In this document: one piece after another, positions 1 to 64,000 of the stretch
Position numbering within the stretch: the stretch's first letter is position 1
Layout: each line of letters starts with the position of its first letter
NCBI GenBank assembly: GCA_963281255.1
Contig: OY725501.1
Coordinates: 2,581,674-2,645,673 of the forward strand
Source: Aphrocallistes beatrix
Taxonomy: Eukaryota > Porifera > Hexactinellida > Sceptrulophora > Aphrocallistidae
Direction: 5' to 3'
DNA length: 64,000 nt
The notes under the pieces: generated by a model
The model's input: the letters and a program-made list of their open reading frames with translations, nothing else
What the model was told of the DNA's origin: nothing
Databases searched by the model: none
Program-made: the position numbers and the translations under genes

Positions 1-222
1 GTATAATGTAAATGCAGTGTTTTCCATGCACATTGCACATCGGGAGAGTCCCCTAAGGAGACTGAGGCAGACACAAAGTATCCGCAAGCCACAGCAAAGG
101 GCGAGTGTTTTAATTAAATTTCTAGTACCTACTTCAGAAAAAAATTAGGCTCTACTCAAGGAAGGCTGATAAAATTATTAGAAGTGCTCGTATATTATTG
201 AAAGTCGTATAGCGGCAGTTAC
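1..222 (-). other. Intron of the NHL gene (downstream part)
   Basis: On the minus strand this stretch lies downstream of a good splice donor (CAG|GTAACT at 222-217) that ends the first coding exon of the neighbouring gene. The reading frame meets a stop soon after the donor, as expected of intron. I see no other gene or recognised repeat here. Confidence 0.6.
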
Positions 223-1150
223 CTGTGTTAGCTATCACGACCAGGTTGTTACGAGTGGTGGACATGCCATGCGGTCTCTTCAGCTCATGCCAGCATCCAT
301 GTCCCAGCACTCTAACCATCTCATTCAGGAACTCCCCTTCCACCGTCAGCAGCTTGATGCAGTTCTTATCCGGGACGGAGACCAGCACCTTTCCTCTCGA
401 CACGGCCAGACCGTACACGGAGTTGTACCAGAGGGAGCGGTCTACCTGGAAACAGGTCCACAGTCCTAACTCTGGCTCCACCACGAACACCGTATTGTCG
501 TACCGCTTCAGAAGGAACAGGTGTCCTCCTGCGGACTTCATGTCGTGCGGCGCTATCTTCACCCCCCAGCTGTCGGGGTCCACTGTGCGTAGAGGCTCAC
601 GAGACTTGTCCACCACAACCTTGCAGGGGCGTGACAGCTGGTAGGGGACAGCCGGGTCAAACACCAGTCTCATCTGAGGCAGGTTGGAGAACTTCTTAAG
701 GACAGCCCGCACCCTCTCCTCACTCTTGAAGGCGGGCTTCCTCAGCTTAGCGGCGAGGCGGTCGATCTCCTCGTCCAAGCAGCTCGTCTTGCCCCTGTAC
801 GTGCCGAGGATGCACTGAGACGGGTCTAGGGTAGCGATCTGCTTAGTCAGACCCTCCAGCTCTCTCAGCTCCCTCTCCAACTCCTCGATATGTCCCTCCA
901 GCTCTCCGATGTACGGGCGGTACAGCTCCCGCACTCGACTGACGATCCCACTCTCGGCGTCCAGCAGGAGGCGCATGAGCATGCGGAACTCTTCCTCCAC
1001 CGTCCCCTCCATCTGCCGCTGGCTCTGCTCCACTCTGTCTCGCCGCAGCTCCAACTCGCGCTTGCTCTCCTGCAGAGATACCAGGCGAGTCTCGGCTGTC
1101 ACACTCACTTGGAAAAGACTCTTCTTTGGTCGTAAACCTTGAGTTGCCAT
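223..1150 (-). CDS. TRIM-like coiled-coil/NHL protein, first coding exon (partial)
   Basis: About 309 codons from ATG at 1150 to a donor at 223/222 (phase 1). Residues about 15-150 are Glu/Arg/Leu-rich and read as a long coiled coil like the C-terminal coil of TRIM proteins. Residues from about 175 onward have the spacing of beta-propeller NHL repeats (for example KRPHGMSTTRNNLVVIANTG just before the intron). No RING or B-box precedes the coil, so this is a TRIM-like protein without its own visible E3 module. The rest of the propeller should lie beyond the left edge. The exon is markedly GC-rich against AT-rich surroundings, as in CLP1. Family knowledge: NHL propellers bind RNA or protein. 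The specific role is unknown. Confidence 0.7.
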
Positions 1151-1288
1151 TTTCTCCTAATTACATAAAATTGGAAATTTTAACATCTAAGCTCAAGTCT
1201 ACTTTTTTCAAATAGTTGGCCTTGTTAATAGAAACTTGTTTCAGCACCATTGGCTACCGCTAATTATATAATTATTATATAATAATTA
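1151..1288. other. 5' flank of the NHL gene
   Basis: AT-rich sequence upstream (minus sense) of the start codon, ending in a TATAATTAT-type simple repeat at about 1262-1288. No TATA box could be singled out with confidence. Confidence 0.3.
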
Positions 1289-1372
1289 CAAGTACGCTTC
1301 GCTTGCTTGCGCTGCGCGGCTTGCGGACACTGTGTGTCCGCAGAGTCGCCCTGCGGGCGCCTGGAGTTACTC
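1289..1372 (-). repeat. GC-rich hairpin module, copy 1
   Basis: An 84-bp GC-rich block in AT-rich DNA. Read on the minus strand it holds three successive hairpins: AGGCGCCC-GCA-GGGCGACT, TGCGGACAC-ACA-GTGTCCGCA and a terminal CAAGCGAAGCG block ending in CTTG. Other copies lie at 2006-2092, 5188-5221, 15442-15519, 35825-35910, 38191-38275, 39178-39255 and 49395-49471. In the full copies it is the 3' end of a Helitron-like element. Here its body differs (satellite-like sequence). Confidence 0.75.
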
Positions 1373-1419
1373 AATCTAACATATTTTGGGAATTTTTCCT
1401 TTATATAAATATCGTAAAC

Positions 1420-2690
1420 AAAGGTCAACGAATAATTTCTCATATGGATCCGAAAATATAATATTCGAAATCTAGAGCACTAAAAATCCTATGTCAACCG
1501 TTGGAAGCTAGTCTCTAACCCATTTTTGTAATTTGTTTACTTTATGTATCTATTGTAACAAAAGTAAACAAATTGATCGTCAATTTTACTCGAAAATGTG
1601 ATATTCGAAATCTACACCCCTGAAAACCCCATGTCAACCGTTGAAAGCAAGTTTCTACCATATTTTTGAGATGTGTTTACTTTATGAATCTATTTTAACA
1701 AAAGTAAACAAATTGATCGTCAAATTTGCTCGAAAATATGATATTCGAAATCTACACCCCTGAAGACCCCATGTCAACCGTTGGAAGCTAGTCTCTAGCC
1801 TATTTTTGTAATTTGTTTACTTTATGTATCTATTGCAAACAAAAGTAAACAAATAATTTATCATATAGATCTGAAAATATGATATTCGAAATCTACGCCC
1901 CTGAAAACCCCATGTCAACCGTTGGAAGCTAGTCTCTAGCCTATTTTTGTAATTTGTTTACTTTATGTATCTATTGCAAACAAAAGTAAGCAAATAATTT
2001 ATCACAAGCGCGCTTCGCTTGCTTGCGCTGCGCGGCTTGCGGACACTTTGTGTCCGCAGAGTCGCCCTGCGGGCGCCTGGTGTTACTCAATCTAAACTAT
2101 TTTGATTTTTTTTCCTTTATATATATATATATATTGTAAACAAAGGTCAACGAATAATTTCTCATATGGATCCGAAAATATGATATTCGAAATCTACACC
2201 CCTAAAAACCCCATGTCAACCGTTGGAAGCTAGTTTCTAGCCTATTTTTGTAATTTGTTTACTTTATGTATCTATTGCAAACAAAAGTAAACAAATATTT
2301 TATCATATCAATCTGAAAATATGATATTCGAAATCTACACCCCTAAAAACCCCATGTCAACCGTTGGAAGCTAGTTTCTAGCATATTTTTGAGATTTGTT
2401 TACTTTATGTATCTATTGTAAACAAAAGCAAACAAATAATTTATCATATCGATCTGAAAATATGATATTCGAAATCTACACCCCTAAAAACCCCATTTCA
2501 ACCGTTGGAAGCTAGTCTCTAGTCTATTTTTGTAATTTGTTTACTTTATGTATCTATTGTAAACAAAAGTAAACAAACAATTTATCATATCGATCTGAAA
2601 ATATGATATTCGGAATCTACACCCCTAAAAACCCCATGTCAACCGTTGGAAGCTAGTCTCTAGCATTATTTTCAAAATTCATCAAATGGT
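1420..2690 (+). repeat. Satellite array, about 140-bp monomer, ~8 copies
   Basis: The block ATATTCGAAATCTACACCCC ... CCATGTCAACCGTTGGAAGC ... TTTGTTTACTTTATGTATCT recurs at about 1463, 1601, 1740, 1881, 2181, 2319, 2465 and 2605, with spacing near 140 bp. The array is interrupted at 2006-2092 by a GC-rich hairpin module. A single diverged monomer occurs at about 5770-5850 inside duplicated unit 1, with the same right flank (GGTGTGAAAATATG ... TTAATTGCTATACACT). Units 2-4 lack it. Confidence 0.85.
2006..2092 (-). repeat. GC-rich hairpin module, copy 2
   Basis: Same three-hairpin module as at 1289-1372, inserted in the satellite array. It differs in loop bases (AAA instead of ACA) while keeping the stems. 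Confidence 0.75.
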
Positions 2691-2829
2691 GTGAAAATAT
2701 GTATATAAAGGTGTGAAAATATGCACATAATTTTTTTTAATTGCTATACACTATAATACATTTAAGATATTAAACATAAGTTGTAGCTTTGGAGTATTAT
2801 TAATAATGACGATCTAATGGAGTGTCGTA

Positions 2830-3020
2830 CACTCCATTATATAATTATTATATAATTATTATATAATTATTATATAACTATTATATAATTATTATATAAT
2901 TATATAATAATTATTATATAATTATTATATAATAATTATATAATTATTATATAATTATTATATAATTATTATATAATTATTATATAATTATTATATAATT
3001 ATTATATAATTATATAATTA
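2830..3020. repeat. AT-only simple repeat (TATAATTAT)n
   Basis: About 190 bp made almost entirely of ATTATATA/TATAATTAT units. It is self-complementary and likely to form cruciforms or assemble poorly. Confidence 0.9.
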
Positions 3021-3034
3021 CTTTAGTATATCGT

Positions 3035-3524
3035 ATTACTGAAGATTGTTGGAAAAATATAAATGGATATACTATTTGACAAAAAATGTTATTTTCTACG
3101 ATTTTGAACCTAGGTAGCGAAATCAGTAGAACTTCTCTAAATCGGAGGGCTCGAGCCCCCAGAATTTCGATAGTGATCCCTGCATTTCCCACTTCTGGGG
3201 ATAAAAGATGTAATACATCTTAATTAGCTGAAAATATAATCCACCTTCTTACCTAGGAAACACCTTATACTAAAAACCAAAACCGCGAACGTCGAGACTT
3301 CCTCGACGTTCGCGGTTTCGACTATCCACGAAAAATATTTGGTTGCAAGTTTTACCAGTTACGGCCATCCTGGATATTCGCGGTTTCATCACATTTGTAT
3401 TAGTAGATTTTATGTTTTTAGTATAAGGTGTTTCCTACGTGTATGTATGAAGGTGGATTATATTTTCAGCTAATTAAGATGTGTCACATCTTTTATCCCC
3501 AGGAGTGGGAAATGCAGGGATCAC
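3035..3524. repeat. Long palindrome (foldback element) with central hairpin
   Basis: The left arm (3035 to about 3280) is the reverse complement of 3320-3524 continued at 4540-4700 once the hAT insertion is removed. Nested layers are the TAGGAAACACC...GGTGTTTCCTA arms and, at the centre (about 3281-3318), a 16-bp perfect hairpin AACCGCGAACGTCGAG/CTCGACGTTCGCGGTT. Short derivatives holding only the outer CTGCATTTCCCACTTCTGGG arms are at 12530-12603 and 28466-28535. Confidence 0.75.
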
Positions 3525-4531
3525 CAGGCCCTATGAGAGGGGGGCCAGTAGGGCCATTTGGCCCGGGCCTCCAACTCCAAGGGGGCCTCCTCACCCTCCA
3601 AGGTCTCACAAAAATAGACAGGGTTCATGATAATAATTAATGATATATTCTATTTTACAATATTTGGATTATGTAGTGTTTGCAGTGTTGTTAACTTATA
3701 ACCGTGACTGTATTTTCAACATTTAGTGAAAACCCAGTCGTTTCGATTATATTACACTCAATCAATGTTGCCATATCATGAACAAAGTTCATAGATTTGG
3801 CTATTTTATGAACTTTTGACTTGTGACATGAATATGACACGAACTTTTACTTTTGGCATGAACATGGCATAAACTTGGCATGACATGCTAAGCAGTTCAT
3901 CTAGCAACAATGCACTCTATGGACAAAGTAGTCATACACCCCAATATTTTCAATACAAATTGTTATAACACTAATCCATTTGTGAAGTCAATAACATTTA
4001 ATTAGTAACATAATACAGTAAATGTAGCTAAAAATTCGTTTCCTTTACATTCAAATTACTCACTTTACAAACATTTAACATCCTTCAACTTTGGTATTTT
4101 CGGAATTTGTTACCCTATAACATATATCACGAATTGCCACCATTGTACGTATATGATGGCATTGGTGATACGAAGTGGAACAGTTTAAAATGTTTAACAT
4201 GGGAAAGTAAACGAGTGGAAAGTTTATACTTGTAAATTGAGTAATTCGAATGTGAAGTAATCGAAGTTAAATTAAGCGTCTCTCTTACAGATTAAATGCC
4301 CTTTACTCGCTAAATAGCTTAGTATGAATACTTTAGTCCAGGCAGTGTATACTTTATTAGATATGAAAAGGAAATTAGAAAGTGGTGCTAGCAAAAGACG
4401 AAGAAAACAACTAGATGAAGCATCAGCGAATTATCGTATAATATTTCTCACTTCTCATGTTTTTATTTATTAGAATTGTAGTCTAAATTCTAGCAGTGGC
4501 CCGGGCCTCTCTGATTCTCTCAGAGGCCCTG
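3525..4531. mobile_element. Nonautonomous hAT element with 8-bp TSD
   Basis: Ends CAGGCCCTATGAGAGG...AGAGGCCCTG, flanked by the perfect 8-bp duplication GGGATCAC (3517-3524 and 4532-4539). The empty site is visible in the sister copies near 12596 and 28533. It is 1007 bp with no transposase reading frame. Eight-bp duplications and CAGGG-type ends indicate hAT. Short catgaac-type repeats lie at about 3770-3900. Confidence 0.85.
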
Positions 4532-5187
4532 GGGATCACTATCGAAATTCTGGGGGCTCGAGCCATCCGATTTAGAGAAGCTCCACTGATTTCGCTACGT
4601 AGGTTCAAAATCGTAAAAATAACATTTTTTGTCAAATAGTATATCCACTATCTCCAATGCTTGATTTTTTCCCAACAATCTTCTCTAAAATCAATTTCGA
4701 AGTCATTGAAGTGAACGTAATTTGTTTAGACTAGAAGCTCATACCGAAATGCCTCGCTTCTCAAGTAAATTAAGTGTGATAATTGGTCAAGTTAGCATTT
4801 GTAATATTCATCGCATTTATGCTTCAGAAATTAGTCAATCTAAAGATGGCGTTGCATTGCAATTGATCAACAAATAATTATGATAAGAAATTATGGTTTG
4901 CATTGATTTTGGGAAGGTCGTAGCTTTAGAAGGGGGCTGAATGGCATTCTATGAGGAGGAATAATTTCACGATTACATAGCATTAAGGGCGTGATAACAA
5001 TGTTATCATGGAAGTGGGAGCTTTGGGGGAAGAATACAATTTCAGGAGGAAGCTTAAAAGCATTTATTAAAATAATGGATCTAGATATCGTCAAAATTGT
5101 AATCTACGACATGCTACGTATAATATTCATATTTAGGTAATGTAGTTACTGGTATGCACTCGTACAATTGAATATTTTTGAACGTTT

Positions 5188-5221
5188 AGCGGCGCAGCGC
5201 AAGCAAGCGAAGCGCGCTTGT
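5188..5221 (+). repeat. Terminal fragment of the GC-rich hairpin module
   Basis: Only the last 34 bp (GCGGCGCAGCGCAAGC to CGCGCTTGT) remain. Sister units have about 440 bp of other sequence at this place, so an insertion followed by deletion is likely. Confidence 0.6.
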
Positions 5222-6009
5222 ATTAATAATGATTCATGAATGGTCGGGAGTCGGGACGGCAGCTAAAATTGGAACGGGCGGAGATGGTGATCAAGTGATT
5301 TAGTTTACATGGCATTATGTATCTACTGCGAATGGCGAAAATTCATCTCTGGAAATTTTGCTCACGGAATTTCGTCTCATGAATATTTTTTTCTGAAGTT
5401 TTCGGTTTCGTAAAACATATGAGATGAAAGATATTATATAATTATCTCTAATAATGACGTTGTTTATTTTTCCATATTTTAAAGGTTTCTAAATATTTAA
5501 GGTTTGCATCATCGCACTTTTCGGTTTAATTTCTTCTAATTTCACTACTTTCGCGCTTGCTTACCTGTTTCTCAAGCAAAATCCCCAGTTTCGCGTTTTT
5601 TCAACATACTCCACTCCAAGACCCTCAACTTCCGCCCTTTCCATATGATTTCCCTTTATGTTATAATCTCTAATAAGACAAAATTCCCAAGAAACTAAAT
5701 TTCCAGAGACGAAAATTCCATTCACATCTAGTATTGTAAACAAAACAAACTATTCATCATAAAGTTTCGAAAATACGACATTCGGAATCTACACCCTTAC
5801 TTAATAACCCTATGTCAGCCGTTGGAAGCTAATCTAGCATATGTTTAAAAATTCGTCAAAAGGTATGATAATATGTAAGTATATAAAGGTGCGAAAATAT
5901 ACATATCAACTTCTTAATTGCTATACACTGAACAAATTAACACATGTATATTTACAGAAGAATCACTAACAACCATTGCCAGTTCTTCAATCAATTAAAC
6001 AAACAAAAA

Positions 6010-6780
6010 TCCTAGCGTTTTCTTATAATGTGATAAGATTTGAGGAACTAAGTGCTCTAGGGGCCCGAATAAACGGGCCTCCCCGCTTATTAATTTTTGA
6101 AAAAATTTCCACCCCCCTCCCCCCGCCTATTCCAACCTCCCCATTTATTAAATTTTATACTAATTGAAACTTGAATTTTTACAAACCATAGTTTCTGACT
6201 TGATGTTCTGAATCAGTTAGAATTCTCTACTATAATATTGTACTTTATTCTAATTACGTAGGCGTAAATATATGCTCGAATTTCTTTTTGTTGATTTTAA
6301 TAATTAAATAATAATTAAATCCTATTAGCATGACCCCCCCCGTTTATTCGGACCCCTAGAGTATATGATGTTGTGGTATCTGCAATTTATTATTCCATTA
6401 GATTATACTCCTCATTCCATTAGCACCGTCGTTCTATTTACGTCGTATCTTATTCCACCTTGATAACCATATCATTCTTGCTATCTGTAATTAGCGATGA
6501 TGTTAACAGTAAAATAAATTGGATGGCTCTAATGGGAAATAATATAGTTCCATATCTAGTTCCACCTTGATAATGCTATCATTCTTGCTATCTGTAATTA
6601 GTGATGATGTTAACAGTAAAATAAATTGTATGGCTTTAATGGGAATAATTTATTCCATGATGCTAATGCTAGAAATTCGCCTTGAATATGACGGATGGCA
6701 CCACATTCTGGCATAGGCATAATTATATTCAATAATTTTTTCACATTATGCATGCATTACAGTCATATTTAAGGACAATT
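6010..6780. repeat. Left arm of a ~450-bp inverted repeat around the unit core
   Basis: The segment from GAGGAACTAAGT through TTTACGTCGTATCTTATTC to the AAGGACAATTT..ACTTTGTAATT block is the imperfect reverse complement of about 9740-10140. It is present in all units. The arms enclose about 3 kb of noncoding DNA, and the Maf-like promoter lies at the outer edge of the right arm. Confidence 0.65.
6055..6361. mobile_element. MITE in the left arm
   Basis: About 300 bp with ends GGGGCCCGAATAAACGGG...CCCGTTTATTCGGACCCC, splitting the inverted-repeat arm that is continuous in the right arm. No coding potential. Confidence 0.6.
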
Positions 6781-6952
6781 TCTACTTTGTAATTTTAGTG
6801 TTTTTTTTATCTGTACACAAATGATCATAATAATCATAACATGGATATTACCCATGTAAATCATTCTATTTTCTAAACAGGTGAAGCATTTATACATTTA
6901 TAGAACAATAAGTTGCCATCGACAGTGGGTTATTTTTTAAAAATCATAATTC

Positions 6953-7079
6953 CAGCCATAACCTCGTTAATAATAACACGGATAATACGAACAGGTATTT
7001 GTCCTCTAATACGAATTCCAGATGATACGAAAGAATCTCGACCATATCCTCGTGTTTGTATTAACGAGGTTCTACAGTA
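6953..7079. mobile_element. pogo/Tc1-like MITE
   Basis: Short element with inverted ends containing ACCTCGTTAATA...TATTAACGAGGTTCTAC. Related copies at 30727-30883 and 37429-37585. Confidence 0.6.
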
Positions 7080-8699
7080 GTACATTTAAAATATTTAAAA
7101 GTTGTTTTCAAAAGAATAAAATTGAGGGAACTTAGAATATTCTCGAAAATAATAGCCCACCTTCAAAGAATAATGACCCACCCAAAGTACGTGCGAATAG
7201 TTCCTACTATCCCTTAGGCTTAGATTCTTTGAATAATCATTTATAGCATAGATTCTCTTTCCACCTATAAAGTCACTGGAAATGTTACTTTTTATACTTT
7301 TATCTTTTAGCTTAATAATAATATTTCATCAAATAGAAAATGGTGCAAGTAAAAAAAGATCAAACGTCCGGGTTACCACTCCAAGATTCGTGATATTCAC
7401 TTCTCTTTTTTAGAAAACATTCCCCTAGAAATTAGGCGAACTTACAATGAAATATTTATTCATTTCAAATAATGATTATTACCTTTTTCCGAACGAATCA
7501 GCTCCGTCAACAATTGTTATTTTGATTCAGCTAATCGAGTTTTCTATAATTTTGGGTCAGATTCAATAATACAAAAATATGTAATATTGTTACATATTGG
7601 CTTGAAAGTACGTTTTAATTATAAAAACGATGATTTGATAATATCTACCCGATTATAGCCATATCATTGTAACATCACTAATTAAGCTTCGGTTATGCTA
7701 CAGCAATCTAATAGTTGTTTTGTGATTTTTTAATATATTTAAGTTGTCCATTCCGACTAATTTTTTACAATTAAATTGCTGCATGTGTTAAGAACCAATT
7801 AAATGAATAATTAATTAGTTATTGTATTCTCTCCCGGAATATTTCATAGAAAGTATCGTCTACTATGTATATTTAATTTTTAAATATAGTTCGAGAGACC
7901 GATAGAGTAGCCCCAGTAAGTAACTAAGGGAATGCGAAATGTTAAATATCAAGAAATATTAATGTTAGAACTCTCTACATAAGTTTCAAATTTTGCACAG
8001 TGGAATGCCTTATATTACTACGTTAGATTGCATTTCTATCGTGAAATATGAAATACACGAACAAGTGGCAACACATCAAAAAGGCCTTCATAGTGCAGTT
8101 GTTCCACATGTTTAGAGCAATAAACGCATCCAACACTTATTCAATCTATTTTAGGAAAAAATGCAATCATACTTAGGAAAGATATAATAATATAAAAATA
8201 ATAATTTTGTCATTGGTTATACAAATTATTAGAATATGATAAACAGTTAAATATTCCTAACTAAGGAAAAACCAAGTTTTTAGTTCGAAACTTTGTTGGA
8301 GAAGATTAGTGAATAACCCCAGGTCTAGATACAAACTAAAACTCAATCAAAATGATTAGTCTGTGTGAATTATTAAAAATAATTATTTTATAATTATTTA
8401 AATTTAATAAGTAAAAAGGAATGGAAAGTTCTCAGTCCTCAAATAGGTCAATGGGCTTAATAATATCGATTTTGGAATGATTAAGTTTCAGGAGATGTCA
8501 CTATCTACCTTGCGTATCATATTAGTGCTTTAGAATTTGAAACTGTAAAAAAGCCCAATTTGGGGTTAAAAAGATGTCAAATTTGTTAGGATTTTGCTAA
8601 TCGACTTAAAATTGTCTCCTCTGTAAACTGTATGGTCCAGAATCGCAGTTAGTGTGATGTGAAGTCAAAGGTTTCACAAAATTTGAGCTTATTTTGACT

Positions 8700-8960
8700 T
8701 CAAATTTGTACACACCAGTGTTATCTTATCATGAACTTTTTGGTTGTGGCATGAACATGGCAAGAACTTTCTACCTTTGGATTGAATATGGAGAAATATT
8801 TCTTTAATTTGGCATGAACTTTTTCGATTTGGCATGAAGATGGCATGTACATTTGAGTTTTGGCGAGAACTTTCCATGAACATTTAATGCTGTATGGTAT
8901 AAACTTGGCGTGAACATCTGAAGATATGTGGCATGAACATGCTAAACAACTCATCTGGCA
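8700..8960 (+). repeat. Cluster of short catgaac repeats
   Basis: GGCATGAAC(A/T)T-type 10-20-bp motifs are repeated many times. The cluster recurs in the other units (about 17750-17940, 32550-32765) and within the hAT at 3770-3900. The open frames across it are by-products of the repeat, not genes. Confidence 0.6.
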
Positions 8961-9739
8961 ACGCAGGTGCCCACACTCTCCTCTGATATTTTCTTTCGCT
9001 GAGATTAAAATTAGGTTAAATTTATATCAGAAAGTGGCTTTAAAAATAAAACCATTCGAATATATGATACACTTGCAACACTCAGTATATTCCATTTCTC
9101 TATCTAGCTGAGAAATTTGTGAAAAATTTCAATGTACGTATAATCTATTATTTTCGCACGCATTTTTTCGAAAAGTGTCTTTAAAATGCCACTTTTACCT
9201 GGGGTCTTTTCTATTTATAGTCTGGATCCCAAATTTATATGGCTTCCCCGCCCAAAATGGCTTAAACAGGAAATGAAGCAACACATTCCTGGTATAGGTG
9301 GGGATTTATTAAAGGAGCGCCTATTAATGGTCTGATAATTACATAGTAAAGGCAGCTTTGAAAGACCATCATCGAACCTGAGTCTTCATGAGATTTAAAA
9401 ATAATCCGCCGTTATTTAGTCATATTACAAACAAGCAGATGTTGGACACTTGAAGCAAGATGCTAATTAGACTTTACAACTTACTTCGACATTATACGTA
9501 CGTTTAAGTTTCGAACAAAAATATATTAAATTTTTTATGATATATTGAACTGATCTAGCGTGATATGCCCATTGGAAAATTTCAATCCAAGATGTGCCAC
9601 CCTAGGTTAGCTTCAAATTGCAGAATGCAGGACATACCTCTGCAACTCCAGGAATTATCCACATGCAGATTGTTGCCCAGGAAATATCTCCCCCTCCGTA
9701 AATAATTATAATATTTTTGAATATTAATAATTTAAGTGG

Positions 9740-10140
9740 GTCAATAACAAAGTTGGATTATTATTTTTGTATAAGTATAATTATTACACAATATTAGAAA
9801 ATATACTCGTAACACAAACCATTCATAATTACAAAGTAAAAATTGTCCTTTTAATGTGACTGATATTATTGAGTAGAATTCCCTAGAAGTGTGGTGATAT
9901 CCGCGATATTTGAAGGTTTTATTACTATCTTGAAACAATACTACTTGCATTTCCCGTTAGAGCCATCCGATTTCTTTGAATGTTCATCACTAGTTAACAG
10001 ATAACAAAAATGATCTGATTATTCAGAATAAGATACGACGTAAATAGAATGATGCTGCTAATGAATGACGGAGAGTCTAATAGAAATGAGTAATAAATTT
10101 CAGGTACCACAACATCATATACTTAGTTCCTCAAACAACT
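9740..10140. repeat. Right arm of the ~450-bp inverted repeat around the unit core
   Basis: Imperfect reverse complement of the left arm (about 6010-6780). It ends within 10 bp of the TATA box of the Maf-like gene. Confidence 0.6.
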
Positions 10141-10147
10141 ATAAATA
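10140..10147 (+). promoter_or_regulatory. TATA box of Maf-like gene 1
   Basis: TATAAATA lies 80 bp before the ATG, allowing a roughly 50-base leader. The same box and leader precede copies 2 and 3. Confidence 0.55.
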
Positions 10148-10227
10148 AGCTAGACAGATTTTACAACACAAATTATCCAACCGATTAGATACCAAAAGAA
10201 ACCGTCAAACTTAACAATCAATTAGAA

Positions 10228-10581
10228 ATGACAACTAACATCAAAACTACCCAAAGGCTAACTCAAGAAGACATTTCGAGTCTTAACATAAAAGATCTCA
10301 ATAAAAAGTTAAAACAGAAACAAATCTCCAAATGTGAGCAACAGGATATCAAAAAGCAACGACGAAACATAAAAATGAAGAAATACCGTAAAAATAGTCG
10401 CTTTCGGAAGACGAAAGAGTATTATACTTTGTTGGAAGAGCGCGCGCGATTATGGACTGAACTCTTTTGTTTGAATCAGGAAGTGACGCAGCTGAAAAGT
10501 CTTAAATCTTCCATTATTGCAAAAGGGCTTGACATTTCTGAAGGTGATGGTCAAAATGACGAGTTAGTGATTGTTGATTGA
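10228..10581 (+). CDS. Small Maf-like bZIP protein, copy 1
   Basis: 117 residues, the size of a minimal small Maf. Residues 11-30 match the Maf extended homology region in spacing and character (LTQEDISSLNIKDLNKKL). Residues 41-63 are a basic region (KKQRRNIKMKKYRKNSRFRK). Residues 68-89 form a leucine zipper with Leu at 68, 75, 82 and 89. The Asn of the bZIP DNA-contact signature is not at its usual place: the basic region has MKKY where Maf proteins have an Asn-containing motif, so DNA recognition may differ. A TATA box precedes it and an ATTAAA signal (10665-10670) follows, so it looks like a complete intronless gene. Copies 2 and 3 are nearly identical. A nuclear transcription factor or dominant-negative partner is the likely role (inference). 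Confidence 0.7.
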   Translation: MTTNIKTTQRLTQEDISSLNIKDLNKKLKQKQISKCEQQDIKKQRRNIKMKKYRKNSRFRKTKEYYTLLEERARLWTELFCLNQEVTQLKSLKSSIIAKGLDISEGDGQNDELVIVD

Positions 10582-10664
10582 TCCTTCTTTCCAACTCTTC
10601 AATGCCTCCCGCACTCGATTGTATATATTAATGTAGAAAATGCCTTTTTGTACTTGTGGCTGCT

Positions 10665-10670
10665 ATTAAA
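10665..10670 (+). terminator. Poly(A) signal ATTAAA of Maf-like gene 1
   Basis: ATTAAA lies 84 bp after the stop codon, followed by a T-rich stretch. It is conserved after copies 2 and 3. Confidence 0.45.
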
Positions 10671-11105
10671 GTCTTCTTGCCTAATACTCTAATTAATAAT
10701 TCACTGATAGTACTAATGCAAAGAGGTTCTATAGTAATAGTTAGTGGGAGGAAATGTGATCTTAATTACAGAATAGTTAGTGGGAGGAAATATGAACCTA
10801 ATTAAGATTTAATTAATAAATAATTCTCACTTAATGACTAGTTCTGCTATGCTCATAGTGAAACATTCCTACATTTGGACATACATTACTATGGGAACCG
10901 AATATCTTGGTTCCCCACTTATGTATTTATTTCTATTCATTCTGATGACTATGCAGCACTATTAATACATAGGCTTCGCCCCTTGCCACGTACAAAACAC
11001 TGGACTATATTGTCTTATTTCTCCGGCATAATTTCGTCAAGGCCATACACAGCAAGTTCGTCACGTTATATGATTACATAGAACCATAGCCTACTACTAC
11101 ATATA

Positions 11106-12024
11106 AGGCCTCACAGTTAATTGCGGATTTTGGACTAGGGATGCGGTGAGAAGATGCTTGATCTAATATATGAGTTGCTTAAAATCATTAACCACGCAGA
11201 ATAGAGCTTAGGGATGTATGTATATCAGCATATAAAATGTATTGTTTTCAGCATAGTACTGAGCTGTGAATTATTTGTTGATGTAAAAAATTTGGAATTT
11301 TTCTATGAAATGTTGGTATATTCCAGTGTTGCTATGGAGACGTACTTTGGTTAGTTGGGGTCATATCTTGAAAACCGCAATAATTATGCATTCAAATTTG
11401 ATCTTATTTAATAGCCAATAGAATACTTGCTATTAAGCAATAATACAATTTCTACGTCAATTCAATGGTTTACGAGATATTCGACAAATAACCAAATGTG
11501 ACCAATATGATAAATTGTCGAATATCTCGTAAACCATTGAATTTAGACGCAGAAATTATATCATTACATACTTGATAGGAAATAGTCTATTCGATATCAA
11601 ATGGGATAAAATTTGAATGTCTAGTTCTTGCGGTTTTCAAGATATGACCTCGACTGACCAAAATACGTTTCCATAGCAACACTGGAATGTAGCAACATTC
11701 CATGGAAAAATTCCAAAGTTTTCACATCAATCAATTCACAGCTCAGTTCCATGCGAAAAACATTTTATTAAAAACACTTAGAAGTGTCCAGAAAAGGCCT
11801 CTGAAAATGGCTAAATTTGTCACAAATATAACCAATTGCGCAATCATATGGAGACTAATTTAAATTTAACAAAGGATATGGGTACTTTGCTACCATGTTT
11901 ATATATGCTGATATACATTCCTAAGCCCTATTCTTCGTGGTTAATGATTTTAAGCAGCTCATACATTAGATCAACCATCTTCTACCGCATCCCTAGTCCA
12001 AAATCCGCAAGTTATCGTGAGGCC
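11106..12024. mobile_element. Foldback element with ~200-bp arms
   Basis: Left arm (AAGGCCTCAC ... GATTTTGGACTAGGGATGCGG ... AAAATCATTAACCACG) and right arm (11890-12024) are reverse complements. A second, inner palindrome (about 11330-11700) is centred on the ATTCGACA/TGTCGAAT region. Related copies lie in units 2 and 3 and, more distantly, downstream of both SRCR receptor copies. The right arm carries the GGCC site used by the elements at 12025 and 20775. Confidence 0.65.
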
Positions 12025-12474
12025 TGTTGCGTGAAATTCTGAGGCACTTATATAAAAGGAACCATGGATGTACAACTTCTGTGAAATTCTGAGACATCCG
12101 CTTAGAAGCCTTAGCAAGCTCTGATCTAATATTATGCAACTTGTAGTTATTACAGAATGATATTTCACAAAACATGATTATTTTGATTCCAAATCCTATT
12201 CTATTTCTAGGATCACCGTATACATTATTGAGTTTTCGAAAGTGTTAATAGCCATAAGCAAGAATCAGTATAACTTACAACTATAAAATAGAACAAAATC
12301 ATCATGTTTTGGGAAATATCATTCTGTAATAGGAACTACAAGTTGCATAATATTAGATCAGAGCTTGCCAAGGCTTCTAAGCGAATGTCTCAGAATTTCA
12401 CGCAAGTTGTACATCCATGGTTCCTTTTATATAAGTGCCTCAGAATTTCACGCGCCTCAGGATTTCACGCAGCA
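12025..12474. mobile_element. Ginger-like foldback MITE (copy D1)
   Basis: Ends TGTTGCGTGAAATTCTGAGG...GATTTCACGCAGCA. The 4-bp duplication GGCC is perfect on both sides (12021-12024, 12475-12478). Arms of about 175 bp contain repeated GTGAAATTCTGAG motifs. The first ten bases are those of the integrase-encoding element at 23195 (TGTTGCGTGA), suggesting mobilisation by a related transposase. The larger relative is at 21692-28434. Confidence 0.75.
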
Positions 12475-13143
12475 GGCCTTATCTGTAGTAGGATATGATA
12501 TAACATACTTGTATATTCTATTTCCCACAGCCCTGCATTTCCCACTTCTGGGGATAAAAAATGTGAGACATCTTTTATCCCCAGAAGTGGGAAATGCAGG
12601 GATCACTATCGAAATTCTGGGGGCTCGAGCCCACTGATTTCGCTACGTCGGTTAAAAATCGTAGAAAACAACTTTTTTTGTCAAATAGTACAGCCACTAT
12701 TTCAGATTTATTTTCCAATAATCTTCTAAAATCAATTTCGAAGTCATTGAAGTGAACGTAATTTGTTTAGACTAGAATTCCATACCGAAATGCCTCGCTT
12801 CTCAATTAATTAAGTGCGATAATTGGTCAAGTTAGCATTTGTAATATTCGTCGCATTTATGCTTCAGCAATTAGTCAATCTAAAGATGGCGTTGCATTGC
12901 AATTGATCAACAAATAATTATGATAAGAAATTATGGTTTGCATTGATTTTGGGAAGGTCGTAGCTTTAGAAGGGGGCTGAATGGCATTCTATGAGGAGGA
13001 ATAATTTCACGATTACATGCATTAAGGGCGTGAGAACAATGTTATAATGGAAATGGGAACTTTTGGGGAAGAATACAACTAAGCATTTATTAAAAGAATG
13101 GATCTAGATATTGTCAAATCGTAGTCTACGACATGCTATAATA

Positions 13144-14074
13144 CGTAGGTCAGACCGAAAGTTTTTAGACTCAAGCACTTAAGGTTATCAGAATTAGCTA
13201 TAATTTTCACAGTTCTTCAAAGTACTCCCCATCACAATCTATGCAAAGTTTCATTCGCCAAAACCACTTTTAAAACACTCTTTCCATTGTTCTTGGGGGC
13301 TGTCTAAAATCGCCCAATTGTAGGCCGAGGTCGCAGCCTTTGGGCTACTATAAGTCACTCCTCGGATCTGTTTTTGACTTCTGGAAACACAAAAAAGTCG
13401 CAGGGCACAAGATCACCCGGAACGATCCTACTTAGAGCTTTCGACTCTCCAGATCTGAATTTGTGAAGCATAAACTTGCACTATTCCACTCTTGTCTTTT
13501 TGCTCATCAGAAAGCCTATGAGGGATCCAACGGGCTGATACCTTCCTGACACTCAGATAATCATGAAGGATGGTTGTAATTGCATTCCTTCCAATCTGGA
13601 GTTCCTCCATTATCCCTTCATAGGTGATCCGCTGATCTAACTTAATGATTTTCTTCACTTTGGCGAGGTTATCGGGTATTACCGCCGTCGCGGGACGTCC
13701 AAGGCGCTCTTCATCGGACAATTGTGCTCTTCCCCTCCGAAACTCAGCAAACCAGTTGAAAACTGTTGCGAGGGATGGACCTTGATCTCCAAAAACAGAA
13801 TTAAGTTGAGTGAGTTACTATGAAGCACTCAAATCCCTTAAAAAATCGTAATAAATCATGGCTCTGAAATCACGCCGCTCCAACTCCATCAAAAAAATAA
13901 AAATAATGCTGAATGTCAAGGTAAGGATGACGCTATATTTTGAAGAATTATTGTGTTAGCCACTTGAAATTCAACAATGCATTACTGAACAAAGCAATTA
14001 TGGTTTGACTGAAATTTCATAACAATTGCTGAATAATAAGTATGCTAGTCTGAAAACTTTCGGTCTGACCCTCG
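13144..14074 (-). mobile_element. Decayed mariner element
   Basis: Inverted ends AGGTCAGACCGAAAGTTTT...AAAACTTTCGGTCTGACC, flanked by TA (13142-13143, 14075-14076). The empty site is visible at about 29071 (CTATAATATTCATATTT). At 931 bp it is shorter than a full mariner (about 1.3 kb). Confidence 0.85.
13330..13891 (-). pseudogene. Mariner transposase remnant
   Basis: Minus-strand frame with the mariner helix-turn-helix region (NWFAEFRRGRAQLSDEERLG; a HTILHEH-like TILHDYLSVRKVSARW segment). The N-terminal part is broken by TAG-TAA at about 13819-13824. A C-terminal piece near 13330-13410 keeps the DFFVFPEVKN region around the third catalytic Asp. The middle of the catalytic domain is missing, so it cannot encode an active enzyme. 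Confidence 0.8.
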
Positions 14075-14978
14075 TATTCATATTTAGGAAATGTATGTAG
14101 TACTGGATGCACTCGTACAATTGAATATTTGTGAACGTTTTAAACTCTCATTCTCTAACTAACAGCCTCAAGTTACTTTGAGGTCTAGAACATACATTCA
14201 TAAGTGATTGTGAAATTGTGGATCTAGACTTCCGAAAAAACGTATACCAGAAATCAGATTGCTTTGAGATCGATCCTATATGCTAAGTAGCCCACATATT
14301 TGAATAAATACTTGAATAAGTGAATCGAGTCTCGTCGTGTGTCTCACGATTTAGAACGATTTAGAATTTCGTAATACTATTTTCCCATATCTCACGATTT
14401 GTCACCATTCATCACACGATTTGGCTAAATTACAGGTTGGGAGGCCTGGGTCTCATGCATGATAATGAGTACGAGTAGGTACTAATTAACATCTCCAGAT
14501 GGTAAATAAGCTATTTGGGCAGATACGTGTATAGGAGAGAAATTGACCTTAAAATTAATAATGATTCATGAATAGTCGGGACGGCAGCTAAAATTGGAAC
14601 GGGCGGGGATTGTGATCAAGTGATTTAGTTTCATGGCATTTTGTATCTACTGCGAATGGCGAAAATTCATCTCTGGAAATTTTGCTCAGGGAATTTCGTC
14701 CCATGAATTTTTAAAGTTTTCGGCTCCGTAAAACATATGAGATGAAAGCTATAATCTCTAATAATGACATTGTTTATTTCTCCATATTTTGAAGTTTTCT
14801 AAATATTTAAGGTTTGCATCATCACACTTTTTGGTTTAATTTCTTGTAATTTCACTACAACTACGCATTTTCGCTCCTGTTTCTCAAGCAAAATGCCTCA
14901 GTTTCGCCTTTTTTCAACATACTCCACTCGAGAGCCTCAACTTCCGCCCTTTCCATATGAGTTACCGTTATGTTATAA

Positions 14979-15519
14979 TCCTTACTATTAAAACTCGATT
15001 AATATTTGTATATATATATATCTGTTACGAATTGATTGAAGAAACTGCCGGGCGCAGAAAGCTGATTTTTGGCATGTGGGAGTCTTTTGGCTATGGCTCC
15101 AGTAAGTTCTGAGTTCATAGCAAAATGTCGACTCATCATGGAATTATGACGTCATTGTCACATTTTTAAAAGTTAAGCAACACAGTTATTCGGGCATAAC
15201 TCAGCCATTATTGGAGATAGAAGGCTGAAATTTTAATAGAATCTGTATACTAACATACCTCACATATGATGCGACTTTCATCAAAAAATGATGACTCATC
15301 ACTTTGTTATGACGTCATCATTACGCATCAAAAAATTTAAAATTGACAAATTTGGTGATTTTTCGAGTGAAATCGATTTTAATTAACACTAAGATGGACA
15401 TATTTAGATATGTTATTTCCCTTATAATTAACCAATGTGAACCCAGGCGACCGAAGGGAGCCTCCGGCGGACACAAAGTGTCCGCCAGCCGCGCAGCGCA
15501 AGCAAGCGAAGCGCGCTTG
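14979..15519 (+). mobile_element. Helitron-like nonautonomous element, copy A
   Basis: 541 bp starting TCCTTACTATTAAAACTCG and ending in the GC-rich hairpin module and CGCGCTTG. Compared with the uninserted sister unit at about 30000 (TTATAATCTCTAATAAG), the element sits between A and T with no target duplication, as Helitrons do. It ends CTTG rather than the usual CTRR, so assignment is tentative. No replicase is encoded. Confidence 0.65.
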
Positions 15520-15904
15520 TCTCTAATAAGACGAAATTTCCAAGAAACTAAATTTCCAGAGACGAAAATTCCGTTCACATCTAGTATTGTAAACAAAACA
15601 AACTGAGCAAATCAACACATTATATTTACTTTGAAGAACCATTAACAACCATTGTTTATTGTTGTGTTGTGTAATGATTTGCTATCGCGAGAGTGAAGTA
15701 TGTATATAGAAAATGTGTTAAAATTTCGCTTAGATATCCGAACTTGTCTGTAGAAACACAACTACATGCCAATTTCCATAATCTTACGACTTGCCAGTTC
15801 TATTCCATTAGATTATGCTCTTCATTTCATTAGCACCATCATTATATTTACGTCGTATCTTTTTCCACCTTGATAATCATATCATTCTTGCTATCTGTAA
15901 TTAG

Positions 15905-16336
15905 CAGGGTTGGGTTTTGTCCGTCCAAAACAGGTTTTGGACAGGGCAGTGGACAAAACCTGGTTTTAACCGGTTAAAACCGGACAAAACTGGACAAAAC
16001 CTAATGGAAACTGTAAATCATTGCAGTGGGTACGAAACAGTTTAAGATGGAAAGAGAGTGAGGACAATGAATGGATTTTCTTGCTAACTCCTGTTTATTA
16101 CTATAACTATATTTTGTATTCGATTTATCATGGAAGCCACGAACAACACTTGGACAAAACCTGGACTAAACTTGGACTAAACTTCGATATAACTGTGAAT
16201 TTATGAATTAAATTAAATTTTGAGGTTTTGTCCAGTTTTGTCCAGTTTTGTCCACCCAAGAGGTTTTGGACAGGACGGTTTTAACCTGGTTAAAACCACT
16301 AGGTTTTGTCCAAGTGGACAAAACCTGCCAACCCTG
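15905..16336. mobile_element. hAT MITE with 8-bp TSD
   Basis: Ends CAGGGTTGGG...GCCAACCCTG with internal repeats of GGTTTTGTCC and TTTTAACCGG. Perfect 8-bp duplication GTAATTAG (15897-15904, 16337-16344). The empty site is seen in units 1 and 3. Confidence 0.9.
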
Positions 16337-19095
16337 GTAATTAGTGAATGTTAACAGTGAAATAAATTGGATGGCTCTAATGGGAATAATTTGTTCCATG
16401 ATGGTAATGCTAGAAATTCACCTTAAATATGACGGATGGTACCACACTCTGGCATAGGCATAATTATATTCAATAATTTTTCACATTATGCAGGCTCCAA
16501 TTCAGTCATATTTAAAAGACAATTTCCACTTTGTGATTATGAATGGTTCGTGTTTTGTTTGTAGCATATATTCTCTTTCCACCTATAAAGTCACTGGAAA
16601 TGTTACTTTTTATATTTTTCTCTTTTAGCTTAATAATAATATTTCATCAAATAGAAAATGGTGCAGGTAAAAGAAGTTCAAACTTCCGGTTACCATTCCA
16701 AGATTCGTGATATTCAATTTTCTTTTTTAGAAAACATTCCCCTGGAAATTTGGCGAACTTACAATTAAATATTAATTCATTTTAAATAATAATAATTACC
16801 TTTTCCGAACGAATCACCTCCGTCAACAATTGTTATTTTGATTTGGCTAATCGAGTTTTCTATAATTTTGGGTCAGATTCAATTGTGCAAAAATATGTAA
16901 TATTGTTACTTATTCGCTTGAAAGTACGTTTTAATAATAAAAACGATGATTTGGTAATATCCACCCGATTATAGCCATATCATTGTAACATCACTAATTA
17001 AGCTTCGGTTATGCTACAGCAATCTAATATTTGTTTTGTGATTTTTTAATATATTAAGGTGTCCATTCCGGATAATTTTTTACAATTAAATTGCTGCATG
17101 TGTTAAGAACCAATTAAATGAATAATTAATTAGTTATTGTATTCTCTCCCGGAATATTTCATAGAAAGTATCGTATACTATTTATATTTAATTTTTAAAT
17201 ATAGTTCGAGAGACCGATAGAGTAGCCCCAGTAAGTAACTAAGGGAATGCGAAATGTTAAATATCAAAAATATTAATGTTAGAACTCTCGAAGTTTCAAA
17301 TTTTGCACAGTGGAATGCCTTATATTACTACGTTAGATTGCATTTCTATCGTAAAATATGAAATACACGAACATAGTGCAGTTGTTCCACATGTTTAGAG
17401 CAATAAACGCAACCAACAAATATTCAATCTATTTTAGGAAAAAATGCAATCATACTTAGGAAAATATAACTAAAATAATAATATGGTCATTGGTTACACA
17501 AATTATTAGAATATGATAAACAGTTAAATATTCCTAACTAAGGAAAACCAAGTTTTTAGTTCGATACTTTGTTTGAGAAGATTAGTGAATAACCCCAGGT
17601 CTAGATACAAACGAACTCAATTAAAATGGTTAGTCTGTGTGAATTATTGAAAATAATTATTTTATAATTTTTAAATTTAATAAGTAGGTTTCACAAAATT
17701 TTAGCGCATTTTGACTTCAAATTTGTACCCACCAGTGTTGCCTTATCATGAACTTTTGAGTTGTGGCATGAACATGGCAAGAACTTTTTATTTTTGGATT
17801 GAACATAGAGAAATATTTTTTGAACTTTTTTGATTTGGCATGAAGATGGCATGTACATTTGAGTTTTGGCGAGAACTTTCCATGAACATTTAATGCTGTA
17901 TGGCATGAACTTGACGTGAACATTTGAAGATATGTGGCATGAATGTTATGAATCCGAATCGATTACAATTTGTGAGAAATCTAATTGAGTATTGAAGCAC
18001 ATAACAATCCTAATCTAACGACAACAATACCTACTGGTAGCTAACTAGACTAATACTATTAAGGGTTGGTTATATTCTAACAATCGATTAACAGCTCAAT
18101 ATTCCGCATTCGTATCATGAACATGCTAAACAACTCATCTGGCAACGCTGCCCACACTCTCCTCTGATATTTTTTTCCGCTGAGATTAAAATTAGGTTAA
18201 ATTTATATCAGAAAATGGCCTTGAAGATAAAACCATTCGAATATATGAGAACACTTACGACACTCAGTATATTCCATTTCTCTATCTTGTTGAGAAATTT
18301 GTGATAAATTTCAATTTACGTATAATCTATTATTTTCGCACGCATTTTTTCGAAAAGTGTCCTTAAAATGGCACTTTTACCTGGGGTCTTTTCTATTTAT
18401 AGTCTGGATCCCAAATTTATATGGCTTACCCGCCCAAAATGGCTTAAACAGGAAATGAAGCAACACATTCCTGGTATAGGTAGGGATTTATTAAAGGAGC
18501 GCCTATTAATGGTCTGATAATTACATAGTAAAGGCAGCTTTGAAAGACCATCATCGAACCTGAGTCTTCATGAGATTTAAAAATAATCCGCCGTTATATT
18601 ACAAACAAGCACTTGTAGCAAGATACTAATTAGACTTTACAACTTACTTCGACATTGTACGTACGTTTAAGTTTCGAACAAAAATATATTAAAATATTTA
18701 TGATATATTGAACTGATCTAGCGAGATCTGCCCATTGGCAAATTTCAATCCAAGATGTGCCACCCTAGGATAGCTTCAAATTGCAGAATGCAGTGGCATA
18801 CCTCTGCAACTCCAGGAATTATTCACATGCAGATTGTTGCCCAGGAAAAATCTCCCCCTCCGTAAATAATTATTATATTTTTAAATATTAATAATTTAAG
18901 TGGGTCAATAACAAAGTTGGATTATTATAATTATTTTTGTATAAATAATTATTACACAATATTAGAAAATATACTCGTAACACAAACCATTCATAATTAT
19001 AAAGTAAAAATTGTCCTTTTAATATGACTGATATTATTTAGTATAATTACTTAGAAAGGTGTGGTGCTATCCGCCATATTTGAAGGTTTGAAGTA

Positions 19096-19374
19096 CAGTA
19101 CACCCTCGCCAATCCGAACACCCAAAATATAATATAATTCGCCTCTATGCTTTGAATAAACGTTTATAAACTTAAATCTATCAATAAGATTTTGAAAAAC
19201 CTCGTTAAATAAGCAATCATAGCGAAATAATATCTTTATATTCTAACAATACAAATTTATTATAATTAATGCCCTATTGAATTAGTGTTATTTCACTAAT
19301 CGGAACAAATTCACTAATCCGAACGATTTTTCGAACATTGGAACATAGCTGTTCGGATTAGTGAGGGTCTACTG
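19096..19374. mobile_element. pogo/Tc1-like MITE
   Basis: CAGTACACCCTCGCCAATCC...GGATTAGTGAGGGTCTACTG flanked by TA. Same family as 57874-58173 and the fragment near 47340. Confidence 0.8.
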
Positions 19375-19682
19375 TATTACTATCTTGAAACAATATTACT
19401 TGCATTTCCCGTTAGAGTCATCCGATTTCTTTGAATGTTCATCACTAGTCAACAGATAGCAAAAATGATCTGATTATTCAGAATAAGATACGACGTAAAT
19501 AGAATGATGCTGCTAATGGATGACGGAGAGTCTAATAGAAATGAGTAATAAATTTCAGGTACCACAACATAATATACTTAGTTCCTCAAACAACTATAAA
19601 TAAGCTAGACAGATTTTACAACACAAATTATCCAACCGATTAGATACCAAAAGAAACCGCCAAACTTAACAATCAATTAGAA

Positions 19683-20036
19683 ATGACAACTAACATCAAA
19701 ACTACCCAAAGGCTAACTCAAGAAGACATTTCGAGTCTTAACATAAAAGATCTCAATAAAAAGTTAAAACAGAAACAAATCTCCAAATGTGAGCAACAGG
19801 ATATCAAAAAGCAACGACGAAACATAAAAATGAAGAAATACCGTAAAAATAGTCGCTTTCGGAAGATGAAAGAGTATTATACTTTGCTGGAAGAGCGCGC
19901 GCGATTATGGACGGAACTCTTTTGCTTCAATCAGGAAGTGACGCAGCTGAAAAGTCTTAAATCTTCCATTATTGCAAAAGGGCTTGACATTTCTGAAGGT
20001 GATGGTCAAAATGACGAGTTAGTGATTGTTGATTGA
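19683..20036 (+). CDS. Small Maf-like bZIP protein, copy 2
   Basis: 117 residues, intact, with the same TATA box, leader and ATTAAA signal as copy 1. Two protein differences from copies 1 and 3: Thr62 is Met in the basic-region tail, and Leu82, the third heptad Leu of the zipper, is Phe. That could weaken dimerisation (inference). Confidence 0.7.
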   Translation: MTTNIKTTQRLTQEDISSLNIKDLNKKLKQKQISKCEQQDIKKQRRNIKMKKYRKNSRFRKMKEYYTLLEERARLWTELFCFNQEVTQLKSLKSSIIAKGLDISEGDGQNDELVIVD

Positions 20037-20774
20037 TCCTTCTTCCCAACTCTTCAATGCCTCCCGCACTCGATTGTATATATTAATGTAGAAAATGCCT
20101 TTTTGTACTTGTGGTTGCTATTAAAGTCTTCTTGCCTAATACTCATACATGATAATAATTCACTGATAGTACTAATGCAGAGATTCTATAGTAATAGTTA
20201 GTGGGAGGAAATATGATCTTAATTACAGAATAGTTAGTGGGAGGAAATCTGATCTTAATGACAGAATAGTTAGTGGGAGGAAGTATGAACCTAATAAAGA
20301 TTTAATTAATAAATAATTCTCACTTAATGACTAGTTCTGCTATGCTCACAGTGAAACATTCCTACATTTGGACATTACTATGGGGACCGAATGTACTGGT
20401 TCCCCGCTTTGAATTTATTTCTATTCATTCTGATGACTATGTAGCACTATTAATACGTAGGCGTCGTTCCTGCCACGTACAAACCACTGACTATATTGTG
20501 TCATTTCTCCGGTAAATTTCGTGTTCAAGGTATTTAATTGGTAAGAGTGTATCTCTTACCAATTAAATACCTTGACTCGCTAAATAAATCAGTATTATAA
20601 CTATTTGTATGGGGAATTATGGGGTGTACGAATACTTTTGTCCAGGCAGTGTATATGCTGATGTACATTCCTAAGCCCTATTCTTCGTGGTTAATGATTT
20701 TAAGCAGCTCATACATTAGATCAACCATCTTCTACCGTATCCCTAGTCCAAAATCCGCAAGTTATCGTGAGGCC

Positions 20775-21687
20775 TGTTTCATGCTATTTTCACCCATATG
20801 CTATTTCCACCCAAACCATTGATATACCATGGATATTCTATCTCTATGCTACTTTCACCCAAGTGTTGATTAGTAGATTATCGTTTTTACGGTTTAGATC
20901 ATTGTTGATGATGATTCAATGGTATTTATTTTAGCTCTACGTATACACTCGAACCTCTCTTATCCGGGCAGTGCCGTACCGGAGGGTGCCTGGATAAGAG
21001 AATTTGCCCGGATATCGGAGGTCGGGATAAGAGAGGTGCCCGTAACTCAGAAATCAACTTGAATAGCAGTTTATAGTGTTAAAACTGTCAATTTGTATAA
21101 TGGGTGAGTTTAAACAATATCTGGTGCCCGGAACTTAGAGGTTATCAAAATTTGAGTTCCGGATAAGAGAGGTGATTGTAAAATAGATATTCTATAAAGG
21201 AAAAGAAACGATTCCATTGCGATTGATTAATACATTTTAAGCAGTATTTACCCTGAATATACATATTAGATGTCGCAATTATCTTCCAAATTCATTATCA
21301 AAGTTCATTAAATAATATTACATGATAATGATTGCTGGAATTGTGGTTAATAATTGACTTGAAAATAGGACAATGCATATTGACTAAATGTCGAAAGGGC
21401 TGCCCGGTTGAGAGAGGTGCCCGGATATCGGAGGTCCGGATAAGAGAGGTTCGAGTGTATTTACTATTCATACATTTCTAACAATAATCACATAGTTTAA
21501 AACTCATGATTGTGCATAACTGTATATAAATAATACCATTGTAATCATCATCAACAACAATGATCGAAACCATAAAAACGATAATCTACTAATCAACACT
21601 TGGGTGAAAGTAGCATAGAGATAGAATATCCATGGTATATCAATGGTTTGGGTGGAAATAGCATATGGGTGAAAATAGCATGAAACA
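20775..21687. mobile_element. Ginger-like nonautonomous element H
   Basis: Ends TGTTTCATGCTATTTTCACC...GGTGAAAATAGCATGAAACA with three tandem ATGCTATTT(T/C)CACCCA motifs in each arm. The 4-bp duplication GGCC is on both sides (20771-20774, 21688-21691). It landed at the same GGCC that flanks the next element. It contains a pogo-like MITE (20946-21457). Confidence 0.75.
20946..21457. mobile_element. pogo/Tc1-like element nested in H
   Basis: Ends CACTCGAACCTCTCTTATCC...GGATAAGAGAGGTTCGAGTG with flanking TA. 512 bp, with subterminal copies of the GATAAGAGAGGTGCCC motif and no transposase. Confidence 0.8.
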
Positions 21688-22025
21688 GGCCTGTTGCGTG
21701 AAATTCTGAGGCACTTATATACAAGGAACCATGGATGTACAACTTCTGTGAAATTCTGAGGCACTGCGTGAAATTCTGAGACATCCGCTTAGAAGCCTTA
21801 GCAAGCTCTGATCTAATATTATGCAACTTGTAGTTATTACAGAATGATATTTCACAAAACATGATGATTTTGATTCCAAATCGGGGGCGCGTCGTTAGTC
21901 CTACTCCTCATGTAGACGTTAGTCCTAATTCTGACTTGTAGACGTTAGTCCTACTCCTAAATTGGCATTAATCCTACTTTTTCAGATGTAGGCGTTAGTC
22001 CTACTCCTAAAATTGGCATTAGTCC

Positions 22026-22868
22026 TGTTGTATGAGGGTTTACTTACCATGACCATTTACTTACCTCTATTACATGGACCAGGGATATATTCCAGCCATG
22101 ACGGTTTACTTACCATCTTTGTTATGGCTTCACACTTTATACTTCCTATTACACAACTACATTTTATTAGTATTTACATCGGAAACAATTAATTACTTAA
22201 ACCCTGAGTTAAACATTAAGGATTATTTACTGTTAGCAGGATGCATTTGATTTAATTGAAATATAAATAATGAAAAGTCTAAAATAATCTAAAACATGGA
22301 TTAAAAAGTAACTATTATTCTATAACAATTGCATCACTAAACTATATGAATTGTAAAAAGAAGAATATCGACAATGTATGAGGTCGATCACTGGCTCATA
22401 GTGATAATCAGAGTGGTTAGCTAAATAAAGAGCTGGATTGCTGTACTTATGGTAGTCGGAACAATATCTATACCACGTTGAATGGCATTCTTTTCTTCTG
22501 GGATGAGAGTGGAGATTAGGTACGAATATGTCAACACTAAGCATTTTAGAAAAATTTTTGTAATCCAAAATATCCATTCTAATAACATTAGGGGAAAAGA
22601 TATAGAAATTATTCAATAGTAAATCGATATAACAAAATTAATAAAGCATTATGATAATATCCGATATCATGTTCCAGCATATTTTACCGAATGCACTTCA
22701 TTTTCCTGAAATACATGTGAATACTAATAAAATGTAGTTGTGTAATAGGAAGTATAAAGTGTGAAGCCATAACAAAGAAGGTAAGTAAACCGTCATGGCT
22801 GGAATATATCCCTGGTCCATGTAATAGAGGTAAGTAAATGGTAATGGTAAGTAAACCGTCATACAACA
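22026..22868. mobile_element. Ginger-like nonautonomous element I
   Basis: Ends TGTTGTATGAGGGTTTACTT...GTAAACCGTCATACAACA, arms of about 165 bp with repeated GGTAAGTAAA motifs, and 4-bp duplication GTCC (22022-22025, 22869-22872). The duplicated site lies in a TAGTCCTA repeat of the host foldback. Internal reading frames show no recognised domain. Confidence 0.75.
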
Positions 22869-23194
22869 GTCCTACTTTTTTTCAGATGTAGGCGTTAGTC
22901 CTACTCCCACAATTGTCTACCATTTCAATGAAATATATCTAAGAAGAAAGAGAAGAGCAGCGTTTTGAGTTGAGAATATTAGCATTTATGAATGAAGAGG
23001 TGGTTGAGTGGCATTTTAAGTGAGTGACAATGAATAACAGGGATAAATGGTACCTTTTGGTGAGAATCAATTGAAATAGTTTTAGGAGCAGGACTAATGT
23101 TAACATCTGCAAAAAGTAGGACTAATGCCAATTTTAGCAGTAGGACTAACGCCTACATAGAGAGTAGGACTAAAGTTTACATGAGGAGTAGGAC

Positions 23195-26100
23195 TGTTGC
23201 GTGAGATTTTAACTCCCGTGAGATTTTAACTCCCCTATACTAGTGGACCAGGGATATTAGAGTAGCGTGAGGTTTTAACTCCTATGCATGAGATTTAAAC
23301 TCTTAAAATGTACTGGGCTATACAGTTGAACTGTTTAAGTATATAACTCCTTCAGTATTCTATCAGTGATCACACAGAAAAATATTTATTAAATAATTTA
23401 CTAATTTTTGTATATTGCAAATGTTAATTTCTCTCAAAGCATATTTCAAAAATTGACCTAGATATTGTTGTTTTTTTTTATTTTCTAAAATCTTAGACGA
23501 TCAAGTATCAATTTCATATTATTTGATTTATATCTTAATTAATAATTGATAATGCTAAAATAATTATAGACATGAGCAATTCAATATTTTACATCAAACA
23601 TTCCCAATTCTAACAAGGAGAATCATTAATGATTCTTAAGCCTTTTTTGAGAGTTGAGTATAATTTACTAGTTAATTTAACTATTAAAAATGTTATTCTG
23701 CATGCTGATGCATCTTAGCCCGTCGATCCCCGGTTTGAATGGGTGGTATTGTAACTGACATCTAGTAATAACACAAAATACATACAGTATCGGTAAAACA
23801 ATCGAGTAAAATGAAGGATGTAGCAACGAGATTATTCGGAGGTGGTCGTCAAGGTTAGAATACGTAGTAATCATCTTGTTTTAAAGTGTCTTCTAGGAGA
23901 ATGTTGGAGTGAGACTGTTGATCATTGTTGTGACAGGTTCGTAGTGTTCGTAATAATTTGCGATGTATATGGCACTGCTTCCATCATTGCTGTTTGAAGA
24001 ACTTATCCGTAACCAGCGTACCTCTGGGATAATACTGTCCTCAGTTCTATATATTCTGTTCGCAACGTATATATCTGTCTTAAGAAGTGCGGAAGCGGTC
24101 ATCAGTTCAACGTCACTTCCCCAAAAACCTTCGTTACACATGCATTTATTTCCAAGATATTCAGCAGGAGTAGTTGCCAGAACCTGTTCAAAGTACCAAC
24201 TTATATAATCTTTCCCATCACTCAGCATGTAGCGACATATCTCCCCTCGTAGTTTGGTGTGGTATTCTTCAGTCCCTGAGATAATTTTAGATAGACATCT
24301 GAACAGGCAGTTGCCATCACCCGTAATAGTGTCGAACTTCCACGGTTCAAATAAACGCAACTTGTGCCCCTCAATACTGGAATGTTGATCAGTTCGCTGT
24401 CGGAATTTGATGTCTAACAGATTGCACTTATCTTTTTGCCACTCGATAGTGATGGGAGTTATTATAGGGTCGTCGGACCTTAGGTGGTGCATATCGAGAC
24501 GTGGAAATCCATCTGGCCTCAGAGTAAATAATTTATTTTCAATGAATTCCAATGCCTAAATTGAATGAAAATATAAGGTTCTAACTAATATCACTAGTGT
24601 AATAGGTGATTTCTATCATTAGATGTAATTCATTGAATCAAATTACTACTTACCACTCCATATAGTACTTTGTCGACGTAGTCGCAGGTTTTCGAGGGTC
24701 CTAACTCCGGATATGTACTTTTAGCGAACTCCAATAGAATGTAATTGATCTCTCTCCTCTATAAAGATGACCAGTATGTATACGATTGTAAAATTGCAAC
24801 ATTTGATTTCAGATCCAGCAAGATTGTCAAAGGATAATATTCAATGTAAACTTATGTTCATAAATTCCTCTTTAAATGTCATACTCACCACTGTTTCGGG
24901 ACGTGAATCTTTCAAAACTTGATAGATTATTGCATTGGGGACATAGAACCCTTTTACATTAAGTGCCTTATTCAATTCTTCGTGAAGTATGGAGAGGTAT
25001 GTTCCACGGGTTAAGTGATCTTTAAACACCAACTAAAAGAAAAGTTATAACTTATATGTTAATCCTGATAAAGCACTAATATGTTGAAATTTAAACTAAA
25101 TTATATATTAAATACATTTCTGACCTTGAAGTCTTCTAATTCTTTGAGGATAGAATCCTTCGAAATGCCGAATTGCCAATTCGTGTAGGATACTGTTTCT
25201 TGGGTACTTTCCTAGATTATAAAATGTTTTGGGATCATATTTAGAAAAAAATATTGTGAAGATTTTACTCCTATTACCTTGAATTTCTTGCTTACAACAA
25301 CTGATTGGAGATCATCATTGCTTTTATGCTTGGTAATTTTGGACCTCGGAAAATACTGTCTTGATATATGAAGCGGAACCTTCTTGTATTGACAATCGCT
25401 GCCGTCCTTGAGAACTAAAGCATGGCTATCTGTCACGTCAGCTGCTATCATGGGTCCGATATACTTACGTTCTGTTTTGGTTCCGGGAATTTTTTTTGCT
25501 TTTCGCATATTTCTGACAATAATCTGATCTCCTTTCTTTAGATTCGACCTGTTTAAGTAGATTTAATTTAATATACTATATTGACTTGTAAAATAACATA
25601 GAAATGAGATTATATAATTAAGTACCTGTTTTTCTTGACTTTGTTATCGAATACATGTTTTTGTAAAAGTTGCTCTTTGCGAATATTGTCACAAGCTTGT
25701 AATTTTGATCTGGATCGAGCTTTCATTAGAGGTTCTATCCATTCTTCAGGATGTCCAAGTTCAGGAGAGAATTCGGCCAGTACTTCATTATCGCTACTGT
25801 CCACATCACTCAACATCGCCAGGTTTGTATGCTCGAGCAGATGAGCGCAATTGGCTTCTCTCCCATACATTAAATAGAATGGCGAGTAACCTGTTGCTCT
25901 CTTCCAGCAAGTGTTGGCGGCTAGGACAGCAGTTTGTACTTTACTCGGCCACTCTGCTCCTGTTTCTATCACAATCTTGTGAAGTTTACTAAAGTGTACA
26001 AAGAAATATGACAAATTATCCGCTTACGTTCGAATTAATTGGACCGTATTTAATATGCAGTACTTACGTTTTGATTATTTTATTGTGAGCTTCTACAAGG

Positions 26101-28174
26101 CCATTGCTCTGTGGGTGGTAAGCTGTTGTTTTACGATTATCCACTCCTAATTTGCGATGAAATTCCTGGAACTCCTAAATCCACGACAATAATACGTAAT
26201 TGGTAATTTAGCAAAACATTGCTATTAAATAGCATACAAGTACGATACTACGTTCCAAGTTTACATACCTTGCTGACGAACTCAGGTCCTTGATCGTGCT
26301 GCATAATCTGAGGTACTCCGAGTGTCAAGTAAATGCTCTCCAGCTGAGCCAATACCTCGCTACTTCTCTTTGTTTTCAATGGCCGTACTGCACAGAATTT
26401 GGATAGGTAACAAATTGTTACAAGGAGATGTTTGTACCCTTCTGTATTCTCCTGCAAATCACAGACCAAATCAATCCCGATATGTTTCCAGGGCTGATCT
26501 GGAGGAGGAATTGGTTGCAATTTCTTTTGAGGTTGAGGTTGAGGTGGTAACGCAGCTGCCATTTGACAATTATGACATGATTGGACCTCCAAGGGTGAAT
26601 AAAATAATAAAGTATTCGAATAACAGAATGTTTACTGTCTTACACATGGACTTGATCAATGCAGTACGTAGTAAGTTCCAATACCATACAAGTGATAATA
26701 TGTAATTATATAATGACTTGCCTGTCAAAATCTTGCGATACCGTATCAAGTAGCTAAATTTTAATTCTGAACAATATTCAAACCAAGTATAGTGACGATA
26801 TTAAATTTGATCTTGACATGATGATAACACGATTTATTAATAAAGGAAGTTGCAAAACACCACCACCATGATTTTCTGTAAAATGTCTAGCAACATGCCT
26901 AGATACGTAAACCTAGGTATGCCAAATACATGAAATATCTTACATATTAGAATAGCAACGCTTCGAATAATCGCCCTTCTGAATGAATGATAAAAAATAT
27001 TGTATCTCGTATAAACGTTCATATATATTAATTGCCTCTTTATAAAAATATCATTTTCGAACGATCACATTTCTCGAAAATAATTATAACTTATTAGATT
27101 AAAGGAAACAAAATTGAATAATCACCCGCACATCTGAGATATTATCCTTTATACTGCAACTTGCATAAAACCAGAGAGGTTGTATCATATTAAAGATTGA
27201 GTAAACAATTAAAACTTACATAATTTCTAACATCTTTGCTTAGTCCTGGCCAAAAATATTTCTCTTTAATTGATCTGACTGTTGTGTTAATGCCAGGGTG
27301 CGCAGCACTGTCGTGGTACAGCTTGAAAATCTCAGAAACTCGATCTGAGCTAACGACTTCGTGCGTACGTGATGTATTATCACCAGTCACCTGTTTTTAC
27401 ATTAATTTATCACATACATCATATTAATTAATCAGGGAAAGAAATTGATCTAGCCATACACGGAACGTCCAACACCGTCAAGTTGAATTACAAACAAGCA
27501 AAAGCTAGTCTTCTTATAAAAATTCTAAAAGTGATGGAATTATGACCCAATTTCTCCAAATAATTCCTTGAATATTATATTGGACTGTCATTATTAAGTA
27601 GTATTCAAACCTTGCGCTAAGGAGATATCAGAATTTCATAATTAACTTTGCATCATTTTCACCTAAGAAATAATGTAAAATATTACTCACCTTGAAAATT
27701 TTGCTAGCCTCTCCAATTACATATTGTGAAGCTTTCACCCGAAAATTCTTCTTGGCGTGACCAATTTTCTTTGATTTGAGTACATCTGTAGGATACACGT
27801 TATGTTTGAGGAAGTTTGATATTGCGTCGTAGTCCTCCGATAACATCGAGAATTCGGATTCTTTTGAATAAATATTCGGTCTGTATTCTTGTTGGGTAAT
27901 CTTCAGTTGTTGTTGATTGTTTTCAATAATGGTCATTTTTTTATAGTCACTGACTTATATAGTATTCATAAAAGCTCGATCCAGTACAACATCAAAACAA
28001 ACACTTAGATACTTGAATATAGTTGATAGAACCGCACTATGTAAAACTATCCCCAGTACATTTTAAGAGTTTAAATCTCATGCATAGGAGTTAAAACCTC
28101 ACGCTACTCTAATATCCCTGGTCCACTAGTATAGGGGAGTTAAAATCTCACGGGAGTTAAAATCTCACGCAACA
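23195..28174 (-). mobile_element. Complete Ginger-type DNA transposon
   Basis: 4980 bp, ends TGTTGCGTGAGATTTTAACT and its reverse complement. TIRs are about 120 bp and nearly identical. The target duplication is GGAC (23191-23194, 28175-28178). Each TIR has four tandem copies of a GTGAG(A/G)TTTTAACTCC-type motif, likely transposase binding sites. It carries one intact-looking multi-exon transposase gene. Family knowledge: Ginger1 elements have TG..CA ends, 40-270-bp TIRs and 4-bp duplications, and encode gypsy-like integrases with OTU or Ulp1 tails. The GGAC/GGCC target differs from the CCGG/CCGT type I associate with Ginger1. Confidence 0.85.
23893..27936 (-). CDS. Ginger-type transposase: integrase plus OTU protease (10 exons)
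   Basis: Exons (high to low): 27936-27691, 27390-27220, 26586-26269, 26174-26068, 25988-25626, 25548-25278, 25211-25125, 25032-24889, 24758-24654, 24555-23893. I placed them by hand. All introns are GT-AG, most donors resemble GTAAGT or GTGAGT, and the phases agree, giving 2475 nt (824 codons plus stop). Order of modules: YPxD motif region (exon 1); HHCC zinc finger (His pair in exon 2, CHNC in exon 3); DDE core with Asp in GIDLVCD, Asp in MQHDQGPEF and Glu in QSNGLVEAHN; GPY/F-like YIGPMIAADV (exon 6); linker; OTU cysteine protease with DGNCLFR and a distal HYEPV (exon 10). It would cut and paste the element in the nucleus. The OTU tail probably removes ubiquitin (inference). No stop or frameshift is visible. 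Confidence 0.8.
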
Positions 28175-30726
28175 GGACTAACGACGCGCCCCCGATTTGG
28201 AATCAAAATCATCATGTTTTGTGAAATATCATTCTGTAATAGGAACTACAAGTTGCATAATATTAGATCAGAGCTTGCTAAGGCTTCTGAGCAGATGTCT
28301 CAGAATTTCACGGAAGTTGTACATCCATGGTTCCTGTTATATAAGTGCCTCAGAATTTCACGCAAGTTGCACATCCATGGTTCCTTTTATATAAGTGCCT
28401 CAGAATTTCACGCGCATCAGGATTTCACGCAACAGGCCTTATCTGTAGTAGGCTATGATAGAACATATATTCTATTTCCCACTTATGGGAATAAAAAATG
28501 TCTCACATTTTTTATCCCCAGAAGTGGGAAATGCAGAGGTCACTATCGAAATTCTGGGGGCTCGAGCCCATTGATTTCGCTACGTAGGTTCAAAATCGTA
28601 GAAAACAACTTTTTTTGTCAAATAGTACAGCCACTATTTCAGATTTATTTTCCAATAATATTCTAAAATCAATTTCGAAGTCATTGAAGTGAACGTAATT
28701 TGTTTAGACTAGAATTCCATACCGAAATGCCTCGCTTCTCAATTAATTAAGTGCGATAATTGGTAAAGTTAGCATTTGTAATATTCATCGCATTTATGCT
28801 TCAGCAATTAGTCAATCTAAAGATGGCGTTGCATTGCAATTGATCAACAAATAATTATGATAAGAAATTATGGTTTGCATTGATTTTGGGAAGGTCGTAG
28901 CTTTAGAAGGGGGCTGAATGGCATTCTATGAGGAGGAATAATTTCACGATTACATGCATTAAGGGCGTGAGAACAGTGTTATAATGGAAATGGGAACTTT
29001 TGGGGAAGAATACAACTAAGCATTTATTAAAAGAATGGATCTAGATATTGTCAAATCGTAGTCTACGACATGCTATAATATTCATATTTAGGTAATGTAT
29101 GTAGTACTGGATGCACTCGTACAATTGAATATTTGTGAACGTTTTAAACTCTCATTCTCTAACTAACAGCCTCAAGCTACTTTGAGGTCTAGAACATACA
29201 TTCATAAGTGATTGTGAAATTGTGGATCTAGACTTTCGAAAAAACGTATACCAGAAATCAGATTGCTTTGAGATCGATCCTATATGCTAAGTAGCCCACA
29301 TATTTGAATAAATACTTGAATAAGTGAATCGAGTCTCGTCGTGTGTCTCACGATTTAGAACGATTTAGAATTTCGTAATACTATTTTCCCATATCTCACG
29401 ATTTGTCACCATTCATCACACGATTTGGCTAAATTACAGGTTGGGAGGCCTGGGTCTCATGCATGATAATGAGTACGAGTAGGTACTAATTAACATCTCC
29501 AGATGGTAAATAAGCTATTTGGGCAGATACGTGTATAGGAGAGAAATTGACCTTAAAATTAATAATGATTCATGAATAGTCGGGACGGCAGCAAAAATTG
29601 GAACGGGCGGGGATGGTGATCAAGTGATTTAGTTTACATGGCATTTTGTATCTACTGCGAATGGCGAAAATTCATCTCTGGAAATTTTGCTCAGGGAATT
29701 CGTCCCAATAATTTTTGTTTTTTTGAAGTTTTCTGCTCCGTAAAAATATGAGATGAAAGCTATAATCTCTAATAATGACGTTGTTTATTTTCTTCATATT
29801 TTGAAGGTTTCTAAATATTTAAGGTTTGCATCATCACACTTTTTGGTTTAATTTCTTGTAATTTCACTTTAATTTCTTGTATTTCTTGTAATTTAATTTC
29901 TTGTAATTTCTCAAGCAAAATGCCCCAGTTTCGCCTTTTTTCAACATACTCCACTCGAGAGCCTCAACTTCCGCCCTTTCCATATGAGTTATCGTTATGT
30001 TATAATCTCTAATAAGACGAAATTTCCAAGAAACTAAATTTCCAGAGACGAAAATTCCGTTCACATCTAGTATTGTAAACAAAACAAACTGAGCAAATTA
30101 ACACATTATATTTACTTTGAAGAATCATTAACAACCATTGTTTATTGTTGTGTTGTGTAATGATTTGGTCAAAATTTCGCTTAGATATCCGAACTTGTCT
30201 ATAGACACACAACTGCATGCCGATTTCCATAATCTTACGATTTGCCAGTTCTATTCCATTAGATTAGACTCTTCATTCCATTAGCACCATCATTATATTT
30301 ACGTCGTATCTCTTCCCACCTTGATAATCATATCATTCCTGCTATCTGTAATTAGTGATGATATTAACAGTCAAATAAATTGGATGGCTCTAATGAGAAC
30401 AATTTGCTCCATGATAGTGATGCTAGAAATTTGCCTTAAATATGACGGATGGCACCACACTCTGGCATAGGCATAATTATATTCAATAATTTTTCACATT
30501 ATGCAGGCTTCAATTCAGTCATATTTAAAAGACAATTTCCACTTTGTGATTATGAATGGTTCTTGTTTTTGTTTGTTTTTTATTTGTACACAAATGATCA
30601 TGATAATCATAACATGGATATTCCCATGTCAATAATTCTATTTTCTAAACAGGTGAAGCATTTATACATTTATAGAACAATAAGTTGCCATCGACAATGG
30701 GTTATTTTTTAAAACTCACATAAATC

Positions 30727-30883
30727 CAGTAGAACCTCGTTAATAAGAACACAGATAATACGAACAGGTATTTTATCCTCTACGGAGGAAAATACATGTA
30801 AATCACTATGGTTAATACGAATTCCAGATGATACAAAAAAATCCCGACCGTATCCTCGTGTTTGTATAAACGAGGTTCTACTG
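30727..30883. mobile_element. pogo/Tc1-like MITE
   Basis: CAGTAGAACCTCGTTAATAA...TATAAACGAGGTTCTACTG, 157 bp. Essentially identical copy at 37429-37585. Confidence 0.7.
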
Positions 30884-33800
30884 TAGTACATTTTAATTAA
30901 ATATTTAAAATAGTAGTTTTCAAAAGAATAATATTGAGGGAACTTTAGCTTGAGTCCTTGACCATCATATAATATCTACTTTCTTGTGGATGGTTCAAAT
31001 ACCATAGAATATTCTCGAAAATAATAGCCCACCTTCAAATAATGATCCACCCAAAGTACGTGCGAATAGTTCCTACTATCCCTTAGGCTTAGATTCTTAG
31101 AATAATCATTTATAGCATAGATTCTCTTTCCACTTATAAAGTCACTGGAAATGTTACTTTTTATATTTTTCTCTTTTAGCTTAATAATAATATTTCATCA
31201 AATAGAAAATGGTGCAAGTAAAAAAAGCTCAAACGTCCGGGTTTCCATTCCAAGATTCGTGATATTTACTTCTCTTTTTTAGAAAACATTTCCTTTGAAA
31301 TTAGACGAACTTATAATTAAATATTTATTCATTTTAAATAACGATTATTATCTTTTCCGAACGAATCACCTCCGTCAATAATTGTTATTTTGATTTGGCT
31401 AATCGAGTTTTCTATAATTTTGGGTCAGATTCAATAATACAAAAATATGTAACATTGTTACTTATTCGCTTGAAAGTACGTTTTAATTATAAAACAATGA
31501 TTTGGTAATATCTACCCGATTATAGCCATATCATTGTAACATCACTAATTAAGCTTCCAGCAATCTAATAGTTGTTTTATGATTTGTAAATATAATAAGG
31601 TGTCCATTCTGAATAATTTTTTAGAATTAAATTGATGCATGTTTTAAGAACCAATTAAATGAATAATTAATTAGTTATTGTATTCTCTCCCGGAAAATTT
31701 CATAGAAAGTATCGTATACTATGTATATTTAATTTTTAAATATCGGTCGACAGACCGATAGTATAGCCCCAGTAAGTAACTAAGGGAATGCGAAATGTTA
31801 AATACAAGAAAGATTCATGTTAGAACTCTCGAAGTGTCAAATTTTGCACAGTGGAATGCCTTATATTACTACGTTAGATTGCATTTCTATCGTAAAATAT
31901 GAAATACACGAACATAGTGCAGTTGTTCCACATGTTTATAGCAATAAACGCAACCAACACATATTCAATCTATTTTAGGAAAAAATGCAATCATACTTAG
32001 GAAAATATAACTAAAATAATTATTTGGTCATTGGTTATACAAATTATCAGAATATGATAAACAGTTAAATATTCCTAACTAAGGAAAAAAGTTTTTAGTT
32101 CGAAACTTTGTTTGAGAAGATTAGTGAACAACCCCAGGTCTAGATACAAACGAAAACTCAATTAAAATGGTTAGTCTGTGTGAATTATTGAAAATAATTA
32201 TTTTATAATTTTTAAACTTAATAATTTTTAAATTTAATAAGTAAAGAAGACATGGAAAGTTCTCAGTCCTCAAATAGGTCAATGGACTTAATAATATCGA
32301 TTTTGGAATTGATTAAGTTTCAGATGTCACTATTTACCGTGCGTATCATACTAGTGCTTTAGATTTGAAACTGTAAAAGAGCCCAATTTGGGCCTAAAAA
32401 GATGCTGTTCCAATGCCAATCGACTTAAAATTGTCCCCTCTGTAAACAGTATGGTCCAGAATCGCAGTTAGAGTGATGTGAAGTCAAAGGTTTCACATTA
32501 TTTGAGCTTATTTTGACTTCAAATTTGTACCCACCAGTGTTGCCTTATCATGAACTTTTGAGTTGTGGCATGGACTTGACAAGAACCTTTTACCTTTGGA
32601 TTGAATATGGAGAAATATTTCTTTGATTTGGCATGAACATTTTCGATTTGGCATGAAGATGGCATGTACATTTGAGTTTTGGCGAGAACTTTCCATGAAC
32701 ATTTAATGCTGTATGGCATAAACTTGGCGTGAACATTTGAAGGTATGTGGCATGAACATGCTAAACAACTCATCTGGCAACGCAGGTGTCCACACTCTCC
32801 TCTGATATTTTCTTTCGCTGAGATTAAAATTAGGTTAAATTTATATCAGAAAGTGGCTTTAAAAATAAAACCATTCGAATATATGATATCACTTACGGCA
32901 CTCAGTATATTCCATTTCTCTATCTTGTCGAGAAATTTGTGATAAATTTCAATGTACGTATAATCTATTATTTTCGCACGTATTTTTTCGAAAAGTGTCT
33001 TTAAAATGCCACTTTTACCTGGGGTCTTTCTATTTATAGTCTGAACCCAAATTTATATGGCTTACCCGCCCAAAATGGCTTAAACAGGAAATGAAGCAAC
33101 ACATTCCTGGTATAGGTGGGGATTTATTAAAGGAGCGCCTATTAATGGTCTGATAATTACATAGTAAAGGCAGCTTTGAAAGACCATCATCGAACCTGAG
33201 TCTTCATGAGATTTAAAAACAATCCGCCGTTAATTAGTCATATTACAAACAAGCAGATTTTGGACACTTGTAGCAAGATACTAATTATGCTTTACAACTT
33301 ACTTCGACATTATACGTAAGTTTAGGTTTCGAACAAAAATATATTAAAATTTTTATGATATATTGAACTGATCTAGCGTGATATGCCCATTGGCAAATTT
33401 CAATCCAAGATGTGCCACCCTAGGTTAGCTTCAAATTGCAGAATGCAGTGACATACCTCTGCAACTCCAGGAATTGTCCACATGCAGATTGTTGCCCAGG
33501 AAATATCTCCCCCTCTGTAAATAATTCTTATAATTTAAATGTTAATAATTTAAGTGGGTCAATATCTAAGTAGGATTATTATTATTTTTGTATAAGTATA
33601 ATTATTACACAATATTAGAAAATATACTTGTATCACAATCCATTCATAATTACAAAGTAAAAATTGTCCTTTTAATGTGACTGATATTATTGAGTAGAAT
33701 TCCCTAAAAGTGTGGTGATATCCGCGATATTTGAAGGTTTTATTACTATCTTGAAACAATACTACTTGCATTTCCCGTTAGAGTCATCCGATTTCTTTGA

Positions 33801-34048
33801 ATGTTCATCACTAGTCAACAGATAGCAAAAATGATCTGATTATTCAGAATAAGATACGACGTAAATAGAATGATGCTGCTAATGGATGACAGAGAGTCTA
33901 ATAGAAATGAGTAATACATTTCAGGTACCACAACATAATATACTTAGTTCCTCAAACAACTATAAATAAGCTGAACAGATTTTACAACACAAATTATCCA
34001 ACCGATTAGATACCAAAAGAAACCGCCAAACTTAACAATCAATTAGAA

Positions 34049-34402
34049 ATGACAACTAACATCAAAACTACCCAAAGGCTAACTCAAGAAGACATTTCGA
34101 GTCTTAACATAAAAGATCTCAATAAAAAGTTAAAACAGAAACAAATCTCCAAATGTGAGCAACAGGATATCAAAAAGCAACGACGAAACATAAAAATGAA
34201 GAAATACCGTAAAAATAGTCGCTTTCGGAAGACGAAAGAGTATTATACTTTGTTGGAAGAGCGCGCGCGATTATGGACGGAACTCTTTTGTTTGAATCAG
34301 GAAGTGACGCAGCTGAAAAGTCTTAAATCTTCCATTATTGCAAAAGGGCTGGACATTTCTGAAGGTGATGGTCAAAATGACGAGTTAGTGATTGTTGACT
34401 GA
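34049..34402 (+). CDS. Small Maf-like bZIP protein, copy 3
   Basis: 117 residues with a protein sequence identical to copy 1, although the DNA differs at several bases. Extended homology region, basic region and four-Leu zipper are intact. The TATAAATA box, leader and ATTAAA signal are conserved. Confidence 0.7.
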   Translation: MTTNIKTTQRLTQEDISSLNIKDLNKKLKQKQISKCEQQDIKKQRRNIKMKKYRKNSRFRKTKEYYTLLEERARLWTELFCLNQEVTQLKSLKSSIIAKGLDISEGDGQNDELVIVD

Positions 34403-34895
34403 TCCTTCTTCCCAACTCTTCAATGCCTCCCGCACTCGATTGTATATATTAATGTAGAAAATGCCTTTTTGTACTTGTGGCTGCTATTAAAGTCTTCTTG
34501 CCTAATACTCTAATTAATAATTCACTGATAGTACTAATGCAGAGATTCTATAGTAATAGTTAGTGGGTGGAAATGTGATCTTAATTACAGAATAGTTAGT
34601 GGGAGGAAATGTGATCTTAATTACAGAATAGTTAGTGGGAGGAAATATGAAATTTATTTCTATTCATTCTGATGACTATGCAGCACTATTAATACATAGG
34701 CTTCGCCCCTTGCCACGTACAAAACACTGGACTATATTGTGCCATTTCTCCGGTATAATTTCGTCAAGGCCATACACAGCAAGTTCGTCACGTTATATGA
34801 TTACATAGAACCATAGCATACTACTACATATAAGGCCTCACAGTTAATTGCGGATTTTGGACTAGGGATGCGGTGAGAAGATGATTGATCTAATA

Positions 34896-35589
34896 CAGTA
34901 AAACCTCGAAAAGTGAACACCTCTAACAAGTGAACACCTCCAAAATATGAACACTTTTTCTCACTCCCAAATTTTCCCCATTCTGTTACATATTAATTAA
35001 CCTCCAACTTGTGAACACCTCTGAAAAGTGAAATGTGAACACCTAATCTGGTCCCAATTGACCAAATTGCATTGGATATCACCTCTAAAAAGTGAACATA
35101 TTCGGTGGCTTCATTAGATAATAGGCTAGAGTTAATATTAAATGTAAATTCTGGATAGGAATTCATCATAAATAAGAAGCCTCTTTCTGTTTAGGACTTC
35201 ACACATTTATCTAAACATTGAAAGCATAACAAATTGCTCCTATACATTATATCTTTATACAAATCTGGTCATTCATAATTTCATACTATACATCGTCAGT
35301 TAAATTATTCATATCCTAATTTCGAAATGTCCTCTAAAACTAGCAAATCACAGCTCACACTTGAACAAAGATATGCTCAAGATAAAACAACAGAAGAAAC
35401 AAACTGTTATTGGCGACTTCTTTTGCAGTGTTTAATTTTGCTTAAGCTACTAGTAACAAAAATGAGTGTTATGGTAATATTACTTTACTAAATAGACGAA
35501 CTTATGATAAATAACGAAAAGTGAACACCTCTCAAAAGTGAACATTTTTTTCTGGTCCAAACGGTGTTCACTTTTTAGAGGTTTTACTG
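34896..35589. mobile_element. pogo/Tc1-like element, 694 bp
   Basis: CAGTAAAACCTCGAAAAGTG...CACTTTTTAGAGGTTTTACTG-type ends with repeated AAGTGAACACCTC motifs and flanking TA. The empty site is in unit 1 (GATCTAATATATGAG). No transposase frame. Confidence 0.85.
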
Positions 35590-35824
35590 TATATGAATTG
35601 CTTAAAATCATTAACCACGCAAAATAGAGCTTAGGGATGTATATCAGCATATAATATGTATTGTTTTCAGCATAGTACTGAGCTATGAATTGGTTGATGT
35701 GAAAGATTTGGAATTTTTCCATGAAATGTTACTATATTCCAGTGTTGCTATGAAGACGTATTTTGGTTAGTTGGGGTTATATCTTGAAAACCGCAATAAC
35801 TATGCATCCAAATTTAATATTAAA

Positions 35825-36118
35825 GCGCGCTTCGCTTGCTTGCGCTGCGCGGCTGGCGGACACTTTGTGTCCGCCGGAGGCACCCTTTGAGCGCCTGTGG
35901 TCACCATTGATTAATTATATGGGAGATAACATCTCTAAATACATATGTCCTACTGTTATAATCGATATCGCACGAAAAATCACCAAATTTGTCAATTTTT
36001 CAATTTTTGATGCGTAATGATTACGTCATAACAGAGTGATGAGTCATCATTTTTTGATGATAGTTGTGCCATATCTGAAATATATTAATATACATAATCT
36101 ATTAAAAACTTTTAAAAC
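35825..36118 (-). mobile_element. Truncated Helitron-like element
   Basis: Starts at the GC-rich hairpin end (reverse orientation) and keeps about 290 bp of the body, then is joined to the GGGAGGCCTGGGTCTC-type block of the next unit. It marks the junction between units 3 and 4. Confidence 0.65.
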
Positions 36119-37686
36119 TACAGGTTGAGAGGCCTGGGTCTCATGCATGATAATGAGTACGAGTAGGTACTAATTAACATCTCCAGATGGTAAATAAGCT
36201 ATTTGGGCAGATACGTGTATAGGAGAGAAATTGACCTTAAAATTAATAAGGATTCATGAATAGTCGGGACGGCAGCTAAAATTGGAACGGGCGGGGATTG
36301 TGATCAAGTGATTTAGTTTCATGGCATTTTGTATCTACTGCGAATGACGAAAATTCATCTCTGGAAATTTTGCTCAGGGAATTCGTCCAATGAATTTTTA
36401 GAAGTTTTCGGCTCCGTAAAACATATGAGATGAAAGCTATAATCTCTAATAATGACGTTGTTTATTTCTCCATATTTTGAAGGTTTCTAAATATTTAAGG
36501 TTTGCATCATCACACATTTCGGTTTAATTTCTTCTAATTTCACTACAATTTCGCGTTTTCGCTCTTTCTTACCTGTTTCTCAAGCAAAATCCCCAGTTTC
36601 GCGTTTTTTCAACATACTCCACTCGAGAGCCTCAACTTCCGCCCTTTCCATATGAGTTACCGTTATGTTATATTCTCCAATAAGACGAAATTCCAAGAAA
36701 CTAAATTTCCAGAGACGAAAATTCCGTTCACATCTAGTATTGTAAACAAAACAAACTGAGCAAATCAACACATTATATTTACTTTGAAGAATCATTAACA
36801 ACCATTGTTTATTGTTGTGTTGTGTAATGATTTGCTATCGCGAGAGTGAAGTATGTATATAGAAAAGGTGTGAAAATTTCGCTTAGATATCCGAACTTGT
36901 GTGTAGACACACAACTACATGCCAATTTCCATAATCTTACGATTTGCCAGTTCTATTCCATTAGATTAGACTCTTCATTCCATTAGCACCATCATTATAT
37001 TTACGTCGTATCTCTTCCCACCTTGATAATCATATCATTCCTGCTATCTGTAATTAGTGATGATATTAACAGTCAAATAAATTGGATGGCTCTAATGAGA
37101 ACAATTTGCTCCATGATAGTGATGCTAGAAATTTGCCTTAAATATGACGGATGGCACCACACTCTGGCATAGGCATAATTATATTCAATAATTTTTCACA
37201 TTATGCAGGCTTCAATTCAGTCATATTTAAAAGACAATTTCCACTTTGTGATTATGAATGGTTCTTGTTTTTGTTTGTTTTTTATTTGTACACAAATGAT
37301 CATGATAATCATAACATGGATATTCCCATGTCAATAATTCTATTTTCTAAACAGGTGAAGCATTTATACATTTATAGAACAATAAGTTGCCATCGACAGT
37401 GGGTTATTTTTTAAAACTCACATAAATCCAGTAGAACCTCGTTAATAAGAACACAGATAATACGAACAGGTATTTTATCCTCTACGGAGGAAAATACATG
37501 TAAATCACTATGGTTAATACGAATTCCAGATGATACAAAAAAATCCCGACCGTATCCTCGTGTTTGTATAAACGAGGTTCTACTGTAGTACATTTTAATT
37601 AAATATTTAAAATAGTAGTTTTCAAAAGAATAATATTGAGGGAACTTTAGCTTGAGTCCTTGACCATCATATAATATCTACTTTCT
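36119..37686 (+). repeat. Duplicated unit, copy 4 (partial, runs into gap)
   Basis: Matches about 29435-30985 of unit 3. From about 36950 the match to 30240-30985 is almost exact over 740 bp. It ends in the assembly gap, so a fourth Maf-like ORF may be missing. Confidence 0.8.
37429..37585. mobile_element. pogo/Tc1-like MITE
   Basis: Copy of the element at 30727-30883, carried by unit 4. Confidence 0.7.
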
Positions 37687-37886
37687 NNNNNNNNNNNNNN
37701 NNNNNNNNNNNNNNNNNNNNNNNNNNNNNNNNNNNNNNNNNNNNNNNNNNNNNNNNNNNNNNNNNNNNNNNNNNNNNNNNNNNNNNNNNNNNNNNNNNNN
37801 NNNNNNNNNNNNNNNNNNNNNNNNNNNNNNNNNNNNNNNNNNNNNNNNNNNNNNNNNNNNNNNNNNNNNNNNNNNNNNNNNNNNNN
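37687..37886. other. Assembly gap (200 N)
   Basis: Exactly 200 unknown bases, a conventional gap size, so the true length is unknown. It lies within a multi-copy repeat, where collapse or mis-joining is likely. Confidence 1.
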
Positions 37887-37949
37887 TCCATTGGATCATG
37901 GATCAATTATATTTTCATTTATGGTCTATATAGGGTTCTACCATAGTAA

Positions 37950-38132
37950 AATGTGTCGCGTGACACAATTGAGTGCCACAATGAAACCGATTGAACCACA
38001 AGGCCATTTGAGTAAACCAAACAAAATCCAAGAATACTACGATATCTCAAAATATTACGATCTCAAGATATCACGGTACTAAATCATCCATGGTTGCTTA
38101 ATACTACGATCTCAAGATATCACGCAACAGTT
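37950..38132. mobile_element. Fragment with a Ginger-like end
   Basis: Ends ...CTCAAGATATCACGCAACA, whose reverse complement starts TGTTGCGTGA as in the elements at 12025 and 23195. It carries repeated TACGATCTCAAGATATCACG motifs. The GAAACCGATTGAACCACA part recurs inverted near 58400. Confidence 0.5.
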
Positions 38133-38154
38133 TTATTAAGCGGAGTCGACTGTA

Positions 38155-38683
38155 TCCTTACTATTAAAACTCGATTAATATTTGTATATACAAGCGCGCT
38201 TCGCTTGCTTGCGCTGCGCGGCTGGCGGACACTTCGTGTCCGCCGGAGGCTCCCTTCGGTCGCCTGGAGGTGACATTGGTTAATTATAAGGGAGATATCA
38301 TCTCTAAATATTTCCATCTCAGTTTTAAAATCGATATCACTCGAAAAATCACCAAATTTGTCAATTTTTAAAATTTTGATGAGTAATGATGACGTCATAA
38401 CAAAGTGATGAGTCATCATTTTTTGATGATAGTTGCATTATATGTGAGGCGTGTTAGTATACAGTATCTTTTAAAATTCCAGCCTTCTATCTCCTATAAT
38501 GGCTGAGTTTTGCTCGAATAACTGTGTTGCTTAACTTTTAAAAATGTGACAATGACGTCATAATTCCATGATGAGTCGACATTTTGCTCTGAACTCAGAA
38601 CTTACTGGAGCCATAGCCAAAAGACTCCCACATGCCAAAAATCAGCTTTCTGCGCCCTGCAGTTTCTTCAATCAATTCGTTAC

Positions 38684-38723
<40 letters not shown>

Positions 38724-39255
38724 TAATCGAGTTTTAATAGTAAGGATATATATATCTCTGTTACGAATTGATTGAAGAAACTGCCGGGCGCAGAAGGCTG
38801 ATTTTTGGCATGTGGGAGTCTTTTGGCTATGGCTCCAGTAAATTCTGAGTTCATAGCAAAATGTCGACTCATCATGGAATTATGACGTCATTGTCACATT
38901 TTTAAAAGTTAAGCAACACAGTTATTCGAGCATAACTCAGCCATTATAGGAGATAGAAGGCTGAAATTTTAATATAATCTGTATACTAACATACCTCACA
39001 TATGATGCGACTTTCATCAAAAAATGATGACTCATCACTTTGTTATGACGTCATCATTACGCATCAAAAATTTTAAAATTGACAAATTTGGTGATTTTTC
39101 GAGTGAAATCGATTTTTTTAACACTAAGATGGACATATTTAGAGATGTTATCTCCCTTATAATTAACCAATGTCACCTCCAGGCGACCGAAGGGAGCCTC
39201 AGGCAGACACGAAGTGTCCGCCAGCCGCGCAGCGCAAGCAAGCGAAGCGCGCTTG
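38155..39255 (+). mobile_element. Helitron-like element X interrupted by a second copy
   Basis: The 5' end TCCTTACTATTAAAACTCG (38155-38190) continues at 38747-39255, down to the hairpin module and CTTG. A full reversed copy (38191-38746) sits inside it at an A|T dinucleotide of the TATATA stretch, with no duplication. A further inverted 5'-end fragment follows (39256-39302). The nest shows independent transposition of the same family. Confidence 0.65.
38191..38746 (-). mobile_element. Helitron-like element B, full length, nested
   Basis: 556 bp on the minus strand from TCCTTACTATT to CGCGCTTG, same family as 14979-15519 and 48933-49471. Flanked by A and T in its own orientation. Confidence 0.65.
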
Positions 39256-39448
39256 TACTATATATATACAAACAAACAATAATCGAGTTTTAATAGTAAG
39301 GATGTAAGTGGATACCATTACAGCATCTCAGATAAATATCTTATTTCATTATTAGGACTTTCTTTATATATTTACCATTATTCTTTTACTGTATAAGTAA
39401 GTACTTGGTAACTTTATAGTACATTTTTATTTACCATTCTTTTCTGAG

Positions 39449-41228
39449 ATGAGATTTCTATTCTTATGCTTGATTGTACTTGCATTAACTGCCAATGTTG
39501 TTGAGTCAGAACAATGTAGCATTCGCGGAAAGTTAAGATCTGATCCATTTACCACTATTTCATTATGTAACGAAATAAACTGTGATACTATTCAAGTCTG
39601 CACTAATGTCACGGGTTCCATAGAATGGACTAATATTTGTTATGATGAAGATTTGGATCAGAATACCATCAATGTGTATTGTAGATAGTTTGGATATTCA
39701 GGAGCTAATCCTGTATCTGGGAGCTTAACTGGCGTTTATAGATCCGCTTTTATTTATGGCACTAGTGAAGTTAAACTTCAAAATGTTGATTGCGTTGGTG
39801 ATGAACCTAATTTGCTAAGTTGTGCATATACAACTACAGACTCAGAATGTAGATACCCAATCTATGACCCATCTACACATTGCTTCTCTTCAAGTGTGGT
39901 CACTAGCACAGCTAATTCAACTACATTCTTCCCATCCACGTACACTATACAAGCGACAAGTACCAACTCAACTATTTCTGCATCACTAACGAATTCCGAT
40001 ACACCACCTACTACTTCCACTTCTTCTGGTGATAATGGCATAGTGTCATCCATTCCATCTGAAAGCTATAGCCTAAGCTCGACATCAACCGATTCCATCC
40101 CTAATAACGTAACGTCCACATCTACCTCGTCTCGTAGTGGCTTACTAGTAGCTCCCACACCACCTCCTAACACAACTCCCAGTCCTGGCATACCTTCGAC
40201 TTCCTCCACTACTCCCTCATCTAGTTTGTCTACTCAATCTGTAGCTTCAACTCAGCAGTCAAGGATATCGTTGATGCTGATTCCCATTTTAGTTCCAATC
40301 ATAGCCATTCTTGTCATCCTGACTATTCTCACCATTGTCATTCTGGTACTGTCGTGTATATTCTGCTCTCGTAGGAAAAGAACTAAAGGTTCAGCAAATA
40401 ATGACGAGGCCATCCTATATGAGTTATCTGGAATACCGAGTTTGAATAGTCGAGTAGAATATCAAAATACTGTCATTATCAACGGAGACCCTAACTACAC
40501 TGCTATCAATGAGACTTCACTGATGGATAGAGATTATGCTTATGCTGAGATACTCGTAGAGAAACGAACTCTAGATAGTGGAGATATCCAAGAATATCTA
40601 GTGCCGACAATTAGTAATAATTGCATCCTAGAAAATGATGAATTTTGTGAAGGTCTGGTAGAAGGAGAAGTGGGCAACTGGAACTTGTATGAACAATTAC
40701 CTAGGATGGATCAGGTAGCTTATCACAAGTTGGTTGCTATCTCAAGTACACTCGAGAATCCTCTGTATGACATACTGGTTAAAGAATCTCCTAACGAGGA
40801 ACCCATCTACATAGAGCCCCCTTCTAGTCTGCCTCAGCTAGAGAACGTGTTCGGACAATGTCTGAACGAGATCAGGAGGAAGGACATCCAGATGGGAGAA
40901 GAGTTCGCATCCGGACAGTTCGGAGTGGTGTATCGGGCTGTCTACCACACTGAGAAAGGAGACATTCCTGTCGCCATCAAGACACTGAAGGAGGCTGCCA
41001 ACACGGACACAAAGGTGGCATTCATGCGAGAAGCTGCCATCCTAGCTCAGTTCCAGCACCCTAACGTCCTCCGGATGATCGGAGTCCTCACAACTCAGCA
41101 GCCCTACATGATGGTGACGGAGCTACTCAAGACAACTGGCAGATTTACTGTTGAAAATGAAATCAGCTGATTCCACACACAGACAGAATCTCCCTCCTCT
41201 ACTCCTCAGATTCTGTCAAGAGATAGCC
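39449..41228 (+). pseudogene. Broken SRCR-receptor kinase (paralogue of 59723-62047)
   Basis: Starts with the same signal peptide as the intact copy and shares its upstream flank from about 39303. Three lesions: TAG at 39686-39688 where the paralogue has CAG (Gln) in the SRCR domain; loss of two bases near 41130 (GACAACTGG against GACAGAACTGG) shifting the frame at the end of the kinase N-lobe; and replacement of the whole C-lobe, beyond AGAGATAGCC at 41228, by sequence found 3' of the paralogue at about 62733. That amounts to a deletion of about 1.2 kb. The SRCR part, Ser/Thr stalk, transmembrane helix and tyrosine-rich juxtamembrane part remain readable from 39812 to 41170. It could at most give a truncated product. 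Confidence 0.85.
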
Positions 41229-41880
41229 TTTTGATCAGTTTGAGCCATATCCTGCAAACTGTAATAACTAGGTCTTCAAATTTTATCGTATTTGATAGGC
41301 AATTGGCTACTTCCTATTAGGTAATAATACAATTTAAACTTCTAAATTCACAGACTATAGAGTTATACGACAATTTAGTATTTTGGTCACATTCTTAAAA
41401 TCAACCCATAACTCAAAACTCGTTGAATTTAGAAGTTCAAGTTGTATTATCACCTAATAGGAAGTAGTCCATTGCCTATCAAACACGATCAATTTAAAGA
41501 TCTAGTTATTAGTTTTCACGAAATGGTCCAAACTGACCAAAATGCTTTACCACAACAACGCAGGAATGTAACAAATTCCATTGAAAAATTCTAAAATTTT
41601 CTAATCAACTAGTACTAATCTTGGTTCTACACAAAAATCACGGAAACCTTAATAACATTTAGAAATAGGGTTAAAACGCAATTATATGATGACTAATAAA
41701 AGTTTACCAACAAATATATGTACTCTGATATCATGTTGATATATACTGGTAATACATTCCTAAGGTCTATTCTGCATGGCAACGATTTTAGGCTAATCAT
41801 GTATTATTTCAATCGGCTATTACTTCATCCCTAGTCCATAATTTTCAGTCTACTGTGAGGCATTATTAGAGTAGACCAGG
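41229..41880. repeat. Foldback repeat after the broken receptor
   Basis: TTTGATAGGCAATTGGCTAC ... is mirrored by the GTAGTCCATTGCCTATCAAA part at about 41466, and the outer arm ends CATCCCTAGTCCATAATTTT. It is a divergent relative of the foldbacks at 11106 and around 62440-63700. Confidence 0.6.
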
Positions 41881-42333
41881 GGTTCTTAAACTTTATTTTA
41901 TGAATAGATACTGTAGATAAAATATTCTGAATGATTTATGAGAGTTAATCCAATCTAGAACCTTGATCTACAATTTTGCAAGACAAAGGTTGTGAAGAAA
42001 AAATGTATATGAATATAGGCCTGGCCCACTGCTTTCTCAATTATCTCTATAGACTCCTTACATTCTAGAGAATATCAAAATATTATACGTGCATATAATT
42101 CAAAAAAAGCGGGACATAATGGGGAAATTTCATGTAAAAAATCTGGTGAAAACTAGTATCTCAATAGAAGTGAAAAAACGGGATAGTAATAATATTGTGT
42201 TATCAAAGGGATAAGTCGAAATTTACAAATCTATCATATTATTGTTCCATTATTTTAAAATTTCCGTATCAACCAGTCTATTTTAGGATTAAGATTCAAT
42301 CTAAATGGGGAAGAGATACTGTTAAACGACACC
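41881..42333. other. AT-rich intergenic stretch
   Basis: I see no gene or clear repeat here. It probably includes the 3' flank of SNRNP35. Confidence 0.4.
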
Positions 42334-42852
42334 TTATTTGGTGTAAGTAACTATTGGTTTTGAAAACGGGCGTTCCCTCCCACCAAATCGGAGCTGTCCC
42401 GATTCCTTCTTGCCTCCCAATCCACCACCAAGTCTCCTTGGCTTCCAGCCCTCTAGTCTATGCTGCAACTCATAATCAACAATAATCCTACACTCGTCTA
42501 AAGTCCTGTGATGTGCACGCTTGTAAGCGAATTCCATATCTTTTCTGTGTTTGAAAACGATGAAAGCATAACGCTTTGATTCCCCGGTAACTATATCTCT
42601 CACAACTGTTGCTTTTCTAACTTTCCCGTAATGAGAAAAGAACTCTTTTAGATTTTCTTCGTTAGTCACGGGATTGAGTCTACCGACAAAGAGAGTGTAA
42701 TCGGATAAAGCTGGATCAGAAGTTGGCGTATACTCACTGTTAATTGCCCTTACAACAGCGTTATCATGAGGATGTGTGTCTGTTTTGTCAATACTACCTG
42801 CTGATAACGGGTCATAGTGAGTTGTGAATATTGGAAAGTTGGGGTTCGACAT
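42334..42852 (-). CDS. SNRNP35: U11/U12 small nuclear ribonucleoprotein 35 kDa protein
   Basis: Start chosen at ATG 42852 (MSNPNFPIFTTHYDPLSAG), giving 172 residues. The frame is open 15 codons further to 42897, but that extension is hydrophobic and unlike the family. After the conserved YDPLSAGSID N-terminus comes one RRM, with RNP2 LFVGRL and RNP1 KRYAFIVF. The family-signature tail (RRLGGGLGGKKESGQLRFGG) follows. The Arg/Ser-rich C-terminal extension of vertebrate proteins is absent. It is part of the U11/U12 di-snRNP that recognises minor introns in the nucleus. CLP1 lies about 350 bp upstream on the same strand. Confidence 0.93.
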   Translation of the reverse strand: MSNPNFPIFTTHYDPLSAGSIDKTDTHPHDNAVVRAINSEYTPTSDPALSDYTLFVGRLNPVTNEENLKEFFSHYGKVRKATVVRDIVTGESKRYAFIVFKHRKDMEFAYKRAHHRTLDECRIIVDYELQHRLEGWKPRRLGGGLGGKKESGQLRFGGRERPFSKPIVTYTK

Positions 42853-42957
42853 TAAGGCGGTACAACTAAAATGTACAATAAAGCTGATCCAGGTCAAAGA
42901 ATAGATTTTGTTCAGTATTGGCGAAATGAAATGGTTCAGTTAAATAAATTAAAATAA

Positions 42958-43036
42958 TACGGTTAATACGAATTTCAGATAATACGAACAAATTTCGAAC
43001 GTTCCCTGATGTTCGTATTAACGTGGTTCTCTGTTA
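42958..43036. mobile_element. Short pogo-like MITE
   Basis: GGTTAATACGAATTTC...TTCGTATTAACGTGGTTCTC inverted ends, about 80 bp, between CLP1 and SNRNP35. Confidence 0.5.
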
Positions 43037-43246
43037 CTTGACGCAGTTATTCAACATTGGCTGCAGGTAGTACTGGATTTACACTGAACGATTCTACAAA
43101 TATTTCTCATTCGTTAGATTAGAAGCTACTGCAATCAAACTTAGAATCTGCTATAACTGATAATTAATTGACTGAAATTTCCTACAAGAGTGAATTAGGA
43201 AAAAATTAAAAGGAATCCAGCAGACATAAATATTCACACGATGGAA

Positions 43247-45153
43247 TCAGTTGAGATCCATGAAAGTGACGTCAGAGTAGAGGAGACAGCGCTTGGGCAG
43301 GGGAGCTGGCTGTGGGGAGAGGAGAGTTATCTCCGACTTCTCCATAGAAACGTCAGTGACGCATAGGAATCCCTGCGTGGAGGCAGTGAGCAGCTTGCTG
43401 GGGTCGTCTGTGGAGCTGACGGACAGGATGTGCGTGACGATCTGAGGGGAGGGGGAGAGCTTGGTGACAGAGGGCCGGATGTCCTCTGCGGTCTCTCCTA
43501 TTGGCAGGAGGGAGGAGGGGATGTCAGATTCCGCGATCTGGAACATCTCCAGCTCCTGGAAGGGGAGCACGATGGAGTGCGGGGACAAGATGCTCTGCTC
43601 CTTCGTCCCGTAAAAGTACGCGCGCGTGCGCTCACGCCGGCTCGCCTTGCGTGCGGCCTTGGTCCGCGCGAGGACGCCCCCGGACTTGGGGAAGTGCAGC
43701 ACATGGACGCCGGGCAGATCCCGCTGGATGTCCACGTAGAGCTTCTCGTGGTCCAGTACGATGACCGTGTAGACGGAGAACTCGCGGGACACGTGCAGCA
43801 GTGAGCTGTAGCCGCCCTCCTCCACCCACCCGCACGTGTTGATCACGCAGCCCGCGTAGCGAGCCTCAGGCAGCGCCTCGTAGCGGCGGCTGACCTTCTC
43901 CGCCAGCTGCGAGACCAGCATGTCGTAGAGCTTGCAGTTGCTCTCCGGCGTGAGGGAACCGAAGTGGAAGACGAGAGGGTTCTGGTGCAGGAATCCGAAT
44001 GCAGGGTCTGCCGGCTGGTCGATTATCTGAGCTCCTAATGGCACAGAGTAGTAAATACCTCTAAACAAATGGCATGCAATTGAGATATTGATAAACTTAG
44101 ATTAGAATGAATTACTGAGTCCCAATCAAACATTGATTCCGGGCACTCTACGCACTCTAACCACTGCCTTTATTCAAGGGTAGAATGCAGCTAGGAGCCA
44201 GGGGTCGACAACACAAAATTTGGTGGTGGCTTTCTTAGCCACCATTTTACTTTTTTCTGGTGGCTAACAGTCACCAAATTCTAAAAACGCTATATAAATA
44301 GACCAATTCTTCATATAATTTGATGGCTTAGTTAGCCACCACGCTAAGGAATTTGGTGACTATCGCCACGAAAAAATACCATATTTGTGGACATACCTAA
44401 TTTACGGAATGGAACGGAACGGAATTTTAAATGCCATTTTACGGAATATCCCATTCCGGATATTATAAATGCCTAATTTACGGAATATTCCGTAAATTAG
44501 GTATGTCCAGATTTGTCGAGCACTGGTAGGAGCGTATTCTTACAAGTGAGAAATTTGAATTTATCTTGTCTACTATTTTATTGAGTCAGTGGATGTGTCT
44601 ACTCGGATAGTCGCATTTGTCGCTACAACTCACCGATGGAACCAGGGATGCTGACACTGCCCTGTCCCACGTCCAGGTCCACGAGCAGTGGCTTGGTGCC
44701 TGCGCGGAGGGTGTAGTTGAGGAGAATCCGGCAAAGCGTGCTCTTCCCCACGTCTTGAGGTCCAGCCACCAGGACGCTCGGTCCGTTCAGCCCCGCCCGT
44801 TTCCTCCGCTCCCGCTCCTGCTCCACCACGATGTGCAAGTTCAGGAAGCGGACCATGGGTGTGGTGTCCGACTTGTAGCACCGGTTCGGATCCCCATTCA
44901 CTATCACCTCACACCCGTACCACGTGTACACGGCCAGCTTGGCGCCCGGGGGGAAGCAGTACACGTGGTTGGACACCAGCTCAGTCCCGAACACCTCCGC
45001 CGTGCCCTTACACAGCACCAGCTTCACGCTCTTCTCGCTCTCCGCCTCGATTCGGAGCTCCGTGTCGTGGTTCAGGATAAAAAGGTGTCCCGGGAGACCG
45101 GTCTTACCAGAGGTGACTGGTACTTCGTCGCCCTGCAGTACCCCTGATGCCAT
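43247..45153 (-). CDS. CLP1: Polyribonucleotide 5'-hydroxyl-kinase CLP1 (2 exons)
   Basis: Exon 1 is 45153-44634 and exon 2 is 44034-43247. The donor is ATCG|GTGAGT and the acceptor CCATTAG|GAGCTC. Joined length is 1308 nt, 435 codons plus stop, close to the family's usual 425. Exon 1 holds the N-terminal beta domain, Walker A GPQDVGKST (residues 131-139) and a Walker-B-like DLDVGQGS at about 159-166. Exon 2 carries the CVINTCGW and FPKSGGV motifs and the C-terminal domain ending FMDLN. The enzyme phosphorylates RNA 5'-OH ends and works with the tRNA-splicing endonuclease and with cleavage factor II in pre-mRNA 3' processing, in the nucleus. Coding exons are strikingly GC-rich. The 599-bp intron carries two nested MITEs. 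Confidence 0.95.
44199..44525. mobile_element. hAT-like MITE in the CLP1 intron, with a second MITE nested
   Basis: CAGGGGTCGACAA...TTGTCGAGCACTG ends, flanked by CTAGGAGC and GTAGGAGC (7 of 8 match). Inside it at about 44390-44509 is GGACATACCTAATTTACGG...CCGTAAATTAGGTATGTCC, flanked by ATATTTGT/AGATTTGT. Confidence 0.65.
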
Positions 45154-45625
45154 ATATGGTCATGCAAAGGATCAAGTGTGGCCGCTCTAAACTAGAAGAT
45201 TCATACTCCTCATAATATGCCTAAATGAACGATTCTGTCCACACTAACTCTATTTAGAAATATAATGTGTTGACGGGTAGTCTTACGTAGGTGGTATGGT
45301 GGAAATAGTTCGCACCAAAACCGGAAATAGTTCGACTTTCCAAAAGGAAATAGTTCGAAAAAAAAACGAGGTATTAAAATTCCTTATTCGACAGTCGCTT
45401 AACTCTTATTCGACAGTCGCTTAACTCTTATTCGACCGTCGCTTAACTCTTATTCGACAGTCGCTTAACTCTTATTCGACAATCGATTAATTCCCTCTGG
45501 AAATTTCTTATTTGAATTGTTATCAGAGTTATCACTATTTCGAGTAATCAAAGAATATTTCAAAGTCAGCTGAACATTTTATTTTTGACTTCGTTGGTGG
45601 TAAAAATACTGACTGAGCTCACAGG

Positions 45626-46067
45626 TAGAGGTCGCAACGGGCCTGAATTCTCGGTACGAGGCATAGGCGCAAGTTTTGGAAACTAGAATAAAACCTGGGG
45701 GGGCCAATAGCGAGCGACGGTAATGGGGGATCTGGGGAATTTTTAAAATCTTAGATGCTCAAATATCGATATACAGCTATTGTTGTTACCTAGGGAAAAG
45801 AAAATCTCGGACTAAAGTGGAAGAAAATTGTAATTGGGATATATATTTAGGCTCAATTAACATAATTTTGGGGTTTAGTTGTAACATATCAGTTTGTGTG
45901 GAGTCCTGCCATACCACAGCTTCCTCCACTGCTCCATTGCCCAGCACCACGGCCCCCCACATGCTCCAAACCTGGGGGATGCGCCCCCAGGTACCCACAC
46001 TTGACGCCTATGGCCCGAGGCCCGAGCCCAATCAGGCTTCGGGCTCGGGCCGGGCTTGCGACCTCTA
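45626..46067. mobile_element. hAT MITE with 8-bp TSD
   Basis: Ends TAGAGGTCGCAA...TTGCGACCTCTA, perfect 8-bp duplication CTCACAGG (45618-45625, 46068-46075). GC-rich interior. A related interior sequence is at about 54490-54590. Confidence 0.88.
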
Positions 46068-47212
46068 CTCACAGGTAACTAAAAGTAATTTTTGATTAAT
46101 ATTATACGATCAATAAGATTTTTTGATTTTATGACTCATAATTTTATGGTGAAATTTTTGTAATTGATTTCAAATTCTAATTTTGTTATAAATAAATTAA
46201 CATTCCCGAGAGAATTGCTGAAAATGTGACAACTTCATTAAATTTCACATTATCATCACCAATCAAAAGAGTTCTTGTTTGTACAAGTATTTTAATTAAA
46301 CAAGCTGATTAATGCGCTTAAATGAAGATATCAAAAGAAAATGCCACATTATTTTTATTGCACACTATTAAACGAATGTATAAACATAATTTCAGGATTC
46401 AGTGTTAAATCGATTCTACCATAGCCATACTAACAAACTGAACAAGAAATTTGTTTCATTCCCTAAACCTTCCCAAAATAAGTAAACACGAATCTGCTAA
46501 AGATAAAATATGTCGTTAGTGTTGCTTCAAAGTTGGTAAAATAAGAATCAAAAACAACAGTCTTAAAGACACGAACTTACTAAACTCAGTTCTTCGAAGT
46601 AATCGATATCTTCGAAGAGAACCACCCCAAAGTAGTGTGCAATACCTGCAAACTGTATTTTCTCAAAAGATCTTCTGGAGAGTTATGACCAAAAACTACT
46701 TATCGCTTTGTCTGGCCGACCATTCGGAATACGCTGAATCTTAAAAATTTAATAACTTATTTACACAAAATGAAGCATTTTAAATTTTGAAATTCTGTCC
46801 AATTATCCGACTGTTGTAGTTCAAGAAATAAAAACAACGAACAACGAACGTATTTAGTTAGAGAAATATAGTCCAGAATACATGGATACTTGGATCGTGA
46901 GATGCTGTAATGTAGAAGCTCTCATTGAGAAAGTCTATAATTTCCTTTGTCTGCAAAATGAAAAGTGCACCTGAAACGAAACACAACTTGTCAGTTATGC
47001 TTAAGGATGAACAGATTTACGCTTGTTAGAAGAATACCATGTCTCTTTTACAGTCGACCTCAAAGCAGCTTCCTTGTGCCTAGGAATCATGTCTGGCCTT
47101 GTATATGGTGTACCTGGGACGAGAGAAGCGGGTTAAGTAAAGTTGATTGGCATCCGAGATCTTCGGCACACCATAGTAAAATGACGTTTATAATGGTGAT
47201 TCGAAAACTAAG

Positions 47213-47340
47213 TTTATAAACGTTTATTCAAATCATAGAGGCGAATAAAATTATATTTTGGGTATTCGGATTTTAAGAATGAAGTGTTCGGATTAGCGAG
47301 GGTTCGGATTGGCGAGGTTCGGACTAGCGAGGGTGTACTG
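47213..47340. mobile_element. pogo-like MITE fragment
   Basis: Ends GGACTAGCGAGGGTGTACTG. Same family as 57874-58173. The left end is not complete. Confidence 0.55.
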
Positions 47341-48127
47341 TACTTACTAACCAACCCCTTGAGAAATAGAGTAGTCTTGAATCAGTGCTATATTGGTAGT
47401 ATCAATAGGTTGTCATAAAACCTCGTTTAGCTGAATATTGTAGGCCATGAGAAATTTCAAATTGTGTTGCCTCATAATAAAAATCGATCGATTCATTATA
47501 ATTTGTCAGCTGTGTGCATTGCTCTTTATTGGAAATGCCAACACTTTCGAATAATGAGAAAGTCTCTTCCATCTCCATAGATTTTCTCCTTTTTTAGTTG
47601 GTTTTAAAACAAGAATTTTTTTGTTGTCAGCCATGTAGTTACTAATATTTTTAGAAACCTAATACAGTAGTTCAATAGGAGTTCAACTGCGAATAAGAGT
47701 TAAGCGACGGTCGAATAAGAGTTAAGCGACTGTCGAATAAGGGTATTTCATATATGAAAAAAACCACCATTAATCCTAATGATAAAAAGTCGAACTATTT
47801 CCTTTTTCAAAAAGTCGAACCATTTCCGCATTACCATCTTAGGTACATGGCAATGGTATTAGGCATTTCAAAACACTCGTTCAATTATATTCAGTAAGTT
47901 TAGGATAGTACGTAGTATATAAAGGATTTTGAGATTTTTCAAGTGTTTTAGGAACTTCATCGATATTAGCCTTCATTAATTAAGTTCATACCAATTGTTT
48001 TTGTATATTTTGGAAAATTATGTCCCGTTTTTCCGATGCTACTATCGATTTACCCAGATTATGAAGTTTAAACAAAAACTGTTTGTATTTGTCAGATACC
48101 ATACCAGTAGCAATGTAAGAAGAGGAG

Positions 48128-48545
48128 ATGGATGTGAAGTTAGCAGCGCGAAAAGTGAGCACGACATAACTGGTTATAACTTTTCGCTTAGGCTGAATAT
48201 CCAGTTCAAATTTGAATCACAGCATTATGAGCGAGGTAGTTTTGTATCATTCCAATTTTTTGTCCCTTTCTTCAAAAACCACTTCACAGTGACTTTGCAA
48301 AAATTCCCGATTTTCACTATACAAATTCATATACAATTTGACTGAGCACGACATAACTGGTTATAACTTTTCGCTTTGGCTGAGTATCCGGTTCAAATTT
48401 GTAACACAGCATTATGAGCGAGGTAGTTTTGTATCATTCCAATTTTTTGTCCCTCTCTTAAAAAAACACTTCACAGTGACTTTGCAAAAATTCCCGATTT
48501 TCACTATACAAATTCATGTACGATTTGAGTTGCATATTTGTAGTA
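48128..48545 (+). repeat. Left TIR: two 187-bp tandem units
   Basis: TGAGCACGACATAACTGGTT recurs at about 48156 and 48343 (187 bp apart). The open frames over these units are a by-product of the repeat. Confidence 0.85.
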
Positions 48546-48722
48546 CACAGTGGAGTTAGGTACAAAATGCTATTGTCATAGATTGTTAATTGTCGTCATT
48601 TGTAGTTAATTTTGGGCGAGTGTTTTAACGTATTCATTATATTGGCTTCTGTGACTATAGCATAATATTCTGATAAATCCAAATAAATATAGTTAATAGT
48701 TAATACGATTATTCTTTGGTTA

Positions 48723-49523
48723 TTGGATAATATTGATAACTTATTCGAATTTCACGCCTATAACATTTCAGTTTTGCATTTACTAATGGGGGTTGATCTT
48801 TGTACATGGCGCAACCACATTGGCATATTCAATTCACGGAAATCTACAAAATCAAGATGCTGCAAAATGATAGCTATTCCTGGATTTGTTACATGCAACA
48901 TTTTGATCTCCATCTTAACAATTCTATCTCTATCCTTACTATTAAAACTCGATTAATATTTGTATATATATATATATGTTACGAATTGATTGAAGAAACT
49001 GCCAGGCGCAGAAAGCTGATTTTTGGCATGTGGGAGTCTTTTGGCTATGGCTCCAGTAAGTTCTGAGCTCAGACGAAAATGTCGACTCATCATGGAATTA
49101 TGACGTCATTGTCACATTTTCAAAAGTTAAGCAACACAGTTATTCGGGCATAACTCAGCCATTATAGGAGATAGAAGGCTGAAATTTTAATAGAATCTGT
49201 ATACTAACATACCTCACATATGATGCGACTTTCATCAAAAAATGATGACTCATCACTTTGTTATGACGTCATCATTACGCATCAAAAATTTTTAAATTCA
49301 CAAATTTGGTGATTTTTCGAGTGATATCGATTAGCACAGTAGGACAGACATATTTAGAGATGTTATCTCCCTTATAATTAACCAATGTGACTCCAGGCGA
49401 CCGAAGGGAGCCTCCGGCGGACACAAAGTGTCCGCCAGCCGCGCAGCGCAAGCAAGCGCGAAGCGCGCTTGTTCCTTATTATTTGCGGAGATGTAGAAGT
49501 GAACCCAGGACCAAGATACAATG
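48723..49523 (+). pseudogene. Upstream exon of the transposase with 2A-like motif, split by an insertion
   Basis: An open frame from ATG 48723 runs into the Helitron-like insertion at 48932/48933. The same frame resumes exactly after it at 49472. It encodes a hydrophobic run and then ICGDVEVNPGPRYN, ending at a possible donor AATG|GTTAGT (49523/49524). GDVEVNPGP (49487-49513) matches the 2A ribosome-skipping signature D-V/I-E-x-N-P-G-P. An acceptor at about 49605 (ATTCAGAG|AATTT) would continue the frame into the 1017-residue ORF. As the sequence stands, the 539-bp insertion breaks this exon. The splice joining is inferred. Confidence 0.55.
48933..49471 (+). mobile_element. Helitron-like element, copy in the Mutator-type transposon
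   Basis: 539 bp, TCCTTACTATT...CGCGCTTG with the GC-rich three-hairpin end, inserted between A (48932) and T (49472) without duplication. Nearly the same length as the copy at 14979-15519. Confidence 0.65.
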
Positions 49524-49657
49524 GTTAGTTATTTTACATATACTACATAATACGTATTATTATTGATGTTTCTAATAATAAGCAATGATATATTTGATTC
49601 AGAGAATTTATTATAGAAACTGGTGATGTCAAGCAAGGTAGCGAGATTGTCTCAAAG

Positions 49658-52600
49658 ATGACCGATGCCTTATCCAAGTTAACTGGTCATGGTTCATTAA
49701 TTCTGAACAATCTCGAATTGCTTAAAACACGAAATTGGCGGGATGCCTCTTCTATCTGGGGTAAGCTGGCAAAATATGTTTATAGAAGAAATCGCTTGCA
49801 ACTACGGGCGAAACTTATGAACATCTGGCGAAACAACAACTGGAATATTAAATCTCAGGTAACACAAGCATTGACACTACCTAAAGATAAATTTACTCTA
49901 CCTATCAGTATCAACATTTCTGAATTACCAGATATTCGTAATCATAACGTGCTTTTCTCCCATTCTGATAATTCACTAGAATCAGACATAAGCTCAATTA
50001 TTAGCATTGAATCCACTGATCAGGTATCTAGTAAAATGCACATAGTTCAGTCGACAAATCGAGGTGAATTTGGATTGACAGGCCAAGAATGGTTCAGAAT
50101 TTTTCCAAATTTTTCAGAAAGTGCTCTGAAGTCAGAATGGACAACCTTATTTAATGAGAAAATTTCCGTTTACTACCCGTTTTGTGTTCTCAAATTTTTA
50201 TACCATCGAATTAACAAAAGCTATTCAAGACGTGGAAGTACATTTCTTATTGCAGCAGCAGTTTGCAAGTTTAGTAATTGTTTCACCTTCAAATTTGAAA
50301 TGGAAACACCGCAAACAAACGCAAGCAATCTTTATCTCGTTAATTATACTGCTACTGGATCAATCTCTGAAGAACATTCATCTAATTTAATTTCGCACAG
50401 CCGACATTTATCTGGAGACAGAAGAGAAGCCACTGCGAAACAGCTTGAACTTTCCAGTCCTTCTAATCTTCATTATTCCCTCTTTGTTGATTCACAAAAT
50501 TTATCCGTTGCCAAAAAAGGAAACTTCAATTATTTACACTCAACCGATGTCATTAGAAAGGTCAAGTCACAGCACTTTGAAAAATCCCGATTTGATAATG
50601 ATATGTGGCAGGACATCATTAGCACCCAAATGTCATATATGAGCACAATCATTGGGAATACTCTTAACGGCTACATTCAATTCATAAGTCATTCCCCATT
50701 CATCATTCACTTGTATAGTGAAGAACAGATAATGTTGTTAAAAAAATTGGAAAAAGAATCTTTTGCATTACATTTAGATGCCACTGGTTCAGTTATCAGG
50801 AAATTAGATCATTTGGGAAAAAGAATCCTCTATTACGCTATCTCAGTAAAGCATCCTCTATCACATGTAAGCCCAATTCCACTTGCTGAGATGGTATCTA
50901 GCGAGCAGACAAACATAGAAATTTCACATTTGCTTAACCGATGGTTATATGACGTAAAGAAGGTGACGAGTAGCGAGATATTACCAAATAAAGTTGAAGT
51001 AGACTTTAGTTGGGCCATGCTACATGGTGTCTGCAATGCCTTTAACAAACAAAACTTAGAATGGTATTTAAATAAATGTTGGGAAACTATTCACAAGAGC
51101 AATTCTACTAATTCAATAAAAGTAATAATACACATATGCTCGGCACACATAATGAATCGGTTTAGCTATAAACTAAGTTCTAAGTTCAGGATGGATAAAC
51201 AGAGGAAACAAAAGATCGTGTTCATAATGGCTCGAATGACGAGTTGTACAACGATGGATGAAATGAATCAGTTATTTGGCGCATTGAGTATGGTATGTTT
51301 ATCAAAAAAGATCTATCCAAAAATTGAAGAATCTTTTGATAAACTTAACAGTTCTATTTGTCTTGATAAGGAGTTCGATTTTGATCTCGAAAATATCACA
51401 GAACTAGATGAATCATTACCCAATGAAATGGGAGATAGCAAAACATACAAATCAAGATCTCCATTTGGTATACATTTTCAGAATGAATTAATGAACTGCA
51501 AGACGCTTGTTGGCATATTTGAAATGGAAGAACAGAATGAAAGCACTCCTAAAAACAACTACTACTTTCCAGATTTACCATCATTTCTTGTAACTCATTA
51601 CATGCCAGTTTGTCCCCTCTGGTCAGGTATTATACTAGGCCCATCCTTGCACCCAGGTCAATATCACGTGACATCCACGAATGCAATTGCAGAAAACTGG
51701 ATGAGAATTGTAAAGATAACAATTTTACACAAACAATGCAAACTAAGACCGGGAGATTTCATTCGCAAATTAAGGGAAGGTATTGTTGGTAGAATAAAGG
51801 CATTCGAATTTGCATTCAATCCATTGAGCCTTAAAGTTCTCAAGAGACAAAAAACACAACAACCAAAAGATTATGATCAAATTGATGAAATGTGGAAGAA
51901 GAAGAAACCAAGACAGACATACTTCAAACCAGGAAAGCCAATGAACTCTAACAAACAAGCTTCACTTAAAAAGTTCAAGAATCCAAGACACGGAAAACTT
52001 AATCATTTGCCTTCCATAATGGTCACTAGCCCTCAGGTCAACTCAAAGGCCGTAACATTGTACACTGATTTGTCTAATGACGATTCTATTCCAGATGAAA
52101 CTCTCTCTATAATAGATGTAAAAACCTATTATCATGGAGAATTCAAGACTGTAACTCCGAGTTGGCAAAGGGAAAAGTGCAAGGTGATAAGACTAACATT
52201 TACAACAGGAATAATATATGAAAATGAAGCCGCTGATAAATCTCTTGAGATTCGACAATTAATTCCTACAAAAGAAAAAAGGATTTCACCTGATGGGAAT
52301 TGCTTGTTTCGCTCTTTATCATATATAATTACTGGAACAGATTACAATCATAAAGAAATACGGGAGTTAATAATTGATAAAATGAAGGGCGAATATAGGA
52401 AATTAGCCACCAATTACGTTCAAGCTCGAAAAGATTTATTGCCAGAGGAACGTTGCAATTCGATTGAAGATTATCTGAAAGCAAGCAAAATGGACCGAGT
52501 AGGATCTTGGGGTACAGACCTAGAAATATTTTTAGCAGCTATCATCCTGAGAACAGATATCTTTGTCTACAATGATGAGGACCAATCCTGGTTGAAATTC

Positions 52601-52711
52601 TCAGGACATGGATTCATTGATGCTAAATCTACACATGATTTAACAGAACGCAAGAGCCACTTTCAGCCTGTCATCAAGGTTAACACCAGAACTCAAGGGC
52701 TTTCAAAATAA
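49658..52711 (+). CDS. Mutator-like transposase fused to an OTU protease
   Basis: 1017 residues without a stop. A Cys/His-rich part at about 185-215 (YPFCVLKFLYHR ... AAVCKFSNC) may be a zinc DNA-binding domain. Candidate catalytic acidic residues are Asp374 (LHLDATG), Asp449 (VEVDFSWAMLHG) and Glu679 (NAIAENWMRIVK), with a Cys-x2-His (HICSAHIMNRF) between the last two, as in Mutator-like enzymes. A Lys/Arg-rich linker (about 725-790) leads to an OTU domain with Asp879 and Cys882 in DGNCLFRS and His1001 in SHFQPV. ATG 49658 is the first Met of this exon. The frame is open upstream to about 49605, where an upstream exon may join. The TIRs of the same element flank it. Family placement is from motif spacing and the 9-bp duplication. 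Confidence 0.75.
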   Translation: MTDALSKLTGHGSLILNNLELLKTRNWRDASSIWGKLAKYVYRRNRLQLRAKLMNIWRNNNWNIKSQVTQALTLPKDKFTLPISINISELPDIRNHNVLFSHSDNSLESDISSIISIESTDQVSSKMHIVQSTNRGEFGLTGQEWFRIFPNFSESALKSEWTTLFNEKISVYYPFCVLKFLYHRINKSYSRRGSTFLIAAAVCKFSNCFTFKFEMETPQTNASNLYLVNYTATGSISEEHSSNLISHSRHLSGDRREATAKQLELSSPSNLHYSLFVDSQNLSVAKKGNFNYLHSTDVIRKVKSQHFEKSRFDNDMWQDIISTQMSYMSTIIGNTLNGYIQFISHSPFIIHLYSEEQIMLLKKLEKESFALHLDATGSVIRKLDHLGKRILYYAISVKHPLSHVSPIPLAEMVSSEQTNIEISHLLNRWLYDVKKVTSSEILPNKVEVDFSWAMLHGVCNAFNKQNLEWYLNKCWETIHKSNSTNSIKVIIHICSAHIMNRFSYKLSSKFRMDKQRKQKIVFIMARMTSCTTMDEMNQLFGALSMVCLSKKIYPKIEESFDKLNSSICLDKEFDFDLENITELDESLPNEMGDSKTYKSRSPFGIHFQNELMNCKTLVGIFEMEEQNESTPKNNYYFPDLPSFLVTHYMPVCPLWSGIILGPSLHPGQYHVTSTNAIAENWMRIVKITILHKQCKLRPGDFIRKLREGIVGRIKAFEFAFNPLSLKVLKRQKTQQPKDYDQIDEMWKKKKPRQTYFKPGKPMNSNKQASLKKFKNPRHGKLNHLPSIMVTSPQVNSKAVTLYTDLSNDDSIPDETLSIIDVKTYYHGEFKTVTPSWQREKCKVIRLTFTTGIIYENEAADKSLEIRQLIPTKEKRISPDGNCLFRSLSYIITGTDYNHKEIRELIIDKMKGEYRKLATNYVQARKDLLPEERCNSIEDYLKASKMDRVGSWGTDLEIFLAAIILRTDIFVYNDEDQSWLKFSGHGFIDAKSTHDLTERKSHFQPVIKVNTRTQGLSK

Positions 52712-52809
52712 GAAGTTTAGTTCCATAGTAAATATACTATGAAGTTAGTCACATAGAAATTTAGAACTAGTACACAATTATATTGCAATTCTGATTCAGC
52801 GCGTCAAGA

Positions 52810-53406
52810 ATAGAAATATTAGCATATTCATAAATTTGTATTGTGAAAATCGGGAATTTTTGCAAAGTCACTGTGAAGTGGTTTTTGAAGAAAGGGACAA
52901 AAAATTGGAAAAATACAAAACTACCTCGCTCATAATGCTGTGATACAAATTTGAACAGGATATTCAGCCTAAGCGAAAAGTTATAACCAGTTATGTCGTG
53001 CTCAGTCAAATTGTATATGAATTTGTATAGTGAAAATCGGGAATTTTTGCAAAGTCACTGTGAAGTGGTTTTTGAAGAAAGGGACAAAAAATTGGAAAAA
53101 TACAAAACTACCTCGCTCATAATGCTGTGATACAAATTTGAACTGGATATTCAGCCTAAGCGAAAAGTTATAACCAGTTATGTCGTGCTCAGTCAAATCG
53201 TATATGAATTTGTATAGTGAAAATCGGGAAATTTTGCAAAGTCACTGTGAAGTGGTTTTTGAAGAAAGGGACAAAAAATTGGAAAAATACAAAACTACCT
53301 CGCTCATAATGCAGTGATACAATTTTGAACTGGATATTCAGCCTAAGTGAAAAGTTATAACCAGTTATGTCGTGCTCACTTTTCGCGCTGCTAACTTCAC
53401 ATCCAT
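52810..53406 (-). repeat. Right TIR: three 187-bp tandem units
   Basis: Reverse-oriented copies of the left units. TTATGTCGTGCTCA recurs at about 52991, 53178 and 53365. The unit number differs from the left arm, as is common in Foldback elements. Confidence 0.85.
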
Positions 53407-53415
53407 GAAGAGGAG

Positions 53416-53942
53416 TGGTGTTTAAATGGTGCAATAAAGAAGATTGGAGCAATTTTCTTCAGTTTGGGGTAGGAATAAAGTTAAAGGTGTTTGTTGGAGA
53501 TTTTTAATTGGGTTTGGTAGAAAACAAGGTGGATTGCTAAACCCTGTATATTTTAACTGTGATAGTCGACTTTGAGCGATTCGATATCTCTATGGAATTT
53601 TTTAAATAAACAGATTAATACTAGAATGTTTGGAAAATGCATGCAACCTCCTAGGAGTTAGTCGTGCATGTACTAGGGGCTTATAAATATCATATGTAGT
53701 ATATCCTCATGCAGATGAACGTATTTAATAAATGCTGAATACAGTATCAATATGGAACATTTGATTAAATATTCACATTCCTCCTCTAGTAGTAATGCAA
53801 GATGCCAACCTCCGCAAGGAAAAAATAGGGACATAAGTATTTTAGCGGGACATTGTATATTTGTATTAGTCCTATACACTGAAAAGCGGGACAATTCCAC
53901 TTTTTGGAATATTTTCGCGGGACAGTTGGCAAGTATGGTTTA
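53416..53942. other. Intergenic stretch
   Basis: No gene recognised between the transposon and the RING/TRAF remnant. Confidence 0.4.
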
Positions 53943-54405
53943 ATGGCTGATGACATCCTAGAATTGCTATATGTGGAGAATGCGCGTCTAAAACAGTATA
54001 TTGTGGGTACAGGAGGAATATGCTATTTAGAAAATTGAATGCTGTTGAAGAGGGGTTGGTATTGTGTCATGTTTGTGAAGGTATTCTGCGAGATCCAAAC
54101 ATATATCAGGGAGAAATAACCTGTCTCCATTGCGCACCTAATGATGTCCCCCTCACCATGTAAATAGAGTAGTTAACGTTGTACTGAACTCAGTCTAATG
54201 CCCCCTGGCCGGAAGAAGAATGTGGATATATCAAAATATTGTGTGCTTGCAACAGTCTGGTGGAGAGAAAGGATATTACAAAACACTTTCTAAATGCAAG
54301 TTAAGAAAAGTGAGATGCGATTATTGCAATGAGACCTGCAGTGCTGAAGAGATGGCTACGCACTTGGATGAATTCCTTCACTTCCCAACTGTTTTTTTGA
54401 TTTGA
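53943..54405 (+). pseudogene. RING/TRAF-type zinc-finger remnant
   Basis: Three short pieces in different frames: MADDILELLYVENARLKQYI from 53943 (stops at TGA by 54035); LCHVCEGILRDPN...CLHC (54020-54163), a degenerate RING-like CxxC...CxxC segment followed by an AT|GTAAAT donor-like site; and a double TRAF-type zinc-finger segment split between two frames (ILCACNSLVERKDITKHFL to about 54295, then CKLRKVRCDYCNETCSAEEM from about 54293). The frame changes suggest decay, although unrecognised introns could explain the first break. The coiled-coil/NHL gene starts 650 bp downstream on the same strand and could be the rest of the ancestral gene. Confidence 0.5.
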
Positions 54406-55049
54406 GTAATTAGGGGGGGTGGGCATTCGATTGTCCAAGAGTTAGAAGACCAACGTTAATGCAGGGCATAGTCATGAATTTGGATTGGGGGTCATAAGCG
54501 AACGAAGCGAGCAAATAAGGAATTTTCGGGGCTTGGCCCCCAGAAAATTTTAGAATCTTAGATGCTGAAAAGTGGATCTACAGCTATCCTAACCATTTAT
54601 TTTGATCTAATCTATCTTATTTTTCATTCTTTTTGAAGCATAAAAATCAAGATAAAAAGTAGAAAGAAACTTAATGACTTAAAGGAAATAAACGGAATAT
54701 ATCCGGACTCCATCCCTTGAATGAACGGATGGAGTTGACGTTAGGAGGTTAAAGTGAACGAACCGAACGGGTGTCAAGTTGAGTTGAGCACAATTGCGCT
54801 GTTTTCACACCGTTCGCGAACCTTCCATTGCCTAGATAGGGTTTATATATTTTGCGGAGTTGACTGTACTTTGTTTATTATACTACGTAGTACTACATGG
54901 TTTCTAAAGCTTGTCTGGTCCCTATATACGTAAAGTAATGGAATAGAATTGATGTAAAATTACGGACATTTTATGGTAACTTTATATTCTAGGCAGATAC
55001 ATATACCGTAGTATATATTGGTATGCATAGCAGTTGTGTTTAAAATTGA
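54406..55049. other. 5' region of the NHL gene with hAT-like fragment
   Basis: 54490-54590 resembles the interior of the hAT at 45626-46067 (TTTTA-AATCTTAGATGCT, CTACAGCTAT). The remainder is AT-rich, and no promoter element could be assigned. Confidence 0.4.
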
Positions 55050-56465
55050 ATGGCATCAAAATATATTTCACCTACAGAAGAAAATGAGAGAAGTTTCAAC
55101 CAACTGGAACATAAAATCATTTCGACTTTTCAGAAATTAATAGAACATGTAGAAAAACGAAGAGATAAATTGTTAACAGAATTGAAACATCTTAAATGTG
55201 AACTTGATTGTAGAATTGCAGTTACGCTTCAAAACATTAGTAATCTAGAAAATGTCAGAAAAGGGATTGAATCATTGGAAGTAGAAGGAAACGAAACTTC
55301 TGACACAATTCAGGCCAGCCTTTATCCAATAATTACCAAGATAGAGGAACTAGAAAAACAGATTCCGTTACTCAATTGTACTTTTGAGTGCAACCTCAAT
55401 CCTCTTAAAGACGAAATTGATAATTTAGGGAAATTATTAAGTGTTAAAAAAAAGTCTGTAGTTGTAAAGCCAGCACCAACAACATATGCAGAAATTAATG
55501 ACTTATCCCCACAGTATGAACTGCCCCCCATCCCCGGGAGAAAGGCACCTCCATTGCCTCCACCAAGGTCCCAAAGGATAACCCAAATCGAACGTGCTAG
55601 ATCCCAATCTCTGACACTAGAAAAATCCTATGAAGATGATCCTAAATCCCTGACCACCAGTTCTCCGTCTCGATATAATGAGACTAAAGGGTCTGCTTTT
55701 TGCTACGGAGATGGAAGCCGTATAAGCAATCCCAAGTCCACCTGTTACGATAGAGTCGCTAAGAAGGTGTACATTATATCGTATGATGATCCCAAAGTGT
55801 GCGTTTTCTCCTCGGACGGAAAGTTTATAAAAGAGTTTGGTGAGAAAGAGCTTCAAGGGCCAGTTGGCATATGCGTCTTCCAGAAGAATGTTTATGTTGC
55901 AGATGAAAAACTAAACACAATCTTCAAGTTCAATACCGAAGACTTTCATTTAACAAGAAAGAAGTTATTTATAAGGGGATCCAGTCCGCATCAATTGGGC
56001 CTATTCCGAGGTATCACTATGGACCGAATGTCTCAGATCCATGTAGTAGATAACGAGAACCATCGCATCAGTGTACTAAACAGCGATCTCAACAACCTCA
56101 GAGTGTATGGACAAGATTACCTACAGCATCCCAAAGATATATGTACTTCTAACATCATCTATGTTCTGGACTTAAGTTACCCTCACTGTCTACACGGGAT
56201 TTCATGGGAAGGAAACAAAATACTCTCTATCATAAACCACGACGAGATTGACACTCCACTCTACTTCTGCATTGTGCCTAATGGAAACTTCATAATTAGC
56301 GGAGTATTTGAGCAGAATTTGAAGGTTTTCTCTGAAGAAGGAACATATCTGTATACAACTGAAGTCAAAGCACGGAAACCTCGAGGAATATGCCTGATAG
56401 ATAAGGATACGATTGCGTGTGCATATGCTGAAGGAAAGTATGTTATTTACAACATTAAAATTTAA
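55050..56465 (+). CDS. Coiled-coil / proline-rich / NHL beta-propeller protein
   Basis: 471 residues in one exon. ATG 55050 directly follows an in-frame TGA, so the start is secure unless an upstream exon is spliced in. Residues about 10-140 are a coiled coil of the TRIM type. TYAEI (about 149) and PPIPGRKAPPLPPPR (about 158-172) form a linker. The latter fits both SH3-ligand classes (RxxPxxP and PxxPxR). Residues about 215-471 form an NHL-like propeller with recurring motifs such as LQGPVGICV..NVYVADE and ITMDRMSQIHVVDNENHRI. A RING/TRAF-finger remnant lies upstream. The combination suggests a cytoplasmic adaptor linking SH2/SH3 signalling to an NHL platform (inference). Confidence 0.8.
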   Translation: MASKYISPTEENERSFNQLEHKIISTFQKLIEHVEKRRDKLLTELKHLKCELDCRIAVTLQNISNLENVRKGIESLEVEGNETSDTIQASLYPIITKIEELEKQIPLLNCTFECNLNPLKDEIDNLGKLLSVKKKSVVVKPAPTTYAEINDLSPQYELPPIPGRKAPPLPPPRSQRITQIERARSQSLTLEKSYEDDPKSLTTSSPSRYNETKGSAFCYGDGSRISNPKSTCYDRVAKKVYIISYDDPKVCVFSSDGKFIKEFGEKELQGPVGICVFQKNVYVADEKLNTIFKFNTEDFHLTRKKLFIRGSSPHQLGLFRGITMDRMSQIHVVDNENHRISVLNSDLNNLRVYGQDYLQHPKDICTSNIIYVLDLSYPHCLHGISWEGNKILSIINHDEIDTPLYFCIVPNGNFIISGVFEQNLKVFSEEGTYLYTTEVKARKPRGICLIDKDTIACAYAEGKYVIYNIKI

Positions 56466-57028
56466 AAACAGCTGAACTATACTCAGATTGTTTATGTTGT
56501 GAGAGAATTCATATTTGTTCCTATATGATCTTAATATAGTCGGTATACTTGTATGTATGTATACATATATGAAAGTACTGTGTGTTGTTTTTGAGTATGC
56601 ATGCAATAGTATAATGTGTTATTTTACTGTATTTCTAGTATACATGAACTAGATTGTTAGATTTTGAGAACAAATTAAGGGACTAGCGAAGCTGAGTTTC
56701 AGAAAATCTACACCAATGCACAATGATAACCACCAAAAGCTTCCCTTGATAGTGAATTTTATCCAATTTATGAAGTCACTAAGCTTTTCATTTGCCACTG
56801 ACTAGAACGAACTTGGAGGTTACATTTCACTTGTTCCACACCCTTAACAAGGACTCTTCACTCGTTTGAGTTGCACGGTTTTCAGTATAACATAGGTTTT
56901 CCCCAGTCAAAAATATCAACCCTCGATTGATCTATATTTTCCAAAAATATTTGGAAACAAAACACCGATTTTGTGGGAGCGTTTTATTGAAAATGTTATT
57001 CCGGAGTTCACGTAGACCTAATTAGGCA

Positions 57029-57350
57029 GTGGAATAGCTAGGAGGAAGGGAGCAGCTGCCCCTAGCGACAGTTTTTCATGGGCGGAATTTTGACAATGAA
57101 ATGTTAAATTTTTGACAATCCTGGAAAACCTATGCTTTGTGCCAAAATTTCACAAACTGTATTCCAGCATGAAACATATCATAGTTGCGTCATTATGTGA
57201 TTGTTATATTCATTCTGATTTTGATAAAGGGTGGTCATGACCTACTTAATACACGGCAGTGAATAAGTAGGCCATGGGGCGGAACATCATGCACTTAACG
57301 GTACTTTGCCTAGCTACGCCACTTGGTACTTTGCCTAGCTACGCCACTTT
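57029..57350. mobile_element. hAT-like MITE
   Basis: CAGTGGAATAGCTAGG...CCTAGCTACGCCACTT ends; the right end is duplicated in tandem (GGTACTTTGCCTAGCTACGC). No clear target duplication. Confidence 0.5.
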
Positions 57351-57434
57351 TCCACTTGGATGTTTTCGAGGCGACAAGGTTATTTGATATAAATCAACCA
57401 GTATTGTGAGATTGTGGCAGTTTCCTTAGATATA

Positions 57435-57824
57435 CAGTAGAACGTCAGTTATCCAGACCCCTTGGGTAACCAAACTACCAGTACTGACTAAAAAATTTGG
57501 AAATGATTCTACTTGAGTCTAGAGAATTTAAAGTATTAAAAAACAAATTTCTAACCACTCCCGATAAGACACATCAAAATCTGCTGCAAATCGAACCCAT
57601 AAATTAAGAATTCAATAGAAATACGTTGAATATCACATTCCTGGTTCGTTTCTTCACTTTTAAAATAGTGTTACTTAACCACATTAAATAAATTATTCTC
57701 AATTCAACATAAATTATACTTACTACTAGAGTAGAAAGTCACTTATCTGAACTCGTGTTTTTCGAACTTCAGTTATCCGAACCCCCTTTGGTCCAACCAC
57801 GTTCAGATAACTGATGTTCTACTG
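57435..57824. mobile_element. pogo/Tc1-like MITE
   Basis: CAGTAGAACGTCAGTTATCC...GGATAACTGA-type right end TCAGATAACTGATGTTCTACTG, flanked by TA. Confidence 0.75.
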
Positions 57825-57873
57825 TAATAGGAATATCAGTAGTACTGTTGTGTGGTATTTTGAGATCCTAGTA

Positions 57874-58173
57874 CAGTACACCCTCGCTAATCCGAACAGC
57901 TCTGTGCCAATGATCGAAAAAATCGTTCGGATTAGTGAATTTGTTCCGATTAGTGAAATAACACTAATTAAATGGGGTATTAACTATAAAAAATTTGAAG
58001 TGTTAGAATATTAAGGATAATAATTTGTTATAATTGCTTCTCTAATGAGGTTTCCCAATCTTATTGAAATATATAATTAATAAACGTTGATTTAAAGCAT
58101 AGAGGCGAATAAGATTATATTTCGGGTGTTCGGATTGTAAGAATGAAGTGTTCGGATTAGCGAGGGTGCACTG
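57874..58173. mobile_element. pogo/Tc1-like MITE
   Basis: CAGTACACCCTCGCTAATCC...GGATTAGCGAGGGTGCACTG flanked by TA. 300 bp. Confidence 0.8.
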
Positions 58174-58692
58174 TATTAACTAACCATGGATCAAAACCCT
58201 CCGTTACCCCAGGAATGTGTCGCGTCATTTCCGGTTTAAGCCATTTTGGGTGGGGAAGCCATAAAAATTCGGGGTATTTACTATAAATAGGAAAAAACCC
58301 AAGCCATAGGGGGAAATAGTATCGTGGTATTGTTAGATACTACCATCGTAGTATTCTGAGATTTTATTTCGCTTACTCAAATGGCTTTGTGGTTCAATCG
58401 GTTTCATCGTAACTTGATAACCACCGCCTCCAAATTGTGGCACATGACGCCATTTGAGGCCACGCTACACTTTTTAGTATTTCAAGTATTTCTAAATGTA
58501 CATAAATAAACAATGAGAGTGCAAATATGTGCAATACACGTCAACTGTTAGTATATTAACTGAGATTTAAATGCTTGGATGAACGGGGGTCTCCGGATAT
58601 TGTTCCGTTTTACATCCGCTCTGTATCTCTCTATGAGAGGACGAGTTATACACTCGTTGACATGGACATAAACTTGTCTTCTTATGATCAGT

Positions 58693-59130
58693 CTAGAAAT
58701 GAAGATATTCACTGATGGTCAAATACAATTCAAGCTGTGTGTCAACTTGTATAGTACAGGAACTGTTTGCATATTTTACTTTCAACGAGTAATTATTTGG
58801 ATTATTTATAAATGCCCGATATACACTACTAACGCCAAGCAATAAGCAACTTATAGCCTCGAAGCTGTAGACGATTAAGATAAAACTATGAATCAAGGAT
58901 TTTATTTGCAGGTTTTTCTTCACATTGCTGAGGTCAGTTGGGAAGATTGTCGATGCTGGTATACTCCTTAGCTGACGTACAATGAAGATTTTTCGGTATA
59001 CGAAGTATGGTATTGTAATTGACATAATAGCCAAATAAGGGATTAACGCTAGGACGATTCTAGGGGGTGCGAGAAAGTATATACTGGTATTAATTGCTAT
59101 GCTCCAGCCAATCGGTATCGACAGAACAAC
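58693..59130 (-). CDS. Possible C-terminal exon of a 7TM receptor
   Basis: 145 codons plus stop, open from an acceptor-like AAAATAG|GTTGTT at 59130. Three hydrophobic segments separated by a basic loop (YRKIFIVRQLRSI) and a polar loop resemble the last transmembrane helices of a G-protein-coupled receptor. The final part looks soluble. I could not find the upstream exons, and the family is not identified. Confidence 0.35.
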   Translation of the reverse strand, partial: VVLSIPIGWSIAINTSIYFLAPPRIVLALIPYLAIMSITIPYFVYRKIFIVRQLRSIPASTIFPTDLSNVKKNLQIKSLIHSFILIVYSFEAISCLLLGVSSVYRAFINNPNNYSLKVKYANSSCTIQVDTQLELYLTISEYLHF

Positions 59131-59722
59131 CTATTTTCATCCAGAAGCTCTGCTAGCATTTAGGCTATCATATTAGCAAGATACAATGAATCATGTTTGT
59201 ATGACAGAGTATTGTAATAACATAACTCAAATCATTAATTAATTTGGATTCTGTAAAAATTAAATTTGAATCCACATCATCAATACAAACACAAGAACTA
59301 AATTTTAAAATACCTTTCAGTAAAGGTTTAACCAGACTAGCTGGACCGGCCATAAATATTGGTATGGCCATGTCCAGACCAATATATTCGCCGGTTCGGC
59401 CAAAGATTGTAGTTCAACCATGGCCGGACCAAATTGACTAGTCAAAAATTGGTCTGGCCAAAGCCAAAGCGGCTCTGATCAATTCGAGATGTAATAATAT
59501 AGTTTTGAACTTTAATCTACGTAATTACTACGAGATCGAATACTTGCAGAAGAATGCTATGATAACTAAGAAAATGTAAGTGGATACCATTACAGTATCT
59601 CGAATAAATATCTTATTTCATTATTAGGACTTTCTTCATTTATTTACCATTTTCTTTTACTGTATTTACTTTATGTATTTGGTAAATTTATAGTACATTT
59701 TTATTACTCATTATTTTCTGAG
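59131..59722. other. Upstream flank of the receptor gene
   Basis: 59330-59460 holds small imperfect inverted repeats of GGCCGGACCAA/TTGGTCTGGCC. The last 145 bp (from about 59577) match the flank of the broken paralogue (39303-39448), so promoter sequence was duplicated with the gene. No TATA box assigned. Confidence 0.45.
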
Positions 59723-62047
59723 ATGAGATTCCTATTCTTATGCTTGATTGTACTTGCATTAACTGCCAATGTTGTTGATTCAGAAAATTGTAGCATTCGA
59801 GGACTGTTAAGATCTGATCCATTTTCCTTTGGTTTTACTTGTAACATTAATAACTGTGATACTATTCAAGTCTGCACTAATGTCACGGGTTCCTTAGAAT
59901 GGACTAATGTTTGTTTTGATGAAGATTGGGATCAGAATAACATCAATGTGTATTGTAGACAGTTTGGATATTCAGGAGCTAACTCTGTATCTGGGAGTTT
60001 AGATGGCGTTTATAGATCCATTTTTATTTATGGCGCTAATGAAGTTAAACTTTCTAATGTTGATTGCGTTGGTGATGAACCTAATTTGCTAAGTTGTGCA
60101 TATACAACTACAAACTTAGCATGTAGATACCCACTCTATGACCCATCTACACATTGCTTCTCTTCAAGTGTGGTCACTAGCACAGCTAATTCAACTACAT
60201 TCTTCCCATCCACGTACACTATACAAGCGACAAGTACCAACTCAACTATTTCTGCATCACTAACGAATACCGATACACCACCTACTACTTCCACTTCTTC
60301 TGGTGATAATGGCATAGTGTCATCCATTCCATCTGAAAGCTATAGCCTAAGCTCTACATCAACCGATTCCATCCCTAATAACGTAACGTCCATATCTACC
60401 TCGTCTCGTAGTGACTTACTAGTAACTCCCACACCACCTCCTAACATAACTCCCAGTCCTGGCATACCTTCGACTTCCTCCACTACTCCCTCCTCTAGTT
60501 TGTCTACTCAATCTGTAGCTTCAACTCAGCAGTCAAGGATATCGTTGATGCTGATTCCCATTTTAGTTCCTATCATAGCCATTCTTGTCATCCTGACTAT
60601 TCTCACCATTGTCATTCTGGTACTGTCGTGTATATTCTGCCCTCGTAGGAAAAGAACTACAGATAATGACGAGACCGCCATGTATGCTGAGTTATCTGAA
60701 ATACCGAGTTTGAATAGTAAAGTAGAATATCAAAATACTGTCATTATCAACCGAGACGCTGACTACACTGCTATCAATGAGTCTTCACTGATGGATAGAG
60801 ATTATGCTTATGCTGAGATAGGAAAACGAACTTTTGAATGTGGAGATGTCCAAGAATATCTAGTGCCGACAATTACTAATAATTGCATCCTAGAAAATGA
60901 TGAATTTTGTGAGGGTCTGGTAGAAGGCGAAGTGAGTAACTGGAACTCGTGTGGACAATTACCTGGAATGGGTCAGGTAGCTTATCACAATTTGGCTGCA
61001 ATTAGCTCAAGTACACTCGAGAATCCTCTGCATGACATACTGGTTAAAGAATCTCTTTACGAGGAACTCATCTACATAGAGCCCCCTTCTAGTCTGCCTC
61101 AGCTAGAGAACGTGTTCGGACAATGTCTGAACGAGATCAGGAGGAAGGACATCCAGATGGGAGAAGAGTTCGCATCCGGACAGTTCGGAGTGGTGTATCG
61201 GGCTGTCTACCACACTGAGAAAGGAGACATTCCTGTCGCCATCAAGACACTGAAGGAGGCTGCCAACACGGACACAAAGGTGGCATTCATGCGAGAAACT
61301 GCCATCCTAGCTCAGTTCCAGCACCCTAACGTCCTCCGGATGATCGGAGTCCTCACAACTCAGCAGCCCTACATGATGGTGACGGAGCTACTCAAGACAG
61401 AACTGGCAGATTTACTGTTGAAAATGAAATCAGCTGATCCCGCACACAGACAGAATCTCCCTCTTCTACTCCTCAGATTCTGTCAAGAGATAGCCGCCGG
61501 AATGAAACACCTGTCAGAGAAACACTTCATTCACAGATACCTGAGTGCGAGGAATGTGTTAGTGGCAAAAGATCTCTCGTGTCGAATCGCAGATTTCGGT
61601 ATGTCCCGTGAGCTCCACTCTGACAGTGAGTACTACACCTCGTCAGGAGGTCGTGTCCCGTTACGCTGGACAGCTCCTGAAGCCGTCTTCTACAAGAAAT
61701 ACTCAGAGAAGTCGGACGTGTGGTCGTTCGGGATGACGATGTATGAGATATGGTCGTTGGGAGATAAGCCTTGGGGTTTGTATACGAACGATGAGATCGT
61801 TGAAGGGATGAGTCAGGGTAAGAAGTTGTCTCCTCCCACTGGTTGTCCACGAGACGTGTACCGTGTCATGGTGGAAACCTGGAGAGCAGATGCTTCCGTT
61901 CGTCCTACTTTTTCTGATGCACAGGTGATGCTGACTGATATTCAGCTCCCTCCTCCTATTCCCGGTGTGAATGAACCTTCTCTCTGTCTAGGGAATGACC
62001 CTGTCCTAGCTCAGGATCTCTATCCTGATCTCCAACAGGTTCTGTAA
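59723..62047 (+). CDS. SRCR-domain receptor with tyrosine-kinase-like domain, catalytic Asp missing
   Basis: 774 residues in one exon. Signal peptide 1-20; one SRCR domain (about 22-135, with the VYCRQFGYSGA and VDCVGDEPNLLSC motifs); Ser/Thr/Pro-rich stalk (140-270); transmembrane helix about 275-308; juxtamembrane region rich in Tyr motifs (MYAEL, EYQNTV, DYAYAEI, EYLVP, IYIEPP); kinase domain about 477-745. The kinase keeps Lys508 in VAIK, Asp624 in DFG, APE and the RTK-type C-lobe, but the HRD motif reads HRY (Tyr606, codon 61538-61540). The first Gly of the nucleotide loop is Ala (FASGQFG). It is therefore predicted to be a pseudokinase or very weak enzyme, acting at the plasma membrane as a scaffold or co-receptor. 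The paralogue at 39449 is broken. Confidence 0.88.
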   Translation: MRFLFLCLIVLALTANVVDSENCSIRGLLRSDPFSFGFTCNINNCDTIQVCTNVTGSLEWTNVCFDEDWDQNNINVYCRQFGYSGANSVSGSLDGVYRSIFIYGANEVKLSNVDCVGDEPNLLSCAYTTTNLACRYPLYDPSTHCFSSSVVTSTANSTTFFPSTYTIQATSTNSTISASLTNTDTPPTTSTSSGDNGIVSSIPSESYSLSSTSTDSIPNNVTSISTSSRSDLLVTPTPPPNITPSPGIPSTSSTTPSSSLSTQSVASTQQSRISLMLIPILVPIIAILVILTILTIVILVLSCIFCPRRKRTTDNDETAMYAELSEIPSLNSKVEYQNTVIINRDADYTAINESSLMDRDYAYAEIGKRTFECGDVQEYLVPTITNNCILENDEFCEGLVEGEVSNWNSCGQLPGMGQVAYHNLAAISSSTLENPLHDILVKESLYEELIYIEPPSSLPQLENVFGQCLNEIRRKDIQMGEEFASGQFGVVYRAVYHTEKGDIPVAIKTLKEAANTDTKVAFMRETAILAQFQHPNVLRMIGVLTTQQPYMMVTELLKTELADLLLKMKSADPAHRQNLPLLLLRFCQEIAAGMKHLSEKHFIHRYLSARNVLVAKDLSCRIADFGMSRELHSDSEYYTSSGGRVPLRWTAPEAVFYKKYSEKSDVWSFGMTMYEIWSLGDKPWGLYTNDEIVEGMSQGKKLSPPTGCPRDVYRVMVETWRADASVRPTFSDAQVMLTDIQLPPPIPGVNEPSLCLGNDPVLAQDLYPDLQQVL

Positions 62048-62229
62048 GAATCTGATCATTTTTACTTTTTGTTTATGTTACCGTTTTCTTTACCCCCTTT
62101 GCTGATTGTATCATTTTGGTTGATTTCTTCCCCTATTGAATATTGATTAAGCTACATATGTAGCTGTGTTTTGATGATAGTCTGCTTTGCTCATATTTAT
62201 AGAAATACGCACAATATAAAAAATGTCGG

Positions 62230-63700
62230 TCGCAGACCGATGCTGCAGCTTCAATAAGTGACTTGGCACGCGGATGTGAATATCAAAATACATCGCGAAC
62301 TACACAATTTATAAAACTCATAATATATTCATCGTTCAAAGTACAAAATCGGATTCTCCACATTGAAATACGCTATATTAGCCGTTGAGAACTCACTTCT
62401 AGTTTTTAAAAATATTTTCTTAAAAGGTGTGAGGATACGTACATTTTATGCTCTAGCATAGCCGAATAGATTCATACACGATTAGCCTAAAATCGTTAAC
62501 CACGTAGAAATAGGCATTAAGAATGTATTACCACAATATATAAACACAGCATCAAAGTATATATATAAGGACAGTTTTTTAGCGATTTTCTAAGCTGTTC
62601 TAAGCCTACTTCTAAATGTTAATAAGATATCATTTTTGTGTAGAACTAAGATTAGTACTAGTTGATTTGAAAATTTTAGAATTTTCCAATGGAATACTGT
62701 TACATCCCTGCGTTGCTATGCTAAAGCATTTTGATCAGTTTGAGTCATATCCTGCAAACTGTAATAACTAGGTCTTCAAATTTTATCGTATTTGATAGGC
62801 AATTGGCTACTTCCTATTATGTAATAATACAATTTAAACTTCTAAATTCACAGACTATAGAGTTATGCGACAAATTAGTGTTTTGGTCACATTCTTAAAA
62901 TTAACCCATAACTCAAAACTCGTTGAGTTTAGAACTTCAAGTTGTACGAGGGTCACTCGATAAGTTTTGAGTCTGGAGTAGTTGCTTCCATTTGATTGTG
63001 TTGAAAATTCCTAGGATTATTCATCTACCTATTATTACTTGTATCTTTGGCTTTGAGTTAGATTGGACAAGTTTCTAAAATATTATGCCACATTTAATGG
63101 AGTGTCCTTGTAGACTCCGACACATTTGCAAGCCATTTCCTATGGAATTTTATTTATTCTCTTTATGGAAAAACGATAGTTGGCAACAAACTTTTGATAA
63201 TTCAATATTACCAATGATGCGATATATTCACAATCCGGGGGGATTGTTTTGACAGAAATGGTCCGGGGGGACCATTTCTGTCAAAACAGGATTCTATGAT
63301 TATCCATAGCCTACAGGGTTTCATACAGAGGGTGGTAGGGAGGGCACTTGCCCCCTGCCCATTAAAGTGCCCCCCCCTAGAAATAAAATGAAGAAATACA
63401 ATGTAGCATAAAATGAAGAGATGTGACCTAGTACCTGCCCCCCTTAAAATTTTGATATAACAGATTGCCCCCCTTGCATGCAAATCCTGTATGAGACACT
63501 GGCCTACTCTAATAATGCCTCAGTAGACTGAAAATCATGGACTAGGGATGAAGTAGTAGCCGAATGGATTAATACACGATTAGCCTAGAATTGTTAACCA
63601 TGCAGAATAGGCATTAAGAATGTATTACCAGCATATATAAACATGGTATCAAAGTACATATATCCGTTGGAAAAATTTCGATTAGTCATCATATCATTGC
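62230..63700. repeat. Foldback-type repeats downstream of the receptor
   Basis: Two direct copies of CGATTAGCCTA(A/G)AAT.GTTAACCA ... GCATTAAGAATGTATTACC (about 62478 and 63573) and the palindrome core shared with 41229-41470 (62733-62945). At about 62944 a mariner-like end (TACGAGGGTCACTCGATAAG) interrupts it. No coding sequence recognised. Confidence 0.55.
63245..63288. repeat. Long perfect hairpin
   Basis: GTTTTGACAGAAATGGTCC and its exact reverse complement are separated by about five G. The GGGTTTCATACAG/CTGTATGAGACACTGG-type ends around 63320-63500 suggest that an adjoining hAT-like MITE extends to about 63505. Confidence 0.6.
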
Positions 63701-63881
63701 GCAACAGGTCATTCTAAGGACAATTTTTCGATCCCCGTTCTCCATCCAAAGGATCCTGTTGAAGGGGATACATATAAAACCAAAAGTGGGGACTGGAGCT
63801 AAACCATATTGCCTTTCATGGTGTCCTCTTAATTGTTCGTCGATATCTAAAATAAACGGACTCTGTTCTCTGGAGTAAAAG

Positions 63882-63975
63882 GAAGAATATTGCTTAACAA
63901 AGGAGACTCCTAGCTTGAAATATGAGATTGAGGAGAAAGAGAAGTACCTTGTCAGGAATTTGCAAGATCTAAAAG
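63882..63975 (+). CDS. Possible coiled-coil exon at the window edge
   Basis: Open for 31 codons between an acceptor-like GTAAAAG (after a CT-rich stretch) and a strong donor AAAAG|GTAAGT at 63975/63976. It encodes a charged helical segment (EIEEKEKYLVRNLQDLK). The rest of the gene would be to the right of the window. The same stretch is interrupted in the other two frames. Confidence 0.35.
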
Positions 63976-64000
63976 GTAAGTATATTTGCTTTCAATTAAT

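Follow-up and report, generated by a model that had tools for sequence, protein, structure and literature searches.

The window, by which we mean the whole 64-kb stretch of DNA analysed here, contains a Mutator/foldback-like DNA transposon at 48128..53406 on the forward strand, a copy of what we call family A. The element is flanked by the same 9 bp on both sides, the target-site duplication (TSD) GAAGAGGAG at 48119..48127 and 53407..53415, and it ends in terminal inverted repeats (TIRs) of 401 nt, the left at 48128..48528 and the right at 53006..53406 on the opposite strand, which are 95% complementary. Two tandem subrepeats of about 187 bp lie in the left TIR (48156-48341 and 48343-48528, forward strand), and three of 187 bp fill 52830..53390 in the right terminal repeat region (reverse strand). 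A 9-bp TSD was present in both of the copies of which we could read both ends: L010, on contig C3, shares its ends with the window copy and has a TSD of its own, GAATCATAG. The main open reading frame (ORF) of the element, 49658-52711 on the forward strand with its stop at 52709-52711, encodes a transposase of 1,017 aa that carries an OTU-like cysteine protease domain at its C-terminus (residues 878-976, 52289..52585; Pfam PF02338, E 1e-9). OTU was the only Pfam match in this ORF, and no reverse transcriptase or endonuclease was matched there. A second OTU-domain ORF of 219 aa lies at 23893-24552 on the reverse strand (PF02338, E 2.5e-10); its identity to the transposase family, over the C-terminal part, is about 30%, and it is perhaps the remnant of a more distant relative. 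Elsewhere in the window, an ORF at 59723-62047 encodes SRCR and tyrosine-kinase domains, which points to an animal genome, and the region 43247-45153 holds CLP1 exons on the reverse strand.

The original prediction had assumed a Mutator-type element, and the transposon does look like one, with membership unproven. The assignment is based on the 9-bp TSD (8-11 bp in this class), the long TIRs and the pattern of conserved residues. In alignment A1, D374, D449, C494 and H497 are invariant and E679 is nearly so, and from these we assigned DDE and CxxH roles by eye: D374 (50777..50779, in the invariant LDATGS), D449 (51002..51004, in EVDFSW) and E679 (51692..51694, in NAIAENWMRI) are the proposed first, second and third catalytic acidic residues, and C494-x-x-H497 (51137..51148) would be the CxxH motif described in PMC5225508. 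A CxxH motif is common to MULE and hAT transposases (PMC5225508), and a 9-bp duplication together with long, repeat-bearing TIRs fits Mutator as well as foldback elements (PMC3169594, PMC6446971). The Pfam MULE model PF10551, however, matched none of the ten members of A1, and none of the 150 scored matches of a genome-wide PF10551 search fell, by eye, at the 53 places of the transposase family. Neither the FLYWCH zinc finger nor the MULE domain, by which Phantom elements are defined (PMC3169594), gave a Pfam match in the transposase members examined, where the matches were OTU and three weak ones (E 0.059 or more, one member each). An NCBIfam scan of the transposase returned 0 families, and a profile search of the viral collection gave 24 pattern matches, none of them confirmed. 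A profile search of the PDB yielded nine sequences, each of them an OTU protein or a viral polymerase chain that aligned with the OTU part (best E 1.2e-4), and an AlphaFold model of residues 285-770, run without an alignment, had a mean pLDDT of 33, too low to be of use.

Upstream of the transposase, GGAGATGTAGAAGTGAACCCAGGACCA at 49487..49513 encodes GDVEVNPGP, the core of a 2A (StopGo) sequence, exactly where it had been predicted; NPGP is encoded nowhere else in the window, in any of the six frames. The core directly follows LFLIIC. A hydrophobic run in a frame starting at 48723 had been placed before it, but the first ATG of the leader stands at 48786. What we regard as exon 1 consists of two parts on the forward strand: 48786..48933, with the ATG and a signal-like leader beginning with MGVDLCTWRNHIGIFNSRKSTKSRCCKMIAIPGFVTCNILISILTILS, and 49472..49523, which encodes LFLIIC, the 2A and RYN and closes with one base of a codon that the predicted intron splits. 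The two are separated by an inserted repeat at 48934..49471, whose boundary is ambiguous by one base. The alignment with L053, an uninterrupted copy, breaks off in the window after 48933 and resumes at 49472; the window has a net gain of 539 bases there but no target duplication, and the flanking frames are therefore in register. The proposed restoration of the frame across the insertion is correct to this extent, but the leader frame from ATG 48786 meets a stop inside the insertion (after LLLKLD), which probably leaves the window copy itself unable to make the leader-2A protein. The insertion belongs to a repeat with at least 71 matches in the genome (window and fragments included; the best candidates were scored), presumably a non-autonomous Helentron-type element. 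Many of its copies are nearly identical, and several stand in head-to-tail arrays, for example at C11:2080785-2082413; the insertion target lies between two T residues (CTCTAT/TCCTT), and a hairpin with a 9-bp stem is found at the 3' end of the insertion.

The check to which the original prediction had pointed, on copies without the insertion, brought up copies with a complete leader. At five of the nine family-A 2A sites in the genome (L041, L043, L044, L053 and L061), 54 residues run without interruption from the ATG to the residue before GDVEVNPGP. The leader is not intact at the other four, L048 (frame shifted by two bases), L064 (the copy in the window), L065 (frame off, with stops) and L066 (ATG not found). 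By the predicted join described below, the 2A would thus lie at the N-terminus of the protein at these five sites, with the ATG 54 codons before the core G. The suggested likeness to the dual signal-sequence/2A arrangement of animal proteins is supported by these leaders, with a signal role that is putative.

A genome-wide search (100.5 Mb) with the strict core pattern GD(V/I/M)ExNPGP yielded 30 sites, against 0 for the same pattern reversed, which served as control; the same 30 sites were obtained without the leading Gly. They comprise six forms: A, GDVEVNPGP (9 sites); B, GDVELNPGP (6); C, GDIELNPGP (10); D, GDIESNPGP (2); E, GDIEANPGP (2); and F, GDVETNPGP (1). Transposase similarity follows on the same strand within 1.5 kb downstream at 25 of these sites, the exceptions being L040, L047, L050, L054 and L067. 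The automated count within 1.5 kb was 26; we left L054 out because we took its match to be the end of the L032 reading frame outside the transposase match, an end that also matches L050 and L067. At L050, the transposase lies 2.8 kb downstream in a further flank, giving 26 of 30 when the extra flank is counted. Since L054 and L067 have form C and L040 has form D, only form F is not tied to the transposase family: at L047 no transposase was found downstream, extra flank included. This site (C6:2432970) has its GDVETNPGP after a very hydrophobic open stretch and may represent another gene that carries a 2A leader.

The motif is also found when the search starts from the transposase, and close copies do not lack it, a possibility that had been raised against the original prediction at the outset. 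Matches of at least 93% identity occur at eight places; all seven for which we have a locus carry the 2A in the flank, and at the eighth (C4:2949641) a 2A site lies about 3 kb upstream. Of the 30 loci that were retrieved by their similarity to the transposase (L009-L038), 12 have the core in their 1.5-kb flanks; most of the remaining 18 belong to families G, H, I and J or are partial matches, in which the flank may miss exon 1. When the E and x codons were left free, a single site was added (GDVAENPGP, C1:2755523-2755548). A still looser pattern, with 145 matches and 5 for its control, carries no weight as evidence; among the matches listed, many are one repeat (GTCGAATGAAATCC...).

Direct read-through from the 2A into the transposase is ruled out in the window by a stop after RYNG past the last Pro, and this stop overlaps a donor-like GTTAGT at 49524. 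The proposed connection between leader-2A and transposase would run by way of a predicted phase-1 intron. In the family-A copy of the window, removal of 81, 93 or 114 nt (acceptor AG at 49604, 49616 or 49637) joins the 2A frame to ORF 49658, with GDVEVNPGP-RYN-ETGDVKQGSEIVSK-MTDALSKL as an example of the predicted product; we place the intron at 49524..49616 and exon 2 at 49617..52711. A nearer CAG would, read by eye, lead to a stop in family A, and the in-frame ATG at 49658 could start the family-A transposase without exon 1. A phase-1 GT donor-like hexamer follows the 2A at all 30 sites. Counted from the first base of the final Pro codon, its distance is 13 nt at 24 sites and 10 nt at the six of family B; three donor forms, GTACAG (D), GTATAC (F) and GTAACT (a single C site), were entered into this search after they had been seen. 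In-frame joins are predicted for families A, B, E, H and G and for one of the two C loci tried, and none was found at the other, L026. The predicted introns measure 70-71 nt in B (first acceptor), 312 nt in C (L024), 530 nt in E (first acceptor), 66 nt in H (first acceptor) and 69 nt in G, and several in-frame acceptors are often present per family. The phase-1 boundary is common to the families, which suggests that the exons are homologous across them, and exon 1 is presumably spliced to exon 2.

Both the core and its upstream context are those of known 2A sequences. The core (D/G/C/N)(V/I)ExNPGP is the expanded 2A core of PMC12846837, and L-rich residues ending in (S/C)G before DV or DI characterize motifs 2 and 6 of that study, of which one motif 6 example was assayed active. 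In the six forms, the residues before the core read, by eye, FLIICG, LLLLCG, KLLLSG, LLLQCG, QLLICG and RLLSCG (E from L062), so that an L-rich context ending in (A/S/C)G accompanies the core; the second E copy, L052, reads NYYYICG. Pairwise comparison of the six forms, with the x codon left out, gave 9, 0 and 67 differences out of 120 at codon positions 1, 2 and 3, respectively. Third positions thus hold 67 of the 76 differences, all nine first-position differences concern the Val/Ile codon, and the counts become 18, 0 and 88 of 168 when family H is added. By this codon comparison, the 2A residues stayed while synonymous places changed, a pattern that is partly conditioned on the motif because the 30 sites were found by it. 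The transposase itself is under purifying selection between families A and G (pN 0.25, pS 0.75 over 997 codons).

The leaders differ considerably. That of family A has a charged stretch followed by about 20 hydrophobic residues, and the best 15-aa mean hydropathy (whole leader if shorter) is 3.10 in A, 2.32 in F, 2.17 in D, 2.10 in C, 1.30 in H, 1.25 in B and 1.03 in E, where the start codons of C, D and E were chosen from one copy each and an open stretch without Met was used for F. Leader lengths range from 13 to 54 aa in the families with a chosen ATG (A, B, C, D and E). The leaders of B, with 13 aa, and of E, with the lowest hydropathy, are weak as signal sequences.

Some relatives of the window transposase lack an intact 2A. 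Identity to the window protein is 44-48% in B, 45% in C, 59% in G, 52% in H and 35-37% in I and J. Family H (L017, L018 and L019) has MSSLILRCGDIETNPGSLQ before the phase-1 donor, with the last Pro replaced by Ser (NPGS) and a leader of 8 aa. It has likely lost skipping, and we go no further than likely because Ser is not named among the residues flagged at the place of the last Pro (P, M and W) and other variants can be partly active (PMC12846837). The 2A is absent from the family-G flank that was read; all five copies have an ATG at the place of NPGP (MSADYSN versus NPGPRYN), followed by the phase-1 donor. For families I and J, no NPGP was found within the 1.5-kb flanks (L033, L034 and L038), and a Met stands close to the conserved N-terminus. 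In a midpoint-rooted tree of 14 of the 18 rows, in which E is a long branch with 24% of the columns, the groupings A+G and B+C are fully supported, and the labels intact, broken and absent 2A require three changes, a number as low in 2 of 200 shuffles. This fits one gain and two losses of the 2A if families I and J lie outside. The five family-G copies L012-L016 (on C4, C6, C7, C7 and C15) are equal in match score, length and exon positions, which suggests a recent burst of the family-G lineage without a 2A. As judged from these copies, the 2A is not essential for transposition, since G and H have no intact 2A and G has five copies of equal match score.

The original interpretation as a whole largely holds. 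We consider it probable that this DNA transposon family possesses an extra exon 1, whose signal-like leader and active 2A would free, after splicing, an OTU-bearing transposase. The motif, the leader, the common phase-1 donor position, the in-frame join, the repeated association with the transposase, the codon-change pattern and the two families without intact 2A are present in the sequence. From these we infer splicing, skipping, signal activity and a role in dosage or targeting. Exon 1 would encode a hydrophobic, signal-sequence-like leader ending in the 2A, and removal of a short phase-1 intron would join it to the transposase. Ribosomes would then make the leader, skip the Gly-Pro bond between NPG and P and release the leader, and would go on to the transposase, whose chain would begin P-R-Y-N-E. 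Freed of the leader, the transposase could reach the nucleus, and unskipped chains would remain fused to the leader and enter the secretory pathway, where they would be out of use; the dose of transposase would thereby be limited. We propose this by analogy with the two-fate layout of the sea urchin protein SpNLR2A, of which the skipped form goes to the cytosol and the unskipped form to the secretory route (Roulston et al. 2016, PMC4981915). In family H the leader is short and the 2A broken, and family G has neither, which fits leader and 2A acting as one unit.

The weak leaders of families B and E would also be compatible with plain attenuation. The 2A could act mainly as an attenuator, at which some ribosomes fall off and the transposase dose stays low, with a leader that has no targeting role, and termination at the 2A is indeed one of the outcomes that have been modelled (PMC4981915). 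Attenuation would not, however, need the long and hydrophobic open stretch that precedes the 2A in A, C, D and F, and in H a short leader accompanies the broken 2A; we regard this explanation as unlikely, though the most serious of the alternatives.

A start of the transposase at the internal ATG 49658 is less likely still. In that case, leader and 2A would be a transcribed upstream ORF or a relic that at most lowers initiation. This ATG is in frame and, in family A, directly precedes the conserved region, and families I and J have a Met near the corresponding place and no 2A in the flanks examined. Family B, on the other hand, lacks a Met anywhere from the predicted acceptor to the conserved NWRDSM..WG core, and family G needs exon 1 for a start near the place of ATG 49658. 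The frame from exon 1 to exon 2 can moreover be kept in the six families tried, and a relic is unlikely to hold its 2A residues while third positions vary.

It is very improbable that leader and 2A are a piece of a LINE (non-LTR retrotransposon) ORF lying in the transposon by chance, the other objection foreseen in the original prediction. We take the leader type found here to resemble that of LINEs. LINEs are, moreover, a known home of 2A sequences (PMC4981915). Against such a fragment, all six 2A forms have a phase-1 donor-like site at the end of the exon, the diverged families B and C have 2A versions of their own, and the downstream transposase at 25 of 30 sites leads us to reject a LINE fragment with its own boundaries. 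A chance match, for which only the shortness of the motif could speak, is refuted by the 30 against 0 sites and their clustering on one transposon family, and has practically no probability.

A wider history can be outlined, which we put forward tentatively and with somewhat less than even confidence. The leader-2A exon may have been added once, beside a phase-1 intron, as a self-limiting switch that sends part of the transposase to the nucleus and part into the secretory pathway; two lineages could later have escaped, either through NPGS and a shortened leader or through a start just past the 2A. This would be the first 2A control of a DNA transposase.

2A sequences in non-LTR retrotransposons were reportedly described by Odon et al. 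2013. Those elements are likewise mobile and have the 2A in a coding region, whereas here its carrier is a DNA transposon that has TIRs and a 9-bp duplication and whose ORF has no Pfam reverse transcriptase match. In SpNLR2A (PMC4981915), too, a large protein is preceded at the N-terminus by a hydrophobic leader that closes with D(V/I)ExNPGP, but it concerns host immune genes with leaders of 26 aa, and we find a DNA transposase, leaders of 13-54 aa and a predicted phase-1 intron. The L-rich class of viral 2A/StopGo sequences (Li et al. 2026, PMC12846837, motifs 2/6) has the same D(V/I)ExNPGP core and the same L-rich residues ending in (S/C)G, but our case involves a predicted spliced transposon gene and no viral polyprotein. 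Mutator Phantom and foldback elements (Tm1, PMC3169594; survey, PMC6446971) resemble the transposon in the 9-bp TSD, the long, repeat-bearing TIRs and what may be DDE-type residues with CxxH, and differ from it in that the present element has an OTU domain and a leader-2A exon and no Pfam MULE or FLYWCH match. A C-terminal OTU protease on a DNA transposase recalls Ginger1 elements with OTU or Ulp1 domains (PMC2836005), but Ginger1 carries a Gypsy-like integrase, for which there is no such Pfam match here.

In the available accounts, StopGo is for the most part a viral feature that cellular coding sequences contain very rarely (PMC12846837), and 2A is placed in viruses, non-LTR retrotransposons and some NLR genes (PMC4981915, PMC12846837). 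Our literature search, which covered titles and the beginnings of abstracts and did not extend to the eukaryotic 2A survey of Rao et al. 2025 or to Repbase, found no report of a 2A in a DNA transposon among the papers listed. A conserved 2A exon before a DNA transposase would extend StopGo to another class of genetic element. The intact, broken and replaced 2A sequences within one genome offer a natural series for the role of a 2A on a nucleus-bound protein, and the proposed mechanism may provide a testable model of transposase dose control, together with new natural 2A sequences.
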